Part shown: positions 1 to 64,000 of the stretch, piece by piece
Position numbering within the stretch: the first letter of the stretch is position 1
Layout: each line of letters starts with the position of its first letter
DNA from: Gammaproteobacteria bacterium
GTDB lineage: Bacteria > Pseudomonadota > Gammaproteobacteria > Eutrophobiales > Eutrophobiaceae
Direction: 5' to 3'
DNA length: 64,000 nt
NCBI GenBank assembly: GCA_022826885.1
Contig: JAJDUB010000002.1
Coordinates: forward strand, 62,001 to 126,000
Position numbers and translations under genes: made by a program
The notes under the pieces: model-generated
Told to the model about the DNA's origin: nothing
The model's database searches: none
The model's input: the letters and a program-made list of their open reading frames with translations, nothing else

Positions 1-2
1 CG

Positions 3-605
3 ACCCCCCTTTGGGACGGTTCTCTTGAAAGTCTGGCTGGCCGTCAACTCAAGTGGGTCTACCCTACGGTCTCCGATGACGACGAACTCTTGAAGAGAGC
101 GACATTGATGTCGACACTGGTTATCGACGGGTTGGTACCAAAGTCGCTACGAAAATTACTCCAGACTTGGGGTAAAAACCTTCATCAAAATGATCAGCAA
201 GAATCTCTGGGCTCCCGGAAACTGGTTGAGCGAGTTATGCTTATTGCTGTGATGACAGAGGAATTTCAGCCAGACAGCGCAGAGATTCCCGAATTGGTCA
301 AGCAGGCTGAAAGTCAGACCATCAGCACAGTTGATCCTGAACTGCAGGCTGAACTCAAGGAAGCATTCAAGAAAACCAGAGACGTGTTTGCGCCACTGGC
401 TTTCCTCTATGACCTGAGAACACACGGCGGACTTGCTCACTCCCCCAATATAGGTAAGGTGGCGACTGCAATGGTTGAACTCGGACTTCCTGAAAGGAGT
501 TGGCATCGGCTTGACTATCTTCGCCTTTTACGTCTTGTTGTCGGAAGCATTAGGCAAATCAGTGCTCACTTGGTAACTGCCGCAGAGAGTGAATCTAGGC
601 GTTAA
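3..605 (+). CDS. C-terminal part of an uncharacterised protein, open at the left window edge; contains a HEPN-like R-x6-H motif (RTHGGLAH)
   Basis: The frame of the 90..605 ORF stays open upstream to the window start (TPLWDGSLESLAGRQLKWVYPTVSDDDELLKRATLM...), so the listed TTG start is probably internal. Family not recognised. Confidence 0.55.
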   Translation, partial: TPLWDGSLESLAGRQLKWVYPTVSDDDELLKRATLMSTLVIDGLVPKSLRKLLQTWGKNLHQNDQQESLGSRKLVERVMLIAVMTEEFQPDSAEIPELVKQAESQTISTVDPELQAELKEAFKKTRDVFAPLAFLYDLRTHGGLAHSPNIGKVATAMVELGLPERSWHRLDYLRLLRLVVGSIRQISAHLVTAAESESRR

Positions 606-633
606 TGGATTTAGTAGGTGGCATAATTTATTA

Positions 634-2370
634 TTATAATTTTGGCTCGTTCTGTTCAGTAGAACATATGCTAAACTCAGGATGGCGGTCTCCCAGGGCG
701 AACCTTATGGGTTTTTTTGATGTTTGTTGAATCAGCCCTTCCTGTAAAGCCTGTTCCAGCCACTTTTTTGCCTGATTGCGTACAAGCCCTAGTGCTTCCT
801 CAATCTCTTTAGGTCTAAGTTCCTGGACTCCAAAAATATTAGGTAATTGTCGACAAAACTCTTGGTATAAAGCATATTTCTCGTACGATACAGGGCCTAT
901 AACACTTTCAGCAGGTTCCCTGACTGAGGTTAAATGTTCAGCCAACTTTGTCTCATCAGTTGGCTTATATGTACCATAGGTCTGACGGCCAATTTTGGTG
1001 ACATAAATAGTCTGACCATTAAAAATCTTAAGACGCCATGCTCGTGCTGTGGTTGATTTTGTGACGGGTTTCGGATCAGGCAAAGTAGTAATTAAGGCCG
1101 GTATAGAACCACCCAAAAGAATTTCTTTTTTACTATTTTCGGAAAGATCTGAGAAGATCGACGAAACGGATGTCAGTGGATGGATTGGGCTCTTATCAGC
1201 TTTGTCAGGCCCTTGACTAACGCGGGTTGCAATCTCCTTGATGTACTTAGCGTCTTGAACTTGAAGCCATGGTTGTGGTAGCCATTCTACACCAGAAAGA
1301 CACCCCATCAGGCCACCAGTCATCGCTGCGAGGGTGTCTGTATCCGCTCCTTTCTCGAAAGCGGCTCTTAGTATTCCCTGTACCGGCTGTGCCGCGTGGC
1401 GCGCAACCAGATATATTGCTGCTGCAGCACTGCTGGTTCCTGCTCCTTTGCTGCGACCAAAGCATCCGAGTTCTTTCAATACCTCGTGATCATTCGCTAG
1501 TGCTCCAGCCTTTAATCCTTCTCTAGCTTTATCAAGCAATGTGAACATTTCATCATTCGTTTTTTTCCAGACTGCTTGATATGAATCTTCCTTGACACTC
1601 TTTGCTGCATCAAACCAGATATTCTCATTCTGTTCCAGGTCTGGGAATTTGCTCCACCTGCTTCTCTCATCTATAAGAGCATCCAGCAATTCACCGAACC
1701 TCAGTGTAGTGTCCTTGCGCACCAGCGACCATGCAGCATAGGCATAAGCCTTCGCCCCAACAAGAGCGCGAGGATGACCGTGTGTGGCCATACCGTCAAG
1801 AACCACATCATGCATCAGAGTCTCAGGGTTCTCAAATCCAGCAAGAAACAGAGCATGTGGCAAAATACGCATTGTGACCCCGTTACCGCCAGCGTCGAAG
1901 TATCGACGAACATCAGCCCGCGATTTTGATTTCCAAGGCGCTGAACCATCGCTCCACGCTTTGGCTGCGCGCTTGGTGGCACCACCGCCTCCACGTTCAT
2001 ATAATATCCAAAGCGGAAGTTCCATTTTTGTAAAAGCGCTCCACCATGCCGTCCCATGATTTATCCTACTACGTGCGACCGCTAGTGTGAGTTGGGTGTC
2101 ATCACTGTAATCCCCAGCATGAATGACTTCTTCGTAGGCTTGATAGCGGGTTCCACCGCGTCGCGTCCATTCCCAGAAGTCTATATGTGCAACCTTGCGC
2201 ACAGGTTTTATTTTAACTTTACTCGGTATCTCCTGAGGCCAGCCTAGCGCATCACCGGCAGCAAGCGCTAGAAAGGCTCCCTCAGCTTTAGAACGTGATA
2301 ATGTCGATTCATACACTTGATTGTCACTGTTATCAGTCATTGGAATCTCCGTGTTGATGCTTGCGTTCAT
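634..2370 (-). CDS. ADP-ribosylglycohydrolase (DraG/ADP-ribosyl-GH superfamily) with about 200-aa C-terminal extension
   Basis: N-terminal GAFLALAAGDALGWPQE, metal-binding YSDDTQLTLAV, GNGVTMRILPHA and KGADTDTLAAMTGGLMG motifs. An alternative start at 2340 would leave an 8-bp overlap with the upstream gene. Confidence 0.88.
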   Translation of the reverse strand: MNASINTEIPMTDNSDNQVYESTLSRSKAEGAFLALAAGDALGWPQEIPSKVKIKPVRKVAHIDFWEWTRRGGTRYQAYEEVIHAGDYSDDTQLTLAVARSRINHGTAWWSAFTKMELPLWILYERGGGGATKRAAKAWSDGSAPWKSKSRADVRRYFDAGGNGVTMRILPHALFLAGFENPETLMHDVVLDGMATHGHPRALVGAKAYAYAAWSLVRKDTTLRFGELLDALIDERSRWSKFPDLEQNENIWFDAAKSVKEDSYQAVWKKTNDEMFTLLDKAREGLKAGALANDHEVLKELGCFGRSKGAGTSSAAAAIYLVARHAAQPVQGILRAAFEKGADTDTLAAMTGGLMGCLSGVEWLPQPWLQVQDAKYIKEIATRVSQGPDKADKSPIHPLTSVSSIFSDLSENSKKEILLGGSIPALITTLPDPKPVTKSTTARAWRLKIFNGQTIYVTKIGRQTYGTYKPTDETKLAEHLTSVREPAESVIGPVSYEKYALYQEFCRQLPNIFGVQELRPKEIEEALGLVRNQAKKWLEQALQEGLIQQTSKKPIRFALGDRHPEFSICSTEQNEPKL

Positions 2371-3040
2371 TCGGAATTATTCCGTTACGCAAACACTGAC
2401 TAAGCTCGTGTGGATTAAAGAATTCAGAAATGATATAAATTGGAGGGTAATTCCAGCCAAGAAGTTTAAGACGTAACCCTTCCCGTTTGGCCTGATCATC
2501 ATCCTGAACGGCAATGCCGATCACATCCTCTTGTTGTATGAGATCTGGAACTAGTACCTCTGCTTGTTGGTCAGTGGGCAGAAAAGCCGGATGACGTGAA
2601 CCACGTGTAAATGTGTGAGAACCTTCAACAGTCTCGGCGAACAATGCATTAAACCCTTGGAGGCCTTCTTTGACTAATTGGCCGTATTCGGAAGCAGCAT
2701 TACGGTGGCAGAATTTCGTTCCTGTACGCCACAAATAGCGCGGATTTATTAACAGTACCACCCAGTCTAAAAAAAGTGGCTCCTGACCTCGCGCTTTTCT
2801 GAAGTACCAAGCATTCGGATATTGGACTGAGCAACACACATGGTCAGGATAGCCGTCAAGACGTTTTATGTCTGTGGGATTGAAAACGGCTTTCTCGTTC
2901 CGCTCTAGGTGTATGGAAGCGAGAATGCCTTTGGAATCTGTCGCAATATGTGCAAGATTTCGTGAAGGGGTGAAATGGCAAAGACGTGTGATTTCCCGTC
3001 TATTCACCTCAGTCCGTATTGAATCTATTTTGTTGGTCAT
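2333..3040 (-). CDS. DarT-like (DUF4433) ADP-ribosyltransferase
   Basis: N-terminal REITRLCHFTPSRNLAHIATDSKGI resembles the DarT/DUF4433 NAD-binding start; C-terminal QQAEVLVPDLI resembles the DarT QAE[FV]LV catalytic-glutamate motif. Overlaps both neighbours. Confidence 0.75.
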   Translation of the reverse strand: MTNKIDSIRTEVNRREITRLCHFTPSRNLAHIATDSKGILASIHLERNEKAVFNPTDIKRLDGYPDHVCCSVQYPNAWYFRKARGQEPLFLDWVVLLINPRYLWRTGTKFCHRNAASEYGQLVKEGLQGFNALFAETVEGSHTFTRGSRHPAFLPTDQQAEVLVPDLIQQEDVIGIAVQDDDQAKREGLRLKLLGWNYPPIYIISEFFNPHELSQCLRNGIIPNERKHQHGDSND

Positions 3041-4428
3041 TGCTTATACAGACTTTTGTTTTTTGGTAAGAGTGAAGTCAAATTTCCCGAATATGTAAGC
3101 ACTAGTGTCGATCTGGCCCGTGTTATACCTACATACAGAAGACGGGAGTCCCGCGCCGCCACCTCCTGTTCTCCTAGGAGATCAACATCAGGTTGATAAG
3201 GCCAATTTTTATCAGACAGAAAGGGCAAGAACACTGTATCGAATTCCAAACCTTTCGCTGCGTGATATGTTCCATAGAAAAGTCCTGGACCAGTTGGCCA
3301 CTTATCGAGATCACGATGTAACCTCTTCGCTGAGCGCGGTAGATATCGTCTAAGCATGTTCTCTTGATCTCGCGTCCTTAATAGTATGGCGGCTGTTCCG
3401 GTCTCTGCCAGTTTCTTCGCATTAGATATAACAAATTCCTGTTCTTTAGATTCAATTGAAAGTTTCTCAAGTGCAGGAAGCGGCCCATCAGCAGCAGGTG
3501 ATTTTGGTTCGACAAGGTCCGGATCTACCGGGAAATTCGGCATCTCCGCGAGTGCTAGCGCAAGTTGGGCGATCTGCTTTGTATTTCGATAGTTCTCTTC
3601 GAATTGCCAAATTTTTGGCACGATAAATCCGGCAGATCGCCAAGATGTCCTATAGCCGTATATTTGTTGAGCAATATCACCGAAAAAAGTGATGCTTCCA
3701 TCATCCGGAATCGCGAGCGCAAGTGACCGCAACATCTCGGGAGAGAAATCCTGGCCTTCGTCTATGATGATATGGCGGTAAAGACGCTCTTGTTTATCAG
3801 TTTCAAATTCTTTGCGTACCGCGCTTGCCAGATCGCTCCAATCGTATAACTTTCCTGCTTTCTCGCGTCGAATTAGATAATTCTTATATAGTTTGAATAT
3901 TATTGAACGTGTATCTTTAGCGATACGGTGCACTCTGCCTATGCGTTCCACAGTCAGATAGTCTTGCTCATCGGATATGCCGTGTTGTTGAATCCATTGA
4001 AATTCCTCATCGAAAAATCTTTCAGGTCGCTTCAGTATAGAGTTTTGTACCCCTGTTTTTCGCGCGTCATTTAATGTCAGCCGAATTAGTTTTATACGCT
4101 CGTCAGGACTACAAATGCAACTATTAGGTAACTGATTTCTTGATGCGAGATATCCTCGTGCGAAGAGGTGATAATTTTCTATATTGATTGGTTGTCTGAC
4201 TGCAGTGGCTAGATGTTTCATGTACGTGATCAGACATCGGTTAAAAGTCAAGAGCAATGTGTTCCCGCCATGTGTAGTAGCGGGATCGGATAAATAAAGA
4301 GACCGCAGAATAGCAAGGACCGTTTTACCGCTTCCAGCGGTACCTAGTACAACTGTATGTCCCTGAGCCGGTAAGTATAAAACCTCTTTTTGCCGTCCTC
4401 TCGGCTGTGGCAATGAAGTAACAGTCAT
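3037..4428 (-). CDS. UvrD/Rep-like superfamily 1 helicase
   Basis: Walker A GTAGSGKT, DEGQDFSPEML, GDIAQQIYGYR, YGTYHAAKGLEFDTVFLPFL, LLYVGITRARSTLVLT motifs. Confidence 0.88.
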   Translation of the reverse strand: MTVTSLPQPRGRQKEVLYLPAQGHTVVLGTAGSGKTVLAILRSLYLSDPATTHGGNTLLLTFNRCLITYMKHLATAVRQPINIENYHLFARGYLASRNQLPNSCICSPDERIKLIRLTLNDARKTGVQNSILKRPERFFDEEFQWIQQHGISDEQDYLTVERIGRVHRIAKDTRSIIFKLYKNYLIRREKAGKLYDWSDLASAVRKEFETDKQERLYRHIIIDEGQDFSPEMLRSLALAIPDDGSITFFGDIAQQIYGYRTSWRSAGFIVPKIWQFEENYRNTKQIAQLALALAEMPNFPVDPDLVEPKSPAADGPLPALEKLSIESKEQEFVISNAKKLAETGTAAILLRTRDQENMLRRYLPRSAKRLHRDLDKWPTGPGLFYGTYHAAKGLEFDTVFLPFLSDKNWPYQPDVDLLGEQEVAARDSRLLYVGITRARSTLVLTYSGNLTSLLPKNKSLYKQ

Positions 4429-4833
4429 TAATCATAATTCCAAATTTGCACATAAGGAAAATTATAACTGACCGAAAAAACTTATTCTATTTAAGAAATT
4501 GGCAACCAGTACAGTATGGGGTCAGACCAGACTAACCTGGCATAACCTACTGATAATTAGGAGAAAATATCCCATAAACAGACATTGTACTACGCTTAGA
4601 CTGCGTTTTTCACACCAAAACAGGATTTTAAGGGGGTAGTATCATAAGTTCCACAAGCAGGCCGCACCGGTTCAGCAGTAACGCTGCCAAACAGGTATGG
4701 GAATCTTACAATCTCTGCTTTGCCGGGAAAAAATGGTGTTTAAGGAGAAATAACGGGTACATACGGCACACAAACAGATTAGAAACAAATAGTCAGAGAG
4801 GTCCGACCCTTCCCTGACCCTGATTTTCGTGTA

Positions 4834-7155
4834 TCAGGTTGATTCCCATAAGCCATTAACAAATTTAAAATCGTGAGGTTGCTCAGTCTTGCTGAGGATC
4901 ATTTTCGCTAACGAAATTCCAGCATTTTTATCAAGTTCTTCGTTGGAACGAGGCGGAACGATGCAGTTGGGACAACCTTTCGAACACTTGCAATTTTTAG
5001 CTACATCAATCCCAACATTCAGAATATTGCGCCATCGCTCGAATGCCTTGCGAGCAATACCTATACCACCCGGATAGCTCTCAACAATATATGCCTTCTG
5101 ATCCTTTGCCACTGCATGAGGAAATATGTCATGGGCATCAAGCGGGATCGAAAAAAGAGCCCCAACGCGTAACAACTGCTGAAGTGCAGTTATACCCATA
5201 GCTGCCATATTTGAAGGCGTCTCATCCTGCACCCAGAACGCGTGTGCGTTATCGAACTTCGCCGAGTTGGTGCTAGGTTTCCATCGGTCTTGTACTTCAC
5301 CCGTACGTTCGTCAACTTCTTCAATGGAATTCAGTGCTTCAGTAATCAGCACCTTGCCAAAAAAAACACTAACAACAGCGCCATTTAAAATCCACCTTCG
5401 CGCATCATAGATATCCTGCTCTGCAACTGTAGTAAAGATAGCAGGGTGTGTTCTTAAATATGGTTCTGCCGATCCCAAATTAATCTCACCACCGTTACCG
5501 GTTAAAGAAATCTCTTTGACACGATAGGTTCGGCCACCATGCATATATATAGCGCGTTGATACGCTTCGCGGAACTGTTGTTGGCCCGATAATGTCCCGA
5601 TCTCTTGAGAACCCTCTTTCAATATGAAACTGCCACTGACACCGCCTCGGATATTAACAGCAGAATGAGGCCGCCATTTTCCGGATTTTACCGGCTGGGC
5701 GCCTGATTCCTTTTTCTTTACTACAGAGTCATACAAAACAGGTCCAAGAATTTCGATGCTGTCATCCTTAACAGCGGACGTCTCGAATAAAAGTGATGGA
5801 AGGTGTTTTTCAATTATGTCTTCATTACCCGGGTTGACAACGAGATCATCAAACGGTTTGTTTAAAAATGTCTCAAGGTTAAAAGCATAAAAGCGATCGA
5901 GTGGATTGTTTCGAGCGAAATATAGAACGAATGCGTCACTGTTCCAATTTCGGCCAGCACGCCCTATCCTCTGCCATGCTGACATCATACTATCAGGAAA
6001 ACCCGCAAGAATTACACCGTCAAGTCCGCCAATATCAATACCTAATTCAAGGGCATTAGTAGTAAATACTAAACGCACATTGCCATTCTTGAGTCCTTCT
6101 TGCACACTGTGTCGTTCTTCTGTGCTGAGACCTGCTCTGAATACTTTTATTTTTTCAGGGTCAACGAGATTACTCCCATCTTCTTTTAGTTTTTCTATTT
6201 CTCGCATAGCTGAATGATGACATTCCTCAGCAAATTTCCGGGTTGGACAGAACGCAAGAATGGACTTCCCATTTATCAAACAGGCAAGACCTGCCTTGAC
6301 TGTACGAAGTTGCAATATCTCCCAGTATTGATAATCACGAATATCAGGTTGTACAAATGTAAAATATCGACGAGGCCGCATGCTGTTGCTTGCATTCACT
6401 TCCTGAAATTCCAGGCCGGTCAGATTTTCTGCGTGCTCTCTGGCATTGGCGCACGTTGCCGAACAAAGAAAAAACTGTGGATGGATATTATTTTCGGCAA
6501 GATGATGCGCAAAACGACGTAGAATCATTGCCACGTTGGAACCGAAATACCCTCGATACTCATGGATCTCATCCACAATAACCCATTCAAGCCCCTGGTA
6601 AAACTTCTGCCACTGGTCCGAGTGCCCAAGAAAGCTGTTATGTAGCATATCGGGATTAGTGATCAGAATGCGAGGTGGGGATTTTCGAAGTATAGGGCGT
6701 TGTTCACGATCAGTATCTCCATCATACCACCAAGATTCAATCTTCCGGCCACGCCCAGGAAGCACATCTGTGAGTCTGGACAATTGATCACGCTGGTCTA
6801 ATGCCAATGCTTTATTCGGATATATCATCAATCCGTAGGTATGAGGTTTCTCAATAAGCGATTGGAGCATGGGCACTTGAAAAGAGAGTGTTTTGCCACT
6901 GGCAGTTGGTGCCTGCAATACAACATTGTCGCCTTCAAGGGCTGCTCGAATTGCTTCAGCTTGATGCTGATAAAACTTGGTTATTTCCCTTCGCTCTAAT
7001 CCGATAATGAGTTCTTTTGAAAGAACATCAAATATCGATTCATCCGAGTAGCTTGGAGAAATGGCAGGTAACGTTTTTTGAACGACGAAATCACTACCCA
7101 AATCGCCATCACGAATTGCGTCAAACTGCCTCAATATTTCAAGGATGTTATTCAT
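4834..7155 (-). CDS. DEXH helicase with C-terminal DUF1998-like Cys cluster (MrfA/YprA/Hrq1-like)
   Basis: [65 protein letters not shown]-terminal CKCSKGCPNCIVPPRSNEELDK. Confidence 0.88.
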   Translation of the reverse strand: MNNILEILRQFDAIRDGDLGSDFVVQKTLPAISPSYSDESIFDVLSKELIIGLERREITKFYQHQAEAIRAALEGDNVVLQAPTASGKTLSFQVPMLQSLIEKPHTYGLMIYPNKALALDQRDQLSRLTDVLPGRGRKIESWWYDGDTDREQRPILRKSPPRILITNPDMLHNSFLGHSDQWQKFYQGLEWVIVDEIHEYRGYFGSNVAMILRRFAHHLAENNIHPQFFLCSATCANAREHAENLTGLEFQEVNASNSMRPRRYFTFVQPDIRDYQYWEILQLRTVKAGLACLINGKSILAFCPTRKFAEECHHSAMREIEKLKEDGSNLVDPEKIKVFRAGLSTEERHSVQEGLKNGNVRLVFTTNALELGIDIGGLDGVILAGFPDSMMSAWQRIGRAGRNWNSDAFVLYFARNNPLDRFYAFNLETFLNKPFDDLVVNPGNEDIIEKHLPSLLFETSAVKDDSIEILGPVLYDSVVKKKESGAQPVKSGKWRPHSAVNIRGGVSGSFILKEGSQEIGTLSGQQQFREAYQRAIYMHGGRTYRVKEISLTGNGGEINLGSAEPYLRTHPAIFTTVAEQDIYDARRWILNGAVVSVFFGKVLITEALNSIEEVDERTGEVQDRWKPSTNSAKFDNAHAFWVQDETPSNMAAMGITALQQLLRVGALFSIPLDAHDIFPHAVAKDQKAYIVESYPGGIGIARKAFERWRNILNVGIDVAKNCKCSKGCPNCIVPPRSNEELDKNAGISLAKMILSKTEQPHDFKFVNGLWEST

Positions 7156-7165
7156 TTAACCACCT

Positions 7166-7801
7166 TCAAAATTCAGGCGGACATCCACTTTGCACCCACT
7201 TGAACATCTCGCTCAATCGTTCTTGGGTCGGTAGGTCAAACGTTTCTGTTTCCGTATGCCCTTCTGAGATTTTTTTCTCAGTCATCCATCCCAGGAACGT
7301 ATAATAATCAGTTTCCAGTTTCGCCTTGCCAGGAAGCTCACAACCCGCTTCTACACTAAGAAAATTCCTGAGTTTTTCGATTACAAGCTGAGGATCATCC
7401 TTATGGAATTCGACATCGGCTCCTGCTAAATCCGAGAGTGCCCTTTTCAGATCGTATTGGTCTTTTTCGAAGATAATGAATTTTTTTCCGTCAGTGCGTT
7501 TATCCGATGATCGACGGAATCCCATATCTATCCCGAATTCAAACGGCATGTTCATCCGGAATATTTCGCCTTCTTTCTCGGCCTTGCATCTGCTCAGGTC
7601 ATGAACCGAGTATGCACAAGAGGATATTAATCCAATAATCTTGTCTAGGCGATTTTCCCCGCTTTCGAGACTCTCAGTCGAAAATCTTGGCTTGAGCCCC
7701 GCGTAGACAATACAGAAAATGATAACTTCTAGTAATGGCGCAAAGTCATCATCAATTGGGCAGTTAATGAAAACATTCTTTTCGAAATCTATATCGGACA
7801 A
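7166..7801 (-). CDS. TIR-like / nucleoside 2-deoxyribosyltransferase-like protein, candidate NAD-processing effector
   Basis: FINCPIDDDFAPLLEVIIFCIVYAGLKPR... NRLDKIIGLISSCAYSVHDLSR... RMNMPFEFGIDMG pattern. Family recalled from general knowledge; fold assignment tentative. Confidence 0.6.
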   Translation of the reverse strand: MSDIDFEKNVFINCPIDDDFAPLLEVIIFCIVYAGLKPRFSTESLESGENRLDKIIGLISSCAYSVHDLSRCKAEKEGEIFRMNMPFEFGIDMGFRRSSDKRTDGKKFIIFEKDQYDLKRALSDLAGADVEFHKDDPQLVIEKLRNFLSVEAGCELPGKAKLETDYYTFLGWMTEKKISEGHTETETFDLPTQERLSEMFKWVQSGCPPEF

Positions 7802-7804
7802 AGC

Positions 7805-8029
7805 TTAACCTTTACGATGCTCTAGGTCGTTTCCATAGGAATCACGTTCGCGAATTCTCCCGTCACGGCCATGTATGAATAATTCCGTTCCTTGATTTCT
7901 CGCGATTTTTCGACCTTCTTTAATGGCTTCACCCTCAGTGTCAAACGTGCCGGTGGCGCGACTCGACCCTGCTTTTCGGACACTCCACTTAGCGCCATTT
8001 GGAACTACATGCTGAGCCTTGTTACCCAT
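7805..8029 (-). CDS. DUF2188 domain protein
   Basis: HVVPNGAKWSVRKAGSSRATGTFDTEGEAIKEGRKIARNQGTELFIHGRDGRIRERDSYGND matches the DUF2188 pattern. Confidence 0.85.
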   Translation of the reverse strand: MGNKAQHVVPNGAKWSVRKAGSSRATGTFDTEGEAIKEGRKIARNQGTELFIHGRDGRIRERDSYGNDLEHRKG

Positions 8030-8191
8030 CTTGATACCTCTATCACATTGACTGATCGAATTATTGGTATTATAGGTCGCCTGCAGGAGCCGTACAAGCA
8101 GTAGGGAACTCTACGAGGGAACACGGGGTCGTTGGATGGGGGCGGACCAACATAACCCGCGTCGGATTGACGATATCTTGCGGCGAGCCAT

Positions 8192-9469
8192 TCAATTCGA
8201 CTCATGAAGTGGCAATGTTATGTCATCGTTTGGCAGTGCTCCATACCGGCCTTGCAAATAGCCTAATTCAATATTGTCGCCCTTGCGCGTTCGAATATCC
8301 GTCAGCGGATAGAGTTCCGTAGCTCCCTCCGGGGTCTTTTCAGTAAACCAGAGTTGATCGCGTCTCAGTACGGACGACTTCATCAGGTTGGTATTGTGAG
8401 TTGTCGCAATAAGCTGTGCGCCGTTTCGGTTTATCTCCGGCCGGCAGAATAACTTCAGTATCGCCTCACTGGCATAGGTGTGCAGGCTGGCATCCACTTC
8501 GTCTATGCATAGCAGAGTACCCTCATCCAATGCCTGGTATGCCAGGCTGAGCACTATCAATAACCGCCGTGTTCCGGCGCTTTCCGAATCCAGGTCAAGA
8601 TAAACCGACTCTCCCTGCCGGCCACGATGAGCCAGTTCAATAGCAACATGCTTATCATACTTGTCGGGTTCAATTTTTATGGTACCACCTGATAACTTTT
8701 CAACTATAGCAACTATGTCTCGACGCATTGCTCGATCTTTATCCGAAATATCAGTCTCCCTTTTTTGGTAACCAATAACTCCAGTATTGATAGATGTTAA
8801 GAATTCGATTACTCGTTGATCCGGATCATTTCCTGTATATAGTGCTGAAGCCGTTGTACTCGGTACTGAAATCGAACTGGCAAAATCAATTGACCTGAAA
8901 TACTCGTATATTTTTGATAGCTGCTCATGGCTGTTCTGTGCAGCCGCTGACAAAAACAGGCTATTGGGTCTGGTCAATTCGGCAATGTTGTTGTTCCGTC
9001 CCTTCAACCAGCGTCCAAAATTAAATTCGCCATTGTCGCGCTCGAACATCCTTCTGCGATGTGATCCGGGAAAAGCGTACAGCCACTCCGAGACAAAAAC
9101 GTCATCTGTCGTTTCAAATCCATAATGGTATCTTACGTCATCAATAACGAAGTCGATTTCGAACCTGGACGGGGTTTGCGAACAAGTTGAGTCAAGCTTA
9201 AATGCATCGCGTGGTACGCCACCACCGGGTTCACCCTGGGTATGCGACCACAATACCATTCCCTGCATGGCGGCTATTGCATTCACGACATTGGATTTGC
9301 CTGATGCATTGGCGCCATAGATCACTATCGCGGGTAAAACTGACCCGCTCGGCACCGCTTTGCAGTCAATCAGCCCATCGCTTCGATCTCTCAACGAAGA
9401 TGCGGCGAAGGACAATTCCTGCTTCTCGCGAATGGAAAGGTGATTTGCTACAGCAAAGCGTAACAGCAT
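8192..9469 (-). CDS. AAA family ATPase (AAA_21/AAA_15, RloA/Abi-like)
   Basis: GANASGKSNVVNAIAAM Walker A, GTLLCIDEVDASLHTYASEAIL Walker B, AGTRRLLIVL signature-like motif, QLIATTHNTNLM. Confidence 0.85.
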   Translation of the reverse strand: MLLRFAVANHLSIREKQELSFAASSLRDRSDGLIDCKAVPSGSVLPAIVIYGANASGKSNVVNAIAAMQGMVLWSHTQGEPGGGVPRDAFKLDSTCSQTPSRFEIDFVIDDVRYHYGFETTDDVFVSEWLYAFPGSHRRRMFERDNGEFNFGRWLKGRNNNIAELTRPNSLFLSAAAQNSHEQLSKIYEYFRSIDFASSISVPSTTASALYTGNDPDQRVIEFLTSINTGVIGYQKRETDISDKDRAMRRDIVAIVEKLSGGTIKIEPDKYDKHVAIELAHRGRQGESVYLDLDSESAGTRRLLIVLSLAYQALDEGTLLCIDEVDASLHTYASEAILKLFCRPEINRNGAQLIATTHNTNLMKSSVLRRDQLWFTEKTPEGATELYPLTDIRTRKGDNIELGYLQGRYGALPNDDITLPLHESN

Positions 9470-9747
9470 TGGTTTATTCCTATCAAGTCATTTAGATTGC
9501 AGAATTATAGCATTATTCGTAAGTTTATCGCAAATTCTCTCGTAACGTGCATTCACCTATGTTAAATTACCATGGATCGAAGGCGCGATGACTGCTTCAT
9601 CGGGGGTGTAGAATTATCTATACAAATAGCAGTTTGTCTAAATGCCGAATGGTTCAGTTCCTTCTCGATAGAATCCTTGTATTTATTCTGCATTTATTCT
9701 GCATCATGCACTATTTGTTCTGCATTTATTCTGCGTGTAACACGGGG

Positions 9748-9804
9748 TCAGGTCGCACAATGCACAATTATTAGCAGGTATGCGCATTGTGCGACCTGTC
9801 CCTG
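9748..9804. repeat. Palindromic repeat: caggtcgcacaatgc ... gcattgtgcgacctg
   Basis: Inverted arms read directly in gggtcaggtcgcacaatgcacaattattagcaggtatgcgcattgtgcgacctgtccc. Confidence 0.7.
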
Positions 9805-9814
9805 TTCACCCTCG

Positions 9815-9900
9815 TTTGAAAGAAAAAGATATGCGTTTTTCTTTCAAAAGAATATGGGTAAACACGCGCACAGCACTGACAGTTCTAGCATGGAGAGAGG
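9815..9900. repeat. Hairpin repeat copy 1 (tttgaaagaaaaa-gatatgcg-tttttctttcaaa, then ...gtaaacacgcgcacagcactgacagttctag)
   Basis: 13-bp perfect stem, 8-nt loop; same stem and right flank as copies at 10914 and 12953. Confidence 0.9.
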
Positions 9901-9902
9901 AA

Positions 9903-10021
9903 GGGGTCGGACTTCCCTAACTAATCGGACCCTATGGTTGCCCTAATGAGTGGTCAATCAGCAAAATACCTTGGGTCGGAAATCTGTTCGGTTGATGAGG
10001 CTGGCGCTGCTCCCGGTAGCC
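9903..10021. pseudogene. Duplicated 3' end/flank of the DUF3782-like gene at 11347..11871
   Basis: ctaatcggaccctatggttgccct[a/g]atgagtggtcaatcagc[a/t]aaataccttgggtcggaaatctg[t/c]tcggttgatga also occurs at 11310-11413. Confidence 0.75.
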
Positions 10022-10496
10022 TGAAATCAGTTTTGGTAAACGCCCAGCCCCTCTCTCGGCCATATATCCTGGAAATTATTTTATCTTCAATACCTTACAT
10101 AAGTAATTTGCGATTATATTTTCAGGAAAATTACTATTTTCTTCTAAAAAAATTCTCTTGAAGCTGCCATCCATTAAAGCTAGAATATACTTAATACAGC
10201 CGTCACGCCTCTAAACACAGCAATCACTCTCAATGTGTTGAGCTTGCCGTTAATGCGCAACCTTGGCGGCTTTTTTTTGCCTGCGTTTTGAGGACCCCGG
10301 TGGTTGAAGCCTACACGAAATCCCCTCTCACGGTCGAGCAGTACAACCACGGGGTCAGGTCGCACAACGCACACGAAGAGTAACGTACTCTGACCCTCAG
10401 GATATTTCAGGGGGACAGGGTTAGCCAGACCCACGAGACAGACCCCCGCTTGCAACATGCGGAAGCATGCCTGAAATCCGTCCTCGCCCTTGCGGC

Positions 10497-10700
10497 TTAC
10501 TGAGCAACTCCGGGGGACAGCAGGATTTGGAAAAGTATGCCAATGCCGGCGATGATGATGGTGGCAAAAACGAACAATGAGCCAACCATCCATTTGATAA
10601 GCCGGGCTTCAAGGCCGGCAATATCAGCCTTTGTCGCCAGTTGCGGTAGCTGTGACACTTGAATGACGTCCTCCGAGGCTTTGGTTGCACTCTCCTCCGC
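10497..10700 (-). CDS. Short DUF1640/coiled-coil-TM-like protein fragment (paralogue of 13079..13408)
   Basis: EESATKASEDVIQVSQLPQLATKADIAGLEARLIKWMVGSLFVFATIIIAGIGILFQILLSPGVAQ. The listed ORF start (10769) lies beyond a terminator-like hairpin, so its N-terminus is doubtful. Confidence 0.4.
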   Translation of the reverse strand, partial: AEESATKASEDVIQVSQLPQLATKADIAGLEARLIKWMVGSLFVFATIIIAGIGILFQILLSPGVAQ

Positions 10701-10730
10701 TTCATAATACTTTCCCTGTATTGCAAATGA

Positions 10731-10755
10731 AAAAACCGCCTCAGTGGCGGTTTTT
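10731..10755. terminator. Bidirectional terminator-like hairpin aaaaaccgcc-tcagt-ggcggttttt
   Basis: 10-bp perfect inverted repeat with A/T tracts on both sides. Confidence 0.65.
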
Positions 10756-10830
10756 CCGCCCCAAGCCAATATTGGGAATAACCTGGCAAGGGGTGAGTTG
10801 TGTGTAAATTATCAAATATGGCAGTGAACC

Positions 10831-10996
10831 TGTCAATATCAATTGTCAGTCACACCAGCACCAGCAAGACCGCTCCCTGGCAGGGGCAAATTCGGGACAG
10901 TGATGGCTTCTACTATACTTTTGAAAGAAAAAGACATGCGTTTTTCTTTCAAAAGTATATGAGTAAACACGCGCACAGCACTGACAGTTCTAGTAT
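10831..10996. repeat. Hairpin repeat copy 2 with 19-bp perfect stem (10914-10932/10941-10959)
   Basis: tatacttttgaaagaaaaa-gacatgcg-tttttctttcaaaagtata; left flank (ccagcaccag...ggcaaattcg[g/a]gacagt) shared with copy 3. Confidence 0.9.
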
Positions 10997-11000
10997 CCCG

Positions 11001-11234
11001 CTATTTTGAAAACTCACTCCACAAGTTCCGTACTTCCTTTAATTCTTCTCTGTCAAAACCTAATGGCATCAAAACGTCTTTCACATCTTCATAGGTTTGT
11101 GGATTACTGCCATTAGGAATATTTTCTATTGTCAAATGATGTAAGATTTTTGTTACGACATAGTGATCAGAATGACCAGATGTATTAATAATCCACTCCC
11201 AAAATGTCAACTTAGAACCCATAATAAAACTCAC
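11001..11234 (-). CDS. Hypothetical small protein
   Basis: 77-aa ORF with plausible composition; no family recognised. Confidence 0.35.
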   Translation of the reverse strand: MSFIMGSKLTFWEWIINTSGHSDHYVVTKILHHLTIENIPNGSNPQTYEDVKDVLMPLGFDREELKEVRNLWSEFSK

Positions 11235-11346
11235 TGATTTTCTGTGTTTATCAAAATTTTTCTCAAAAAAATAATTAACATTCCGGAGGAAGGGATCGGA
11301 CCTCCCAAACTAATCGGACCCTATGGTTGCCCTGATGAGTGGTCAA

Positions 11347-11871
11347 TCAGCTAAATACCTTGGGTCGGAAATCTGTCCGGTTGATGATGCCGGCGCTGCT
11401 CCCGGTAGCCCGGATGACAAACAGACCCTGCCGCTCCGCATATACCTCCGCTGATTCTTCAACTTCCAAATACGCTACCGCGCCCAATATTCTCCAGCCC
11501 CTGCAGTGCCTCATCCAGTCTTTGAATTTGGCTAACCTCTCCAAAAAATCCGTGACATCCTCTGTCCGCAACGAAACCCTGACTTCCACCGGGATCACTT
11601 CCTCTTTGCCAACGGCCATAACATCATACCAAATACGCTCGCCTTCATGCGTGCCATGTCCGTTGACCGATGTCGACTGCACTTCTATCCCTTTCTTTTT
11701 CAGCAGTACATACAGGTCATTCTTCACCAGACTGTCTATCAGCCTGCTGCGCGGATCGCTAAAAAGCGCTTCCAGGTCGGGGAACCACGGGTGAGTCTCT
11801 TCCGGTACAGCCCGCAGAGTACTGCAGATTACTTCAGGCTTGGCAGGTGCTTGATGCAGGTTGTTTTCCAT
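11347..11871 (-). CDS. DUF3782-like / PD-(D/E)XK-type hypothetical protein
   Basis: YDVMAVGKEEVIPVEVRVSLRTEDVTDFLERLAKFKDWM...GAVAYLEVEESAEVYAERQGLFVIRATGSSAGIINRTDFRPKVF. Confidence 0.6.
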   Translation of the reverse strand: MENNLHQAPAKPEVICSTLRAVPEETHPWFPDLEALFSDPRSRLIDSLVKNDLYVLLKKKGIEVQSTSVNGHGTHEGERIWYDVMAVGKEEVIPVEVRVSLRTEDVTDFLERLAKFKDWMRHCRGWRILGAVAYLEVEESAEVYAERQGLFVIRATGSSAGIINRTDFRPKVFS

Positions 11872-11913
11872 GATGGCATTCTCCTTTTCTGTTTTGAATG
11901 TGTCTGATACAAC

Positions 11914-12294
11914 TCAACGGATCAATTCCACCGCAATATCCATATCGAGTGTGGCCCATGCCCGGTCTGCGGTAAGGACCCTGGTCTGCTCTCGAATTGC
12001 CAGAGCCAGGCAGGCACGGTCGCCGAGCGACAGCCCCGCATCCCGGGTTGTTGTACGCATCAAACCCGCTGTAATAGCGAGGGATTCGTCAAAAGGATAG
12101 ATATTAAGGCCGAAAGCCAGGAGGGATGCGCGGGCATCATCTTCGCTTGCACCAAGGTCAATATATCGTGTAATAACTTCGGAGGCGTTCACCGCTGATA
12201 TTATCCCGTCATTCAATGCCTGTGCCGCAATATCCGCTCCCTCTTCCTCAAAGGTGATCGCCAGCAGGGCAGAGCTGTCGAAGACGATACTCAT
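11914..12294 (-). CDS. PIN-domain toxin (VapC-like)
   Basis: MSIVFDSSALLAITFEEEG... NASEVITRYID... LSLGDRACLALAIREQTRVLTADRAW. Confidence 0.85.
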   Translation of the reverse strand: MSIVFDSSALLAITFEEEGADIAAQALNDGIISAVNASEVITRYIDLGASEDDARASLLAFGLNIYPFDESLAITAGLMRTTTRDAGLSLGDRACLALAIREQTRVLTADRAWATLDMDIAVELIR

Positions 12295-12794
12295 TCCTCC
12301 CCCCACATAGTCCGTCTGTCCTTGAGGAATTGATCGACAATGCTCACTCCCGATTTCTTATATTTTCTCATGCGGGACTGAACCTGTTCGACTGCAACGG
12401 CAGGAGAAACCACACGGAGTTCTCCTGCCTCAACACGGACCGTTACGCGGCCGTCTTCTTCCAGTTGCATCGCTTCGCGCATCTCAAGAGGAATCGAAAA
12501 CCGGCCGTCCGGCGCAACCCTGAACGACTGAGGCTCGACATCACAAGGTTTAGTGGACGAAACAGTCAACGGACCCGGTTGCAGTTTATGCCAGGCCCTC
12601 CAGTACTGGTACTGCGTGTTGGCAGTATTTGCATTGCCATTTTCTGCCGTGAAACGTTCTATGACTTCACGGCGCTTTGCAGGGCGATCCTTTTCGCGTG
12701 TAATCTCATCTGCAATTTCCCAGACCCGTCCGGTCTTGGTGCCGGGCCTGGGCCGGTGATATGGCGCTGCTTGGTCTACTGATGGATTTAGCAT
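12291..12794 (-). CDS. AbrB/SpoVT-type antitoxin with long N-terminal domain
   Basis: C-terminal FRVAPDGRFSIPLEMREAMQLEEDGRVTVRVEAGELRVVSP swapped-hairpin pattern; overlaps the PIN gene by 4 bp. Confidence 0.7.
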   Translation of the reverse strand: MLNPSVDQAAPYHRPRPGTKTGRVWEIADEITREKDRPAKRREVIERFTAENGNANTANTQYQYWRAWHKLQPGPLTVSSTKPCDVEPQSFRVAPDGRFSIPLEMREAMQLEEDGRVTVRVEAGELRVVSPAVAVEQVQSRMRKYKKSGVSIVDQFLKDRRTMWGEE

Positions 12795-12864
12795 ATTTAA
12801 TCTCCATTCTGTATGTATTATGGTAATTTAGAACATAAATACCATTTTGTCAACTATTTTTTCT

Positions 12865-13050
12865 GATGACATCAATTGTTAGTCCCACCAGCACCAATAA
12901 GGCCGCTTCCTGACAAGAGGCAAATTCGAGACAGTCATGGCTACTACTATTCTTTTGAAAGAAAAAGACATGCGTTTTTCTTTCAAAAATATATGGGTAA
13001 ACACGCGCACAGCACTGACAGTTCTAGTATGTAGAGGAAGGGGTCGGTCC
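12865..13050. repeat. Hairpin repeat copy 3 (stem 12953-12966/12975-12988)
   Basis: ttttgaaagaaaaa-gacatgcg-tttttctttcaaaa plus shared left and right flanks. Confidence 0.9.
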
Positions 13051-13078
13051 TCCCTAAATCCGTCCTCGCTCTTGCAGC

Positions 13079-13408
13079 TTACTGAGCAACTCCGGGGGAC
13101 AGCAGGATTTGGAAAAGTATGCCAATGTCGGCGATGATGATGGTGGCAAAAGCGAACAATGAGCCAACCATCCATTTGATAAGCCGGGATTCCGCTGCCG
13201 TTATCTTCTTTTCCAAAAGTGCAATGTCGGCCTTTGTCGCCAGTTGCGGTGGCTGTGACACTTGAATGACGTCCTCCGGGGCTTTGGTTGCACTCTCCTC
13301 CGATGTGCCGACTTCAATAAATTCCTTGTAGAGTGCGGTACTGCTCAAGTCAGCTTGAGCACCGCGACCATCACCGCCAGACCGCTGAGAAAATACCAGG
13401 TCATCCAC
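13079..13408 (-). CDS. Short DUF1640/coiled-coil-TM-like protein
   Basis: LATKADIALLEKKITAAESRLIKWMVGSLFAFATIIIADIGILFQIL; near-identical C-terminus to 10497 ORF. Confidence 0.45.
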   Translation of the reverse strand: MDDLVFSQRSGGDGRGAQADLSSTALYKEFIEVGTSEESATKAPEDVIQVSQPPQLATKADIALLEKKITAAESRLIKWMVGSLFAFATIIIADIGILFQILLSPGVAQ

Positions 13409-13755
13409 TTGATCATTTCAACCTTGAGCGTTTGCGCGCTGACCTCTACATCCTGCTTGGTGGCAATGTTATCCAGAATATTTTTCAGGTCGTCCTCGAT
13501 GGCCATGTTCTTCTTGATTTCCTCAAGGTTGTCCCTGACGGCCTTAATATCCTGCCGGACGGTCTCGATATCCTGCCGGGTCGCCAGGTTGCTGAGCAGG
13601 TCTCCCTGCTCCGCGGCCAGCGTTTCCGCCTGTTGCTCGTTGAACCCGCCGTCGGTCATTCGTTTCACATACCCGTGGCTGTCAAATATCAGCGTATCTT
13701 TCACTACCGCCTGGTAATGGCCGGCCGTCGCTCCGATTGGTTTCGTTTCGGTCAT
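13345..13755 (-). CDS. DUF1640-like coiled-coil membrane-anchored protein
   Basis: MTETKPIGATAGHYQAVVKDTLIFDSHGYVKRMTDGGFNEQQAETLAAEQGDLLSNLATRQDIETVRQDIKAVRDNLEEIKKN...MIKWMTWYFLSGLAVMVAVLKLT; start set to the MTETKP methionine (approximate). Confidence 0.7.
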   Translation of the reverse strand: MTETKPIGATAGHYQAVVKDTLIFDSHGYVKRMTDGGFNEQQAETLAAEQGDLLSNLATRQDIETVRQDIKAVRDNLEEIKKNMAIEDDLKNILDNIATKQDVEVSAQTLKVEMIKWMTWYFLSGLAVMVAVLKLT

Positions 13756-14045
13756 TGTAACCTCCCTGCTTGTCCCTGTGGACTGGTAAATATTGATATA
13801 AACCTGATTGACGGGTGAAGTCGTCAATCCTTGTCTCAACCCTACAGGAGAGGGGGCCGGGCGTCAACAAAAAAAGACAACACTTTGATTGCAGATGAAT
13901 GGGGTCGAACCAACATAACCCCGACAAAAAAACATGCCGCATTAAAACGTCAGTCTCCGATCACCCTGGTAAAATACGATGGAGGTAACATTGTATAATA
14001 CGTGACCTGCTTTGGTAATTCATGTGAAGCCACGGTAACACAGAC

Positions 14046-15110
14046 ATGTCCCTCGGACCGATAATGCTGGACCTGCGCGGCGTCGAGTTGCAGGCGGATG
14101 AGCGGGAGATGCTGCTGCACCCGCTGGTCGGCGGGGTCATCCTGTTTGCGCGCAACTACCGGGACCCGGAGACGTTGATCTCGCTCACGTCCCGCATTCA
14201 CGAACTGCGCAGTCCTCCGCTGCTGATCGCCGTGGATCACGAAGGCGGGCGGGTGCAGCGTTTCCACCAGGGCTTTACCCGCCTGCCCCCCGGACGCTGC
14301 TTCGGCGACCTGTACGGGCACGATGCAAGCAAGGCCTTGAAACTGGTGGAAGATACCGGCTGGCTGCTGGCCGGCGAACTGCTCGCTGCCGGTGTCGATA
14401 TCAGTTTTACCCCGGTGCTGGACCTGGATACCGGCGTCAGTTCCTTCCTGGGCGATCGCACCTACCATCATTCCCCGGACGTGGTGGCGCGCCTGGGGCA
14501 ATTCCTGGTGAAAGGCATGCGCAGCGCCGGCATGACGGCGGTAGGCAAACACTTCCCGGGACACGGCAACGTGAAAGGCGATTCCCATCACGAGGTGCCG
14601 GTGGACGAACGGGATTACGGCGCCATATTGATGGCGGACCTGGTGCCGTTTGAACGCCTGATCGGTGCGGGTCTGGCGGCCGTTATGCCGGCCCATGTCA
14701 TTTATTCCAGGGTGGATGATAAACCCGCCGGTTTCTCCAGTGTGTGGTTGAAACAGATACTGCGGGGGCGGTTGAACTTCCAGGGAGTCATCTTCAGTGA
14801 CGATATCAGCATGGCGGGCGCGGAATTTGCGGGGAGTTACCCGGAACGGGCATACAGCGCGCTGGATGCCGGTTGCGACATGGTCCTGGTATGCAATAAC
14901 CAGGCGGCTGCCCGTGAACTCCTGGATGAGTTGAAGATCAGTCCGGACCCCGCATCCCAGCTCAGGCTGATGCGCATGCACGGCGCCGATCCCGGCATAT
15001 CCTTTACCGATTTATGCAGCAGCGAAAGGCGCTTGCGAATCGCCGGGGAGATTTCCGGGCTGGACGTGGCGCCGGAACTGGAACTCGATGATGACGGCAT
15101 CGCCGGTTAA
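14046..15110 (+). CDS. nagZ: Beta-N-acetylhexosaminidase NagZ
   Basis: AVDHEGGRVQRF, GKHFPGHGNVKGDSHHEVPVDER, FSDDISMAGA motifs. Confidence 0.95.
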   Translation: MSLGPIMLDLRGVELQADEREMLLHPLVGGVILFARNYRDPETLISLTSRIHELRSPPLLIAVDHEGGRVQRFHQGFTRLPPGRCFGDLYGHDASKALKLVEDTGWLLAGELLAAGVDISFTPVLDLDTGVSSFLGDRTYHHSPDVVARLGQFLVKGMRSAGMTAVGKHFPGHGNVKGDSHHEVPVDERDYGAILMADLVPFERLIGAGLAAVMPAHVIYSRVDDKPAGFSSVWLKQILRGRLNFQGVIFSDDISMAGAEFAGSYPERAYSALDAGCDMVLVCNNQAAARELLDELKISPDPASQLRLMRMHGADPGISFTDLCSSERRLRIAGEISGLDVAPELELDDDGIAG

Positions 15111-16011
15111 CAGGCTCGCATTCATCCTGTTGCTGTTCTGGACCGGAGTGGTCCCGGCGGCAGATCCCGGCTGCCGCCCTCTACAGATCAGTGAAACTCC
15201 CTATTCCGGCCCCGATGAGTACGGGCAGGGCCTGTTATGGCAGGTAACTCAACAAGACGCCCCGCCGAGCTACCTGTTCGGCACCATCCACGTTGCCGAG
15301 CGCCACGTCAGCGCGCAACTGGACAAGGTCAGGGACGTCCTGGCCGGCAGCGAGATTTTCGTCATGGAAGCGATATTTGACCCGGACGGCATCGAATCAC
15401 TGCGCGGAATGATGTTCTTCACCGACGGCACGCGGCTGCAGGACGTCATTCCTGCCGGCCTGTTTGCCGAGACGCTGGCGATACTGGGCGCCTATCACGT
15501 CACGGAGACCGACCTGGCTGCCATGAAACCCTGGGCTGCCTACCTGACCATGAGTTATCCCGCCGACATGGGCGTCATCCTGGACCAGCGCCTGCTGCAC
15601 CTGGCGCTGGAAGCGGGACTCGATACCATGGGCCTTGAATCCGTGGTAGAACAGGGCGGCCTGTTCAATAGTTTTTCCCTTGACGATCAGGTACGATTGT
15701 TGACGGACGCCGTCTGCCACCGCGGGATACTGGAGGAGGATTTTGCGAAAATGATCTCGCTGTACGCAGACGGGGACCTCGCGGGATTGTCTTCCTACGG
15801 GCAGCGTTACTCGTTCGATGACAATACATTGTACGAAACGCTGACGGACAGGCTGCTCACCAGGAGAAACCGCCTGATGACCGAAAGAATGCAGGCGGCG
15901 TTGGAGGCAGGCAGTGCATTTATCGCCGTGGGCGCGTTGCACCTGCCCGGTGAAGAAGGCATCCTGGCTTTGCTTGAACGGCGCGGCTTTGAAATAACCC
16001 GGGTGTTCTGA
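15088..16011 (+). CDS. TraB/GumN family protein
   Basis: SYLFGTIHVAERHV..., FVMEAIFD..., LYETLTDRLLTRRNRLMTERMQAALEAGSAFIAVGALHLPGEEGILALLERRGF. Confidence 0.85.
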   Translation: MMTASPVNRLAFILLLFWTGVVPAADPGCRPLQISETPYSGPDEYGQGLLWQVTQQDAPPSYLFGTIHVAERHVSAQLDKVRDVLAGSEIFVMEAIFDPDGIESLRGMMFFTDGTRLQDVIPAGLFAETLAILGAYHVTETDLAAMKPWAAYLTMSYPADMGVILDQRLLHLALEAGLDTMGLESVVEQGGLFNSFSLDDQVRLLTDAVCHRGILEEDFAKMISLYADGDLAGLSSYGQRYSFDDNTLYETLTDRLLTRRNRLMTERMQAALEAGSAFIAVGALHLPGEEGILALLERRGFEITRVF

Positions 16012-16033
16012 TGACTGAAACAACGAGGCGGAA

Positions 16034-17134
16034 GTGGAATTAACTCAATACATAAGCGTTGTCTGGAACTATCTCATGCATGAGGCATGGATAGTACAGG
16101 TCTTGATCATCCTCCTGTTAGCCTTGTTCATGAACTGGCTGCAGAAAAGAGCGATGACAAGATTGCTGGTCCGTGTCCGCAAGACCAGGATTCCCTGGGA
16201 CACTGCATTGTTCGAAGCCGTCGGCAAGCCGTTGACCGCACTGATATGGCTTATCGGCATTACCCTGGCTGCCGACATCGTCAAACACGAGTTGGACGCA
16301 GCTATTTTCGAGATCGTGAACCCGATCCGCGAAGTCGGTGTCATCGCGGTCATTGCCTGGTTCCTGGTCAGATTCGTCAACCGTGCCGAAATACACTATC
16401 TCAAGTCACGAGAGGATGCCGGCGCGCCGATTGACCGCACTACGGCCGATGCCGTCGCCAAGTTAGTGCGCATAGTAATTTTTGTCATTGCATTCCTGAT
16501 CCTGTTGCAGACCCTGGGTTTCAGCGTGGCCGGGGTACTGGCCTTCGGCGGCGTAGGCGGTATCGTGGTCGGGTTCGCAGCCAGGGATTTACTGGCCAAC
16601 TTTTTCGGCGGCCTGATGATCTACCTGGACCGGCCCTTCGAAGTAGGCGACTGGATCCGTTCCCCCGACAAGGAGATAGAAGGCACCGTGGAGAACATCG
16701 GCTGGAGACTGACGCGGATACGCACCTTCGATAAAAGGCCGTTATACGTTCCCAACTCCGTGTTTGCCACTATCGCCGTGGAGAACCCGCAACGGATGAC
16801 CAACCGGCGCATCTATGAAACCATCGGCATTCGTTATGAAGACGCCGGCAAGATGGCCGCAATCACCCATGACGTGAAGCAGATGCTGCGCGAGCATCCC
16901 GAGATTGATACGAAGCAGACCATGATAGTCAATTTCGTCAAGTTCGCCCCCTCGTCGCTGGATTTTTTCGTGTATACGTTTACCCGGACCACCCAGTGGA
17001 TCAGGTTCCATGAGATCAAGGAAGACGTGATGCTGAAGATCCTGGAGATTATCGAGCGCCACGGCGCCGAGAGCGCGTTCCCGACTTCGACAATTCACAT
17101 AGCCCCCGGGCAGGCCGGCATGCCGGAGGGCTGA
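16034..17134 (+). CDS. MscS-family mechanosensitive ion channel
   Basis: FGGVGGIVVGFAARDLLANFFGGLMIYLDRPFEVGDWI MscS core. Confidence 0.93.
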   Translation: MELTQYISVVWNYLMHEAWIVQVLIILLLALFMNWLQKRAMTRLLVRVRKTRIPWDTALFEAVGKPLTALIWLIGITLAADIVKHELDAAIFEIVNPIREVGVIAVIAWFLVRFVNRAEIHYLKSREDAGAPIDRTTADAVAKLVRIVIFVIAFLILLQTLGFSVAGVLAFGGVGGIVVGFAARDLLANFFGGLMIYLDRPFEVGDWIRSPDKEIEGTVENIGWRLTRIRTFDKRPLYVPNSVFATIAVENPQRMTNRRIYETIGIRYEDAGKMAAITHDVKQMLREHPEIDTKQTMIVNFVKFAPSSLDFFVYTFTRTTQWIRFHEIKEDVMLKILEIIERHGAESAFPTSTIHIAPGQAGMPEG

Positions 17135-17145
17135 GCCGGGTACTC

Positions 17146-17973
17146 ATGTTGCTTGAGTTCACAAAAATGCACGGCCTGGGCAATGACTTTGTAGTCGTCA
17201 ACGCCCTGGAACAGGCCGTTGAACTGGACCGGGAACAGGTAAAGAGGATTGCCCACCGCCGCTTCGGTATCGGCTGCGACCAGGTCCTGGTCATCCGCCC
17301 GCGCCGCAACGGCGAGGCGGATTTTCTCTACAGTATTTATAATTCCGACGGCAGTGAGGCGGAACATTGCGGCAACGGTGTACGGTGTGTCGCCATGTAC
17401 CTGCGCAACAACGGCATCACCCCCAAGGATGAACTGGTCATCGAGTCCGTAGCCGGACCGGTAAGGCTTGGTTTTGAGGGTGATCTCGTCAGGGTAAACA
17501 TGGGCCGCCCCGATTTCAGGCCCGAGCGCATACCGCTTGCCGTAACCGGGCAAAGACATCTCTACACTGCCGAAGCGGACGGGACCGACATTGAGTTCGC
17601 AGCCCTGTCCCTGGGCAACCCCCATGCCGTCATAGCAGTCGATGACGTGGACCGCGCCCCCGTAACCGTAATCGGCCCCCGGCTTCAAAGTTCTGACTTG
17701 TTTCCCGACAGTGTAAACGTGGGATTCATGCAGATCCTGGATGGTTCGCATATCAGGCTCCGGGTATACGAACGCGGGGCCGGAGAGACGCTCGCCTGCG
17801 GCACCGGGGCCTGCGCCGCCGTGATCGCGGGAATTAATGTGTATAATCTTGGCAGCGATGTTGAGGTATCACTGCCCGGAGGTTGTTTAAAGGTGTCATG
17901 GGATGGTAACGATGAACCGGTCTGGATGACAGGACCGGGTACAACCGTATACGAGGGAAACATAAACCTATGA
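17146..17973 (+). CDS. dapF: Diaminopimelate epimerase
   Basis: FTKMHGLGNDFVVV, HCGNGVRCVAMYL, YERGAGETLACGTGACAAV. Confidence 0.97.
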   Translation: MLLEFTKMHGLGNDFVVVNALEQAVELDREQVKRIAHRRFGIGCDQVLVIRPRRNGEADFLYSIYNSDGSEAEHCGNGVRCVAMYLRNNGITPKDELVIESVAGPVRLGFEGDLVRVNMGRPDFRPERIPLAVTGQRHLYTAEADGTDIEFAALSLGNPHAVIAVDDVDRAPVTVIGPRLQSSDLFPDSVNVGFMQILDGSHIRLRVYERGAGETLACGTGACAAVIAGINVYNLGSDVEVSLPGGCLKVSWDGNDEPVWMTGPGTTVYEGNINL

Positions 17974-18671
17974 AAGTGACAGAAAAAATATCGGATAACT
18001 CTTCGATCAGCGCCGAAGAGGTTGAGATTTACATCAGGAACAACCCGGATTTCTTTCTCACGCGGCAGGAGCTCCTGGCCGATATGGCCATACCTCACGG
18101 CACCGGAGCGGCCGTTTCCCTGGTGGAAAAACAGGTCAAGGTGCTGCGCGAGCAGAACGAACAGGCCCGCAAACGTTTGCATGAATTGATTGAGATTGCC
18201 AAGTTCAATGAGGATCTGGCGCACCGGATGCACCACCTTGTGCTGACCCTCATCGATGCGGACGATCCTGAAGAGATATTCAAAACGCTTTATGAAAACC
18301 TGAAACGTAATTTCAGGGCGGAGCAGGTGGTCATAAGACTGTTTGCCGATCCATCAGGAAACGCAGGCCCTACGCTGGCTGAGTTTGTCGGGAAACAGGC
18401 GGGGGAAGCAGGCTTTTTCGACTCGTTGATTGAAAAGCGGCTGCCTGTCGTAGGCGTGCCGGCCCTGGAACAACAGGCATTTTTATTCGGCCCCGGCGGC
18501 GCCGATATCGCATCCGTGGTGCTGGTCCCGCTGCGCGGCGGCGATTGGGGCGGCGTGCTGGCGATAGGCAGCCGGGACCCGAACCGTTTCCAGAAAGGCA
18601 TGGGCGTAGAGCTGCTGGCGAATTTGGGTGAAGTGCTCAGCTTCATCCTGAAACCCTGGATAGCTACCTGA
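17970..18671 (+). CDS. DUF484 family protein
   Basis: EEVEIYIRNNPDFFLTRQELLADMAIPHGTGAAVSLVEKQVKVLREQN; dapF-DUF484-xerC order. Confidence 0.92.
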   Translation: MKVTEKISDNSSISAEEVEIYIRNNPDFFLTRQELLADMAIPHGTGAAVSLVEKQVKVLREQNEQARKRLHELIEIAKFNEDLAHRMHHLVLTLIDADDPEEIFKTLYENLKRNFRAEQVVIRLFADPSGNAGPTLAEFVGKQAGEAGFFDSLIEKRLPVVGVPALEQQAFLFGPGGADIASVVLVPLRGGDWGGVLAIGSRDPNRFQKGMGVELLANLGEVLSFILKPWIAT

Positions 18672-18681
18672 CGCTATTTTC

Positions 18682-19572
18682 GTGAGAGAGTCCGAAATAG
18701 CCAAAATCGATGCGTTCCTGGGAACCCTGCAACACCTCTCGGTCCATACGCGCAAGGCGTACGCCGGCGACCTGGCGTTTTTCCTGGATTACTGCAGGCA
18801 ACTCGAAGTCGGCAAATGGCAGGACGTGGACGGCCGCCAGGTACGCGGGTATATCACGCAAAGACACAGGCAGGGAACGGGCGGCAGGAGTCTGCGGCGC
18901 AACCTGTCCTCCATCAGGGCGTTTTACAGGTACCTGCTGGCAGGGGGAGAGGTAACGAAAAACCCTGCGGAAGGAATTTCGGCGCCGAAGACCGAAAAAC
19001 GCCTGCCGAAAACGCTGGACGTGGACCAGACGTCCCGGCTGGTCGAGATCAAGGGTGACAAGGCGCTCACGCTGCGCGACCGGGCCATACTGGAATTGAT
19101 GTATTCTTCGGGGCTGCGGCTTGCGGAATGTGTCAGCCTGGATATTTACAGCGTAGATATCCGGGACGGCCTGGTAACCGTTACCGGAAAAGGCAACAAA
19201 ACGCGCAAGGTGCCCGTGGGAAATTATGCCCTGGATGCGGTCGGCGCATGGCTGAAGGTCAGGCCGCAACTGGCGGCGCTGGACGAGACCGCCTTGTTTG
19301 TCAGTACCCGCGGCAGGCGCATCAGCGCCCGCTCCGTGCAACAACGCTTGCGTCACTGGGCATTGAAACAGGGCCTGGATACCAACGTGCATCCGCACAT
19401 GCTGCGCCATTCATTCGCCACCCACCTGCTGGAATCCAGCGGTGATCTCAGGGCGGTACAGGAACTGCTGGGGCATGCGGATATCAGCACCACGCAAGTT
19501 TACACCAGCCTGGATTTCCAGCACCTGGCGAGCGTGTACGATCAGACACACCCGCGGGCCAGGAAAAAGTAA
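18682..19572 (+). CDS. xerC: Tyrosine recombinase XerC
   Basis: ALTLRDRAILELMYSSGLRLAE, HMLRHSFATHLLESSGDLRAVQELLGHADISTTQVYT. Confidence 0.95.
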   Translation: MRESEIAKIDAFLGTLQHLSVHTRKAYAGDLAFFLDYCRQLEVGKWQDVDGRQVRGYITQRHRQGTGGRSLRRNLSSIRAFYRYLLAGGEVTKNPAEGISAPKTEKRLPKTLDVDQTSRLVEIKGDKALTLRDRAILELMYSSGLRLAECVSLDIYSVDIRDGLVTVTGKGNKTRKVPVGNYALDAVGAWLKVRPQLAALDETALFVSTRGRRISARSVQQRLRHWALKQGLDTNVHPHMLRHSFATHLLESSGDLRAVQELLGHADISTTQVYTSLDFQHLASVYDQTHPRARKK

Positions 19573-19574
19573 TA

Positions 19575-20048
19575 TCACCGGGCCTTCAGCAAACGCTCCT
19601 TCTGCAGCTGCCAGTCCCGGTCACGCTCAGTACGGCGTTTGTCATGGGTTTTTTTCCCCTTGGCAACACCGATAGCCAGCTTGGCCCGGCTGTTTTTCCA
19701 GTACATGGTCAGCGGTATCACGGTATACCCCTGCCGTTCAACCGCGCTTGTCAGGCGGTTTATCTCGGTCCGGTTCAGCAGTAATTTACGGGTCCTCTGC
19801 GGGTCGGGCCTGACATGTGTGGAGGCCGTCGGCAACGGTGTGATCAGGGCGCCGAACAGGAAGGCCTCCCTGTCTTTAAGCAGGATATAACTCTCGTTGA
19901 TCTGTACTTTTCCGGCGCGCAGGCTTTTGACCTCCCATCCCTCCAGGACCAGGCCGGCCTCGAATTTGTCTTCTATGGAATATTCAAACCGCGCCTTTTT
20001 ATTCCGGGCGATCGTATTTTCCGGAGTTTTGCCTTTCTTCTTCGTCAC
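19575..20048 (-). CDS. smpB: SsrA-binding protein SmpB
   Basis: [42 protein letters not shown] ... [15 protein letters not shown]. Confidence 0.97.
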
Positions 20049-20117
20049 CGGTAGTCCTGCGGGAAGTGCTCACCCGAAGTATATCATTCGATGGGTGTCC
20101 CATTTTTGTCCCACCTG

Positions 20118-20167
20118 TTTTTATTGGGTGTCCTGTAATTTATTTTTATTGGGTGTCCTGTAATTTA
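20118..20167. repeat. Exact 25-bp tandem duplication (tttttattgggtgtcctgtaattta x2)
   Basis: 20118-20142 and 20143-20167 are identical. Confidence 0.95.
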
Positions 20168-20244
20168 CATGGGTGCCCCATATTTGCCGGCTTGTATAAC
20201 AGGGTGAAATCCCGCAGAATCGAAAAAAAATCAAGAGAGAATAA

Positions 20245-21609
20245 ATGGCTGCCAATCGCACTTCCATACATGGTCAATGGTCGTCAAGATGGATCTTCAT
20301 CCTTGCGGCTACCGGTTCTGCCGTCGGACTGGGTAATATCTGGAGGTTTCCTTATGAGACCGCTGAAAATGGCGGAGGCGCGTTTGTACTCGTCTATCTG
20401 GTTTGTATCGCTCTCGTAGGCTTGCCGGTCCTGATGGCTGAAACCATGATAGGCCGGCGTGGTCGTCAGAGTCCCATCAACAGCATGAAGTCCTTGGCCG
20501 AGGAAGAACAGTGTAGCAGGTACTGGCAGTTGGTGGGCATATTCGGGGTCGCTGCCGGATTTCTGATCCTTACCTTCTACAGCGTAGTCGCCGGTTGGAC
20601 CCTGTCTTATGTATTTCGCGCACTTTCCGGAGTTTTCAGCCATTCCAGTGTTGCGCAGATTCAGAACATGTTTGCCGCGCTCACGTCAGATCCGTTACGG
20701 CTGCTGGCCTGGCACACAATCTTTATGGCCATGACGATTGTCGTCATCGCCAGAGGCGTAAAGGGCGGATTGGAACAGGCAGTACGCTTCCTGATGCCGG
20801 TATTGTTTGCGCTGGTATTGGTCCTGGTCTGTTATTCCCTGACGATGCCTGGTTTGTCCCAGGCCATTGCCTACCTGTTTAAGCCTGATTTCAGTCAAAT
20901 CAACCCGGGTACCATCCTGTCCGGCCTGGGTCATGCATTTTTTACCTTGAGCCTGGGCATGGGCGCCATCATGGCTTACGGCGCTTATCTTCCTGAGCAT
21001 ATCTCCATTCCCCGCGCCAGCTTGACCATAGCAGCGCTGGATACCTGCGTTGCATTGCTGGCCGGTATAGCGATATTCCCCATCATGTTCAGTTACGGAC
21101 TGCAACCTCATGAAGCCGGGGCCGGCCTTATTTTCAAGGTATTGCCGATTGCCTTCGGCAAGATGCCCATGGGGAATATTATCGGCCTGCTGTTCTTCGT
21201 GTTATTGATGTTTGCTGCCTGGACCTCTGCCATTTCACTCATGGAACCGGCAACTGCCTGGCTGGTGGAGCGGAAAGGGTTAACCCGCGTGCGCGCTGCG
21301 GCGTACACAGGCGGTCTGGCCTGGGTTTTGGGCATAGGTTCATTGTTGTCCCTGAATCTCTGGTCCAAAGTCAAGCTGTTCGGGATGACTTTCTTCGGCC
21401 TGGTGGAATACCTGTCAGTCAATATCATGTTGCCTCTCGGCGGCTTGCTGATAGCCGTATTTGCCGGCTGGTTTATGTCCAGGGCGTCCACCTCAGATGA
21501 GTTGAATCTCACCGGATATGGTTACAAGGCATGGAAACTGGGCGTGCGTTTCATTGCGCCGCTGGGAGTGTTGTTGATCATGCTGCATACATTGTTCGGT
21601 ATTTTCTAG
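20245..21609 (+). CDS. Sodium-dependent (NSS/SNF family) transporter
   Basis: RWIFILAATGSAVGLGNIWRFPYETAENGGGAFVLVYL hallmark. Confidence 0.95.
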   Translation: MAANRTSIHGQWSSRWIFILAATGSAVGLGNIWRFPYETAENGGGAFVLVYLVCIALVGLPVLMAETMIGRRGRQSPINSMKSLAEEEQCSRYWQLVGIFGVAAGFLILTFYSVVAGWTLSYVFRALSGVFSHSSVAQIQNMFAALTSDPLRLLAWHTIFMAMTIVVIARGVKGGLEQAVRFLMPVLFALVLVLVCYSLTMPGLSQAIAYLFKPDFSQINPGTILSGLGHAFFTLSLGMGAIMAYGAYLPEHISIPRASLTIAALDTCVALLAGIAIFPIMFSYGLQPHEAGAGLIFKVLPIAFGKMPMGNIIGLLFFVLLMFAAWTSAISLMEPATAWLVERKGLTRVRAAAYTGGLAWVLGIGSLLSLNLWSKVKLFGMTFFGLVEYLSVNIMLPLGGLLIAVFAGWFMSRASTSDELNLTGYGYKAWKLGVRFIAPLGVLLIMLHTLFGIF

Positions 21610-21652
21610 TTCCAGGCTGACGAGGGTCAGGTAAACAGGGTGGGGCAGGTAT

Positions 21653-21964
21653 ATGGGCGACACTGATTCATACTCATTGCCCGTGCCGCTGATAGAAGTT
21701 GAGATAGTTTATGGCAAGACCGGGTCGGCGCGGGTAATCAGGCGGGAAGTCCAGGCCAACGCGACCCTGAAGGAAGCTATCGAGCAATCAGGGATACTGG
21801 AAATGTATCCGGAAATCGACCTTGGCAGCAACAAGGTAGGGATATTCGGCAGGAAGAGGGAATTGCACGCCCCCGTGCACGCCGGCGACCGTATAGAGAT
21901 TTATCAACCGTTGAAAGCAGACCCCAAAGAAGCGCGCCGCCGGCGCGCCAAAAAGGCGGACTGA
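21653..21964 (+). CDS. rnfH: RnfH family ubiquitin-like protein
   Basis: LIEVEIVYGKTGSARVIRREVQANATLKEAIEQSGIL...NKVGIFGRKRELHAPVHAGDRIEIYQPLKADPKEARRRRAKK. Confidence 0.9.
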   Translation: MGDTDSYSLPVPLIEVEIVYGKTGSARVIRREVQANATLKEAIEQSGILEMYPEIDLGSNKVGIFGRKRELHAPVHAGDRIEIYQPLKADPKEARRRRAKKAD

Positions 21965-22983
21965 TGGCTTTGCTCAATGTCAACCTGCATTCCACTCCCC
22001 GCTACAGGATAGTATTGCTGTTTGGCGTATTGATCGCCGCCGCCGCCGTCACCGGGCTGGTATCACTGGCCGGCGGCTCCGTGCCGGTGCCGATCCGGGA
22101 AGTCATCGACATCCTTATCGATCGGCCGCCTGGAATCAATTCGCAGATAGTCCTTGACCTGCGTCTGCCCAGGGTTATTTCCGGTTTTGTCGTGGGCGGA
22201 ATGCTGGCGCTGGCCGGCGCGCTGATGCAGGTATTGTTGCGCAACCCGCTGGCGGAGCCTTATATCCTGGGCGTGTCCGGCGGCGCTTCCGTGTTCGCGC
22301 TGCTTGCCATCAGTTTGGGCCTCGCAGGGATATGGCTGACGCTGGGCGCCTGCTTCGGCGCGTTGCTGACCATGTTCATGGTGTTCGTATTCTCAGGTTC
22401 CGGCGCCGGCTGGAACCCGTTGAAAGTGCTCCTGACCGGGGTGGTCATCGCCGCCGGCTGGGGCGCGGTCATCAGTTTTCTGCTGGCCGTCAGCCCGGCC
22501 GCCAAGTTGCATAACATGTTGTTCTGGCTGATGGGCGACCTGAGCTTCAGCCAGCCGGGCGGGAGCTATTACCTGGTATTGATCCTGGCGGTAATCCTGG
22601 CGATGTATTTCTCACGGGCCTTGAACCTGCTGGCGGTCGGCGATCTTCAGGCCGCCGCGCTGGGCGTCTCCGTGAACCGCCTGCGTGTTATGGTTTACTT
22701 CCTGGCCTCGATACTGACGGCAACGGCAGTCATCCAGGCCGGGAGCATAGGTTTTATCGGCCTTATCATCCCCCATGCGGTCAGGTTGCTGATCGGGAAC
22801 GACAATCGGCTGCTGCTGCCGGCTTCCGTGCTGGCAGGCGGCATACTGCTGGTGTTTGCCGATATGCTGGCGCGCACCCTGCTGGCGCCCAGGCAACTGC
22901 CCGTCGGCGTCCTCACCGCGCTCATCGGCGTGCCGGTCTTCCTGTTGCTGCTGCAATCCACCGCAGCAAGGCAGAGGCCATGA
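21964..22983 (+). CDS. btuC: FecCD-family ABC permease, probably vitamin B12 import (BtuC-like)
   Basis: LRLPRVISGFVVGGMLALAGALMQVLLRNPLAEPYILGVSGGAS; neighbouring btuD/btuF/cob genes. Confidence 0.85.
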   Translation: MALLNVNLHSTPRYRIVLLFGVLIAAAAVTGLVSLAGGSVPVPIREVIDILIDRPPGINSQIVLDLRLPRVISGFVVGGMLALAGALMQVLLRNPLAEPYILGVSGGASVFALLAISLGLAGIWLTLGACFGALLTMFMVFVFSGSGAGWNPLKVLLTGVVIAAGWGAVISFLLAVSPAAKLHNMLFWLMGDLSFSQPGGSYYLVLILAVILAMYFSRALNLLAVGDLQAAALGVSVNRLRVMVYFLASILTATAVIQAGSIGFIGLIIPHAVRLLIGNDNRLLLPASVLAGGILLVFADMLARTLLAPRQLPVGVLTALIGVPVFLLLLQSTAARQRP

Positions 22984-23017
22984 AGAGACAGACCGTGAAA
23001 ACAACCGGAACGGAGCA

Positions 23018-23785
23018 ATGTTGACGGTAAACGCAGAGGCATTGACCGTAAGTATCGGACAGAAACTCATCTGCCGGGATTTCGACCTGGAAATCAGGGC
23101 AGGGGAGCACTGGGGAATGCTGGGCGGCAACGGGGTCGGGAAAACCACCTTGCTGCATACCCTGGCCGGGTTGAGAAAGCCGGTCAGCGGCAGGATCATG
23201 CTGGACAATTCAGACCTGCAGGATTACCGGCGCCTACACCTGGCCCGGAAGGTGGGTGTCCTGTTTCAGGACAGCCAGGATACCTTCCCGGCCACGGTGA
23301 AGGAAACCGTGCTGACCGGCAGGTTTCCATACCAGTCATTCTGGCCGGGGGGGCAGCGTGAGGACATTACCCTTGCAGATACTGCCCTGGCGCAACTGAA
23401 CCTGGCGCCGATGCAGGACCGGCAGGTGGATACCCTGTCAGGCGGGGAACGGCGACGCCTGGCTATCGCTACCCTGCTGTTGCAGGACCCCGGCCTGTGG
23501 CTGCTGGATGAGCCGACCAACCATCTCGATCTGCATCACCAGATCCAGGTCCTGGACCTGATAAGTCAACGCGTGCGGGACAGGAACGGGGCCTTGTTGA
23601 TGGTGTTGCACGACGTCAACCTGATAAGCCGTTATTGCAGCCACGCAATCCTGATGCCGGGACAGGAACAACTGCTGTGCGGCGAAGTGGCGACGGTCAT
23701 CAACAGGACCAACCTGGAAAACCTCTACCGGCATCCGGTCCACGAAATAACAGGCGCGGGCAGGAAATACTACTTCCCTGCCTGA
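23018..23785 (+). CDS. btuD: ABC transporter ATP-binding protein, probably B12 import (BtuD-like)
   Basis: GGNGVGKTTLLHTLAG, LSGGERRRLAIATLLLQDPGLWLLDEPTNHLD; ATG at 23018 is in frame with the listed ORF. Confidence 0.87.
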   Translation: MLTVNAEALTVSIGQKLICRDFDLEIRAGEHWGMLGGNGVGKTTLLHTLAGLRKPVSGRIMLDNSDLQDYRRLHLARKVGVLFQDSQDTFPATVKETVLTGRFPYQSFWPGGQREDITLADTALAQLNLAPMQDRQVDTLSGGERRRLAIATLLLQDPGLWLLDEPTNHLDLHHQIQVLDLISQRVRDRNGALLMVLHDVNLISRYCSHAILMPGQEQLLCGEVATVINRTNLENLYRHPVHEITGAGRKYYFPA

Positions 23786-23798
23786 AATATTATTATTT

Positions 23799-23875
23799 AT
23801 CCGCAGATTACGCAGATTAGCGCAGATTATTAAAAAGTTATTTATTATCTGCGTTCATCTGCGTCATCTGCGGAT
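23799..23875. repeat. Palindrome built from tandem cgcagatta units
   Basis: atccgcagattacgcagattagcgcagat ... atctgcgttcatctgcgtcatctgcggat. Confidence 0.9.
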
Positions 23876-23891
23876 GAATCATTCAAGGGCC

Positions 23892-24419
23892 TTACAAGCC
23901 TTCATCGACCTGGGTATCGGGTTCGGCAGTATCCTGCTTTCGTTCCTGCTCCGGCGGTTCCTCAGCGGCGCCGTCACCGGTAAACGGCAGTTTGTCAATC
24001 AGTTTGCCGAAAAAGCCGCGTCGCTTGTACTTTCTTAACGGCACGTCAACGATCCTGGTGGGTTTGTTCGTCAACTCTTCCGGCCGTTCCAGCCCCGGCA
24101 CCACGTCGCCGTCGATATAGGCCAGCTTGTCGTCCTCGAAATGCAGGGTGATATGGCGCTGCTTGCGCTGGCGGCCGCCTTTTGAAAAGGTGTAGACATA
24201 ATCCCAGCGGTCGGTATGAAACGGGTCGACCAGCGGCGGCGTCCCCATGATGAACTGCACCTGGTTCTTGTCCATGCCCGGCTTCAGCCGGGCCAGCATT
24301 TCGTTTTCGATGATAGTGCCTTGCTGGATGTCGATTCGATACACGCCAGGCAGTTTATAGGTTCCCTCATGGGTGCAGGCCGTGAGGAAAAAAGCGAGTG
24401 TCAGTAATAAAAATCTCAT
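23892..24419 (-). CDS. bamE: Outer-membrane assembly lipoprotein BamE (SmpA/OmlA)
   Basis: MRFLLLTLAFFLTACTHEGTYKLPGVYRIDIQQGTIIENEMLARLKPGMDKNQVQFIMGTPPLVDPFHTDRWDYVYTF. Confidence 0.93.
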   Translation of the reverse strand: MRFLLLTLAFFLTACTHEGTYKLPGVYRIDIQQGTIIENEMLARLKPGMDKNQVQFIMGTPPLVDPFHTDRWDYVYTFSKGGRQRKQRHITLHFEDDKLAYIDGDVVPGLERPEELTNKPTRIVDVPLRKYKRRGFFGKLIDKLPFTGDGAAEEPPEQERKQDTAEPDTQVDEGL

Positions 24420-24511
24420 GCGGCAGTGGCTCCCGACCCATAAATTACGAATTTTATGCCCGTATGCAGTATACTTGACTTTGTCGGACTTATCAGAAGT
24501 CCTTATAGATA

Positions 24512-24659
24512 GGGCACCTCTAAAAATTAGAGGTGCCCGTGCAGCATAGGGATATGCTGCCATTTTTAGTCACGTAAGTGACTGAAAATGAGAGGAAACG
24601 GAAAATCGCATTTTACGTTTCCGTCTCTAAAAATGCCTAGGATGGCATTTTTAGAGGTT
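24512..24659. repeat. Cluster of about five consecutive hairpins between bamE and fur
   Basis: gggcacctcta/tagaggtgccc, gcagcat/atgctgc, catttttagtcac/gtgactgaaaatg, gaaacg/cgtttc, aaaaatgcc/ggcattttt; outer cctctaaaaat/atttttagagg. Confidence 0.85.
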
Positions 24660-24691
24660 ACATATTGCAACATCAAGACAGGAAATCTCCC

Positions 24692-25093
24692 ATGGACAGC
24701 AAGTCTCTTAAAGAAGCGGGCCTGAAAGCAACGCTGCCGCGCATCCGGATACTGGAAATCCTCGAGGCGTCGGCGCTGAAGCATGTGAGTGCGGAGGATG
24801 TCTATAAAGCGCTGCTCGATGCCGGGGAAGACGTGGGCCTGGCGACGGTATACCGGGTGCTTACGCAGTTCGAAGGCGCCGGGCTGGTAATCCGCCACCA
24901 CTTCGACACCGGCCATTCCGTGTTTGAACTGGATCGCGGCAAGCACCACGACCACATGGTCTGCATAACGACCGGCAAGGTCATCGAATTCGAAAATGAA
25001 AAAATCGAAGTGCTGCAACGGGAGATAGCGGAACAGCATGGATACGAACTGCATGATCACAGTCTTGTACTGTATGTAAAACCGAAACAGTAA
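24692..25093 (+). CDS. fur: Ferric uptake regulator Fur
   Basis: KEAGLKATLPRIRILEILE...SAEDVYKALLDAGEDVGLATVYRVLTQFEGAGLV...HHDHMVCI. Confidence 0.95.
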   Translation: MDSKSLKEAGLKATLPRIRILEILEASALKHVSAEDVYKALLDAGEDVGLATVYRVLTQFEGAGLVIRHHFDTGHSVFELDRGKHHDHMVCITTGKVIEFENEKIEVLQREIAEQHGYELHDHSLVLYVKPKQ

Positions 25094-25154
25094 CCGGCTT
25101 GATAACCCGCTCCCGCGCCGATGGAAGACCGGCGCGGATCTCTCACCAGGCGAA

Positions 25155-26228
25155 GTGATGATTGCGCTGAACGAAGTTCCGGAAAAAATCCGCCCTGTAG
25201 ATGACGCAGCCATGCGCCGCGCGCGCGCCAGGCAGCGGCAACTCACCAAACCGCCGGGCAGTCTCGGCCGCCTGGAGGATGTCTCCGTGCAACTGGCCGG
25301 GATCTTCGGTACGGACCGGCCGCTGTTGCGCGGCAAGACCGTCATCATCGCCGCCGGGGACCACGGCGTCGTCGGCCGGGGCATCAGCAGCTATCCCCGG
25401 GAAGTCACGGCGCAGATGGTGCGCAATATCCTGGCGGAAGGCGCCGCCATCAGTGTGCTGACCAGGCGTCTGGGCGTGGACCGGATCGTCGTTGACGCCG
25501 GCGTGGCGGGCGAACTGCCGGCGGTTCCCGGGATCAGGAGCCTGAATATCGGCAACGGTACCGGCGACATCACGCAGGGACCGGCCATGTCGCGACTACA
25601 GGCGGAGCAGTGCATCGGTGCCGGCATGGAACTGGCCGTGGAGGCTGCCGGATCGGGCGCGGACCTGATAGGGACCGGGGATATGGGCATCGGCAATACC
25701 ACCCCATCCAGCGCAATTGTCGCGGCATTGACCGGCAGGCCGCCGGCGCAGACTACCGGCCGGGGCACCGGCCGCACCCCGGCGCAACTGGCCCGCAAGA
25801 TACGGGTGGTATCGGAAGCGCTGGAAGTGAACGCGCCCGACCCGGGAGACCCCCTGGACGTCCTGGCCAAAGTGGGCGGCTTCGAGATCGGCGTGCTGGC
25901 CGGCGTCGCGCTGGGTGGCGCCATGATGCGCCGGGCAGTGGTGCTGGACGGGTTCATTGCGGCCGCGGCCGCGCTCATCGCCTGTTCATTGTCCTCCAGG
26001 GTGCGGGGTTATCTCGTCGCATCACACCGCTCCGCGGAAAAAGGGCACCGCGTCGCGCTGTCCCGGCTGGGACTGCGGCCGCTGCTGGACCTGGGACTGA
26101 GACTGGGAGAGGGAACCGGCGCCGTGCTGGCAATGCCTGTTATCGAAGGCGCGGCCGCCTGCCTGTCGGACATGGCGACCTTTGCCGAGGCCGGCGTATC
26201 GGGTCGGACGCCGGAGAGTGTCCGATGA
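25155..26228 (+). CDS. cobT: Nicotinate-nucleotide-dimethylbenzimidazole phosphoribosyltransferase CobT
   Basis: KPPGSLGRLEDV, IIAAGDHGVVGRGISSYPREVTAQMVRNIL, GTGDMGIGNTTPSSAI. Confidence 0.95.
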   Translation: MMIALNEVPEKIRPVDDAAMRRARARQRQLTKPPGSLGRLEDVSVQLAGIFGTDRPLLRGKTVIIAAGDHGVVGRGISSYPREVTAQMVRNILAEGAAISVLTRRLGVDRIVVDAGVAGELPAVPGIRSLNIGNGTGDITQGPAMSRLQAEQCIGAGMELAVEAAGSGADLIGTGDMGIGNTTPSSAIVAALTGRPPAQTTGRGTGRTPAQLARKIRVVSEALEVNAPDPGDPLDVLAKVGGFEIGVLAGVALGGAMMRRAVVLDGFIAAAAALIACSLSSRVRGYLVASHRSAEKGHRVALSRLGLRPLLDLGLRLGEGTGAVLAMPVIEGAAACLSDMATFAEAGVSGRTPESVR

Positions 26229-27031
26229 AAGGGTTCCGGTCCGCGTTCGGCTTCCTGACTATCCTGCCGGTTTCACCCCGAGATCCGGCCGCACTGGCGT
26301 ATGCCCGCGCATACTTTCCGCTGGTGGGGCTCCTCCTGGGCGCATTGCTGGTTGGTCTCGACCTGCTGCTCAGCGGCTGGCTTTTCCTGCCGGAAGGCAC
26401 GTTTATCGCCCTGGCGCCGAAGCATCTGCTGGAGAGTGCGCTCCTGGTCGTCTTTCTGGTGGTGATGACCCGGGGACTGCACCTGGACGGTTTCATGGAC
26501 AGTTGCGATGCCCTGTTCGGCAGTTTTGACCGCGCCCGGCGCCTGGAGATAATGCGCGATCCGCACGTTGGCGCTTTTGCCGTGGTCGGTGTGGTCTGCC
26601 TCTTGATCATAAAGTGCGCGGCGGTCGCCGGCCTGCACCAGCCCCTCAGGTTGCATGTGCTCATCCTGTTCCCGTGCCTGTCCCGCTGGGCCATGTTGCT
26701 GGTCATGGAACTTTACCCCTACGCGCGCAGCGAAGGGCTGGGCGCGGCATTCCTGGGCACGCGCGGCCGCCTGCAACTGTTTTTCGGTTTTGCCTGCGCG
26801 CTGTTCGCAAGCCTGCTGGCAGCGGGCGTCGTGGGCCTGCTCCTGCTGCTTGCCGCCAGCCTCATTGCCTGGGCCATCGGCGCCTGGGCTTCCGGGCGCC
26901 TGGGCGGGTTGACCGGCGACGTTTACGGCGCGGTCAACGAGATTGTGGAGACGGCAATCCTGGTCCTGGCCTGTTTCATACCGGCCGGGTTCCTTGTCAT
27001 GCCGCAATTCTTCTTTGGGTTCCCTTGGTAG
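26225..27031 (+). CDS. cobS: Adenosylcobinamide-GDP ribazoletransferase CobS
   Basis: FLTILPV, TRGLHLDGFMDSCDALFGSFDRARRLEIMRDPHVGAFAVV, GGLTGDVYGAVNEIVE. Confidence 0.95.
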   Translation: MKGFRSAFGFLTILPVSPRDPAALAYARAYFPLVGLLLGALLVGLDLLLSGWLFLPEGTFIALAPKHLLESALLVVFLVVMTRGLHLDGFMDSCDALFGSFDRARRLEIMRDPHVGAFAVVGVVCLLIIKCAAVAGLHQPLRLHVLILFPCLSRWAMLLVMELYPYARSEGLGAAFLGTRGRLQLFFGFACALFASLLAAGVVGLLLLLAASLIAWAIGAWASGRLGGLTGDVYGAVNEIVETAILVLACFIPAGFLVMPQFFFGFPW

Positions 27032-27058
27032 ACGTTAACCGACGCGAAGTGTAATTGA

Positions 27059-27610
27059 ATGGAAAAACAACTTATCCTGATACTTGGCGGCGCGCGTTCC
27101 GGCAAGAGCGCGTGTGCGGAGGACCTGGCCCGGCAGGGCGAACGAACGCTGTTTGTCGCGACCGCCGAGGCCCTGGACGACGACATGAAGCGGCGCATAG
27201 AGAAACACCGCGCCCGCCGCCCCGCCGCCTGGGATACCCTGGAAGAGCCTCTTGATCCGGTTACGGCTATCCCGTCCGCGCTGGCCGGTCATGATACGCT
27301 GCTGATCGATTGTCTCACGCTCTGGGTGAGCAACTTGTTACTGCAACCAGGAGATGACGCCGATGCCGAGACTGAAATCCTGTCCCGCGCCGGCGCGCTG
27401 CTTGATCTTTATGACAGGACCGATGCAAGATGGATCCTGGTCAGCAATGAAGTGGGGCTTGGCGTGGCGCCGGCAACGGAACTGGGACGGAATTACCGCG
27501 ACGTGCTGGGGCGGGTAAACCAGTTGTTTGCGTCCCGCGCCGACAAGGTGTACCTGATGGTTGCCGGATTGCCCGTGGATCTGAAATCTGTCATCGCCCG
27601 CCCTGACTGA
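27059..27610 (+). CDS. cobU: Bifunctional adenosylcobinamide kinase/guanylyltransferase CobU
   Basis: LILGGARSGKSACAEDLA, LLIDCLTLWVSNLL, VSNEVGLGVAPATELGRNYRDVLGRVNQ. Confidence 0.95.
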   Translation: MEKQLILILGGARSGKSACAEDLARQGERTLFVATAEALDDDMKRRIEKHRARRPAAWDTLEEPLDPVTAIPSALAGHDTLLIDCLTLWVSNLLLQPGDDADAETEILSRAGALLDLYDRTDARWILVSNEVGLGVAPATELGRNYRDVLGRVNQLFASRADKVYLMVAGLPVDLKSVIARPD

Positions 27611-28496
27611 TATTTTTTCTCGCCTGTTCCAGGATTTCACAAAGCTGCTGCGATCCCAACAGGATCCGGGAGGTATGGCGCTGGATGATGTCAGGGTTTA
27701 TGAAAAACAGGTTGCCGTACCTTGCCGCGTTGAGAAAAGACCAGTGTCTCCACTCATCCAGCCAGTCCGGTCTGGCCTCGTTCATGCCGCTGGCGATGAT
27801 AATGTCGGGATTTTCCGTCAACACGGCTTCCTTGCCTACCTGCGGCGTTGGCATATCCAGTCCTGCGAAAATATTCGAGCCGCCGCATAAGCGGATGACA
27901 TTACCGATGATCTGCCTGTCCGTAACGGTGATCAGCGGGTTGGGCCAGACCTGGTAGAACACGGTTACTTTTTCCAGTCCGGAGTATTCGTTTCGTAACC
28001 GGGAGAGCCCGGCGATAAACTCCTCCGCGACGGCCCTGGCTTCGTCTTCGCTGCCGCCGAGAATACCGAACCTGGTGATGTCTGCGGCAACGTCTTCAAG
28101 CCGGTTCGGTTCGTTTACGAATACGGTAAGGCCCAGCTTCATCAGGCTTTCCACCTGTTGGAATTGATTTCCCTCCTTCCAGGCGACGATGAGGTCGGGT
28201 TGCAGGGACAGGATCGTTTCGATATCGAAGTTGTCGTACCCGCCCACCCTTGGAATTCTGCGCGCCTCGTCCGGGTAATCGCTGTAATTGACTGCCCCTA
28301 TGACCCGGTGGCCGATGCCCGCGGCAAACAGGTTCTCGGTGATGTGCGGGGCCAGGCTGACAATGCGCGTTGCGGGACGCTTCAACGTCACAGTCCGGCC
28401 GATGTCATCAACCACCTCAATCATATTTGCATCCGCCGTGATTGCCGACAGCAAAACAGCGCCGCACAGGATATATCCGCTTATGTTTCTCATCAC
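27591..28496 (-). CDS. btuF: Periplasmic cobalamin-binding protein BtuF
   Basis: RIVSLAPHITENLFAAGIGHRVIGAVNYSDYPDEARRIPRVGGYDNFDIETILSLQPDLIVAW; signal peptide. Confidence 0.9.
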   Translation of the reverse strand: MMRNISGYILCGAVLLSAITADANMIEVVDDIGRTVTLKRPATRIVSLAPHITENLFAAGIGHRVIGAVNYSDYPDEARRIPRVGGYDNFDIETILSLQPDLIVAWKEGNQFQQVESLMKLGLTVFVNEPNRLEDVAADITRFGILGGSEDEARAVAEEFIAGLSRLRNEYSGLEKVTVFYQVWPNPLITVTDRQIIGNVIRLCGGSNIFAGLDMPTPQVGKEAVLTENPDIIIASGMNEARPDWLDEWRHWSFLNAARYGNLFFINPDIIQRHTSRILLGSQQLCEILEQARKNISQGGR

Positions 28497-28509
28497 TTTA
28501 AGAGCCCTG

Positions 28510-29697
28510 TCAGTCAGGGTAGCTGTTCATTATGAAGCCAAGGCGTTCGCATAATTCACTGTACTCCTTGTGTTCAGTGCAGAATTTTTTGAGTTGCGGT
28601 TTGATTTTTACAATCCCGGCTTTTACCTCGTCAATGCACTGTCTAACGTCTTTTTTACGCAAACCACAGGCATGCAAACCGAAATCAGCCAGCGCTTCAG
28701 AACCGGGCCATTGCTTCTTGCCCGCAAGAGTCAGGGCTGGAACGTCCCTGGGCAGGTAAACGACAGTGCTTACCAGATCATAAACAGGGGCCAGCCATTT
28801 TCTCTCCGTTTTGTCGTACAGGATGCCAAAATTTTTCAGGTGCGCATCACCGTTTTTCAAGATCATGCTCAGCAATACTGACTTGAACAGATCCCGCCGG
28901 GCATTCCCCGGGGGAACACAAGGTGTTTTTTGAATGGTTTGGGCGACAGCTTCATAGCTGCTGTCGTATTTTCCATGAGCGGACAAATGTTGCAGGGCAC
29001 AGACTTCCTCGAATGCCAGTTGATGATTGTTATTATCAATATCAAAGCGTCCGACCACCAGCATTTTTCCACTATCGGATAAATGAAAATCAGGTGTTGT
29101 CAAGCCGCAGGCTAGTGCAGCCTTGAGACAGAAATATTCGTTTACCGCCAACCCCGGGTATTCGTGCCCCGCTGATTTCAGGATGTATCGTCCTGCCGGC
29201 ATTGCTATTTTTTTTCCGAAGTCATTCCATAACACTTTTGGTTGTACTCCGGACACGCCCGAACGAATTGCCAGTTGATCCATCAGTTCTTTGAACAGAT
29301 CTTCAGTTCCCGGATATGTCAGTAATTCATTCAGTGAATAGTGGGAATGCGCGTCCGTTTCCAATGGCGCGCCTGCCTCCGTGAAGCGTACCCGGCCAAT
29401 GGTATGATTGCCTATCAACCTGAGGAGCAGAACATCATTACTGATATTCATCACTTTCGCAAAACGCATACGCAAGTTTTCCAGTAATGCGCCTTCCGGC
29501 AAAACCATCTGAAAGGGAGGCATCAGAATTTGTGTTTCATACTGTCTCGCCCGAACAGGCATGGTGAGTGAAACAAGGTCCTTTTGCGGGTCCAACGAGG
29601 CTATTTCCCGGTACTGAAAAATGTATGTATGATCCTCCTGGAACAACTGTCCTACTCGCTTGTCGCCCACCCATACATCCAGGATCACTGTACTCAT
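28510..29697 (-). CDS. HipA-like kinase (type II toxin)
   Basis: DVWVGDKRVGQLF, GVSGVQPKVLW, LKSAGHEYPGLAVNEYFCLKAALACGL, MLVVGRFDI, LKNGDAHLKNFGILYD. Confidence 0.9.
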   Translation of the reverse strand: MSTVILDVWVGDKRVGQLFQEDHTYIFQYREIASLDPQKDLVSLTMPVRARQYETQILMPPFQMVLPEGALLENLRMRFAKVMNISNDVLLLRLIGNHTIGRVRFTEAGAPLETDAHSHYSLNELLTYPGTEDLFKELMDQLAIRSGVSGVQPKVLWNDFGKKIAMPAGRYILKSAGHEYPGLAVNEYFCLKAALACGLTTPDFHLSDSGKMLVVGRFDIDNNNHQLAFEEVCALQHLSAHGKYDSSYEAVAQTIQKTPCVPPGNARRDLFKSVLLSMILKNGDAHLKNFGILYDKTERKWLAPVYDLVSTVVYLPRDVPALTLAGKKQWPGSEALADFGLHACGLRKKDVRQCIDEVKAGIVKIKPQLKKFCTEHKEYSELCERLGFIMNSYPD

Positions 29698-29945
29698 TCC
29701 GTCTTGTCCCCTAACACGTTAATGCCGCTCACTGGAATGTCGGTCACCGTGAGGGTCAAGTGCAATTCCGACAGAATTGCCGACAGGATTTTGAATTGGA
29801 TATCATCGGCCTGGCCATTTTCCAGTTTAATAAGGGTATACCGGCTGACGCCGGCGCGCTCTGCCAGTTTTTTTTGTGTTAAACCGTGGGCTTCGCGGTG
29901 AGCCAATATGATCTGCCCCAGTTCAGTCAGTTTCATAGTCATCAC
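29694..29945 (-). CDS. HipB-like HTH antitoxin
   Basis: LGQIILAHREAHGLTQKKLAERAGVSRYTLIKLENGQADDIQFKILSAILSEL; overlaps hipA-like by 4 bp. Confidence 0.88.
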   Translation of the reverse strand: MMTMKLTELGQIILAHREAHGLTQKKLAERAGVSRYTLIKLENGQADDIQFKILSAILSELHLTLTVTDIPVSGINVLGDKTE

Positions 29946-29949
29946 TATA

Positions 29950-30007
29950 TGTCAATAAACATTGACATTATATGTGTTATTAAATTAATTGTCAATTTTT
30001 TTTGACA
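29950..30007. promoter_or_regulatory. Two putative operators TGTCAA-N6-TTGACA upstream of the hipB-like gene
   Basis: tgtcaataaacattgaca (29950-29967) and tgtcaattttttttgaca (29990-30007), 40 bp apart. Confidence 0.65.
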
Positions 30008-30114
30008 ATCAAGGTGTAATACTACCGCAACGGGTTAACTTTGGGAACCTCTGGGGTTAAGTCAGAGCTTCATTAATTATTGCATCGTCCGGGAAATTGT
30101 TTATAGTTCGTCAT

Positions 30115-30345
30115 TGTATTCAGGTTTCCACCAGGCAGGTTTGCCGGGTGGATTAACGGGAAGCCTGGTGAGTTCCAAGGAAGCTCTGACTTGCTCAGAG
30201 TTTCCTTCACGAGCGATTCCAGCACTGCCCCCGCAACGGTGATCAGCCCTGGTCCCGGACGTTAACCACTGTGCACGGCACGGGAAGGTGTCCGGGACGT
30301 TGACTGGCGACAGTCGGCGCTGTAAGTCCGGAGACCGGCCTGGGT
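30115..30345 (+). ncRNA. Cobalamin riboswitch
   Basis: aacgggaagcctggtgag, ctgcccccgcaacggtgat, cacgggaaggtg, B12 box tgtaagtccggagaccggcc; located upstream of btuB. Confidence 0.92.
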
Positions 30346-30516
30346 ACGCCGGTCCGGGACAGGCCCGCGTTACCCACCAACTGGTGTGAAACACGGCTGA
30401 AACCCGGCGCCGTTAATGACATGTTGCGGAGGGCGGCATAGGGCATTCACCTGCTCAATATCCCCTCTTTGCTGCTGTCTGAATTCGTTCAAACTGGATT
30501 CTGCGGGAGTGAAGAT

Positions 30517-32337
30517 ATGAACAAAGTAGTCATTCGTGCGCTGCTGGTCTGCACCGGGCTGTATGGGCCTGTCATCCAGGCATCTCAGCAGGAAGAAATC
30601 ATTGTTACCGCTACGCGCGCGCCGATAGAGGCTGACAGGTTGCCGGCCGCCGTTACCGTGATCGACCGGCAGGATATCGAGAAATTGCAGGTCAGTTCCC
30701 TGCCTGAACTATTGCGTGGAGTAGCCGGTGTCGATGTGGTGAGCAGCGGCGGATACGGCAAGGTAGCGGAGGTCCGCATGCGCGGCGCCGAAAGCTATCA
30801 TGTCCTGGTGTTGATCGACGGGATCAGGGTTGGTTCGCCAACCCTGGGCTACGCGCCGCTTGAACATACACAGCCGGCACATATCGAGCGTATCGAGATT
30901 GTACGCGGCCCCCGTTCCAGTCTCTGGGGTTCCGAGGCATTAGGCGGCGTCATTCAGATATTCACCCGCAAGGGGTCAGGTGAGAAACCTCGTTACAGCC
31001 TGGATGCCGGCGGCGGTTCATATGACACCTTCGAGGTCACCGGCGGCGTCAGCGGCAAAATCCGGAACTTTGACTACAGCGCCGCCGTTTCCCGGTTTGA
31101 TACCCGCGGGATCGACGCCAGGCAACCGACCGGCGGCCTGTTTGGCGTAGACCAGCCGGACAAGGACGGTTACGACAATCTTTCCGTACAGTTCCGTGGC
31201 GGTTATGAGTTCGGCGCTGACGGCAGGATCGATGCCTTCATCCTGAGGACGGAGGGTACGACGGAATACGACGGCAACTTCCAGGACGAGACCGATTACC
31301 TGCAACAGGTGGCGGGCGGTTCGCTTTCGTTCAGCCCGTCCGAGTACTGGAACACCTCCTTGCGTCTGGGTGAAGCCCGGGATGAAACGGATAACTTCGC
31401 TCCTTCAGGTGATTTCTCCTCGCGTTTCGATACCCGGCTCCGGCAGTTGTCATGGCAAAACCATGTCTCCCTGTTCGATGTGAACACTTTGACATTCGGC
31501 ATCGATTACCGGGAAGACAAGGTAAGCAGCACGTCCGGCTATGCCCGTACCCGCCGGGACAACACCGGCGTATTCGGGCAGTACGGCCTGAACTTTCGCG
31601 ATCATCAGTTAATGGTATCGGTGCGCCGGGACGATGACGAGGTGTTCGGCAGTAAAACGACAGGCGGAGCCGGCTGGAGTTATGCCTGGAACGATGCACT
31701 GCGCATCTACGCCTCATACGGCACCGCTTACAGGACACCCACCTTCAATGAACTGTTTTTTCCATACTTCGGCAACCCGGACCTGAGTCCGGAGACCGCC
31801 GAGTCCTGGGAGGCGGGCCTGGAGGGACGGCATGAACGTCTCGGTTGGAGCATCCGGGCTTACCGTACTGATGCGGAAGACCTCATCGTTACCATCTGCG
31901 ATGAGTTTTTCAACTGCGCGCCGGAAAACGTAAACGAGGCGCAGGTGACCGGAATGGAGGGTGAGCTTTTCGTTCAGTGGGGCGGATGGAATGCCATGTT
32001 CGCCATGGAATACCTGGACCCCGAGAATCAAACCACGGGGAACCGGCTGCCGCGCCGGGCGAAGAAGCGGTTGTCGCTGGACCTGAGACGGGACATCGAC
32101 AGGTTCACAGTCGGCGCGCGCCTGTTTGCCGAAGGGAATCGCTTCGATAATGCGCCCAATACGATAAAGGTCGGCGGTTTCGTTACGTTGGATTTATCGG
32201 CCGAATACCGGTTGAACGACCGCCTGATGTTGCGGGCCAGGGTCGCGAACCTGCTGGACAAGGATTACCAGACAGTCGATACCTATAACTCCTTCGATCG
32301 GAACTTTTTCCTGTCGTTCCATTATCGAAGCCGATAG
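30517..32337 (+). CDS. btuB: TonB-dependent vitamin B12 receptor BtuB
   Basis: Signal peptide, EEIIVTATRAP TonB box, plug domain VRMRGAESYHVLVLIDGIRVG, beta-barrel end FFLSFHYRSR; riboswitch upstream. Confidence 0.92.
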   Translation: MNKVVIRALLVCTGLYGPVIQASQQEEIIVTATRAPIEADRLPAAVTVIDRQDIEKLQVSSLPELLRGVAGVDVVSSGGYGKVAEVRMRGAESYHVLVLIDGIRVGSPTLGYAPLEHTQPAHIERIEIVRGPRSSLWGSEALGGVIQIFTRKGSGEKPRYSLDAGGGSYDTFEVTGGVSGKIRNFDYSAAVSRFDTRGIDARQPTGGLFGVDQPDKDGYDNLSVQFRGGYEFGADGRIDAFILRTEGTTEYDGNFQDETDYLQQVAGGSLSFSPSEYWNTSLRLGEARDETDNFAPSGDFSSRFDTRLRQLSWQNHVSLFDVNTLTFGIDYREDKVSSTSGYARTRRDNTGVFGQYGLNFRDHQLMVSVRRDDDEVFGSKTTGGAGWSYAWNDALRIYASYGTAYRTPTFNELFFPYFGNPDLSPETAESWEAGLEGRHERLGWSIRAYRTDAEDLIVTICDEFFNCAPENVNEAQVTGMEGELFVQWGGWNAMFAMEYLDPENQTTGNRLPRRAKKRLSLDLRRDIDRFTVGARLFAEGNRFDNAPNTIKVGGFVTLDLSAEYRLNDRLMLRARVANLLDKDYQTVDTYNSFDRNFFLSFHYRSR

Positions 32338-32344
32338 ACCGGGT

Positions 32345-32448
32345 CAGGGTGGGATGACATTTTAAGGAATGTCGTCAGCCAGGACGGCTGACGATAAAGC
32401 GTACAGGGATGTATTCACAGCGTGTCCTTAAAATGTCATCCCACCCTG
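32345..32448. repeat. Palindromic element A (24-bp perfect arms, internal hairpin, conserved core)
   Basis: cagggtgggatgacattttaagga ... tccttaaaatgtcatcccaccctg; core agcgtacagggatgtattcacagcgtgtcc. Confidence 0.95.
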
Positions 32449-32489
32449 CTCGATACGTTATTATGTCCGTGAATTTGAGAGGCAGAAAC

Positions 32490-33095
32490 ATGTCCGACAA
32501 GACAACCAGCGCCGATGAGCACAAGCAGAAGATGCAGGAGCAGCAACGCCAGGTGCGCGCCAAGATCGCGGACGCGAAGACAAAGCGAGGGATCATCATC
32601 TACCTGTACGGCAACGGCAAGGGCAAAAGCAGTTCCGCGTTCGGCACCCTGGCGCGGAGCCTTGGCCACGGCAAAAAGGGCGCCGTGGTGCAATTCATCA
32701 AGGGTAAATGGAAGACCGGGGAACAGGCGATTTTCAAACAACTGGGCGTGAAACACCTGGTCATGGGAACCGGGTTTACCTGGGACACCCAGGACCGGGA
32801 GAAGGATATCGCCGCTGCCGAGGCAGTCTGGACCAAGGCGGCTCCCCTGTTCCGGGACCCCGCCTACGACATTATCATCCTGGATGAGATTACCTATATG
32901 TTCAAGTACGGTTACCTGTCAGCAGCGGATGTCGGCGAGGTACTGCTGGCCCGTCCGGAAAAACAGAACGTCATCGTTACCGGCAGGGACCCGATACCGG
33001 AACTGCTGGAGATTGCCGATACCATCAGTGAAGTCAGGGAAATCCGCCATGCCTTCCATCACGGTATAAAGGCGCAGAAGGGGATAGAATTCTAA
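32490..33095 (+). CDS. cobO: Cob(I)yrinic acid a,c-diamide adenosyltransferase
   Basis: GIIIYLYGNGKGKSSSAFGTLARSLGHGKKGAVVQFIKG, IIILDEITYMFKYGYL, VIVTGRDPIPELLEIADTISEV. Confidence 0.95.
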   Translation: MSDKTTSADEHKQKMQEQQRQVRAKIADAKTKRGIIIYLYGNGKGKSSSAFGTLARSLGHGKKGAVVQFIKGKWKTGEQAIFKQLGVKHLVMGTGFTWDTQDREKDIAAAEAVWTKAAPLFRDPAYDIIILDEITYMFKYGYLSAADVGEVLLARPEKQNVIVTGRDPIPELLEIADTISEVREIRHAFHHGIKAQKGIEF

Positions 33096-33112
33096 CCCGC
33101 CCCCGGATAGAG

Positions 33113-34780
33113 CTAAGCCGAACCCAGCATCTCCCGGGCGTGCTCGCGGGATTGCCGTGAAATCTTGATGCCGCCCAGCATGCGGGCGATTTCTTCAACC
33201 CGCTGTTCTTCGTTCAGTTCATGAACCAGGGTCGCGGTCGTTTTTTTATCGGAGGTTTTTGTTACCCTGAAGTGGTTGTCCCCCTGTGAGGCCACCTGCG
33301 GCAGGTGGGTGACGCACAGGATTTGCCGGTCCTGCGAGAGCCTGTGCAACAGGTTGCCGACGATTTCTGCGATGCCGCCCGCAATCCCCGCGTCCACTTC
33401 GTCGAATATCATGGCCGCCGCGCTGCTGTCCCGGTTTACGCTGACCTGGACCGCCAGGCTGATTCGTGAGAGTTCCCCGCCGGAGGCAACTTTTCTCAAC
33501 GGCAGCAGCGCCTGTCCGGGGTTGGCGGAAACGAGGAATTCCACCTGGTTGTTCCCGTTTCTGTGGGGTTTCAGGTCCGGGCCCGGGGTGACGTTGATTT
33601 GAAATGCGCCTTCCGGCATGCCGAGGGTGCGTATTCTGTCGCTGATGTGAGTTGCCATCACTGCCGAGCACCGGCGCCGTTGTTCGCCCAACTCATCCGC
33701 GGCCGATCGGTATTCCTCCAGCGCCCGCTGCTGTTCCTGTTCGAGTTCCGCCAGCCGTGTGCGAATGTGTTCCATGTCAGCCAGTTGCTGCATTATCGAT
33801 TGCTGGTGCGCGTACAGTTGTTGCGGTTGCACCCGGTGCTTGCGGGCCATATCGTGCAACTTCTCCAGGCGCTGTTCCACTTTGTGCAGACGCTCGGGGT
33901 CCTGGTCCAGCCTGCCCGGGTAAGACCGCAATTCGTCGGCCGCCTCGGCAATGTGCACGGACGCATTCTCCAGCAGTGCGTTGATGTCGGCCAGTCCGGA
34001 ATCAAAGCGCTCAAGGGCCGCCAGTTCCTTTTTCACGGCATTGATGCTGTCGTTTACCGACTGCTCGCCGCCGTATAAACCGTCCAGGGCCTGGCGGGAT
34101 GTTTCAAGCAGGGTGTTTATGTTGGACAGTCGCTTGTATTCATCTTCCAGCCGTTCCAGTTCATTCTCTTCCAGCTCAAGCGCCTGTAATTCCTGCACCT
34201 GGTACCTGAGCAGTGATATACGGTCGCCGGTTTCTCCGTCGGGTTCGGTCAGTGAGCGCAGCTCCCGGTTCACCCCGTCCCATTTTTCATACGCCCTGCC
34301 TACCTGAAGCGTCAAGTTGCCGTAGTCCCCGAAGTCATCCAGCAATTCTCTTTGTTCGTCTCTTTTCAACAGCCCCTGGTGTTCGTGTTGCCCGTGGATA
34401 TCAATTAACAGCGAGCCGGTGTCGCACAGCAGTTGCAGCGGTACGGCAGTGGTGTTTATGTAGGCTCGCGAAGGCCCGTCCCTGTTGACGGTCCGGCGCA
34501 GCAGCAATTCGTTATCCGCGACACTTATGGACTGCTCATCCAGTAACTGCAGTAACTGTTCATTCGCCCCGACATCGAACATGGCGCTGATCTCGGCGCG
34601 TGCACATCCCGTGCGTATAACAGTGGTATCCGCCCGATCGCCCAGCACCAGTCCCAGGGCATCGATCAGTATGGATTTACCGGCGCCGGTTTCGCCGGTC
34701 AGCACCGTCATGCCTTCCCTGAACGACAACTCTACGTTTTCTATTACGGCAAGGTTGTTGATACACAGGTGCTTCAGCAT
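33113..34780 (-). CDS. recN: DNA repair protein RecN
   Basis: MLKHLCINNLAVIENVELSFREGMTVLTGETGAGKSILIDALGLVLGDRAD. Confidence 0.97.
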   Translation of the reverse strand: MLKHLCINNLAVIENVELSFREGMTVLTGETGAGKSILIDALGLVLGDRADTTVIRTGCARAEISAMFDVGANEQLLQLLDEQSISVADNELLLRRTVNRDGPSRAYINTTAVPLQLLCDTGSLLIDIHGQHEHQGLLKRDEQRELLDDFGDYGNLTLQVGRAYEKWDGVNRELRSLTEPDGETGDRISLLRYQVQELQALELEENELERLEDEYKRLSNINTLLETSRQALDGLYGGEQSVNDSINAVKKELAALERFDSGLADINALLENASVHIAEAADELRSYPGRLDQDPERLHKVEQRLEKLHDMARKHRVQPQQLYAHQQSIMQQLADMEHIRTRLAELEQEQQRALEEYRSAADELGEQRRRCSAVMATHISDRIRTLGMPEGAFQINVTPGPDLKPHRNGNNQVEFLVSANPGQALLPLRKVASGGELSRISLAVQVSVNRDSSAAAMIFDEVDAGIAGGIAEIVGNLLHRLSQDRQILCVTHLPQVASQGDNHFRVTKTSDKKTTATLVHELNEEQRVEEIARMLGGIKISRQSREHAREMLGSA

Positions 34781-34805
34781 GTTAGTACCCTTTCCAGCTT
34801 CCGGC

Positions 34806-35672
34806 TCACCCCCAGCTCAGTTTGTCCCTGAGGATCTTGAAATGATCATGGTCCGCGGGGTGGATAAGCCGTATTTTCTTGTCCTTTTTCTGTATGTTCA
34901 CCTTGTCGCCGGTCACCAGTTCGCAGACGATCTCGCCGTCACAGGTCAGGTAGGCGCGGTCAATCTGCGGCGTGCCGATGATGACTTCCACCACGCTGTT
35001 GCCGTCGATCACCACCGGACGGTTACTCAGGGTGTGCGGGCAGATCGGCACCAGCACCAGCGCGTTCAGCGCAGGATGCAGTATCGGTCCGCCGCCCGCC
35101 AGCGCATAAGCGGTTGAGCCGGTGGGAGATGAGATGATCATGCCGTCCGACCGCTGCCGGTGGAGAAAATTGCCGTTGACGAAGGTCTCGAGTTCAATCA
35201 GTTTGGCGATGTTGCCCTTCTGTATGATGACGTCGTTGAAGGCGTGGCTTTCCAGCAGGGACTTGCCCTTGCTTTCGATTTCGCAGTGTAACTGAAAGCG
35301 TTCGTCCTCGATGAAGTTCCCGCGCAGGATTTCGTCGAGCCGGCGGACCACGGCATTGGCGGGAATATCAGCCAGGAACCCGAGACGCCCGCGGTTGATG
35401 CCGAGTAACGGGACGTTGTAATCGGCCAGCAGGTGCGCGGCCCGCAACATGGTGCCGTCGCCGCCTATGGCAATGACGAGATCGCAGTTCATGCCGAAAT
35501 ACTCCGCGTTTCCCTGCGGCAGATTCATGTTGGGCACCAGCCCGGTGGAGAACTCATCCAGGATCACTTCCTTTTCCCGTTCCGTCAGGTAATCAATAAC
35601 TGTCTGTAAAGTATAAATTATTTCAGAGGTGCTATTATTGGTAATTATGGCTATGGTGTTAAACATGGTCAT
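34806..35672 (-). CDS. nadK: NAD kinase
   Basis: DLVIAIGGDGTMLRAAHLLADYNVPLLGINRGRLGFLADI. Confidence 0.97.
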   Translation of the reverse strand: MTMFNTIAIITNNSTSEIIYTLQTVIDYLTEREKEVILDEFSTGLVPNMNLPQGNAEYFGMNCDLVIAIGGDGTMLRAAHLLADYNVPLLGINRGRLGFLADIPANAVVRRLDEILRGNFIEDERFQLHCEIESKGKSLLESHAFNDVIIQKGNIAKLIELETFVNGNFLHRQRSDGMIISSPTGSTAYALAGGGPILHPALNALVLVPICPHTLSNRPVVIDGNSVVEVIIGTPQIDRAYLTCDGEIVCELVTGDKVNIQKKDKKIRLIHPADHDHFKILRDKLSWG

Positions 35673-35794
35673 GGTTTATATTGGCCGCGGGTATAACTCA
35701 TCATGTCCGGCCCGGCAGGTCCGTGAGGTTTTGCGCTGACATGAATTGAGTGTTAAATTTTCCATTGAGAAACTTTGCCACATTAAACTGAACA

Positions 35795-36853
35795 ATGCCA
35801 AAAAATCGTCCGCAGTCAGTACAGGATTTAAACGAACGCAGCCTGTTGTTGTTTAAATCCCTGGTTGAGCATTTCATCCACGATGGTCATCCGGTCGGTT
35901 CGCGCACCTTGTCCAGGGATACGGACCTGGCCCTGAGCCCGGCTACCATCCGCAATGTAATGGCCGACCTGGAGGACATGGGATTGTTGCGATCCCCCCA
36001 TACATCAGCCGGACGCGTGCCCACGGCGCGCGGCTTCCGCCTGTTCGTTGACAGCCTGCTCAGCGTTGAACAAATGGAAGAAAGAATGATGGAGCGCATG
36101 GCGCGGGAAATGGCTGCGGAAGTTGATGTCCAGCACCTGGTCGTGCGCACGTCAAGCCTGTTGTCCGATATTACCAAGCTGGCCGCCGTGGTCATGCTGC
36201 CGCGCGTGAGGCAGCATTCGCTCGAACACATCGAGTTCATCACACTGTCCGGGAATCGTATTCTCGTCATACTGGTGTTAAGCAACAAGGAAATCCAGAA
36301 CCGGATCATACACACGGCAAAAACCTATTCCCAATCACAGTTGCAACGGACCGCAAACTATCTTAACTCCACTTTTCGCGGCAAGGACCTGGATACGATC
36401 CGCGCCGAGATGCTCACCGAGTTGAGAAAGCTGAAGGAAGATGTGAACGAACTGATGCAGGCCGCCATCGAAGTGGCGCAGAAGGCGTTTGTCTCCCCCT
36501 CTGCCGAGGATGATGTCGTGATTTCAGGACACACCAACCTGATGGGGGTGGCGGAACTGGGCGACCTGGACAAATTGAAACGGTTGTTCGAGAGCTTCAA
36601 CCAGAAGCGGGACATCCTGCACCTGCTGGAAAATGCAATTAACGCCAAGGGGGTGCAGATCTTCATTGGCGAGGAAGCGGGTTACGAGGTGCTGGATGAT
36701 TGCAGTATCGTAACCTCACCGTACCAGCGCGAAGGGCAGGTCATCGGCGTGCTGGGTGTAATCGGGCCCACCCGTATGGATTATGAAAGAGTCATTCCGG
36801 TCGTGGACGTGACTGCAAGAATTCTGGGCTCGGTCTTGAATTCTGCAGATTAG
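35795..36853 (+). CDS. hrcA: Heat-inducible transcription repressor HrcA
   Basis: LNERSLLLFKSLVEHFIHDGHPVGSRTLSRDTDLALSPATIRNVMADLEDMGLLRSPHTSAGRVPTARGFRLFVD. Confidence 0.97.
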   Translation: MPKNRPQSVQDLNERSLLLFKSLVEHFIHDGHPVGSRTLSRDTDLALSPATIRNVMADLEDMGLLRSPHTSAGRVPTARGFRLFVDSLLSVEQMEERMMERMAREMAAEVDVQHLVVRTSSLLSDITKLAAVVMLPRVRQHSLEHIEFITLSGNRILVILVLSNKEIQNRIIHTAKTYSQSQLQRTANYLNSTFRGKDLDTIRAEMLTELRKLKEDVNELMQAAIEVAQKAFVSPSAEDDVVISGHTNLMGVAELGDLDKLKRLFESFNQKRDILHLLENAINAKGVQIFIGEEAGYEVLDDCSIVTSPYQREGQVIGVLGVIGPTRMDYERVIPVVDVTARILGSVLNSAD

Positions 36854-36935
36854 TCCATATCTTTTTCTACGGGTAACGCAGCGCCGGTCGCGCCCGCCCG
36901 CAATAATGTTATGAGTAAATAATGGTTTGATCATT

Positions 36936-37553
36936 ATGGCAGAAGAAAAAAAACATGCCGGCAACGGGGCGGAACCCGTGCCCACTGATGGCCCTGACCC
37001 GGAGCAGGAACACGCGGAAGAGAATGGGGTCGAGGCTGTAGTACAGGGACTGGAGGAAGCCGGTGAGGGCCGGGATGAGGTTTCTGAAGAGGGCGCAGAC
37101 CTGTTGCAGGAAAACGAACGGTTAAAAATGGAAGTCCGTGAAAGTGCGGATAAGGCGCTGCGCGCCACGGCGGAACTTGAGAATATCCGTAAACGCACTT
37201 CCCGTGATATCGAAAACGCCCATAAATATGCCCTGGAACGCTTCGTGAACGAGTTGCTGCCGGTCATCGACAGTATGGAGCTGGGCATCAACGCATCGCA
37301 ATCGGCGGAAGACATCGAGAGTCTGCGGGAGGGGATGGACCTTACCCTGAAGAAGCTCTTCGACTGCCTGGAAAAGTTCGGGGTGAAGGCTATTGACCCG
37401 ACCGGTGAAAAATTCGACCCCGAATGGCATGAGGCCGTCTCCATGCAGGAACTGGAAGGCAGCGATTCGGGCCAGGTCGTGACCGTGATGCAGAAGGGCT
37501 ATGAACTGAACGGGCGACTGGTCAGGCCGGCAATGGTCGTGGTGGCGAAATAA
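36936..37553 (+). CDS. grpE: Nucleotide exchange factor GrpE
   Basis: ATAELENIRKRTSRDIENAHKYALERFVNELLPVIDSMELGI. Confidence 0.96.
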   Translation: MAEEKKHAGNGAEPVPTDGPDPEQEHAEENGVEAVVQGLEEAGEGRDEVSEEGADLLQENERLKMEVRESADKALRATAELENIRKRTSRDIENAHKYALERFVNELLPVIDSMELGINASQSAEDIESLREGMDLTLKKLFDCLEKFGVKAIDPTGEKFDPEWHEAVSMQELEGSDSGQVVTVMQKGYELNGRLVRPAMVVVAK

Positions 37554-37635
37554 TCCTTGAATTTCAGGGGAATGACCCACACATACATCTCTGGACATAA
37601 AATCTGATCTGAAGAATATCAAAGAGGCTTGAAAG

Positions 37636-39576
37636 ATGAGCAAAATTATCGGTATAGACCTGGGCACGACCAATTCCTGCGTTGCCGTTCTGGAAGGTGG
37701 TCAGGCCAGGGTTATAGAGAACAGCGAAGGCGGCAGGACCACGCCGTCCATCGTCGCATTTTCCGACGATGATGAAGTCCTGGTAGGGCAGTCGGCCAAA
37801 CGCCAGGCGGTTACCAATCCCGACAACACCCTGTTTGCGGTCAAGCGTTTGATCGGCCGGCGCTATGAAGACGGCGTCGTGCAGAAGGATATCAACATGG
37901 TCCCCTATAAAATTGTCAAGGCGGACAACGGTGATGCCTGGGTTGACGTAAAAGGCAGGAAGATGGCTCCCCCGGAGGTCTCCGCGCGCGTGCTGATGAA
38001 AATGAGGCAGACTGCGGAGGATTACCTGGGTGAAAAAGTAACCGAGGCGGTGATTACCGTACCGGCCTATTTCAACGATTCGCAACGCCAGGCGACCAAG
38101 GACGCAGGCAAGATCGCGGGACTGGAAGTGCGGCGCATCATCAACGAACCGACGGCTGCGTCGCTGGCCTACGGCATGGACAAGAAACAGGGAGACTCCA
38201 GGCTCGCCGTTTACGACTTGGGCGGCGGCACCTTCGACGTATCCATCATCGAAATTGCGGAAGTGGACGGCGAGCACCAGTTCGAGGTGTTGTCCACCAA
38301 CGGCGATACGTTCCTGGGCGGCGAGGACTTTGACCTGCGCATCATCGATTTTCTCTGCGATGAATTCAAGAAGGACCAGGGCATCGACCTGCACAATGAT
38401 CCCCTGGCCCTGCAGCGCCTGAAGGAGGCGGCGGAGAAGGCCAAGATAGAACTCTCATCCAGCCAGCAGACCGACATCAACCTGCCGTATATCACGGCGG
38501 ATGCCGGCGGCCCGAAGCATCTCAATATCAAGATGAGCCGCTCCAAACTCGAGGCGCTGGTGGAAGACCTCGTTGACCGTACCATTGAGCCCTGCCGCAT
38601 AGCACTGGAGGATGCCGGATATTCCGCCTCGGACATCACCGACGTCATCCTGGTGGGCGGGCAGACCCGCATGCCCAAGGTACAGGAAAAGGTCAAGCAG
38701 TTCTTCGACAAGGAACCGCGCAAGGATGTCAACCCGGATGAAGCCGTTGCAGTCGGCGCGGCGATCCAGGCCGGCGTACTGGGCGGTGACGTGAAGGACG
38801 TACTGCTGCTCGACGTGACACCCCTCTCCCTGGGCATCGAGACCCTGGGCGGAGTAATGACCAGGCTCATCGACAAGAATACGACGATACCGACCAAGGC
38901 GCAGCAAGTTTTCTCCACTGCGGACGATAACCAGACTGCGGTGACCGTGCACGTCCTGCAGGGCGAGCGCGAGATGGTCGCAGGCAATAAGTCCCTGGGC
39001 CGCTTCGACCTGACGGATATACCGCCTGCGCCCCGGGGCATACCCCAGATCGAGGTGACTTTTGATATCGACGCAAACGGTATCATGAACGTATCGGCAA
39101 AGGACAAGGCCACCGGCAAGGAACAGTCCATCGTCATCAAGGCTTCCAGCGGACTGTCGGACGACGAGATCGAGAAGATGGTCAAGGACGCGGAAGCCCA
39201 TGCCGAAGAAGACCGGCAGGCAAGGGAACTGGTCGAGGCGCGCAACCTGGCGGAGAACCTGGTGTATTCAACGAAGAAATCCATGGAGGAACTGGGCGAC
39301 AAGGTCGAAGACCAGGAGAAACAGGATATCGAGGCTGCGATTACCGGGGTCGAGGAAGCCGTAAAGGGGGATGACAAGGGCGTCATAGAAGAGAAAACTC
39401 AAAAACTGACCGAAGTTGCGGGTAAACTTGCCGAGCGGGCATACCAGCAGGCCGCGGCTGCCGGCGGGGATGCCGACGGTGGGGGCGGAGACAGGCCCGC
39501 GGACGGGAATAGCGGCGCAGGTGACGAGAACGTCGTCGATGCCGAGTTCGAGGAAGTGGATGACACCAAGAAGTAA
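37636..39576 (+). CDS. dnaK: Chaperone DnaK
   Basis: [42 protein letters not shown]. Confidence 0.99.
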
Positions 39577-40706
39577 TGGCCGCCAAACGAGACTATTATG
39601 ATGTTCTCGGCGTATCAAAAAATGCGTCCGATGCCGACATAAAAAAGGCATTCCGCCGCCTGGCGATGAAATACCATCCGGATCGCAACCCGGATGACAA
39701 GGAGGCGGAGGAGAAATTCAAGGAGGCCAAGGAAGCGAACGATATCCTGAGCGACCAGCAGAAACGGGCTGCTTACGACCAGTTCGGTCATGCCGGCGTC
39801 AGCACTTCGGCCGGAGGGCCGGATGCCCAGGGTTTCAGCGGGTTCGGCGATATATTCGACAGCGTGTTCGGCGACATATTCGGCGCGCAGGGACGCGGCG
39901 GCCAGCGCGCCCAGTCCGGCGCGAACCTCCGTTACGACCTGGAATTGAACCTGGAAGAAGCCATAGCCGGCTCCACCATCAAGATACGTGTGCCCAGGCT
40001 GGTGACCTGTAATGAGTGTTCCGGCAGCGGCGCCAAACGGGGTTCGAGTCCGGTCCAGTGCCCCACCTGTAACGGCGTCGGCCAGGTTCGCATGCAACAG
40101 GGGTTCTTCTCGGTCCAGCAGACCTGTCCCAAATGCCGGGGGAGGGGAAATATCATCAATGACCCGTGCCGTGCGTGTCAGGGGCAGGGACGACTCCGGG
40201 ACAGCAAGACCATTTCCGTAAAAGTACCGCCAGGCGTCGATACCGGTGACCGTATCCGCCTGTCCGGTGAAGGCGAGGCCGGCGAGTTCGGCGCGCCGCC
40301 GGGCGATCTTTACGTGCATGTCATCGTCAGGGACCACGAGATATTCACCCGCGACGGCGCCGACCTGTACTGCGAGGTGCCCATCAGTTTTGCCGCCGCT
40401 GCCCTGGGCCGGGATATAGAAATTCCGACGCTGGACGGCAAGGTCAAACTGCGCATCCCGCAGGAAACCCAGAGCGGCAAGCTGTTCCGCCTGCGCGGCA
40501 AGGGTGTGCGCTCGGTGCGGTCGTCGGCAAGAGGCGACCTGTTATGCCGCGTAATGGTTGAGACCCCGGTGAACCTGAGCAGGAAACAGAAAGACATACT
40601 GGAATCCTTTGAGGATTCCATGGTGGATGATGAACCGCGTTTCCGCCCCCGCGCCAGCAACTGGTTCGACAGCGTGAAAAAATTCTTTGATAATGCGAGC
40701 CAGTAG
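39576..40706 (+). CDS. dnaJ: Chaperone DnaJ
   Basis: J domain with HPD, Gly-rich region, [12 protein letters not shown] zinc-finger repeats. Confidence 0.99.
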
Positions 40707-40820
40707 AATAACCGTCTCAAACTAACCGTCATTCCCGCGCAGGCGGGAATCCAGTAGAATACCAGTCTCGACTAACCGTCATTCCCGTGAAAACGGGAAT
40801 CCAGTAGAATACCCGTCTCG
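40700..40820. repeat. About 50-bp tandem repeat (2.4 copies) carrying a REP-like hairpin (cgtcattcccg...cgggaatccag); first copy includes the dnaJ stop codon
   Basis: Units 40700-40750, 40751-40800, partial 40801-40820. Confidence 0.92.
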
Positions 40821-40840
40821 AAGAGACACCTTATTGACTC

Positions 40841-41644
40841 ATGACAAAAGCAGCAATATGCGGCGCCGCGGGACGAATGGGAAAAACCATCCTGGAAGTC
40901 ATCGGCGAAACTGACGGTATTACGGCCGGCGCAGCAATAGAACAAAGCGGCTCCCCGGCGCTCGGCTCGGACGCGGGCGAACAGGCCGGAATCGGCAGCC
41001 TGGGCGTCAGCGTAACCGACAATATCGAGTCCGTCATTGACGACTTTGACGTGCTCATAGACTTCACCCGGGCCGATGCGGTGCTGGAGAACCTGGAAGC
41101 CTGCCGGACAGGTAACAAAAGGGTGGTTATCGGCACAACCGGCCTGTCCGCGGAACAGCAACAGGTGCTGCACAGGGCGAGCGAGGAAATCGCCATCGTA
41201 TTTGCGCCCAACATGAGCGTAGGCGTCAACCTGTGCTTCAAACTGGCGGAACTGGCGGCAAGTATAGTCGGTGACAGCACCGACATTGAGATCATTGAGG
41301 CGCACCACAACCGCAAGATCGACGCCCCCTCAGGCACCGCAGTACGCCTGGGCGAAATCGTGGCCGCGGAACTGGGACGCGACTTGGCGGAGTGCGCAGT
41401 CTATGGCCGGGAAGGTTTTACCGGCCCGCGGGAGCGCAAGACCATCGGCTTCGAGACCATCCGCGCCGGCGACATCGTCGGCGAACACACACTCATGTTC
41501 GCCGGTGCAGGCGAACGGGTGGAGATCAGGCACGTCGCCACCAGCCGCAAGACATTCGCCAGCGGCGCGGTGCGCGCCGCGCAATGGATCATGGACAAGG
41601 AAGCCGGCCTGTACAGCATGCAGGACGTGCTGGGGTTGAGCTGA
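40841..41644 (+). CDS. dapB: 4-hydroxy-tetrahydrodipicolinate reductase
   Basis: [34 protein letters not shown]. Confidence 0.96.
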
Positions 41645-41646
41645 GC

Positions 41647-42129
41647 ATGCCGGTAGAAACTCCATTCCAGGCAAGCAGGCAGGTGATCCTCCCCGACTGG
41701 ATCGATTACAACGGTCACATGAACGTAGCCTACTACGTCCTGGTGTTTGACCACGCCACCGATGATTTTTTCGACTTCATGGGAATGACCGCCGAATACA
41801 GGGCCGCGGGCAACGTCTCCGCCTTCACTGCGGAAATGCATGTCAATTATATCCGTGAGGTGAAGGAAGGCGACGAAGTATACGTAACCACCCAGTTGCT
41901 GGGTTACGATGAAAAACGCTTCCATTATTTTCACCAGATGTACCACGCCGAGCAGGGCTATCTTACCGCAACCAGTGAACTGCTATGCCTGTTCGTGGAC
42001 ATGAACCAGAGACGGGTAACGCAGATGCCGGCTCCGATCCTCGACCGGCTGGCCGAAATCAAGCAAAGCCACGATGAACTGCCCCTGCCGGAACAGGTCG
42101 GGAGTGTGATGAGGGTTAAACCGATGTGA
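41647..42129 (+). CDS. Thioesterase (hotdog fold, 4HBT-like)
   Basis: VILPDWIDYNGHMNVAYYVLVFDHATDDFFDFMGM...TAEMHVNYIREVKEGDEVYVTTQLLGYDEKRFHYFHQMYHAEQGYLTATSELL. Confidence 0.87.
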   Translation: MPVETPFQASRQVILPDWIDYNGHMNVAYYVLVFDHATDDFFDFMGMTAEYRAAGNVSAFTAEMHVNYIREVKEGDEVYVTTQLLGYDEKRFHYFHQMYHAEQGYLTATSELLCLFVDMNQRRVTQMPAPILDRLAEIKQSHDELPLPEQVGSVMRVKPM

Positions 42130-42246
42130 CAGTTTCCCTTTACTGTCTGCGCCGCGATAAAAAAGCTGATAAACAACCTTGCAAACTCAATCATGAGTAT
42201 TTTATACTAACACGTAGGAAATATTCGTACTGATGAGGGGCCAAAC

Positions 42247-42621
42247 ATGCCGATGGTCAAAAAAAGTATCTCAGTGACAGAACAACAGAACGCCTGGATC
42301 AATGTGCAAATCGAAACCGGACGTTACGGCAACGAAAGCGAAGTTGTGCGCGACCTTATCCGCGAGAGACAAATCCGGGGACAGCAAAGACCCGCCGAAA
42401 TCAAGGCCGTCCACCATGTATCCGAACCCGAACCGTTACCTTACACTGTTCCCATTACGGCGGCAGAAGGGGGAGCGGCCGGCGCTGACTCACTCGTTGC
42501 GCTTAACCAGTTGCAAACTTCCTTGCGGGAACGCAACATCGACCTTGCCCGGTGGGAGCAGGACGTGAAGGCCGAGCGTCTGGCTGCCGGCCCGCATCAC
42601 CCGGTGAGAAATGCGGGCTGA
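42247..42621 (+). CDS. ParD/CopG-like antitoxin with atypical C-terminus
   Basis: KKSISVTEQQNAWINVQIETGRYGNESEVVRDLIRERQ RHH-like N-terminus; followed by PIN gene. Confidence 0.7.
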   Translation: MPMVKKSISVTEQQNAWINVQIETGRYGNESEVVRDLIRERQIRGQQRPAEIKAVHHVSEPEPLPYTVPITAAEGGAAGADSLVALNQLQTSLRERNIDLARWEQDVKAERLAAGPHHPVRNAG

Positions 42622-42645
42622 CCTGGCGCAGCCGTCCGGTTCGGA

Positions 42646-43017
42646 ATGATCCACCTGGACACGAGTTTCCTGATTCGGGCGTTGCAACCAGGGTCGCCCC
42701 AGGACCAAAAACTGAGGAGCTGGATAGCAGAAGGCCAGACACTGGGAATCAGCGCAGTCGCCTGGACCGAATTCCTGTGCGGCCCAATCTCCCTGTTTGA
42801 CATGTCATTGGTCACCAGGGTCGCCGGACAGCGGCGCGACTTCAGCGCGGAACACGCTGCGATTGCAGCCCGTTTATTCAACGAGTCGGGCAGGCGTCGC
42901 GGGTCCTTGACTGATTGTATGATCGCAGCGACGGCTATCGCCGACAAAGCAGCTATCGCGACAGCGAATGAGTCAGACTTTCGCCGGTTTGAAGGTTTCG
43001 GACTGACCCTGGCGTAG
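42646..43017 (+). CDS. PIN-domain toxin (VapC-like)
   Basis: MIHLDTSFLIRALQPGS... ISAVAWTEFLCG... GSLTDCMIAATAIADKAAIATANESDFRRFEGFGLTL. Confidence 0.88.
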   Translation: MIHLDTSFLIRALQPGSPQDQKLRSWIAEGQTLGISAVAWTEFLCGPISLFDMSLVTRVAGQRRDFSAEHAAIAARLFNESGRRRGSLTDCMIAATAIADKAAIATANESDFRRFEGFGLTLA

Positions 43018-43043
43018 GGCGACGTAAATTACCCGCTCATATC

Positions 43044-46000
43044 TCAGGCCATGCCCGCAGGCGGTTTGTCGACAAAGCCAGCGGGGTTGCGCCGGCGGGC
43101 CAGCAGGTTGTCGATTTCCCAGCGGGCGGCTGGTTCGACGTCTGTGAGGCAGGTAGTTACACCGTTCAGTTGTTTGGCGACCGGCAGGCCGTTCCTGAAC
43201 AATACCCTGTTGGTATGCAGCGCCGGGATGCGTTCGCCGGGTAATATGATGCCGACCAGGTTCAGCGGGTCGGCGGCGGAGATGACGACGGGGGGCAGTT
43301 CCTGCGGTGCGTTTTTCTGTTTCCTCAGCAGTGCGATGGCCTCCGGCCGGGCGAACTGTTCTCCCGAGCAGCCCTCGACGAAGTACCCGCCGCGGATCTC
43401 GCCCCGCGCTTCCATGCGCCGGCACACATACAGCAGTTCCCTCCACGGCGGCAGGTCGGGCTCCCGTTCCAGAACCTTGCGGAACAGGACCCCGTAACGT
43501 TTGAGCAAGGTATCGACGACGGCAGCCAGCGTGTTTTCATCGGTGCCCGGCCAGACGTTCCTGGCCGGGGGGTCAGGGGTTTCCGGTGCGTAGGCAATGG
43601 TCGACCAGCGGCCTGCGGCATCGACGCTGTTCATGACGGACACTCGCCTGCGCCGGTTCTTCCGGCCGTAACCGGGACGCCTGCTCTCCGGCGTGATCAG
43701 CGCTCGCAACCCCGCGTAGCTGTCGGAGGTGACCGCTCCGCGGGCCGCAAGTTCCGCCAACGCGGTTTCCACCTGCGTGCGCAACAGGCCGGTATGTTGA
43801 ACCAGGTCCAGGAAAAAAGACGCTCCCCGGCGCCGCAGGACGTCCAGGGTTTTTTCGGCCTTGGACGATAACTTCCTGTCCTGTATCGCTTCGGTGGAAT
43901 TCAGTTTATGCCACAGGTCCAGGTGTTCGCGATCCAGCAACGTGATTGGTGTATTTCTCAGCAATACCGCGTTGCCGGCAGACGCTTGCTCCAGGTTCGG
44001 CTTGTGCCTGGCGGAAGGCAGGCGGGCCCAGGCGATGCGTCCGCTGCTGCACAGCCGGTCCAGGGCCGCGCCTGAGTAATCGTTCAGGCGGGCCAGCAGG
44101 ATATCCTTCTCCCACGCTGCCGCGGGGATGGAATATCCCTCCAGTTTTTCCAGCGCGGCCAACAGCGCGCTGTCTCCCTCGGGCCGGATTTCCCCCATGC
44201 CGTGCCAGGCAAACAGGAACCGCATATAGTCGGCGGCCGGCACCGGTTGGATTTCCTGCCGTAACGATTGAATGGTGTAGCGGTGCATCCGGGCCAGCAG
44301 ACCCCGCTCACACCACTCCGTCTCCACAGCATCCGGACTGAACCGTCCCTGCATGGCATAGCCCTCATTCTGTAATGCCAGCAGAGCGACATTCACCTCG
44401 GTTCCGGTTGCTTCAAACAATTCGGCCAACTCCGCTTCCGCCACGGGTCCGCTGCATTCAAGCCGGGCGCGGATGAGTTCGATCAGGGCGGATTCTTTGG
44501 TCCAGTTCGCTGAATAAGGGGCCGCCTCCGGCGGCATGTTATCTGACTGGATTCCCGCATGCGCGGGAATGACGGTGGGGGTTGCGGGAGTGGTGGTGGT
44601 CGGGGACAGACTTAAGTCCGTCCCCTGGGTAGATTCCTCATCTCCGCCGGCATACACCGCTGTAACCTGGGGCAGGCGTTCGGCGCAGGCCCACAGTGTC
44701 TGTTTCCCGGTGCGTATGACGGTCGCGCGTTGCTCCTCCTCAAGCTGGGCAAGCCAGGCGCGGCCGTCCGCCGCCGCCGGGTTGGCGCCGTTGATTTCCC
44801 GTTCGGTCATGACACCCGTCAACATCAGGGCATCGTACAATTCATCCGGATCGTTAAAGGAAGGCCAGGCTTCATTACGCACCCGGGCGATGGCTTCCGG
44901 GCTCAAACGAGCCAGGTCCGCAGCGTCGGCTGGATCCAGGAAGCGCCTGGCAATGACCGCATTGGTGCGGCGCTCTTCCGCGGGCGCGTCATCCAGGAAC
45001 GCATACGGGCGCGCGTTCAGGATTTCCTGCGCCAGGGGAGAAGGGCCGCCCAGATCCCGGCAGTGGAACCGGATGCGCCCGTCTTCGTATGCGCGTAATA
45101 CTTCTTCGAGCCCGGTAATATCCATCAGGTCGTTCAGGCAGTCGTCAACGGTTTGTTCGACCAGCGGATGCTGCGGTATCTCCCTTTCCCCGATGAGGTT
45201 GTCCTGGCAGGCCAGTTGATCAGGGAAGACTACCGCCATCAGGTCTTCCGCGTCGCTGCGCTGGAACTGCGCGGGCACTTTCTGCCCGCCGTTGTTGCGC
45301 CTGACGGCCAGGGCCGTGGTGGCGTTCCAGCGCCAGTGGGTCGGGAACATGGGCGTTGCCAGCAGCGCCTGGGTGACCGTTTCCCTGACCCCGGCAGATT
45401 TCAGGTAACGGGTCACGTCTTCCAGGGGGAAACTGTGGATCGCGCCCAGGGAGATGACGATGCTGTCATCCAGGGCCGCGGCCTGCAATTCGAAGTTGAA
45501 CTGGCGGCAGAAACGTTTGCGCAGGGCCAGCCCCCAGGCGCGGTTGATGCGGGACCCGTAAGGACTGTGCAGCACCAGGTGCTGGTCCCCGGCCTCGTCA
45601 AAGAACCGCTCGAATACGATATCCTGCCGGGTCGGTACGCGTCCCAGGGCGGCGCGGGCGCCGGCCAGGTGGTCGGTCAACTGGCGGGCAGCCGATTCGT
45701 CCAGTTTTAACTCGTCAACCAGCCAGCGGTATGCGGCGTCCATTCCTTCAGTCAGCTTTTCATCCATGGCGCCGCGCAGGCGCGAGACCGAGTCGCTGAG
45801 TTCATCCGACCGGCCCGGCGCTTCGCCGAACCAGAACGGGATATTGGGAGGCTGGCCCTGTGCGTCCGCCACCCGCACCTTGCTCTGTTCGACCTTGAGG
45901 ATTCGATAGGAGGTGTTGCCCAGTTGGAAGATGTCCCCGGGCAGGCTCTCGAAAGCGAAATCCTCGTCCAGTGTCCCGATAAAATGGCCGTCCGGTTCCA

Positions 46001-47507
46001 GCACCACGTCGTAATCGAACTGGTCCGGTATCACCCCGCCGTTGGTCACGGCTGTGAGCCTGGCGCTCTTCCTGGGCCTGATGCGCCTGTTTACCGTGTC
46101 ATGGTGGATGTAACGGCTGCGCCGGCCGCGCCGGGTCGAAAACCCCTGCGCCAGCATGCCCAGCACCTCCGTGAATTTCTGCGGGACCAGGCCCCGGTAG
46201 GGGTAGGCCAGTGTCACCTGCCGGAACAACTCGTCTTCCTGCAATTCACCGCAGGCAGCCTCCGCAACCAGGTGCTGGGCCAGCACATCCAGGTGGCCCC
46301 CGGGTATGCTGAGCCGGTCCAGTTCATCGCGCCGCACCGCGTCCAGTAACGCTGCGCATTCCACCAGGTCGTCCCGGCTGAGAGGGAACAGGCGGCCCCT
46401 GGGGGTTGCTCCCAGGTGGTGGCCGGAGCGTCCCACCCGTTGCAGGAACACGGCGATGGACCGCGGCGAACCCAGTTGGCAGACCAGGTCGATATCACCG
46501 ATATCGATCCCCAGTTCCAGGGATGCGGTCGCGACCAGGGCCTTGAGTTCTCCCCGTTTCAGTCGTTGTTCGGCGTTAAGGCGATGTTCCTTCGCCAGGC
46601 TGCCGTGATGGGCTGTAACGTATTCTTCACCGACTCGTTCCGCCAGGGCGCGGGCTGCGCGCTCGGCCAGGCGCCGGGTATTGACGAAGATCAGCGTGGT
46701 TCTGTGCTGACTGATCAGATTGGCCAACTCCCCATATAGTTCCTGCCATACCTCGCCGGCCATCACTGCTTCCAGGGGCGAATCCGGGAGTTGAAGCGCA
46801 ATATCGACCTGCCTGACATGCCCGCGATCCAGGATGTTGCAATGTTCTTCCCGGTTCCCGACCAGGAACCGGGCAATCTCTTCTATGGGCCGTTGCGTCG
46901 CGGACAGGCCGATGCGCACGGGAGCGCGGTTGGTCAGCGCTTCCAGCCGTTCCAGCGATAACGCCAGGTGTGCGCCCCGCTTGTTCGGCGCCAAGGCATG
47001 GATCTCGTCGACGATGACGTTGCGCACGGTTTGCAGCATCTTCCTCCCGGAACTGCTGGTCAGCAGGATATAGAGGGATTCCGGGGTGGTCACCAGGATA
47101 TGGGGCGGTACCCGCCGCATGCGCTCGCGCTCTGACTGCGTGGTGTCGCCGGTGCGCACCAGGGCGCGGATATCCACCTCCGGCAATCCCTGCGCCTGCA
47201 TCATGTCCCGGATGCCCTGCAGCGGCCCCTGCAGGTTCTTCTGTATATCGTTGGACAGGGCTTTCAGGGGGGAGACATACAGGATATACGTCTCGTCAGC
47301 CAGTCCCCCGGCCAGCGCTTCGCGCACCAGGTCGTCAATCGCCGCGAGAAACGCAGCCAGGGTCTTGCCGCTGCCGGTCGGCGCCGCGATCAGGGTATGA
47401 CCGCCCTGTTTTATCGCAGGCCAGGCATCTTCCTGCACCGGCGTAGGTCCGGTGAATTCACCGTGAAACCAAGCCGAGGTAACCGGGTGGAAAATATCGG
47501 TTGACAT
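43044..47507 (-). CDS. lhr: Lhr-like large DEAD/DEAH-box helicase
   Basis: [82 protein letters not shown]; about 1,490 aa. Confidence 0.95.
44547..44575. repeat. REP-like palindrome inside the lhr CDS (translated as [10 protein letters not shown])
   Basis: ctggattcccgc-atgc-gcgggaatgacgg. Confidence 0.9.
44602..44625. repeat. Palindrome ggggacagacttaagtccgtcccc inside the lhr CDS
   Basis: 24-nt palindrome with one mismatched pair. Confidence 0.9.
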
Positions 47508-47561
47508 AGACCGACAGTTTATCTAAAAGTCGGGTAAATAGCAGGACAACCGGATGATTAT

Positions 47562-47963
47562 ATGAGTAAAGAAATGCTGGTCCATGAGGGGGGCTGTCAT
47601 TGCGGTGCAGTCCGGTTCGAGGTGGACGCCCCGGCGGCGGTGACCGTACTGGACTGCAACTGCTCCATCTGCCGTATGAGCGGCTACCTGCACCTTCAGG
47701 TCCCGAAATCGCGCTTCCGGCTGCTGCGGGGTGAGGATGCCCTGTCGATTTACACTTTCAATACCGGCACCGCACAACACTATTTCTGCGGCGCCTGCGG
47801 CGTGAAATCATTCTACGTGCCCCGGTCTTATCCCGAGGGGTACAGCATCAATCTCAACTGCCTGGACAGGGCGCAAATAAAGAACGTTACGGTTGAGAAG
47901 TTCGACGGCGACAACTGGGAAGCGGCTTACGACAGGAAAAAACATGCTCCGCAAAATAACTGA
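47562..47963 (+). CDS. GFA (CENP-V/GFA domain) family protein
   Basis: GGCHCGAVRFEVDAPAAVTVLDCNCSICRMSGYLHL...YFCGACGVKSFYVPRS. Confidence 0.93.
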   Translation: MSKEMLVHEGGCHCGAVRFEVDAPAAVTVLDCNCSICRMSGYLHLQVPKSRFRLLRGEDALSIYTFNTGTAQHYFCGACGVKSFYVPRSYPEGYSINLNCLDRAQIKNVTVEKFDGDNWEAAYDRKKHAPQNN

Positions 47964-48016
47964 ATATTGGGGGTTCTGATTAAGTCAGGCGTGACGTAAT
48001 CTCAAACCTGAACCAA

Positions 48017-48442
48017 CTAAGCAGCCCGGTCGGCAATAACAAGGCTTTGACCAAGAACCCTGAGAGCCTTCTCAACCTGGCCTATATGGGAACGGTGGTC
48101 CGGATCAAGCAGCTTGCGGACCGCGCCTTCACTTAACCCCAGCCTCCGGGCGAGAGCGGTTTTTGTCATGCCCTGCCTGCGCATTGCCGAGTAGAGAGCC
48201 AGTTTGGATGCAACAATCAGCGGTACGGAGATGAGTTCCTGACCTTTAATGACAGCACTCGGTACGGGTATATCTTCACGGGCATAGACGCATGCGCTCA
48301 ACGCGGCTACTAAAGCATCTATAGCCTGGGTCAGCGCATCCCGCCTGTCAATGCCACAGGTAAGTGCTTCGGGAATATCGGGAAAGGAAACGGAAAAACC
48401 GTCTCCTTCAGGCGCCAATATGCAAGGGTAGGCGTACTGCAT
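48017..48442 (-). CDS. HicB-like protein with C-terminal HTH, no adjacent HicA seen
   Basis: YAYPCILAPEGDGFSVSFPDIPEALTCGIDRRDALTQAIDALVAALSACV...MTKTALARRLGLSEGAVRKLLDPDHRSHIGQVEKALRVLG. Confidence 0.87.
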   Translation of the reverse strand: MQYAYPCILAPEGDGFSVSFPDIPEALTCGIDRRDALTQAIDALVAALSACVYAREDIPVPSAVIKGQELISVPLIVASKLALYSAMRRQGMTKTALARRLGLSEGAVRKLLDPDHRSHIGQVEKALRVLGQSLVIADRAA

Positions 48443-48527
48443 TTCCGATCATGACTGTCCAATTTCGTACTTAAAGCTACGAAATCACGATAGTATCATA
48501 AACTGTCAAGTGAATAAAATTATGCGG

Positions 48528-49142
48528 TCAAATACTTGACATCGCGGGATGTAACTTCTTTTTCAGCTTTTCCAGGTCGGCGGGGACATCCAGGTCAAAT
48601 TCGGCTTCGGGTATGGGGAGTGTCTTGACTCGTGCGGCATTGTTTTTCAGGAGGGGCTTGGCCCCCGCGTCGCCCTCCAGGGCCAGGACCTGCGGGTAGA
48701 ATTCAGCGGGAATTATCGCAGGCGTGCCGACGGTGCCGGCATAAGCGCTTGCCGTAATTTCAGACGGAAAGGCAAACCAAAGGTTGAGCAGTCGGCGCAG
48801 GTGCTCCCCGGTGACCAGCGCCTGGTCGCACAGGGTAATCATAACGGCCCGGCAATCCGGTTCTACACTGTTCAGTCCGGCCTTGAGAGAGGATGCCAGC
48901 CCCTGTTGCCAGTGTTCATTGAGAACGACATTTACCGGCAGGTCGCTGGCAGACTGCGCCACTGCCTCCGAGTTCGCCCCGACTACGACGGTAATCCTGT
49001 CAATGGGAAATAACGCCGAAAGCTTGTCGACCGCTTGCCGCACCAGGCTGGAACCGTTTATTTCTACCAATTGTTTACACCGGCCGTACCTGCTCGAACC
49101 GCCCGCCGCCAGGACAATCGCCGATAATTTGCCGGTATCCAT
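48528..49142 (-). CDS. MobA-like NTP transferase (molybdenum cofactor nucleotidyltransferase-type)
   Basis: LSAIVLAAGGSSRYGRCKQLVEINGSSLVRQAVDKL... VMITLCDQALVTGEHL...GTPAIIPAEFYPQVLALEGDAGAKPLL. Confidence 0.87.
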   Translation of the reverse strand: MDTGKLSAIVLAAGGSSRYGRCKQLVEINGSSLVRQAVDKLSALFPIDRITVVVGANSEAVAQSASDLPVNVVLNEHWQQGLASSLKAGLNSVEPDCRAVMITLCDQALVTGEHLRRLLNLWFAFPSEITASAYAGTVGTPAIIPAEFYPQVLALEGDAGAKPLLKNNAARVKTLPIPEAEFDLDVPADLEKLKKKLHPAMSSI

Positions 49143-49337
49143 AACAGTATGATGATGAAGAAAAATATCGCTGTCAAAATGAATACATGATTCCCTGGTG
49201 CGAGAGGTCAGGGGGAAACAGGAAAAACCAATCGACACCCAACCCCCTGATTTAGTACACTGTACAACATCGGTAAGCGGGAGTAATCGGGAGGTTGCTC
49301 CCGTTTTGTATGTGTATTGCTTCTGCGGAGGAATTTC

Positions 49338-50468
<1,131 letters not shown>

Positions 50469-50477
50469 GCCCGGCTA

Positions 50478-50582
50478 CAGGTTGGGATGGCCTTTTCAAG
50501 ACACGCTGTAAATACATCCCTGTACGCTCGCTTCCAGCCATCCATGGCTTCCAGACGGTCTTGAAAAGGCCATCCCAACCTG
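50478..50582. repeat. Palindromic element B (25-bp perfect arms, same core as element A)
   Basis: caggttgggatggccttttcaagac ... gtcttgaaaaggccatcccaacctg; core agacacgctgtaaatacatccctgtacgct. Confidence 0.95.
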
Positions 50583-50603
50583 TCGAGACTCCGTTTTAAG
50601 AAT

Positions 50604-53809
<3,206 letters not shown>

Positions 53810-53813
<4 letters not shown>

Positions 53814-54286
53814 ACAGAATGCCGATGACAGCAGAAGGCGCCGAACGGTTGCGCCGCCAACTGGACGAATTGAAATCAGTCGAGCGCCCCAGGGTAATCC
53901 AGGCCCTGGCGGAGGCCAGGGCCCATGGCGATCTCAGCGAAAATGCGGAATATCATGCCGCGCGCGAGCGCCAGGGTTTTATCGAGGGCCGTATCGCGAC
54001 CATTGAAGAGGCCCTGGCCATCGCAGAAATCATTGATGTGACGAAAATCGACGCGGAAGGAAAAATCGTCTTCGGCGCCACGATCGAATTATTCAACCTT
54101 GATACCGAACAGGAAGTCCGCTACCAGATCGTCGGGGAGATGGAAGCGGATATCGACCAGGGGCTGCTGTCCGTGACCGCCCCGATAGCCCGCGCCATGA
54201 TCGGCAAGGAGGAGGGCGATGTAATCCAGGTCAATGCCCCCGGGGGGATTGTCGAATACGAAGTACTGTCGGTTGCGTATATTTGA
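53810..54286 (+). CDS. greA: Transcription elongation factor GreA
   Basis: [58 protein letters not shown]; atga overlap with carB. Confidence 0.97.
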
Positions 54287-54901
54287 ATGTCAAAAAGCAG
54301 CAAACGCTGGTTGCAGGAACATAACCGGGACCGGTACGTCAACCTGGCCAGGAGCAGGCAACTACGTTCCCGCGCGGTGTTCAAGCTGGAGGAACTGGAT
54401 CGGCGCCACAAGCTGTTCCGCCCCGGACAGACGGTGGTGGACCTGGGCGCGGCGCCGGGGAGCTGGTCAGCCTACGTGGTTGAAAAAGTGAGGCCCGGCG
54501 GGAAGGTCATCGCTGTCGATTTGCTGGACATGCAACCCATCGCCGGCGTGGTCTTCCTGCAAGCCGACCTGAACGATGCGGAAAGACTGCAATACTGTAT
54601 TGCCGAACTGGGTGAAAACAGCGCCGACCTTGTAATTTCGGATATGGCCCCCAATTTATCAGGTATAGCCGCTGTGGATCAGGCCGGCAGCCTGAACCTT
54701 GCAGAATCCGCATACCGGGTAGCGTGTTCCGTGCTTCGGGAAAAGGGGCATTTTCTGGTAAAGCTGTTTCAGGGCAGCGACAGCGCCGCATTCGGAAAGC
54801 AATTGGCTGAGAAATTTGATAAAGTATTGCAGGTCAAGCCACGGGCGTCCAGGGCGAACTCCAGCGAGTTATACATCCTGGCAAAAGGCTATACTATGTA
54901 G
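54287..54901 (+). CDS. rlmE: 23S rRNA 2'-O-ribose methyltransferase RlmE (FtsJ)
   Basis: SKRWLQEHNRDRYVNLARSRQLRSRAVFKLEELDRRHKLFRPGQTVVDLGAAPGSWSAYV. Confidence 0.97.
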   Translation: MSKSSKRWLQEHNRDRYVNLARSRQLRSRAVFKLEELDRRHKLFRPGQTVVDLGAAPGSWSAYVVEKVRPGGKVIAVDLLDMQPIAGVVFLQADLNDAERLQYCIAELGENSADLVISDMAPNLSGIAAVDQAGSLNLAESAYRVACSVLREKGHFLVKLFQGSDSAAFGKQLAEKFDKVLQVKPRASRANSSELYILAKGYTM

Positions 54902-54941
54902 TAAACCGGTTATTTAAGGAACAGCGTAGGCGTAAGGCGTT

Positions 54942-56870
54942 ATGTTAAAGAGTATATTGTTATGGGTAGTCATCGCCCTGGTCATGATGATGGTATTCCA
55001 GAATTTCGGGGTCCGTCCCGTTGATACCACCATCCCCTATTCACAGTTTATCCTGGATGTAAAAACCGGCAAGGTAAACTCCGTCACGATCGAAGGCAGC
55101 ACCATTTCCGGCAGCCTGGCCGATGGCACCCGGTTCAACACCTACAGTCCGGAAACCAGCAATGATGCCTTGATCGGCACCCTGCTGGACAACAACGTGG
55201 AGGTGCTGGCTTCGGAGCCCAACAAGAATTCGTTCTGGGCCCATGCCTTTATCTCCTGGTTCCCTATCCTGCTGTTACTGGGAATCTGGATTTACTTCAT
55301 GCGCCAGATGCAGGGCGGCGGCAGTGGCCGTGGCGCGTTGTCGTTCGGCAAGAGCCGGGCGCGCCTGTTGAATGAAGACCAGGTCAAGATTACCTTTAAC
55401 GATGTTGCCGGCGTCGAGGAGGCGAAGGAAGAAGTCGTCGAGCTGGTCGAATTCCTGCGCGACCCGGGCAAGTTCCAGAAACTGGGCGGCAAGATACCGC
55501 GCGGCGTATTGATGGTAGGCTCGCCCGGCACCGGGAAGACCCTGCTGGCCAAGGCGATAGCCGGCGAGGCGCAGGTGCCGTTCTTTACCATTTCCGGTTC
55601 GGATTTTGTGGAAATGTTCGTCGGTGTCGGCGCTTCCAGGGTGCGTGACATGTTCGAACAGGCCAAAAAACACGCGCCGTGCATCATTTTCATTGACGAA
55701 ATCGATGCGGTGGGGCGCCACCGCGGCGCCGGTCTCGGCGGCGGCCACGATGAACGCGAACAGACGCTCAACCAGCTCCTGGTCGAAATGGACGGCTTTG
55801 AAGGCAACGAAGGAATCATCGTTATTGCGGCGACCAACCGGCCCGATGTGCTGGACCCGGCCCTGCTGCGCCCCGGGCGGTTTGACCGGCAGGTGGTTGT
55901 TCCGTTGCCGGACATCCGGGGGCGTGAACAGATACTCAAGGTGCATATGCGCAAGGTCGCATTGGCTGATGACGTGGATCCCTCCATCATCGCGCGCGGC
56001 ACACCCGGATTTTCCGGGGCTGACCTGGCCAACCTGATAAACGAAGCGGCGTTGTTCGCGGCCCGGGCCGACAAGAAACAGGTCGATATGGAAGAGTTTG
56101 AACGGGCCAAGGACAAGGTGATGATGGGCACTGAGCGGCGTTCCATGGTGATGAGCGATGAGGAAAAGAAACTCACCGCCTACCATGAAGCGGGCCATGC
56201 CATCGTCGGACGGCTCGTTCCCGGCCATGACCCGGTCTACAAGGTCACCATAATCCCGCGCGGGCGCGCCCTGGGCGTGACCATGTTCTTGCCGGAACAG
56301 GACAGGTTGAGCTACTCCCGGCAGTTTTTGCAGAGCCAGATCTGTTCCCTGTTCGGCGGGCGTATCGCCGAGAGCCTGATTTTCGGGGAAGATGCCGTGA
56401 CAACGGGCGCGAGCAACGATATAGAACGCGCCACGCTGCTGGCAAGAAACATGGTGACCAAGTGGGGCCTCTCCGAAAAAATGGGGCCGCTCGCATACCA
56501 GGAGGATGAAGGAGAGGTCTTCCTGGGGCATTCCGTGACCAAGCATTCAACTGTTTCCGCGGCGACGCAGAATGATATAGACGCAGAGGTGAGACGCCTC
56601 ATTGACCTGAACTATCAGCGCGCAAAGGAGTTGCTTGAGGCAAACATGGATAAACTGCACCTGATGGCGGACGCCCTCATCAAGTATGAAACCATCGATT
56701 CCGGCCAGATTGACAGTATCATGGAAGGAAACGAGCCGGGACCGCCGGCGGACTGGGGCAATGATAACAGGACGCGCGGCAAACAGGCCGGACCCGATGA
56801 AACACAGAAGAAAGATGAAGGTGAGCCAGTTGAAGGTCCTGCCATTGACGGGCCGGCGCGACCTGCCTGA
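54942..56870 (+). CDS. ftsH: ATP-dependent zinc metalloprotease FtsH
   Basis: [51 protein letters not shown] zinc motif. Confidence 0.99.
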
Positions 56871-56900
56871 AGCATAACAGGACAACCACGGATCAGGGAT

Positions 56901-58238
56901 ATGCAGGTTAATTCGCGCAAATATTTCAGTACGGACGGCATTCGCGGCAGGGTCGGCGAGGAACCCGTCACGCCGGATTTCGTTATGAAGCTGGGCTGGG
57001 CCATCGGTAAGGTGCTGCGCCAAAAAACCGCGGGTCCCATTCTTATCGGCAAGGATACCCGTGTGTCCGGTTACATGTTTGAATCGGCGCTGGAAGCAGG
57101 ATTATCTGCCGCAGGTGTCGATATCCGCCTGCTCGGGCCGGTGCCCACGCCGGCCGTCGCCTACCTGACAAAAAATACCCGCGCCGAGGCGGGGATTGTC
57201 ATCAGCGCTTCACACAACCCTTATTTCGATAACGGCATCAAGATCTTTTCCAGGAATGGCAGGAAACTGTCGGATGCCGTCGAATTACAGATAGAAAAGC
57301 AACTGGCCAACCCGCTCATGGTTGTTGAACCGGACAAGCTGGGCAAGGCGCGCCGGATCACGGATGCGGCGCGCAGGTACATAGAGTACTGCAAGAGCAG
57401 GGTCGATTGTGACCTGGGCGGAATTCGCATGGTAGTCGATTGCGCCAACGGCGCAGCCTACAGGATTGCTCCCAGGGTATTTGAAGAACTGGGCGCTGAA
57501 GTCCATGCGATCGGCGTGGAACCGGACGGTTTCAATATCAATGACGGTTGCGGCGCCACGAAGCCGGAGAGCCTGCAACAAATCGTGCTGAACAAAAACG
57601 CGGACGTCGGCATCTCGCTGGACGGAGACGCCGACAGGTTGATCATGGTCGATCATAAGGGTCAGCTTGTGGACGGTGATGAACTGCTCTACATCATTGC
57701 GAGACACCAGAGAAAGATGCTCAATGGAGGCGTTGTGGGTACCTTGATGAGCAACCTGGGGCTGGAACGGGCGTTGAAAGAGATGGGGTTTGAGTTTTTC
57801 CGGGCAAAGGTGGGGGATCGGTATGTCGCGGAAATGCTGGATGAAAAAAAACTGGTGCTGGGCGGAGAGCAGTCGGGCCATATCGTAAACAGGAATTTCT
57901 CCGATACGGGTGACGGCATCATTTCCGCCCTGCAGGTATTGAGCGCCATACGGCACACCGGGGAGAGTTTGCACTCCTTAAAAGCAGGCATGCAGAAATT
58001 TCCCCAGACATTGATGAATATAACCTTGCGCAAACCGGTGCGACTCAAGGATTATCCGGAGATAGACGGGATAGTGAAAGAAGTTGAAAAACAACTCGAG
58101 GAGCCCGGTCGGGTATTGTTGCGTCCATCCGGTACCGAGCCTGTGCTGCGGGTCATGGTGGAGGGCCGTGGCGCCGGGAAAGTCCGTAAGCTGACGCGCA
58201 AGCTGGCCGGGGATATTGACGAGTTGATCAGTGGATAG
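56901..58238 (+). CDS. glmM: Phosphoglucosamine mutase
   Basis: RKYFSTDGIRGRVGEEPVTPDFVMKLGWAIGKVL; ISASHNPYFDNGIKIF. Confidence 0.98.
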   Translation: MQVNSRKYFSTDGIRGRVGEEPVTPDFVMKLGWAIGKVLRQKTAGPILIGKDTRVSGYMFESALEAGLSAAGVDIRLLGPVPTPAVAYLTKNTRAEAGIVISASHNPYFDNGIKIFSRNGRKLSDAVELQIEKQLANPLMVVEPDKLGKARRITDAARRYIEYCKSRVDCDLGGIRMVVDCANGAAYRIAPRVFEELGAEVHAIGVEPDGFNINDGCGATKPESLQQIVLNKNADVGISLDGDADRLIMVDHKGQLVDGDELLYIIARHQRKMLNGGVVGTLMSNLGLERALKEMGFEFFRAKVGDRYVAEMLDEKKLVLGGEQSGHIVNRNFSDTGDGIISALQVLSAIRHTGESLHSLKAGMQKFPQTLMNITLRKPVRLKDYPEIDGIVKEVEKQLEEPGRVLLRPSGTEPVLRVMVEGRGAGKVRKLTRKLAGDIDELISG

Positions 58239-59832
58239 AAATCCCCGGCTGAAACGTATCCTGGTCGCGGACAGGATCTCCCCTGAAGGCAAGGCTTTCC
58301 TTGACGGGCAGGAGAATATTGCCGTAGATCATCTCACCGGTCTTGACGAAACCGCGTTGTGTGAAAAGATTGGCGACTACCATGCCGTCATCGTACGCAG
58401 CGCCACGACGATTTCGGCAAGAGTCATAGACGCGGCTGACAGGCTCGAAGTGATCGGCAGGGCCGGTATCGGAGTCGATAATATCGACGTGGACCGAGCC
58501 ACGGGCAAAGGCATCGTCGTGCTGAACACCCCGGACGCCAACGTGACGACCACGGCGGAACTGACCCTGGCTCACCTGTTTTCCCTGAGCCGGAACCTGC
58601 CCCAGGCCAACAGGTCGGTAAAAGCCGGTGAATGGAAACGCTCCCGCTTCATGGGAGTGGAACTCAGCGGCAAGGCCCTGGGTATTATCGGCTATGGTCA
58701 TATCGGCAGGATTGTGGCGGCCAAGGCGCTGGCCCTGGAAATGCAGGTGATCGCATTCGATCCGTTCGTTACCGAGGAAAAGTTTCTCGCCGACGGCGTC
58801 ACTGGCGTCAGGCTGGACGAACTTGTGAGCGACGCGGACTATATCAGCCTGCATTGCCCGCTGAATGACAAGACCCGCAATATTATGAATGCCGACCGCA
58901 TCAATGCCATGAAACCCGGGGCGAGATTGATCAACTGCGCGAGGGGCGGTCTGGTCGACGAGGAGGCGCTTTATGATGCGCTCAGTAAAGGGAGTCTGGC
59001 CGGCGCTGCGCTGGACGTGTTTTCCCGCGAACCCCCCGAGGATTCACCCCTGCTGACCCTGGATAACGTGCTGCTGACGCCGCACCTGGGAGCGTCGACC
59101 CGGGAAGCGCAGGCCGCGGCCGGTATGGAGATTGCCCAGCAGGTCTGTATATATCTGAGGACCGGCGAACCCATTAATGCAATCAACCTGCCGGCGGTAT
59201 CATCCGAGGAACTGGTGAAGCTGCAACCGTACATGACGCTGGCGAGACGCCTGGGAAAACTGCTGGGCCACATGATTCCCGGCTCCAGCCGCCAGTTGGA
59301 AGTGTCACTCTTCGGCAACGCGGCTGAGCGGGACATGAGAAGCATCTCCACGGAGGGGCTGGTGGGGTTATTGAGCGTCCATATGTCGACCGAGGTAAAC
59401 CGGGTGAACGCGAAACATATCGCTGAGCAGCAGGGATTGAGCCTGGTGGAGGCCCGCGGGGGGGAACATCCGGATTACCATTCTGCGGTAAGCCTTTCGG
59501 TTCATGACGGAGACCGGGAAACGCGGGTTGTCGGGACACTGTTCCACAGGAGGTACCCGCGCCTGATCAGCATCAATGATTACGAGATTGAGGCCGTGCT
59601 GGAAGGCCACCTGCTGGTTACCCGCCACAATGACCAGCCCGGCGTGGTCGCCGCCATCAGCAACCTCCTGGCCGATGAACGGATCAACATATCACGCATG
59701 CAACTGGGCATTGTGTCCGGCAGCGACAAGGCGATTGCGGTGATTGGTGTATCTACTCCGCTGAACGATAAACTGATGGACGAACTCGCTCAAATCGAGG
59801 CCATCAACAAGGTGATGCAGGTCAGCCTGTAG
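58231..59832 (+). CDS. serA: D-3-phosphoglycerate dehydrogenase (long form with ASB and ACT domains)
   Basis: VIGRAGIGVDNIDVDRATGKGIVVLNTPDANVTTTAELTLAHL; C-terminal ACT-like HNDQPGVVAAISNLLADERINISRMQLG. Confidence 0.96.
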   Translation: MDRNPRLKRILVADRISPEGKAFLDGQENIAVDHLTGLDETALCEKIGDYHAVIVRSATTISARVIDAADRLEVIGRAGIGVDNIDVDRATGKGIVVLNTPDANVTTTAELTLAHLFSLSRNLPQANRSVKAGEWKRSRFMGVELSGKALGIIGYGHIGRIVAAKALALEMQVIAFDPFVTEEKFLADGVTGVRLDELVSDADYISLHCPLNDKTRNIMNADRINAMKPGARLINCARGGLVDEEALYDALSKGSLAGAALDVFSREPPEDSPLLTLDNVLLTPHLGASTREAQAAAGMEIAQQVCIYLRTGEPINAINLPAVSSEELVKLQPYMTLARRLGKLLGHMIPGSSRQLEVSLFGNAAERDMRSISTEGLVGLLSVHMSTEVNRVNAKHIAEQQGLSLVEARGGEHPDYHSAVSLSVHDGDRETRVVGTLFHRRYPRLISINDYEIEAVLEGHLLVTRHNDQPGVVAAISNLLADERINISRMQLGIVSGSDKAIAVIGVSTPLNDKLMDELAQIEAINKVMQVSL

Positions 59833-59849
59833 TTTCAAGGCATTGAAGT

Positions 59850-59884
59850 CAGAGTAAGAAATTCGCCAGACATTACTCTGACCC
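59850..59884. repeat. Inverted repeat gtcagagtaa ... ttactctgac
   Basis: 10-bp arms read directly between serA and the DUF1015 gene. Confidence 0.85.
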
Positions 59885-59905
59885 CGGATATAGAAAACAG
59901 AATAA

Positions 59906-61150
59906 ATGCAAATAAAGGCTTTCAGAGGTTATCGCCCCTGCAAGGACAGGATTGCCAGGGTTGCATCGAGACCGTATGACGTGCTCACCACGGCTGAAGC
60001 CCGGCAGGAAGCAGCCGGAAACTCCTATTCCTTCCTGAACGTCACCAAACCGGAGATCACGTTTCCCGATGGTACGGATCCGGACAGCCCCGATATTTAC
60101 CGTGCGGCTGCGGCAAATTTCCAGGCTTTAATCGATAACGGAACGTTTGTACGTGATGAGCATGAATGCCTGTATATCTACGAGTTGAGCGCGGACGGGA
60201 AACCGAGAACAGGAATTGTTGCGGCCGCAGCCGTAGAGGATTACCTGGCCGGCCGTATCAGGAAACATGAATTGACCCGGTTTGATAAGGAGGCGGACCG
60301 GGCGCATCATATTCGAACAACCCTGCTCAACGTAGAGCCGGTGATGTTCGCCTATCGCTATGACCGCCGAATCGATGGTCTTGTCAATTCGGTCAAATCA
60401 GCGCAACCGGAGTACGAGTTTGTTGATGCGGACTCGGTTCAACACCGGTTCTGGATCGTAGAGGAACCTGAAACCCTTGAAGCGATTATTCGCGCATTTG
60501 CCGGCATCCCTGCAACTTACGTGGCTGACGGGCACCACCGTACCGCCGCTGCCGCGATAGTCAGCCGGGAACTGGACAGGGAAGGCCGGCACAACGGCGC
60601 CGGCCCGGGACATAATTATTTTCTCGCGGCGCACTTTCCTGATAACGAACTGGAAATTCTCGATTACAACCGGTTGGTCGCCGACCTTAACGGCCTTGAA
60701 CCGGATGAATTCCTGCGGGAACTGGCGCCGCTATTCGCTGTTGACAGGATGGGAAACCAGCCTGTCAGGCCGAAGCAACGGGGTGTGACCGGGATGTACC
60801 TGGCCGGCACATGGTACCGACTGAGCGCCCGGTCCGGTACGTATGATCCTGACGATACCATGTCGGCGCTGGGTGTCAGCATCCTGTCGGACCTGATCCT
60901 GGAGCCGGTCCTGGGCATCCGCGATCAGAGGACCGACCCGCGCATAGTCTATGTCGGCGGCGCGCGCGGCACGGCGGAACTCCAGAACAGGGTGGACAGC
61001 GGCGAGATGGCCGTTGCCTTCACTCTCTACCCGGTGTCCGTACAGGAATTGATGACCATCGCGGACTCCGGCAGGATTATGCCCCCCAAGGCCACCTGGT
61101 TCGAACCGAAACTGCGCAGCGGCCTGGTCGTCTATAGCCTGAAGGGCTGA
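59906..61150 (+). CDS. DUF1015 family protein
   Basis: IKAFRGYRPCKDRIARVASRPYDVLTTAEARQEAAGNSYSFLNVTKPEI...YVADGHHRTAAAAIV. Confidence 0.93.
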   Translation: MQIKAFRGYRPCKDRIARVASRPYDVLTTAEARQEAAGNSYSFLNVTKPEITFPDGTDPDSPDIYRAAAANFQALIDNGTFVRDEHECLYIYELSADGKPRTGIVAAAAVEDYLAGRIRKHELTRFDKEADRAHHIRTTLLNVEPVMFAYRYDRRIDGLVNSVKSAQPEYEFVDADSVQHRFWIVEEPETLEAIIRAFAGIPATYVADGHHRTAAAAIVSRELDREGRHNGAGPGHNYFLAAHFPDNELEILDYNRLVADLNGLEPDEFLRELAPLFAVDRMGNQPVRPKQRGVTGMYLAGTWYRLSARSGTYDPDDTMSALGVSILSDLILEPVLGIRDQRTDPRIVYVGGARGTAELQNRVDSGEMAVAFTLYPVSVQELMTIADSGRIMPPKATWFEPKLRSGLVVYSLKG

Positions 61151-61173
61151 TCCGGGCGCTCACGCGGGAAAAC

Positions 61174-61494
61174 TCACAACTCAGGAAAAGAATAGTCCTT
61201 TTCCACCTTGCATACCTTTACGGAATAATTCCTGTACCACTTTGATTTTCCCAGTTTTTGCGCATGCCTGTGGCGGACTTCATGCTTCCACGCCGATATG
61301 GCCTCCAGGCTGGTCCAGTAGCAAACCGTTATATTTGTGGGGCCTTGCGCGGTATCCATTGATATGAATCCTTCCTGTTGCCGGGCCAACTGTTCCATTT
61401 CTTCGGCCATCTCTGCGTAACCTTCGTCTTCATCATTCCGGGTGGAAGTGAAGATTACCGCATAGTATGGTTTCTTGACGTTTTCTCCAGGCAT
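61174..61494 (-). CDS. Antibiotic biosynthesis monooxygenase (ABM)-like protein
   Basis: YYAVIFTSTRNDEDEGYAEMAEEMEQLARQQEGFISMDTAQGPTNITVCYWTSLEAISAWKHEVRHRHAQKLGKSKWYRNYSVKVCKVEKDYSF. Confidence 0.87.
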   Translation of the reverse strand: MPGENVKKPYYAVIFTSTRNDEDEGYAEMAEEMEQLARQQEGFISMDTAQGPTNITVCYWTSLEAISAWKHEVRHRHAQKLGKSKWYRNYSVKVCKVEKDYSFPEL

Positions 61495-61554
61495 GAGTTG
61501 TTTTCCGCTATGCCCATAATATACTGTCTTCGCGAGGATTTTTCGAAATTCCAG

Positions 61555-61764
61555 ATGACAGGTCCTGAAAGCAAATTCGACGTGCGCGGCGACGGCTTGC
61601 TGACTGAATGCAAACATACGATTATGTTTGCAGTATACGTGGCGCAGACCTTTTTTTCCTGGGTGTTCTTTGGCGGAAGGGTTCGACGGGCATACAGAAA
61701 AGCGCTCAGGGAAGGGCGCCTGTTTTATGTTGATCGATTACCGTCCGGTGAGGACAGCCAATGA
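61555..61764 (+). CDS. Small single-TM protein coupled to the downstream Fe-S gene
   Basis: MTGPESKFDVRGDGLLTECKHTIMFAVYVAQTFFSWVFFGGRVRRAYRKALREGRLFYVDRLPSGEDSQ; stop overlaps the next start (atga). Confidence 0.6.
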   Translation: MTGPESKFDVRGDGLLTECKHTIMFAVYVAQTFFSWVFFGGRVRRAYRKALREGRLFYVDRLPSGEDSQ

Positions 61765-62729
61765 GGCCCAAGGAGCCGCCGGCGCCGGAATATGGTTATG
61801 CCTATGTGAATCCACCGCGTTCCGGTAACGAGATTAACGGTATGGGCGTACCGGAAAAAATTCCTCCCAGGAAGATTGCCCCGGACGACTTTACCATTGA
61901 GGACTATGACTATAAGGACCTGTTCGATTTCTTTTTCATGACAATGTCATGGCCGGTATTCAAGGAATTCGTCCTGGGCATGTTCGAAAGCAGAAAGGCC
62001 CGGGGCAGAGTTGCCGGACGTCGCACCGAAGTCGATGATCCGGTCTCCATGGCGACACATGTCAAGCAAAAGGCAGAGGAGATTGGCTTTGATACAGTCG
62101 GGATTACCGAAGCCAGGGACGAGTTGTTACTCTACGAGGGAGATCGACCTTATCCCTATAAATATGCGATTTGCCTCGGGACCGAACAGGACCGCAAGAC
62201 CATGGAGCAGGTCCCGCAGCCGGAGGCGGGGCTGGAGGTGGTAAGGACCTACCGCAGGAGCTCCTCCTGCAGCAACCGTCTGGCTGCGTATATCCGCTCA
62301 CTGGGCTGGCCGGCAGAAGCCTTCGCGGTCGGCAGGGATATCCTGATGATGCCGTCTGCCATACAGGCGGGACTTGGGCAACTGGGAAAGCACGGCTCAT
62401 TGATCAACAGGGAGTTAGGGTCGAATTTCCGCCTGACCCTGGTATTGACGGATTTGCCGATGGCGACCGATGCACCGGTAGATATCGGGGTGGAGGACGT
62501 CTGTGCGACATGCCGTGCCTGTACCCGGTATTGCCCTCCCGATGCCATTTATGATGACAAGAAAATGGTTAGGGGAGTAGAGAAGTGGTACGTGGATTTT
62601 GATCGGTGCGCCTGGTATTTTTCCATGACCACCGGTTGTTCCATCTGCGTTGAGGTGTGTCCCTGGTCGAAACCTGGCCGCGGTCCAAAGCTGTCGGAAA
62701 TAGTACTGGCCAGGCGGGAGAAAAACTGA
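61761..62729 (+). CDS. Reductive dehalogenase-like 2x[4Fe-4S] protein without N-terminal Tat signal
   Basis: LGQLGKHGSLINRELGSNFRLTLVLTDLPMATDAPVDIGVEDVCATCRACTRYCPPDAIYDDKKMVRGVEKWYVDFDRC...TGCSICVEVCPWSKPGRG. Confidence 0.72.
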   Translation: MRPKEPPAPEYGYAYVNPPRSGNEINGMGVPEKIPPRKIAPDDFTIEDYDYKDLFDFFFMTMSWPVFKEFVLGMFESRKARGRVAGRRTEVDDPVSMATHVKQKAEEIGFDTVGITEARDELLLYEGDRPYPYKYAICLGTEQDRKTMEQVPQPEAGLEVVRTYRRSSSCSNRLAAYIRSLGWPAEAFAVGRDILMMPSAIQAGLGQLGKHGSLINRELGSNFRLTLVLTDLPMATDAPVDIGVEDVCATCRACTRYCPPDAIYDDKKMVRGVEKWYVDFDRCAWYFSMTTGCSICVEVCPWSKPGRGPKLSEIVLARREKN

Positions 62730-62762
62730 GAATAACAATCTTTTTAAGTTATACAGTCTCGC

Positions 62763-63038
62763 ATGAATAAATATGAACATTTTCTGTTTTTGATGTTGTT
62801 CTTATTCGGGTTTCAGGCTTTCGCAGGCACCTTTCAATCCTGTTTGGAAGCTGCCCGGGGTGGTAGCCCTGTTAAAAGTCAAACAGACGTCAGCGGGATG
62901 ACAACGGGCTGCCATAAAACAGAAAATGACATGACCGGTAATACCGATACCTGTGATGCCCGGCATTTCTGTATCGGTACCACATTCTCAATCGCGTATC
63001 CTTCAGGCCATTCGATTGCGAAATGGTCTGAATCTTGA
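62763..63038 (+). CDS. Small putatively secreted Cys-containing protein
   Basis: N-terminal signal-like MNKYEHFLFLMLFLFGFQAFAGTFQSC; five cysteines; no family recognised. Confidence 0.4.
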   Translation: MNKYEHFLFLMLFLFGFQAFAGTFQSCLEAARGGSPVKSQTDVSGMTTGCHKTENDMTGNTDTCDARHFCIGTTFSIAYPSGHSIAKWSES

Positions 63039-63130
63039 GAGCGTTGTAACTGGAGTTACAAATGGGTATTTTCCTCCGCGTTGGTTCGGGGCTACGGTAC
63101 GGTATAATTGGAAATAAAAGATTCTAGTAC

Positions 63131-63799
63131 GTGCTAACGGTTGCTTCATTAAATGAAAGGTGGGGCCTGTTTTCGTTACTGGTGTTCATCGCCAGTATCG
63201 TAGTACTGGCTTGCTGGTTCATAACCAATCTTTCCGGAGAGCAGGAATACCGGCACATGATCCGTGTCTCGGTACGTTGCTCCCTGCCTTTGCTTATCTT
63301 GGCTTTTACAGCCTCGGCGCTGAACCGTTTGTGGCCGTGTGAAGCATCTGCCTGGCTGTTAAGGAATCGCAAGTATCTGGGACTCGCGTTTTCTGCAGTG
63401 ATGCTCTGGCAGATACTGTTCATTGTTCTGCTGATTAGCACAGGGGCAAGCCTGTTCCCGCCGGGGCCCGCGGCCATGTTCATTGTTTCCGACCTGATCG
63501 GGTATACGCTCCTTCTGTCAATGACCGTCACATCTTTCGAAATGTTCAGGAACCGCATGTCCCCGGTCGCCTGGAAACGGCTGCACCGGACGGGTATTTA
63601 CTATATATGGGTGATCTATCTGTACAGTTTTCCCATCGGTATTTACTTTTCAAGAGACAACCACATGGAAGTTGCGGGTTACGGTTTCCTGTTCTTTATT
63701 ACGCTTGCAGCAGGTATACTTCGCCTGCTTGCCTGGGGAAAAGACAGCAAAATAACATTCAACAAGTGGGCAGATAATATTGTTAAAGCAACAGATTGA
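63131..63799 (+). CDS. Ferric reductase-like transmembrane protein
   Basis: RVSVRCSLPLLILAFTASALNRLWP...WLLRNRKYLGLAFSAVMLWQILFIVLL; multiple TM helices; GTG start. Confidence 0.75.
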   Translation: MLTVASLNERWGLFSLLVFIASIVVLACWFITNLSGEQEYRHMIRVSVRCSLPLLILAFTASALNRLWPCEASAWLLRNRKYLGLAFSAVMLWQILFIVLLISTGASLFPPGPAAMFIVSDLIGYTLLLSMTVTSFEMFRNRMSPVAWKRLHRTGIYYIWVIYLYSFPIGIYFSRDNHMEVAGYGFLFFITLAAGILRLLAWGKDSKITFNKWADNIVKATD

Positions 63800-63809
63800 G
63801 GAATTAATC

Positions 63810-64000
63810 ATGCGTAAGAGGCTTCGAAATATAACGTTAACCGTTTTAAGCGTCCTGGCCATGTGCGGGATAGCGTCGTGCGCCATGGATGACGTTACTG
63901 GTGAACTGGATGAGTTCAAGCAGGCAATCCGCGCCAAGTACGATTTGAAGGAACAGGCCTTTGCCAATAATGATCCTGAACCGATAATGGAGCAGTTCTA
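63810..64000 (+). CDS. Putative lipoprotein, truncated by the window edge
   Basis: MRKRLRNITLTVLSVLAMCGIASCAMDDVTGELDEFKQAIRAKYDLKEQAFANNDPEPIMEQF...; lipobox-like ASC. Confidence 0.65.
   Translation, partial: MRKRLRNITLTVLSVLAMCGIASCAMDDVTGELDEFKQAIRAKYDLKEQAFANNDPEPIMEQF

Follow-up and report, generated by a model that had tools for sequence, protein, structure and literature searches.

Three overlapping genes on the minus strand of a 64,000-nucleotide stretch of gammaproteobacterial DNA (the window) encode an SF1 helicase, a DarT1-type ADP-ribosyltransferase and an ARH/DraG-fold ADP-ribosylglycohydrolase (GH). Together they probably constitute a self-contained, horizontally mobile module for reversible base ADP-ribosylation, in which the GH is predicted to be the eraser in NADAR's place and the helicase to serve the writer. 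We give an even chance to the broader proposition that this ARH/DraG-fold family is a dedicated eraser of nucleic-acid-base ADP-ribose, most likely on guanine N2, which replaces NADAR in a widespread, previously undescribed helicase-driven DarT1 defence module.

Organization and phyletic distribution of the triad

The gene for the compact UvrD/PcrA-type helicase (463 aa; 3037..4428, minus strand) is followed by that for the DarT-type transferase (235 aa; 2333..3040, minus strand) and by the GH gene (634..2370, minus strand). The helicase stop and the DarT start share an ATGA overlap of 4 bp (3037..3040, minus strand), which is identical in 45 of 70 related junctions. The GH is 578 aa long if translated from the first ATG (2370), giving an overlap of 38 bp with DarT, or 568 aa long from the ATG at 2340, giving one of 8 bp; the latter is the likelier start and is preceded by a GGAG Shine-Dalgarno-like motif at 2350-2347, which lies with this ATG and the DarT stop codon (2335-2333) in the minus-strand segment 2333..2350. 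Upstream of the operon is an intergenic region of 405 bp (4429..4833, no strand assigned), and a promoter-like sequence on the minus strand at 4613-4584 is a consensus match only. An earlier note on this DNA had described three overlapping minus-strand ORFs at 634-4428, and this layout stands.

A genome scan seeded with the window DarT alone, and ranked by similarity to it, a ranking that favours triads, recovered 80 loci. Of these, 58-59, from more than 10 phyla, carry helicase, DarT and GH in conserved order. The conserved co-occurrence that the earlier note had anticipated is thus borne out, and the conserved order, taken together with the conserved overlap, rules out chance adjacency of the three genes. 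The distribution is patchy, at 1 triad in 399 genomes of the phylum. The triad is also plasmid-borne, and it has close relatives in other phyla, with a DarT identity of 68% to Latescibacterota. Among 5,426 E. coli chromosomes 21 bear the triad, and the presence of intact copies among them makes the module directly testable in this organism; the triad of E. coli AR_0128 represents a second subtype. One locus encodes a DarT-helicase fusion whose helicase part is a fragment, with no continuation found in the tail. Viral contigs and phage records yielded no relative of the window DarT.

Affinities of the transferase and the glycohydrolase

The match to the DarT family (DUF4433) expected from the earlier reading was recovered with PF14487 (E=4.4e-17; 62.9 bits against a cut-off of 22.5). 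A phmmer search with the window DarT retrieved the DarT1 of E. coli C7 (PDB: 8baq; E=7e-23) and no DarT2. The structural model (pLDDT 92.5) aligns in Foldseek with the 8baq crystal structure at a TM-score of 0.80, with an rmsd of 2.5 and 34% identity; its matches to DarT2 entries have target-normalised TM-scores of 0.37-0.66 and 15-17% identity. In the tree the window DarT groups with the NADAR-linked DarT1s, away from the macrodomain-linked DarT2s. The tree, phmmer and Foldseek thus agree in placing it with the guanine-type, NADAR-linked DarT1s and not with DarT2; membership in DarTG2 is ruled out by Foldseek, phmmer and the residue comparison.

The catalytic residues are intact. Glu161 of the QAE motif (codon 2558..2560, minus strand), which corresponds to E152, the catalytic Glu of E. 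coli C7 DarT1 (PMC11543638), and Asn114 (codon 2699..2701, minus strand), which corresponds to its base-contacting N104, are invariant in 70 relatives; the QAEVLV motif pointed out earlier occupies invariant or nearly invariant columns. E161, N114 and the NAD-loop arginine R60 are present in the window and in all 51 aligned helicase-DarT-GH members, such that the equivalents of E. coli DarT1 N104, R52 and E152 are invariant in triads. Two other base or NAD-pocket positions diverge, M71 of E. coli DarT1 usually being Tyr and Y75 usually Ala or Val in triads. Asn104 alone is ruled out as proof of guanine specificity, since the DarT2 structure 7omu also has Asn there. The earlier note had spotted neither the DarT1-likeness of the transferase nor the exchange of GH and NADAR in the same helicase-DarT lineage, described below.

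The GH matches the ADP_ribosyl_GH family (PF03747) over the full profile (E=2.4e-42), and its model (pLDDT 86.8) retrieves ARH3, MJ1187 and DraG in Foldseek. Its catalytic domain (aa 31-366; 1273..2280, minus strand) contains E47, S89-D90-D91-T92 and D343-T344-D345, of which E47, D90, D91, D343 and D345 are invariant in 54 members. The SDDT and GADTDT motifs, from which a DraG-type GH had been proposed, lie in invariant or nearly invariant columns of these relatives. It is an equivalog of neither DraG nor Tri1, scoring 70 bits against 337 for dinitro_DRAG and 35 against 490 for Tri1. A winged-helix-like C-terminal accessory domain (aa 482-557; 700..927, minus strand) shows a weak match to the PsyrA C-terminus, and most relatives have a VOC/glyoxalase-like domain in its place. 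In Pfam searches none of the three window proteins matched a macrodomain, in line with the earlier assignment of the eraser to the ARH/DraG fold, and the eraser gene of the window encodes PF03747 and not NADAR (PF22397).

Exchange of erasers and coupling of the helicase to DarT

Helicase-DarT-NADAR loci occur in Staphylococcaceae, namely two in Staphylococcus and one in Jeotgalicoccus. Their DarTs nest beside the GH-linked version of Enterococcus (support 99/98), a single clade of NADAR-linked DarTs is rejected (p-AU 0.00996), and their helicases fall inside the triad helicase branch. A second exchange of GH and NADAR is seen in two gammaproteobacteria (L099 and L123), whose DarTs adjoin those of the GH triads L007, L011 and L014. 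This swap within one helicase-DarT lineage is the best evidence that the GH would act as the eraser of the DarT product. In cyanobacteria a DarT-GH pair is combined with a different helicase, of SF1B type, and in Nostoc such an SF1B helicase-DarT-GH set lies inside a BREX operon, between pglX and pglZ.

The window helicase was correctly recognized as UvrD-like, matching UvrD_C (E=9e-21) and UvrD-helicase (E=4e-17) and possessing SF1 motifs I-VI: GTAGSGKT (Walker A), IIIDEGQDF, GDIAQQIYG, ENYRN, TYHAAKGLEFD and LLYVGITRAR. Its best PDB relatives are PcrA and UvrD, but its scores fall well short of the equivalog cut-offs for PcrA, UvrD and Rep. The NCBI product name "3'-5' exonuclease" is ruled out, as Pfam finds no nuclease domain in the protein. 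Assignment to Gabija or another PADLOC system is likewise rejected, PADLOC having returned generic helicase matches only (GajB, to E=5e-20). Gabija (GajAB) and other defence systems also have an SF1 UvrD-like helicase, but the partner of GajB is the nuclease GajA, whereas that of the window helicase is DarT; its adjacent genes are DarT and GH, with no GajA-type OLD-family ATPase/nuclease beside it. An AbiLi-like ATPase is encoded at 8192-9469, with three genes between it and the helicase.

In both gammaproteobacterial NADAR loci the helicase remains coupled to DarT even with NADAR on the opposite strand. The helicase is hence most likely a partner of the writer, and of the two roles that the earlier note had offered, exposing ssDNA for modification would fit better than clearing adducted forks. 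In the mechanism that we propose, the helicase would probably load on unusual or replicating DNA, unwind it and feed the single strand to DarT, which would use NAD+ to place ADP-ribose on bases, most likely on guanine in ssDNA rather than in RNA. The modified bases would block replication of the invader or of the cell, and the GH would take off the adduct, standing in for the NADAR of DarTG1. The likely role would be toxin-antitoxin-like defence against phages or plasmids. A defence role is plausible given the BREX embedding in Nostoc, the fusion of GH to HsdM at one locus, and the location of the E. coli triads on an island that bears an integrase and has RADAR in its vicinity. Among 80 neighbour proteins, scanned without a proper control, matches to pAgo, LmuB, RmrA, HsdS and PDC-S02 were mixed with housekeeping genes. 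The earlier suggestion of a DarT-type toxin-antitoxin or anti-phage module therefore holds for its components (the DarT match, the catalytic residues, the ARH/DraG partner and the co-occurrence), while the role itself is made plausible by context.

Relationship to known systems and alternative explanations

The triads share with DarTG1 (DarT1-NADAR of E. coli C7) a DarT1-type transferase with invariant R, N and E and an adjacent eraser gene; however, most have the ARH/DraG fold instead of NADAR, a regular SF1 helicase gene is added, and some base-pocket residues differ. With DarTG2 (DarT2-macrodomain of T. aquaticus and M. tuberculosis) they have in common a writer of the DarT superfamily and an adjacent ADP-ribosylhydrolase, but they possess a helicase and no macrodomain, and their DarT is about 16% identical to DarT2 structures. 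The DraT-DraG and ART-ARH effector/immunity pairs (Tre1-Tri1, Listeria Lmo0067) likewise combine an ADP-ribosyltransferase with an ARH/DraG-fold hydrolase; their transferases are not DarT, their targets are proteins and, unlike the triad, they include no helicase. ART genes are described as linked to ARG hydrolases, including phage ART-ARG toxin-antitoxin pairs (PMC9503650), and DarT as linked with "different hydrolases" (PMC11543638). In the passages covered here on ART-ARG pairs and on the ART linkages surveyed by de Souza and Aravind, we found neither a helicase triad nor a substrate assignment nor an eraser exchange, and no description of the triad was found in the open-access papers searched or in PADLOC.

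It is conceivable, if unlikely, that the module is as described but that removal of a base adduct is not chiefly the task of the GH, the DarT target being instead RNA, a phosphate end or protein arginine, reversed by the GH via the known chemistry of its family. The ARH enzymes known so far release ADP-ribose from arginine, serine and phosphate but, in the tests reported, not from guanine: neither a human panel nor S. coelicolor SCO5809 removed guanine ADP-ribose from RNA, NADAR being named the sole family able to do so (PMC11833690). ARH3 did not act on thymidine-ADPr DNA. The divergence at the M71 and Y75 equivalents points the same way. Against this stand the invariant N104, R52 and E152 equivalents and the substitution of NADAR, a guanine-ADPr eraser, for GH within the same helicase-DarT lineage. 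In addition, ARH1 and DraG split ADP-ribose off arginine, and ARH1 and ARH3 prefer alpha linkages; by analogy, the position of guanine N2 in a guanidine-like group would provide a simple chemical reason to expect ARH/DraG action.

We consider it quite unlikely that the helicase works in repair, stripping stalled complexes from adducted DNA or unwinding it for eraser access in host self-protection. SF1A helicases of the PcrA/UvrD type, its best PDB relatives, do act in repair and fork clearance, but the gene lies upstream of DarT and is coupled by 4 bp to it and not to the eraser, remains with DarT in the two loci whose NADAR is encoded on the other strand, and is dispensed with by two-gene DarT1-NADAR systems. 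Least probable appears to be a role in reversibly controlling replication or stress responses of the host itself instead of defence. Such a role has been proposed for M. tuberculosis DarTG2, which controls replication and shares its transcript with DnaB (PMC12170906). Many triad neighbours are indeed ordinary genes; however, the patchy distribution, plasmid carriage, close relatives across phyla, BREX embedding and HsdM fusion are typical of mobile modules for defence or addiction.

In the papers covered here, the reported erasers of base-ADP-ribosylated DNA are macrodomains (thymine) and NADARs (guanine) only. If the preferred reading, with the GH as base eraser and the helicase serving DarT, is correct, ARH/DraG would be a third fold to reverse base ADP-ribosylation of DNA. 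NADAR would then no longer be the only known eraser of guanine ADP-ribosylation, contrary to the current view, and the published inactivity of ARH enzymes on guanine-ADPr would hold just for the members tested. A DarT system with a helicase as a regular component would, in addition, address the source of DarT's single-stranded substrate.

Three overlapping genes and their distribution

Three minus-strand ORFs are present where the earlier note had placed them, namely an SF1 helicase of 463 aa (3037-4428; Pfam UvrD_C, E=9e-21), which is transcriptionally first, a DarT-family protein of 235 aa (2333-3040; PF14487, E=4e-17), and an ADP-ribosylglycohydrolase (GH) of 578 aa from its first ATG (634-2370; PF03747, E=2e-42). 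The Pfam matches bear out the DarT-like and DraG-type identities read there from motifs, and the family assignment of all three proteins by Pfam and motifs is unambiguous. In the window sequence, ATGA is common to the helicase stop and the DarT start. Two ATGs are candidate starts for the GH, of which that at 2340, preceded by GGAG and overlapping DarT by 8 bp, is likelier.

The sole profile search of genome contigs had a DarT protein alignment as its only seed; its ranking favours window-like DarTs, and hence the following counts describe that clade rather than DarTs in general. The order helicase-DarT-GH (the triad) was found by HMM test in 58 of the 80 best loci, or 59 with L078, a locus whose DarT start had been called too far upstream; some of the remaining loci are cut by contig ends. 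The co-occurrence considered in the earlier note is thus conserved in other genomes, and an identical 4-bp overlap is seen at 45/70 helicase/DarT junctions. The scan loci span Latescibacterota, Pseudomonadota, Acidobacteriota, Planctomycetota, Myxococcota, Cyanobacteriota, Armatimonadota, Chloroflexota, Bacteroidota/Rhodothermota, Ignavibacteriota, Zixiibacteriota, Thermodesulfobacteriota, Actinomycetota and Bacillota. That the operon is real and conserved is virtually certain. In a draw of 399 genomes from the window's phylum, only 5 carried a DarT of the broad type: one triad (the window itself), one helicase-DarT-NADAR locus (L099), and three lacking a helicase match.

Copies are plasmid-borne in Shinella, Streptomyces, Rhodococcus, Cereibacter and Salmonella, and the Salmonella version recurs at at least 99% identity in 21 of 5,426 complete E. 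coli genomes, always on the chromosome. The triad of E. coli AR_0128 (L097) is part of an island that follows ychF and also holds integrases, IS elements and rdrB of RADAR. The nearest relatives of the window triad lie outside its own phylum, at the Latescibacterota locus L017 (68/62/68% identity for DarT/GH/helicase). Between the three proteins, pairwise distances are correlated (r=0.86-0.91), as expected if the triad moves as one unit. No PADLOC system matches the triad, and a defence role is probable.

Several other genes lie nearby. Upstream of the triad, a separate set of candidate defence genes on the minus strand (4834-9469) encodes a DEAD/MrfA-type Zn helicase (TIGR03817-like), a 211-aa protein with no Pfam match, a DUF2188 protein (PADLOC PDC-S16) and an AbiLi/AriA-like ATPase; these may constitute a separate system. 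Convergent with the triad is a 633-aa plus-strand ORF (L136:14704-16605, running into window 1-605) with no Pfam or PADLOC match, of which the window ORF at 90-605 is merely the 3' end. At 11914-12794 is a VapBC-like pair made up of a PIN-domain toxin (11914-12306) and, ahead of it, an ORF for a putative antitoxin (12291-12794).

A DarT1-type transferase and its helicase

The window DarT belongs on the DarT1 side of the family. In phmmer searches, E. coli C7 DarT1 (8baq; E=7e-23) was the only PDB sequence matched, and the family profile scores DarT1 at 6e-56 versus 0.003 or worse for DarT2s. Its AlphaFold model (pLDDT 92.5) superimposes on 8baq with TM 0.80, rmsd 2.5 and 34% identity; DarT2 entries fit less closely, at lower TM, an rmsd of 5-7 and 15-17% identity. 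In the DarT tree, triad DarTs group with NADAR-linked DarT1s, opposite macrodomain-linked DarT2s (linkage checked on four rows). The residues that PMC11543638 gives as essential in DarT1 correspond to R60, N114 and E161, invariant in 51/51 aligned triad members, and the catalytic Arg and Glu sought in the DarT-like ORF are accordingly present (R60 and E161). The D62 position is D/E in the aligned members; of two further positions (E. coli C7 DarT1 numbering), M71 is Tyr in 47/51, and Y75 is mainly Ala or Val in triads and variable in NADAR-linked DarT1s too. Given that the essential residues are kept but M71 and Y75 differ, guanine specificity is predicted rather than demonstrated, and guanine is a reasonably likely target base.

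The helicase contains a complete SF1 motif set within just 463 aa; PcrA and UvrD are its closest solved structures by sequence, and comparison with equivalog profiles made it the equivalog of no named helicase. Its L097 homolog is annotated as a 3'-5' exonuclease, and the window protein lacks a nuclease domain in Pfam. The helicase is coupled to DarT rather than to the eraser. Five loci from cyanobacteria have a DarT of a separate clade, usually as the C-terminal portion of a larger ORF; GH follows in four, the fifth (L093) stopping at a contig end, and in four of the five the upstream gene encodes a ~1,250-aa SF1B (AAA_11/AAA_12) protein; the helicase too has thus been exchanged, with the three-part plan retained. 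On a Nostoc plasmid (NZ_CP040275; L137:4477-23873), an SF1B helicase (PADLOC MkoA-like)-DarT-GH set is flanked by pglX and pglZ within a BREX operon. DarT enzymes require ssDNA, which a helicase can supply; hence we favour, at roughly even chances, a helicase that would assist the writer by making ssDNA for DarT to modify. A single Anaerobiospirillum ORF (L051:5959-7452) carries both DarT and an N-terminal fragment of a second helicase of triad type, hinting at joint action of the two proteins.

Exchange of glycohydrolase and NADAR

The GH matches the PF03747 profile over its full length, its acidic motifs and N-terminal Glu are invariant in 54 members, and its model (pLDDT 86.8) structurally matches ARH3, MJ1187 and DraG. 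The catalytic domain is followed by a small beta module and then by a C-terminus that varies among members. It is VOC/glyoxalase-like in at least 30/54 of them and winged-helix-like in the window (700-927) and its closest relatives, with a weak match to the PsyrA C-terminus (E=1.5e-5). In an Ignavibacteria locus (L048:6711-10946), the triad GH is fused to the type I restriction methylase HsdM, followed by a 408-aa ORF.

In the non-triad loci of the set, DarT is mostly followed by PF22397, the "DarT1-associated NADAR". The order helicase-DarT-NADAR occurs in Staphylococcus (L066, L067/L068) and Jeotgalicoccus (L085), whose DarTs nest within GH-linked Bacillota DarTs beside that of Enterococcus mundtii L071 (support 99/98), and whose helicases group with triad helicases. 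A tree constrained to a single clade of all NADAR-linked DarTs was rejected (p-AU 0.00996). A second exchange is seen in L099 and L123, where NADAR is convergent with helicase-DarT on the opposite strand (the L099 NADAR being confirmed); their DarTs adjoin a second GH-triad clade, L007/L011/L014 (support 94/89). GH and NADAR thus fill one slot.

The NADAR of DarT1 systems removes ADP-ribose from guanine, and the simplest reading is therefore that the GH has this task too, acting as a guanine ADP-ribose eraser in NADAR's place; that it reverses the product of DarT is quite probable. Such reversal is chemically reasonable, given that ARH1/DraG cleave ADP-ribosyl-arginine, an N-glycoside of guanidinium, and that ARH1/ARH3 prefer alpha-1'' linkages; guanine N2 may be viewed as part of a guanidine-like group. 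ARH enzymes gave negative results in published assays on guanine-ADPr RNA (PMC11833690), so that a guanine-erasing GH would run counter to current data on other ARH members. Human ARH3 is reported to show weak activity on a synthetic uridine-ADP-ribose (PMC13036486), so that action of the ARH fold on base-linked ADP-ribose is possible in principle.

PMC9503650 remarks on ART-ARG pairs and PMC11543638 on DarT linked with different hydrolases, and a DarT-ARG linkage may thus already have been noted; open-access full texts yielded no account of the helicase triad, the GH/NADAR exchange or ARH as a guanine-ADP-ribosylation eraser. The eraser exchange is the most informative result of the analysis, and the operon is a widespread variant of the DarT kind that carries a strong, testable prediction.
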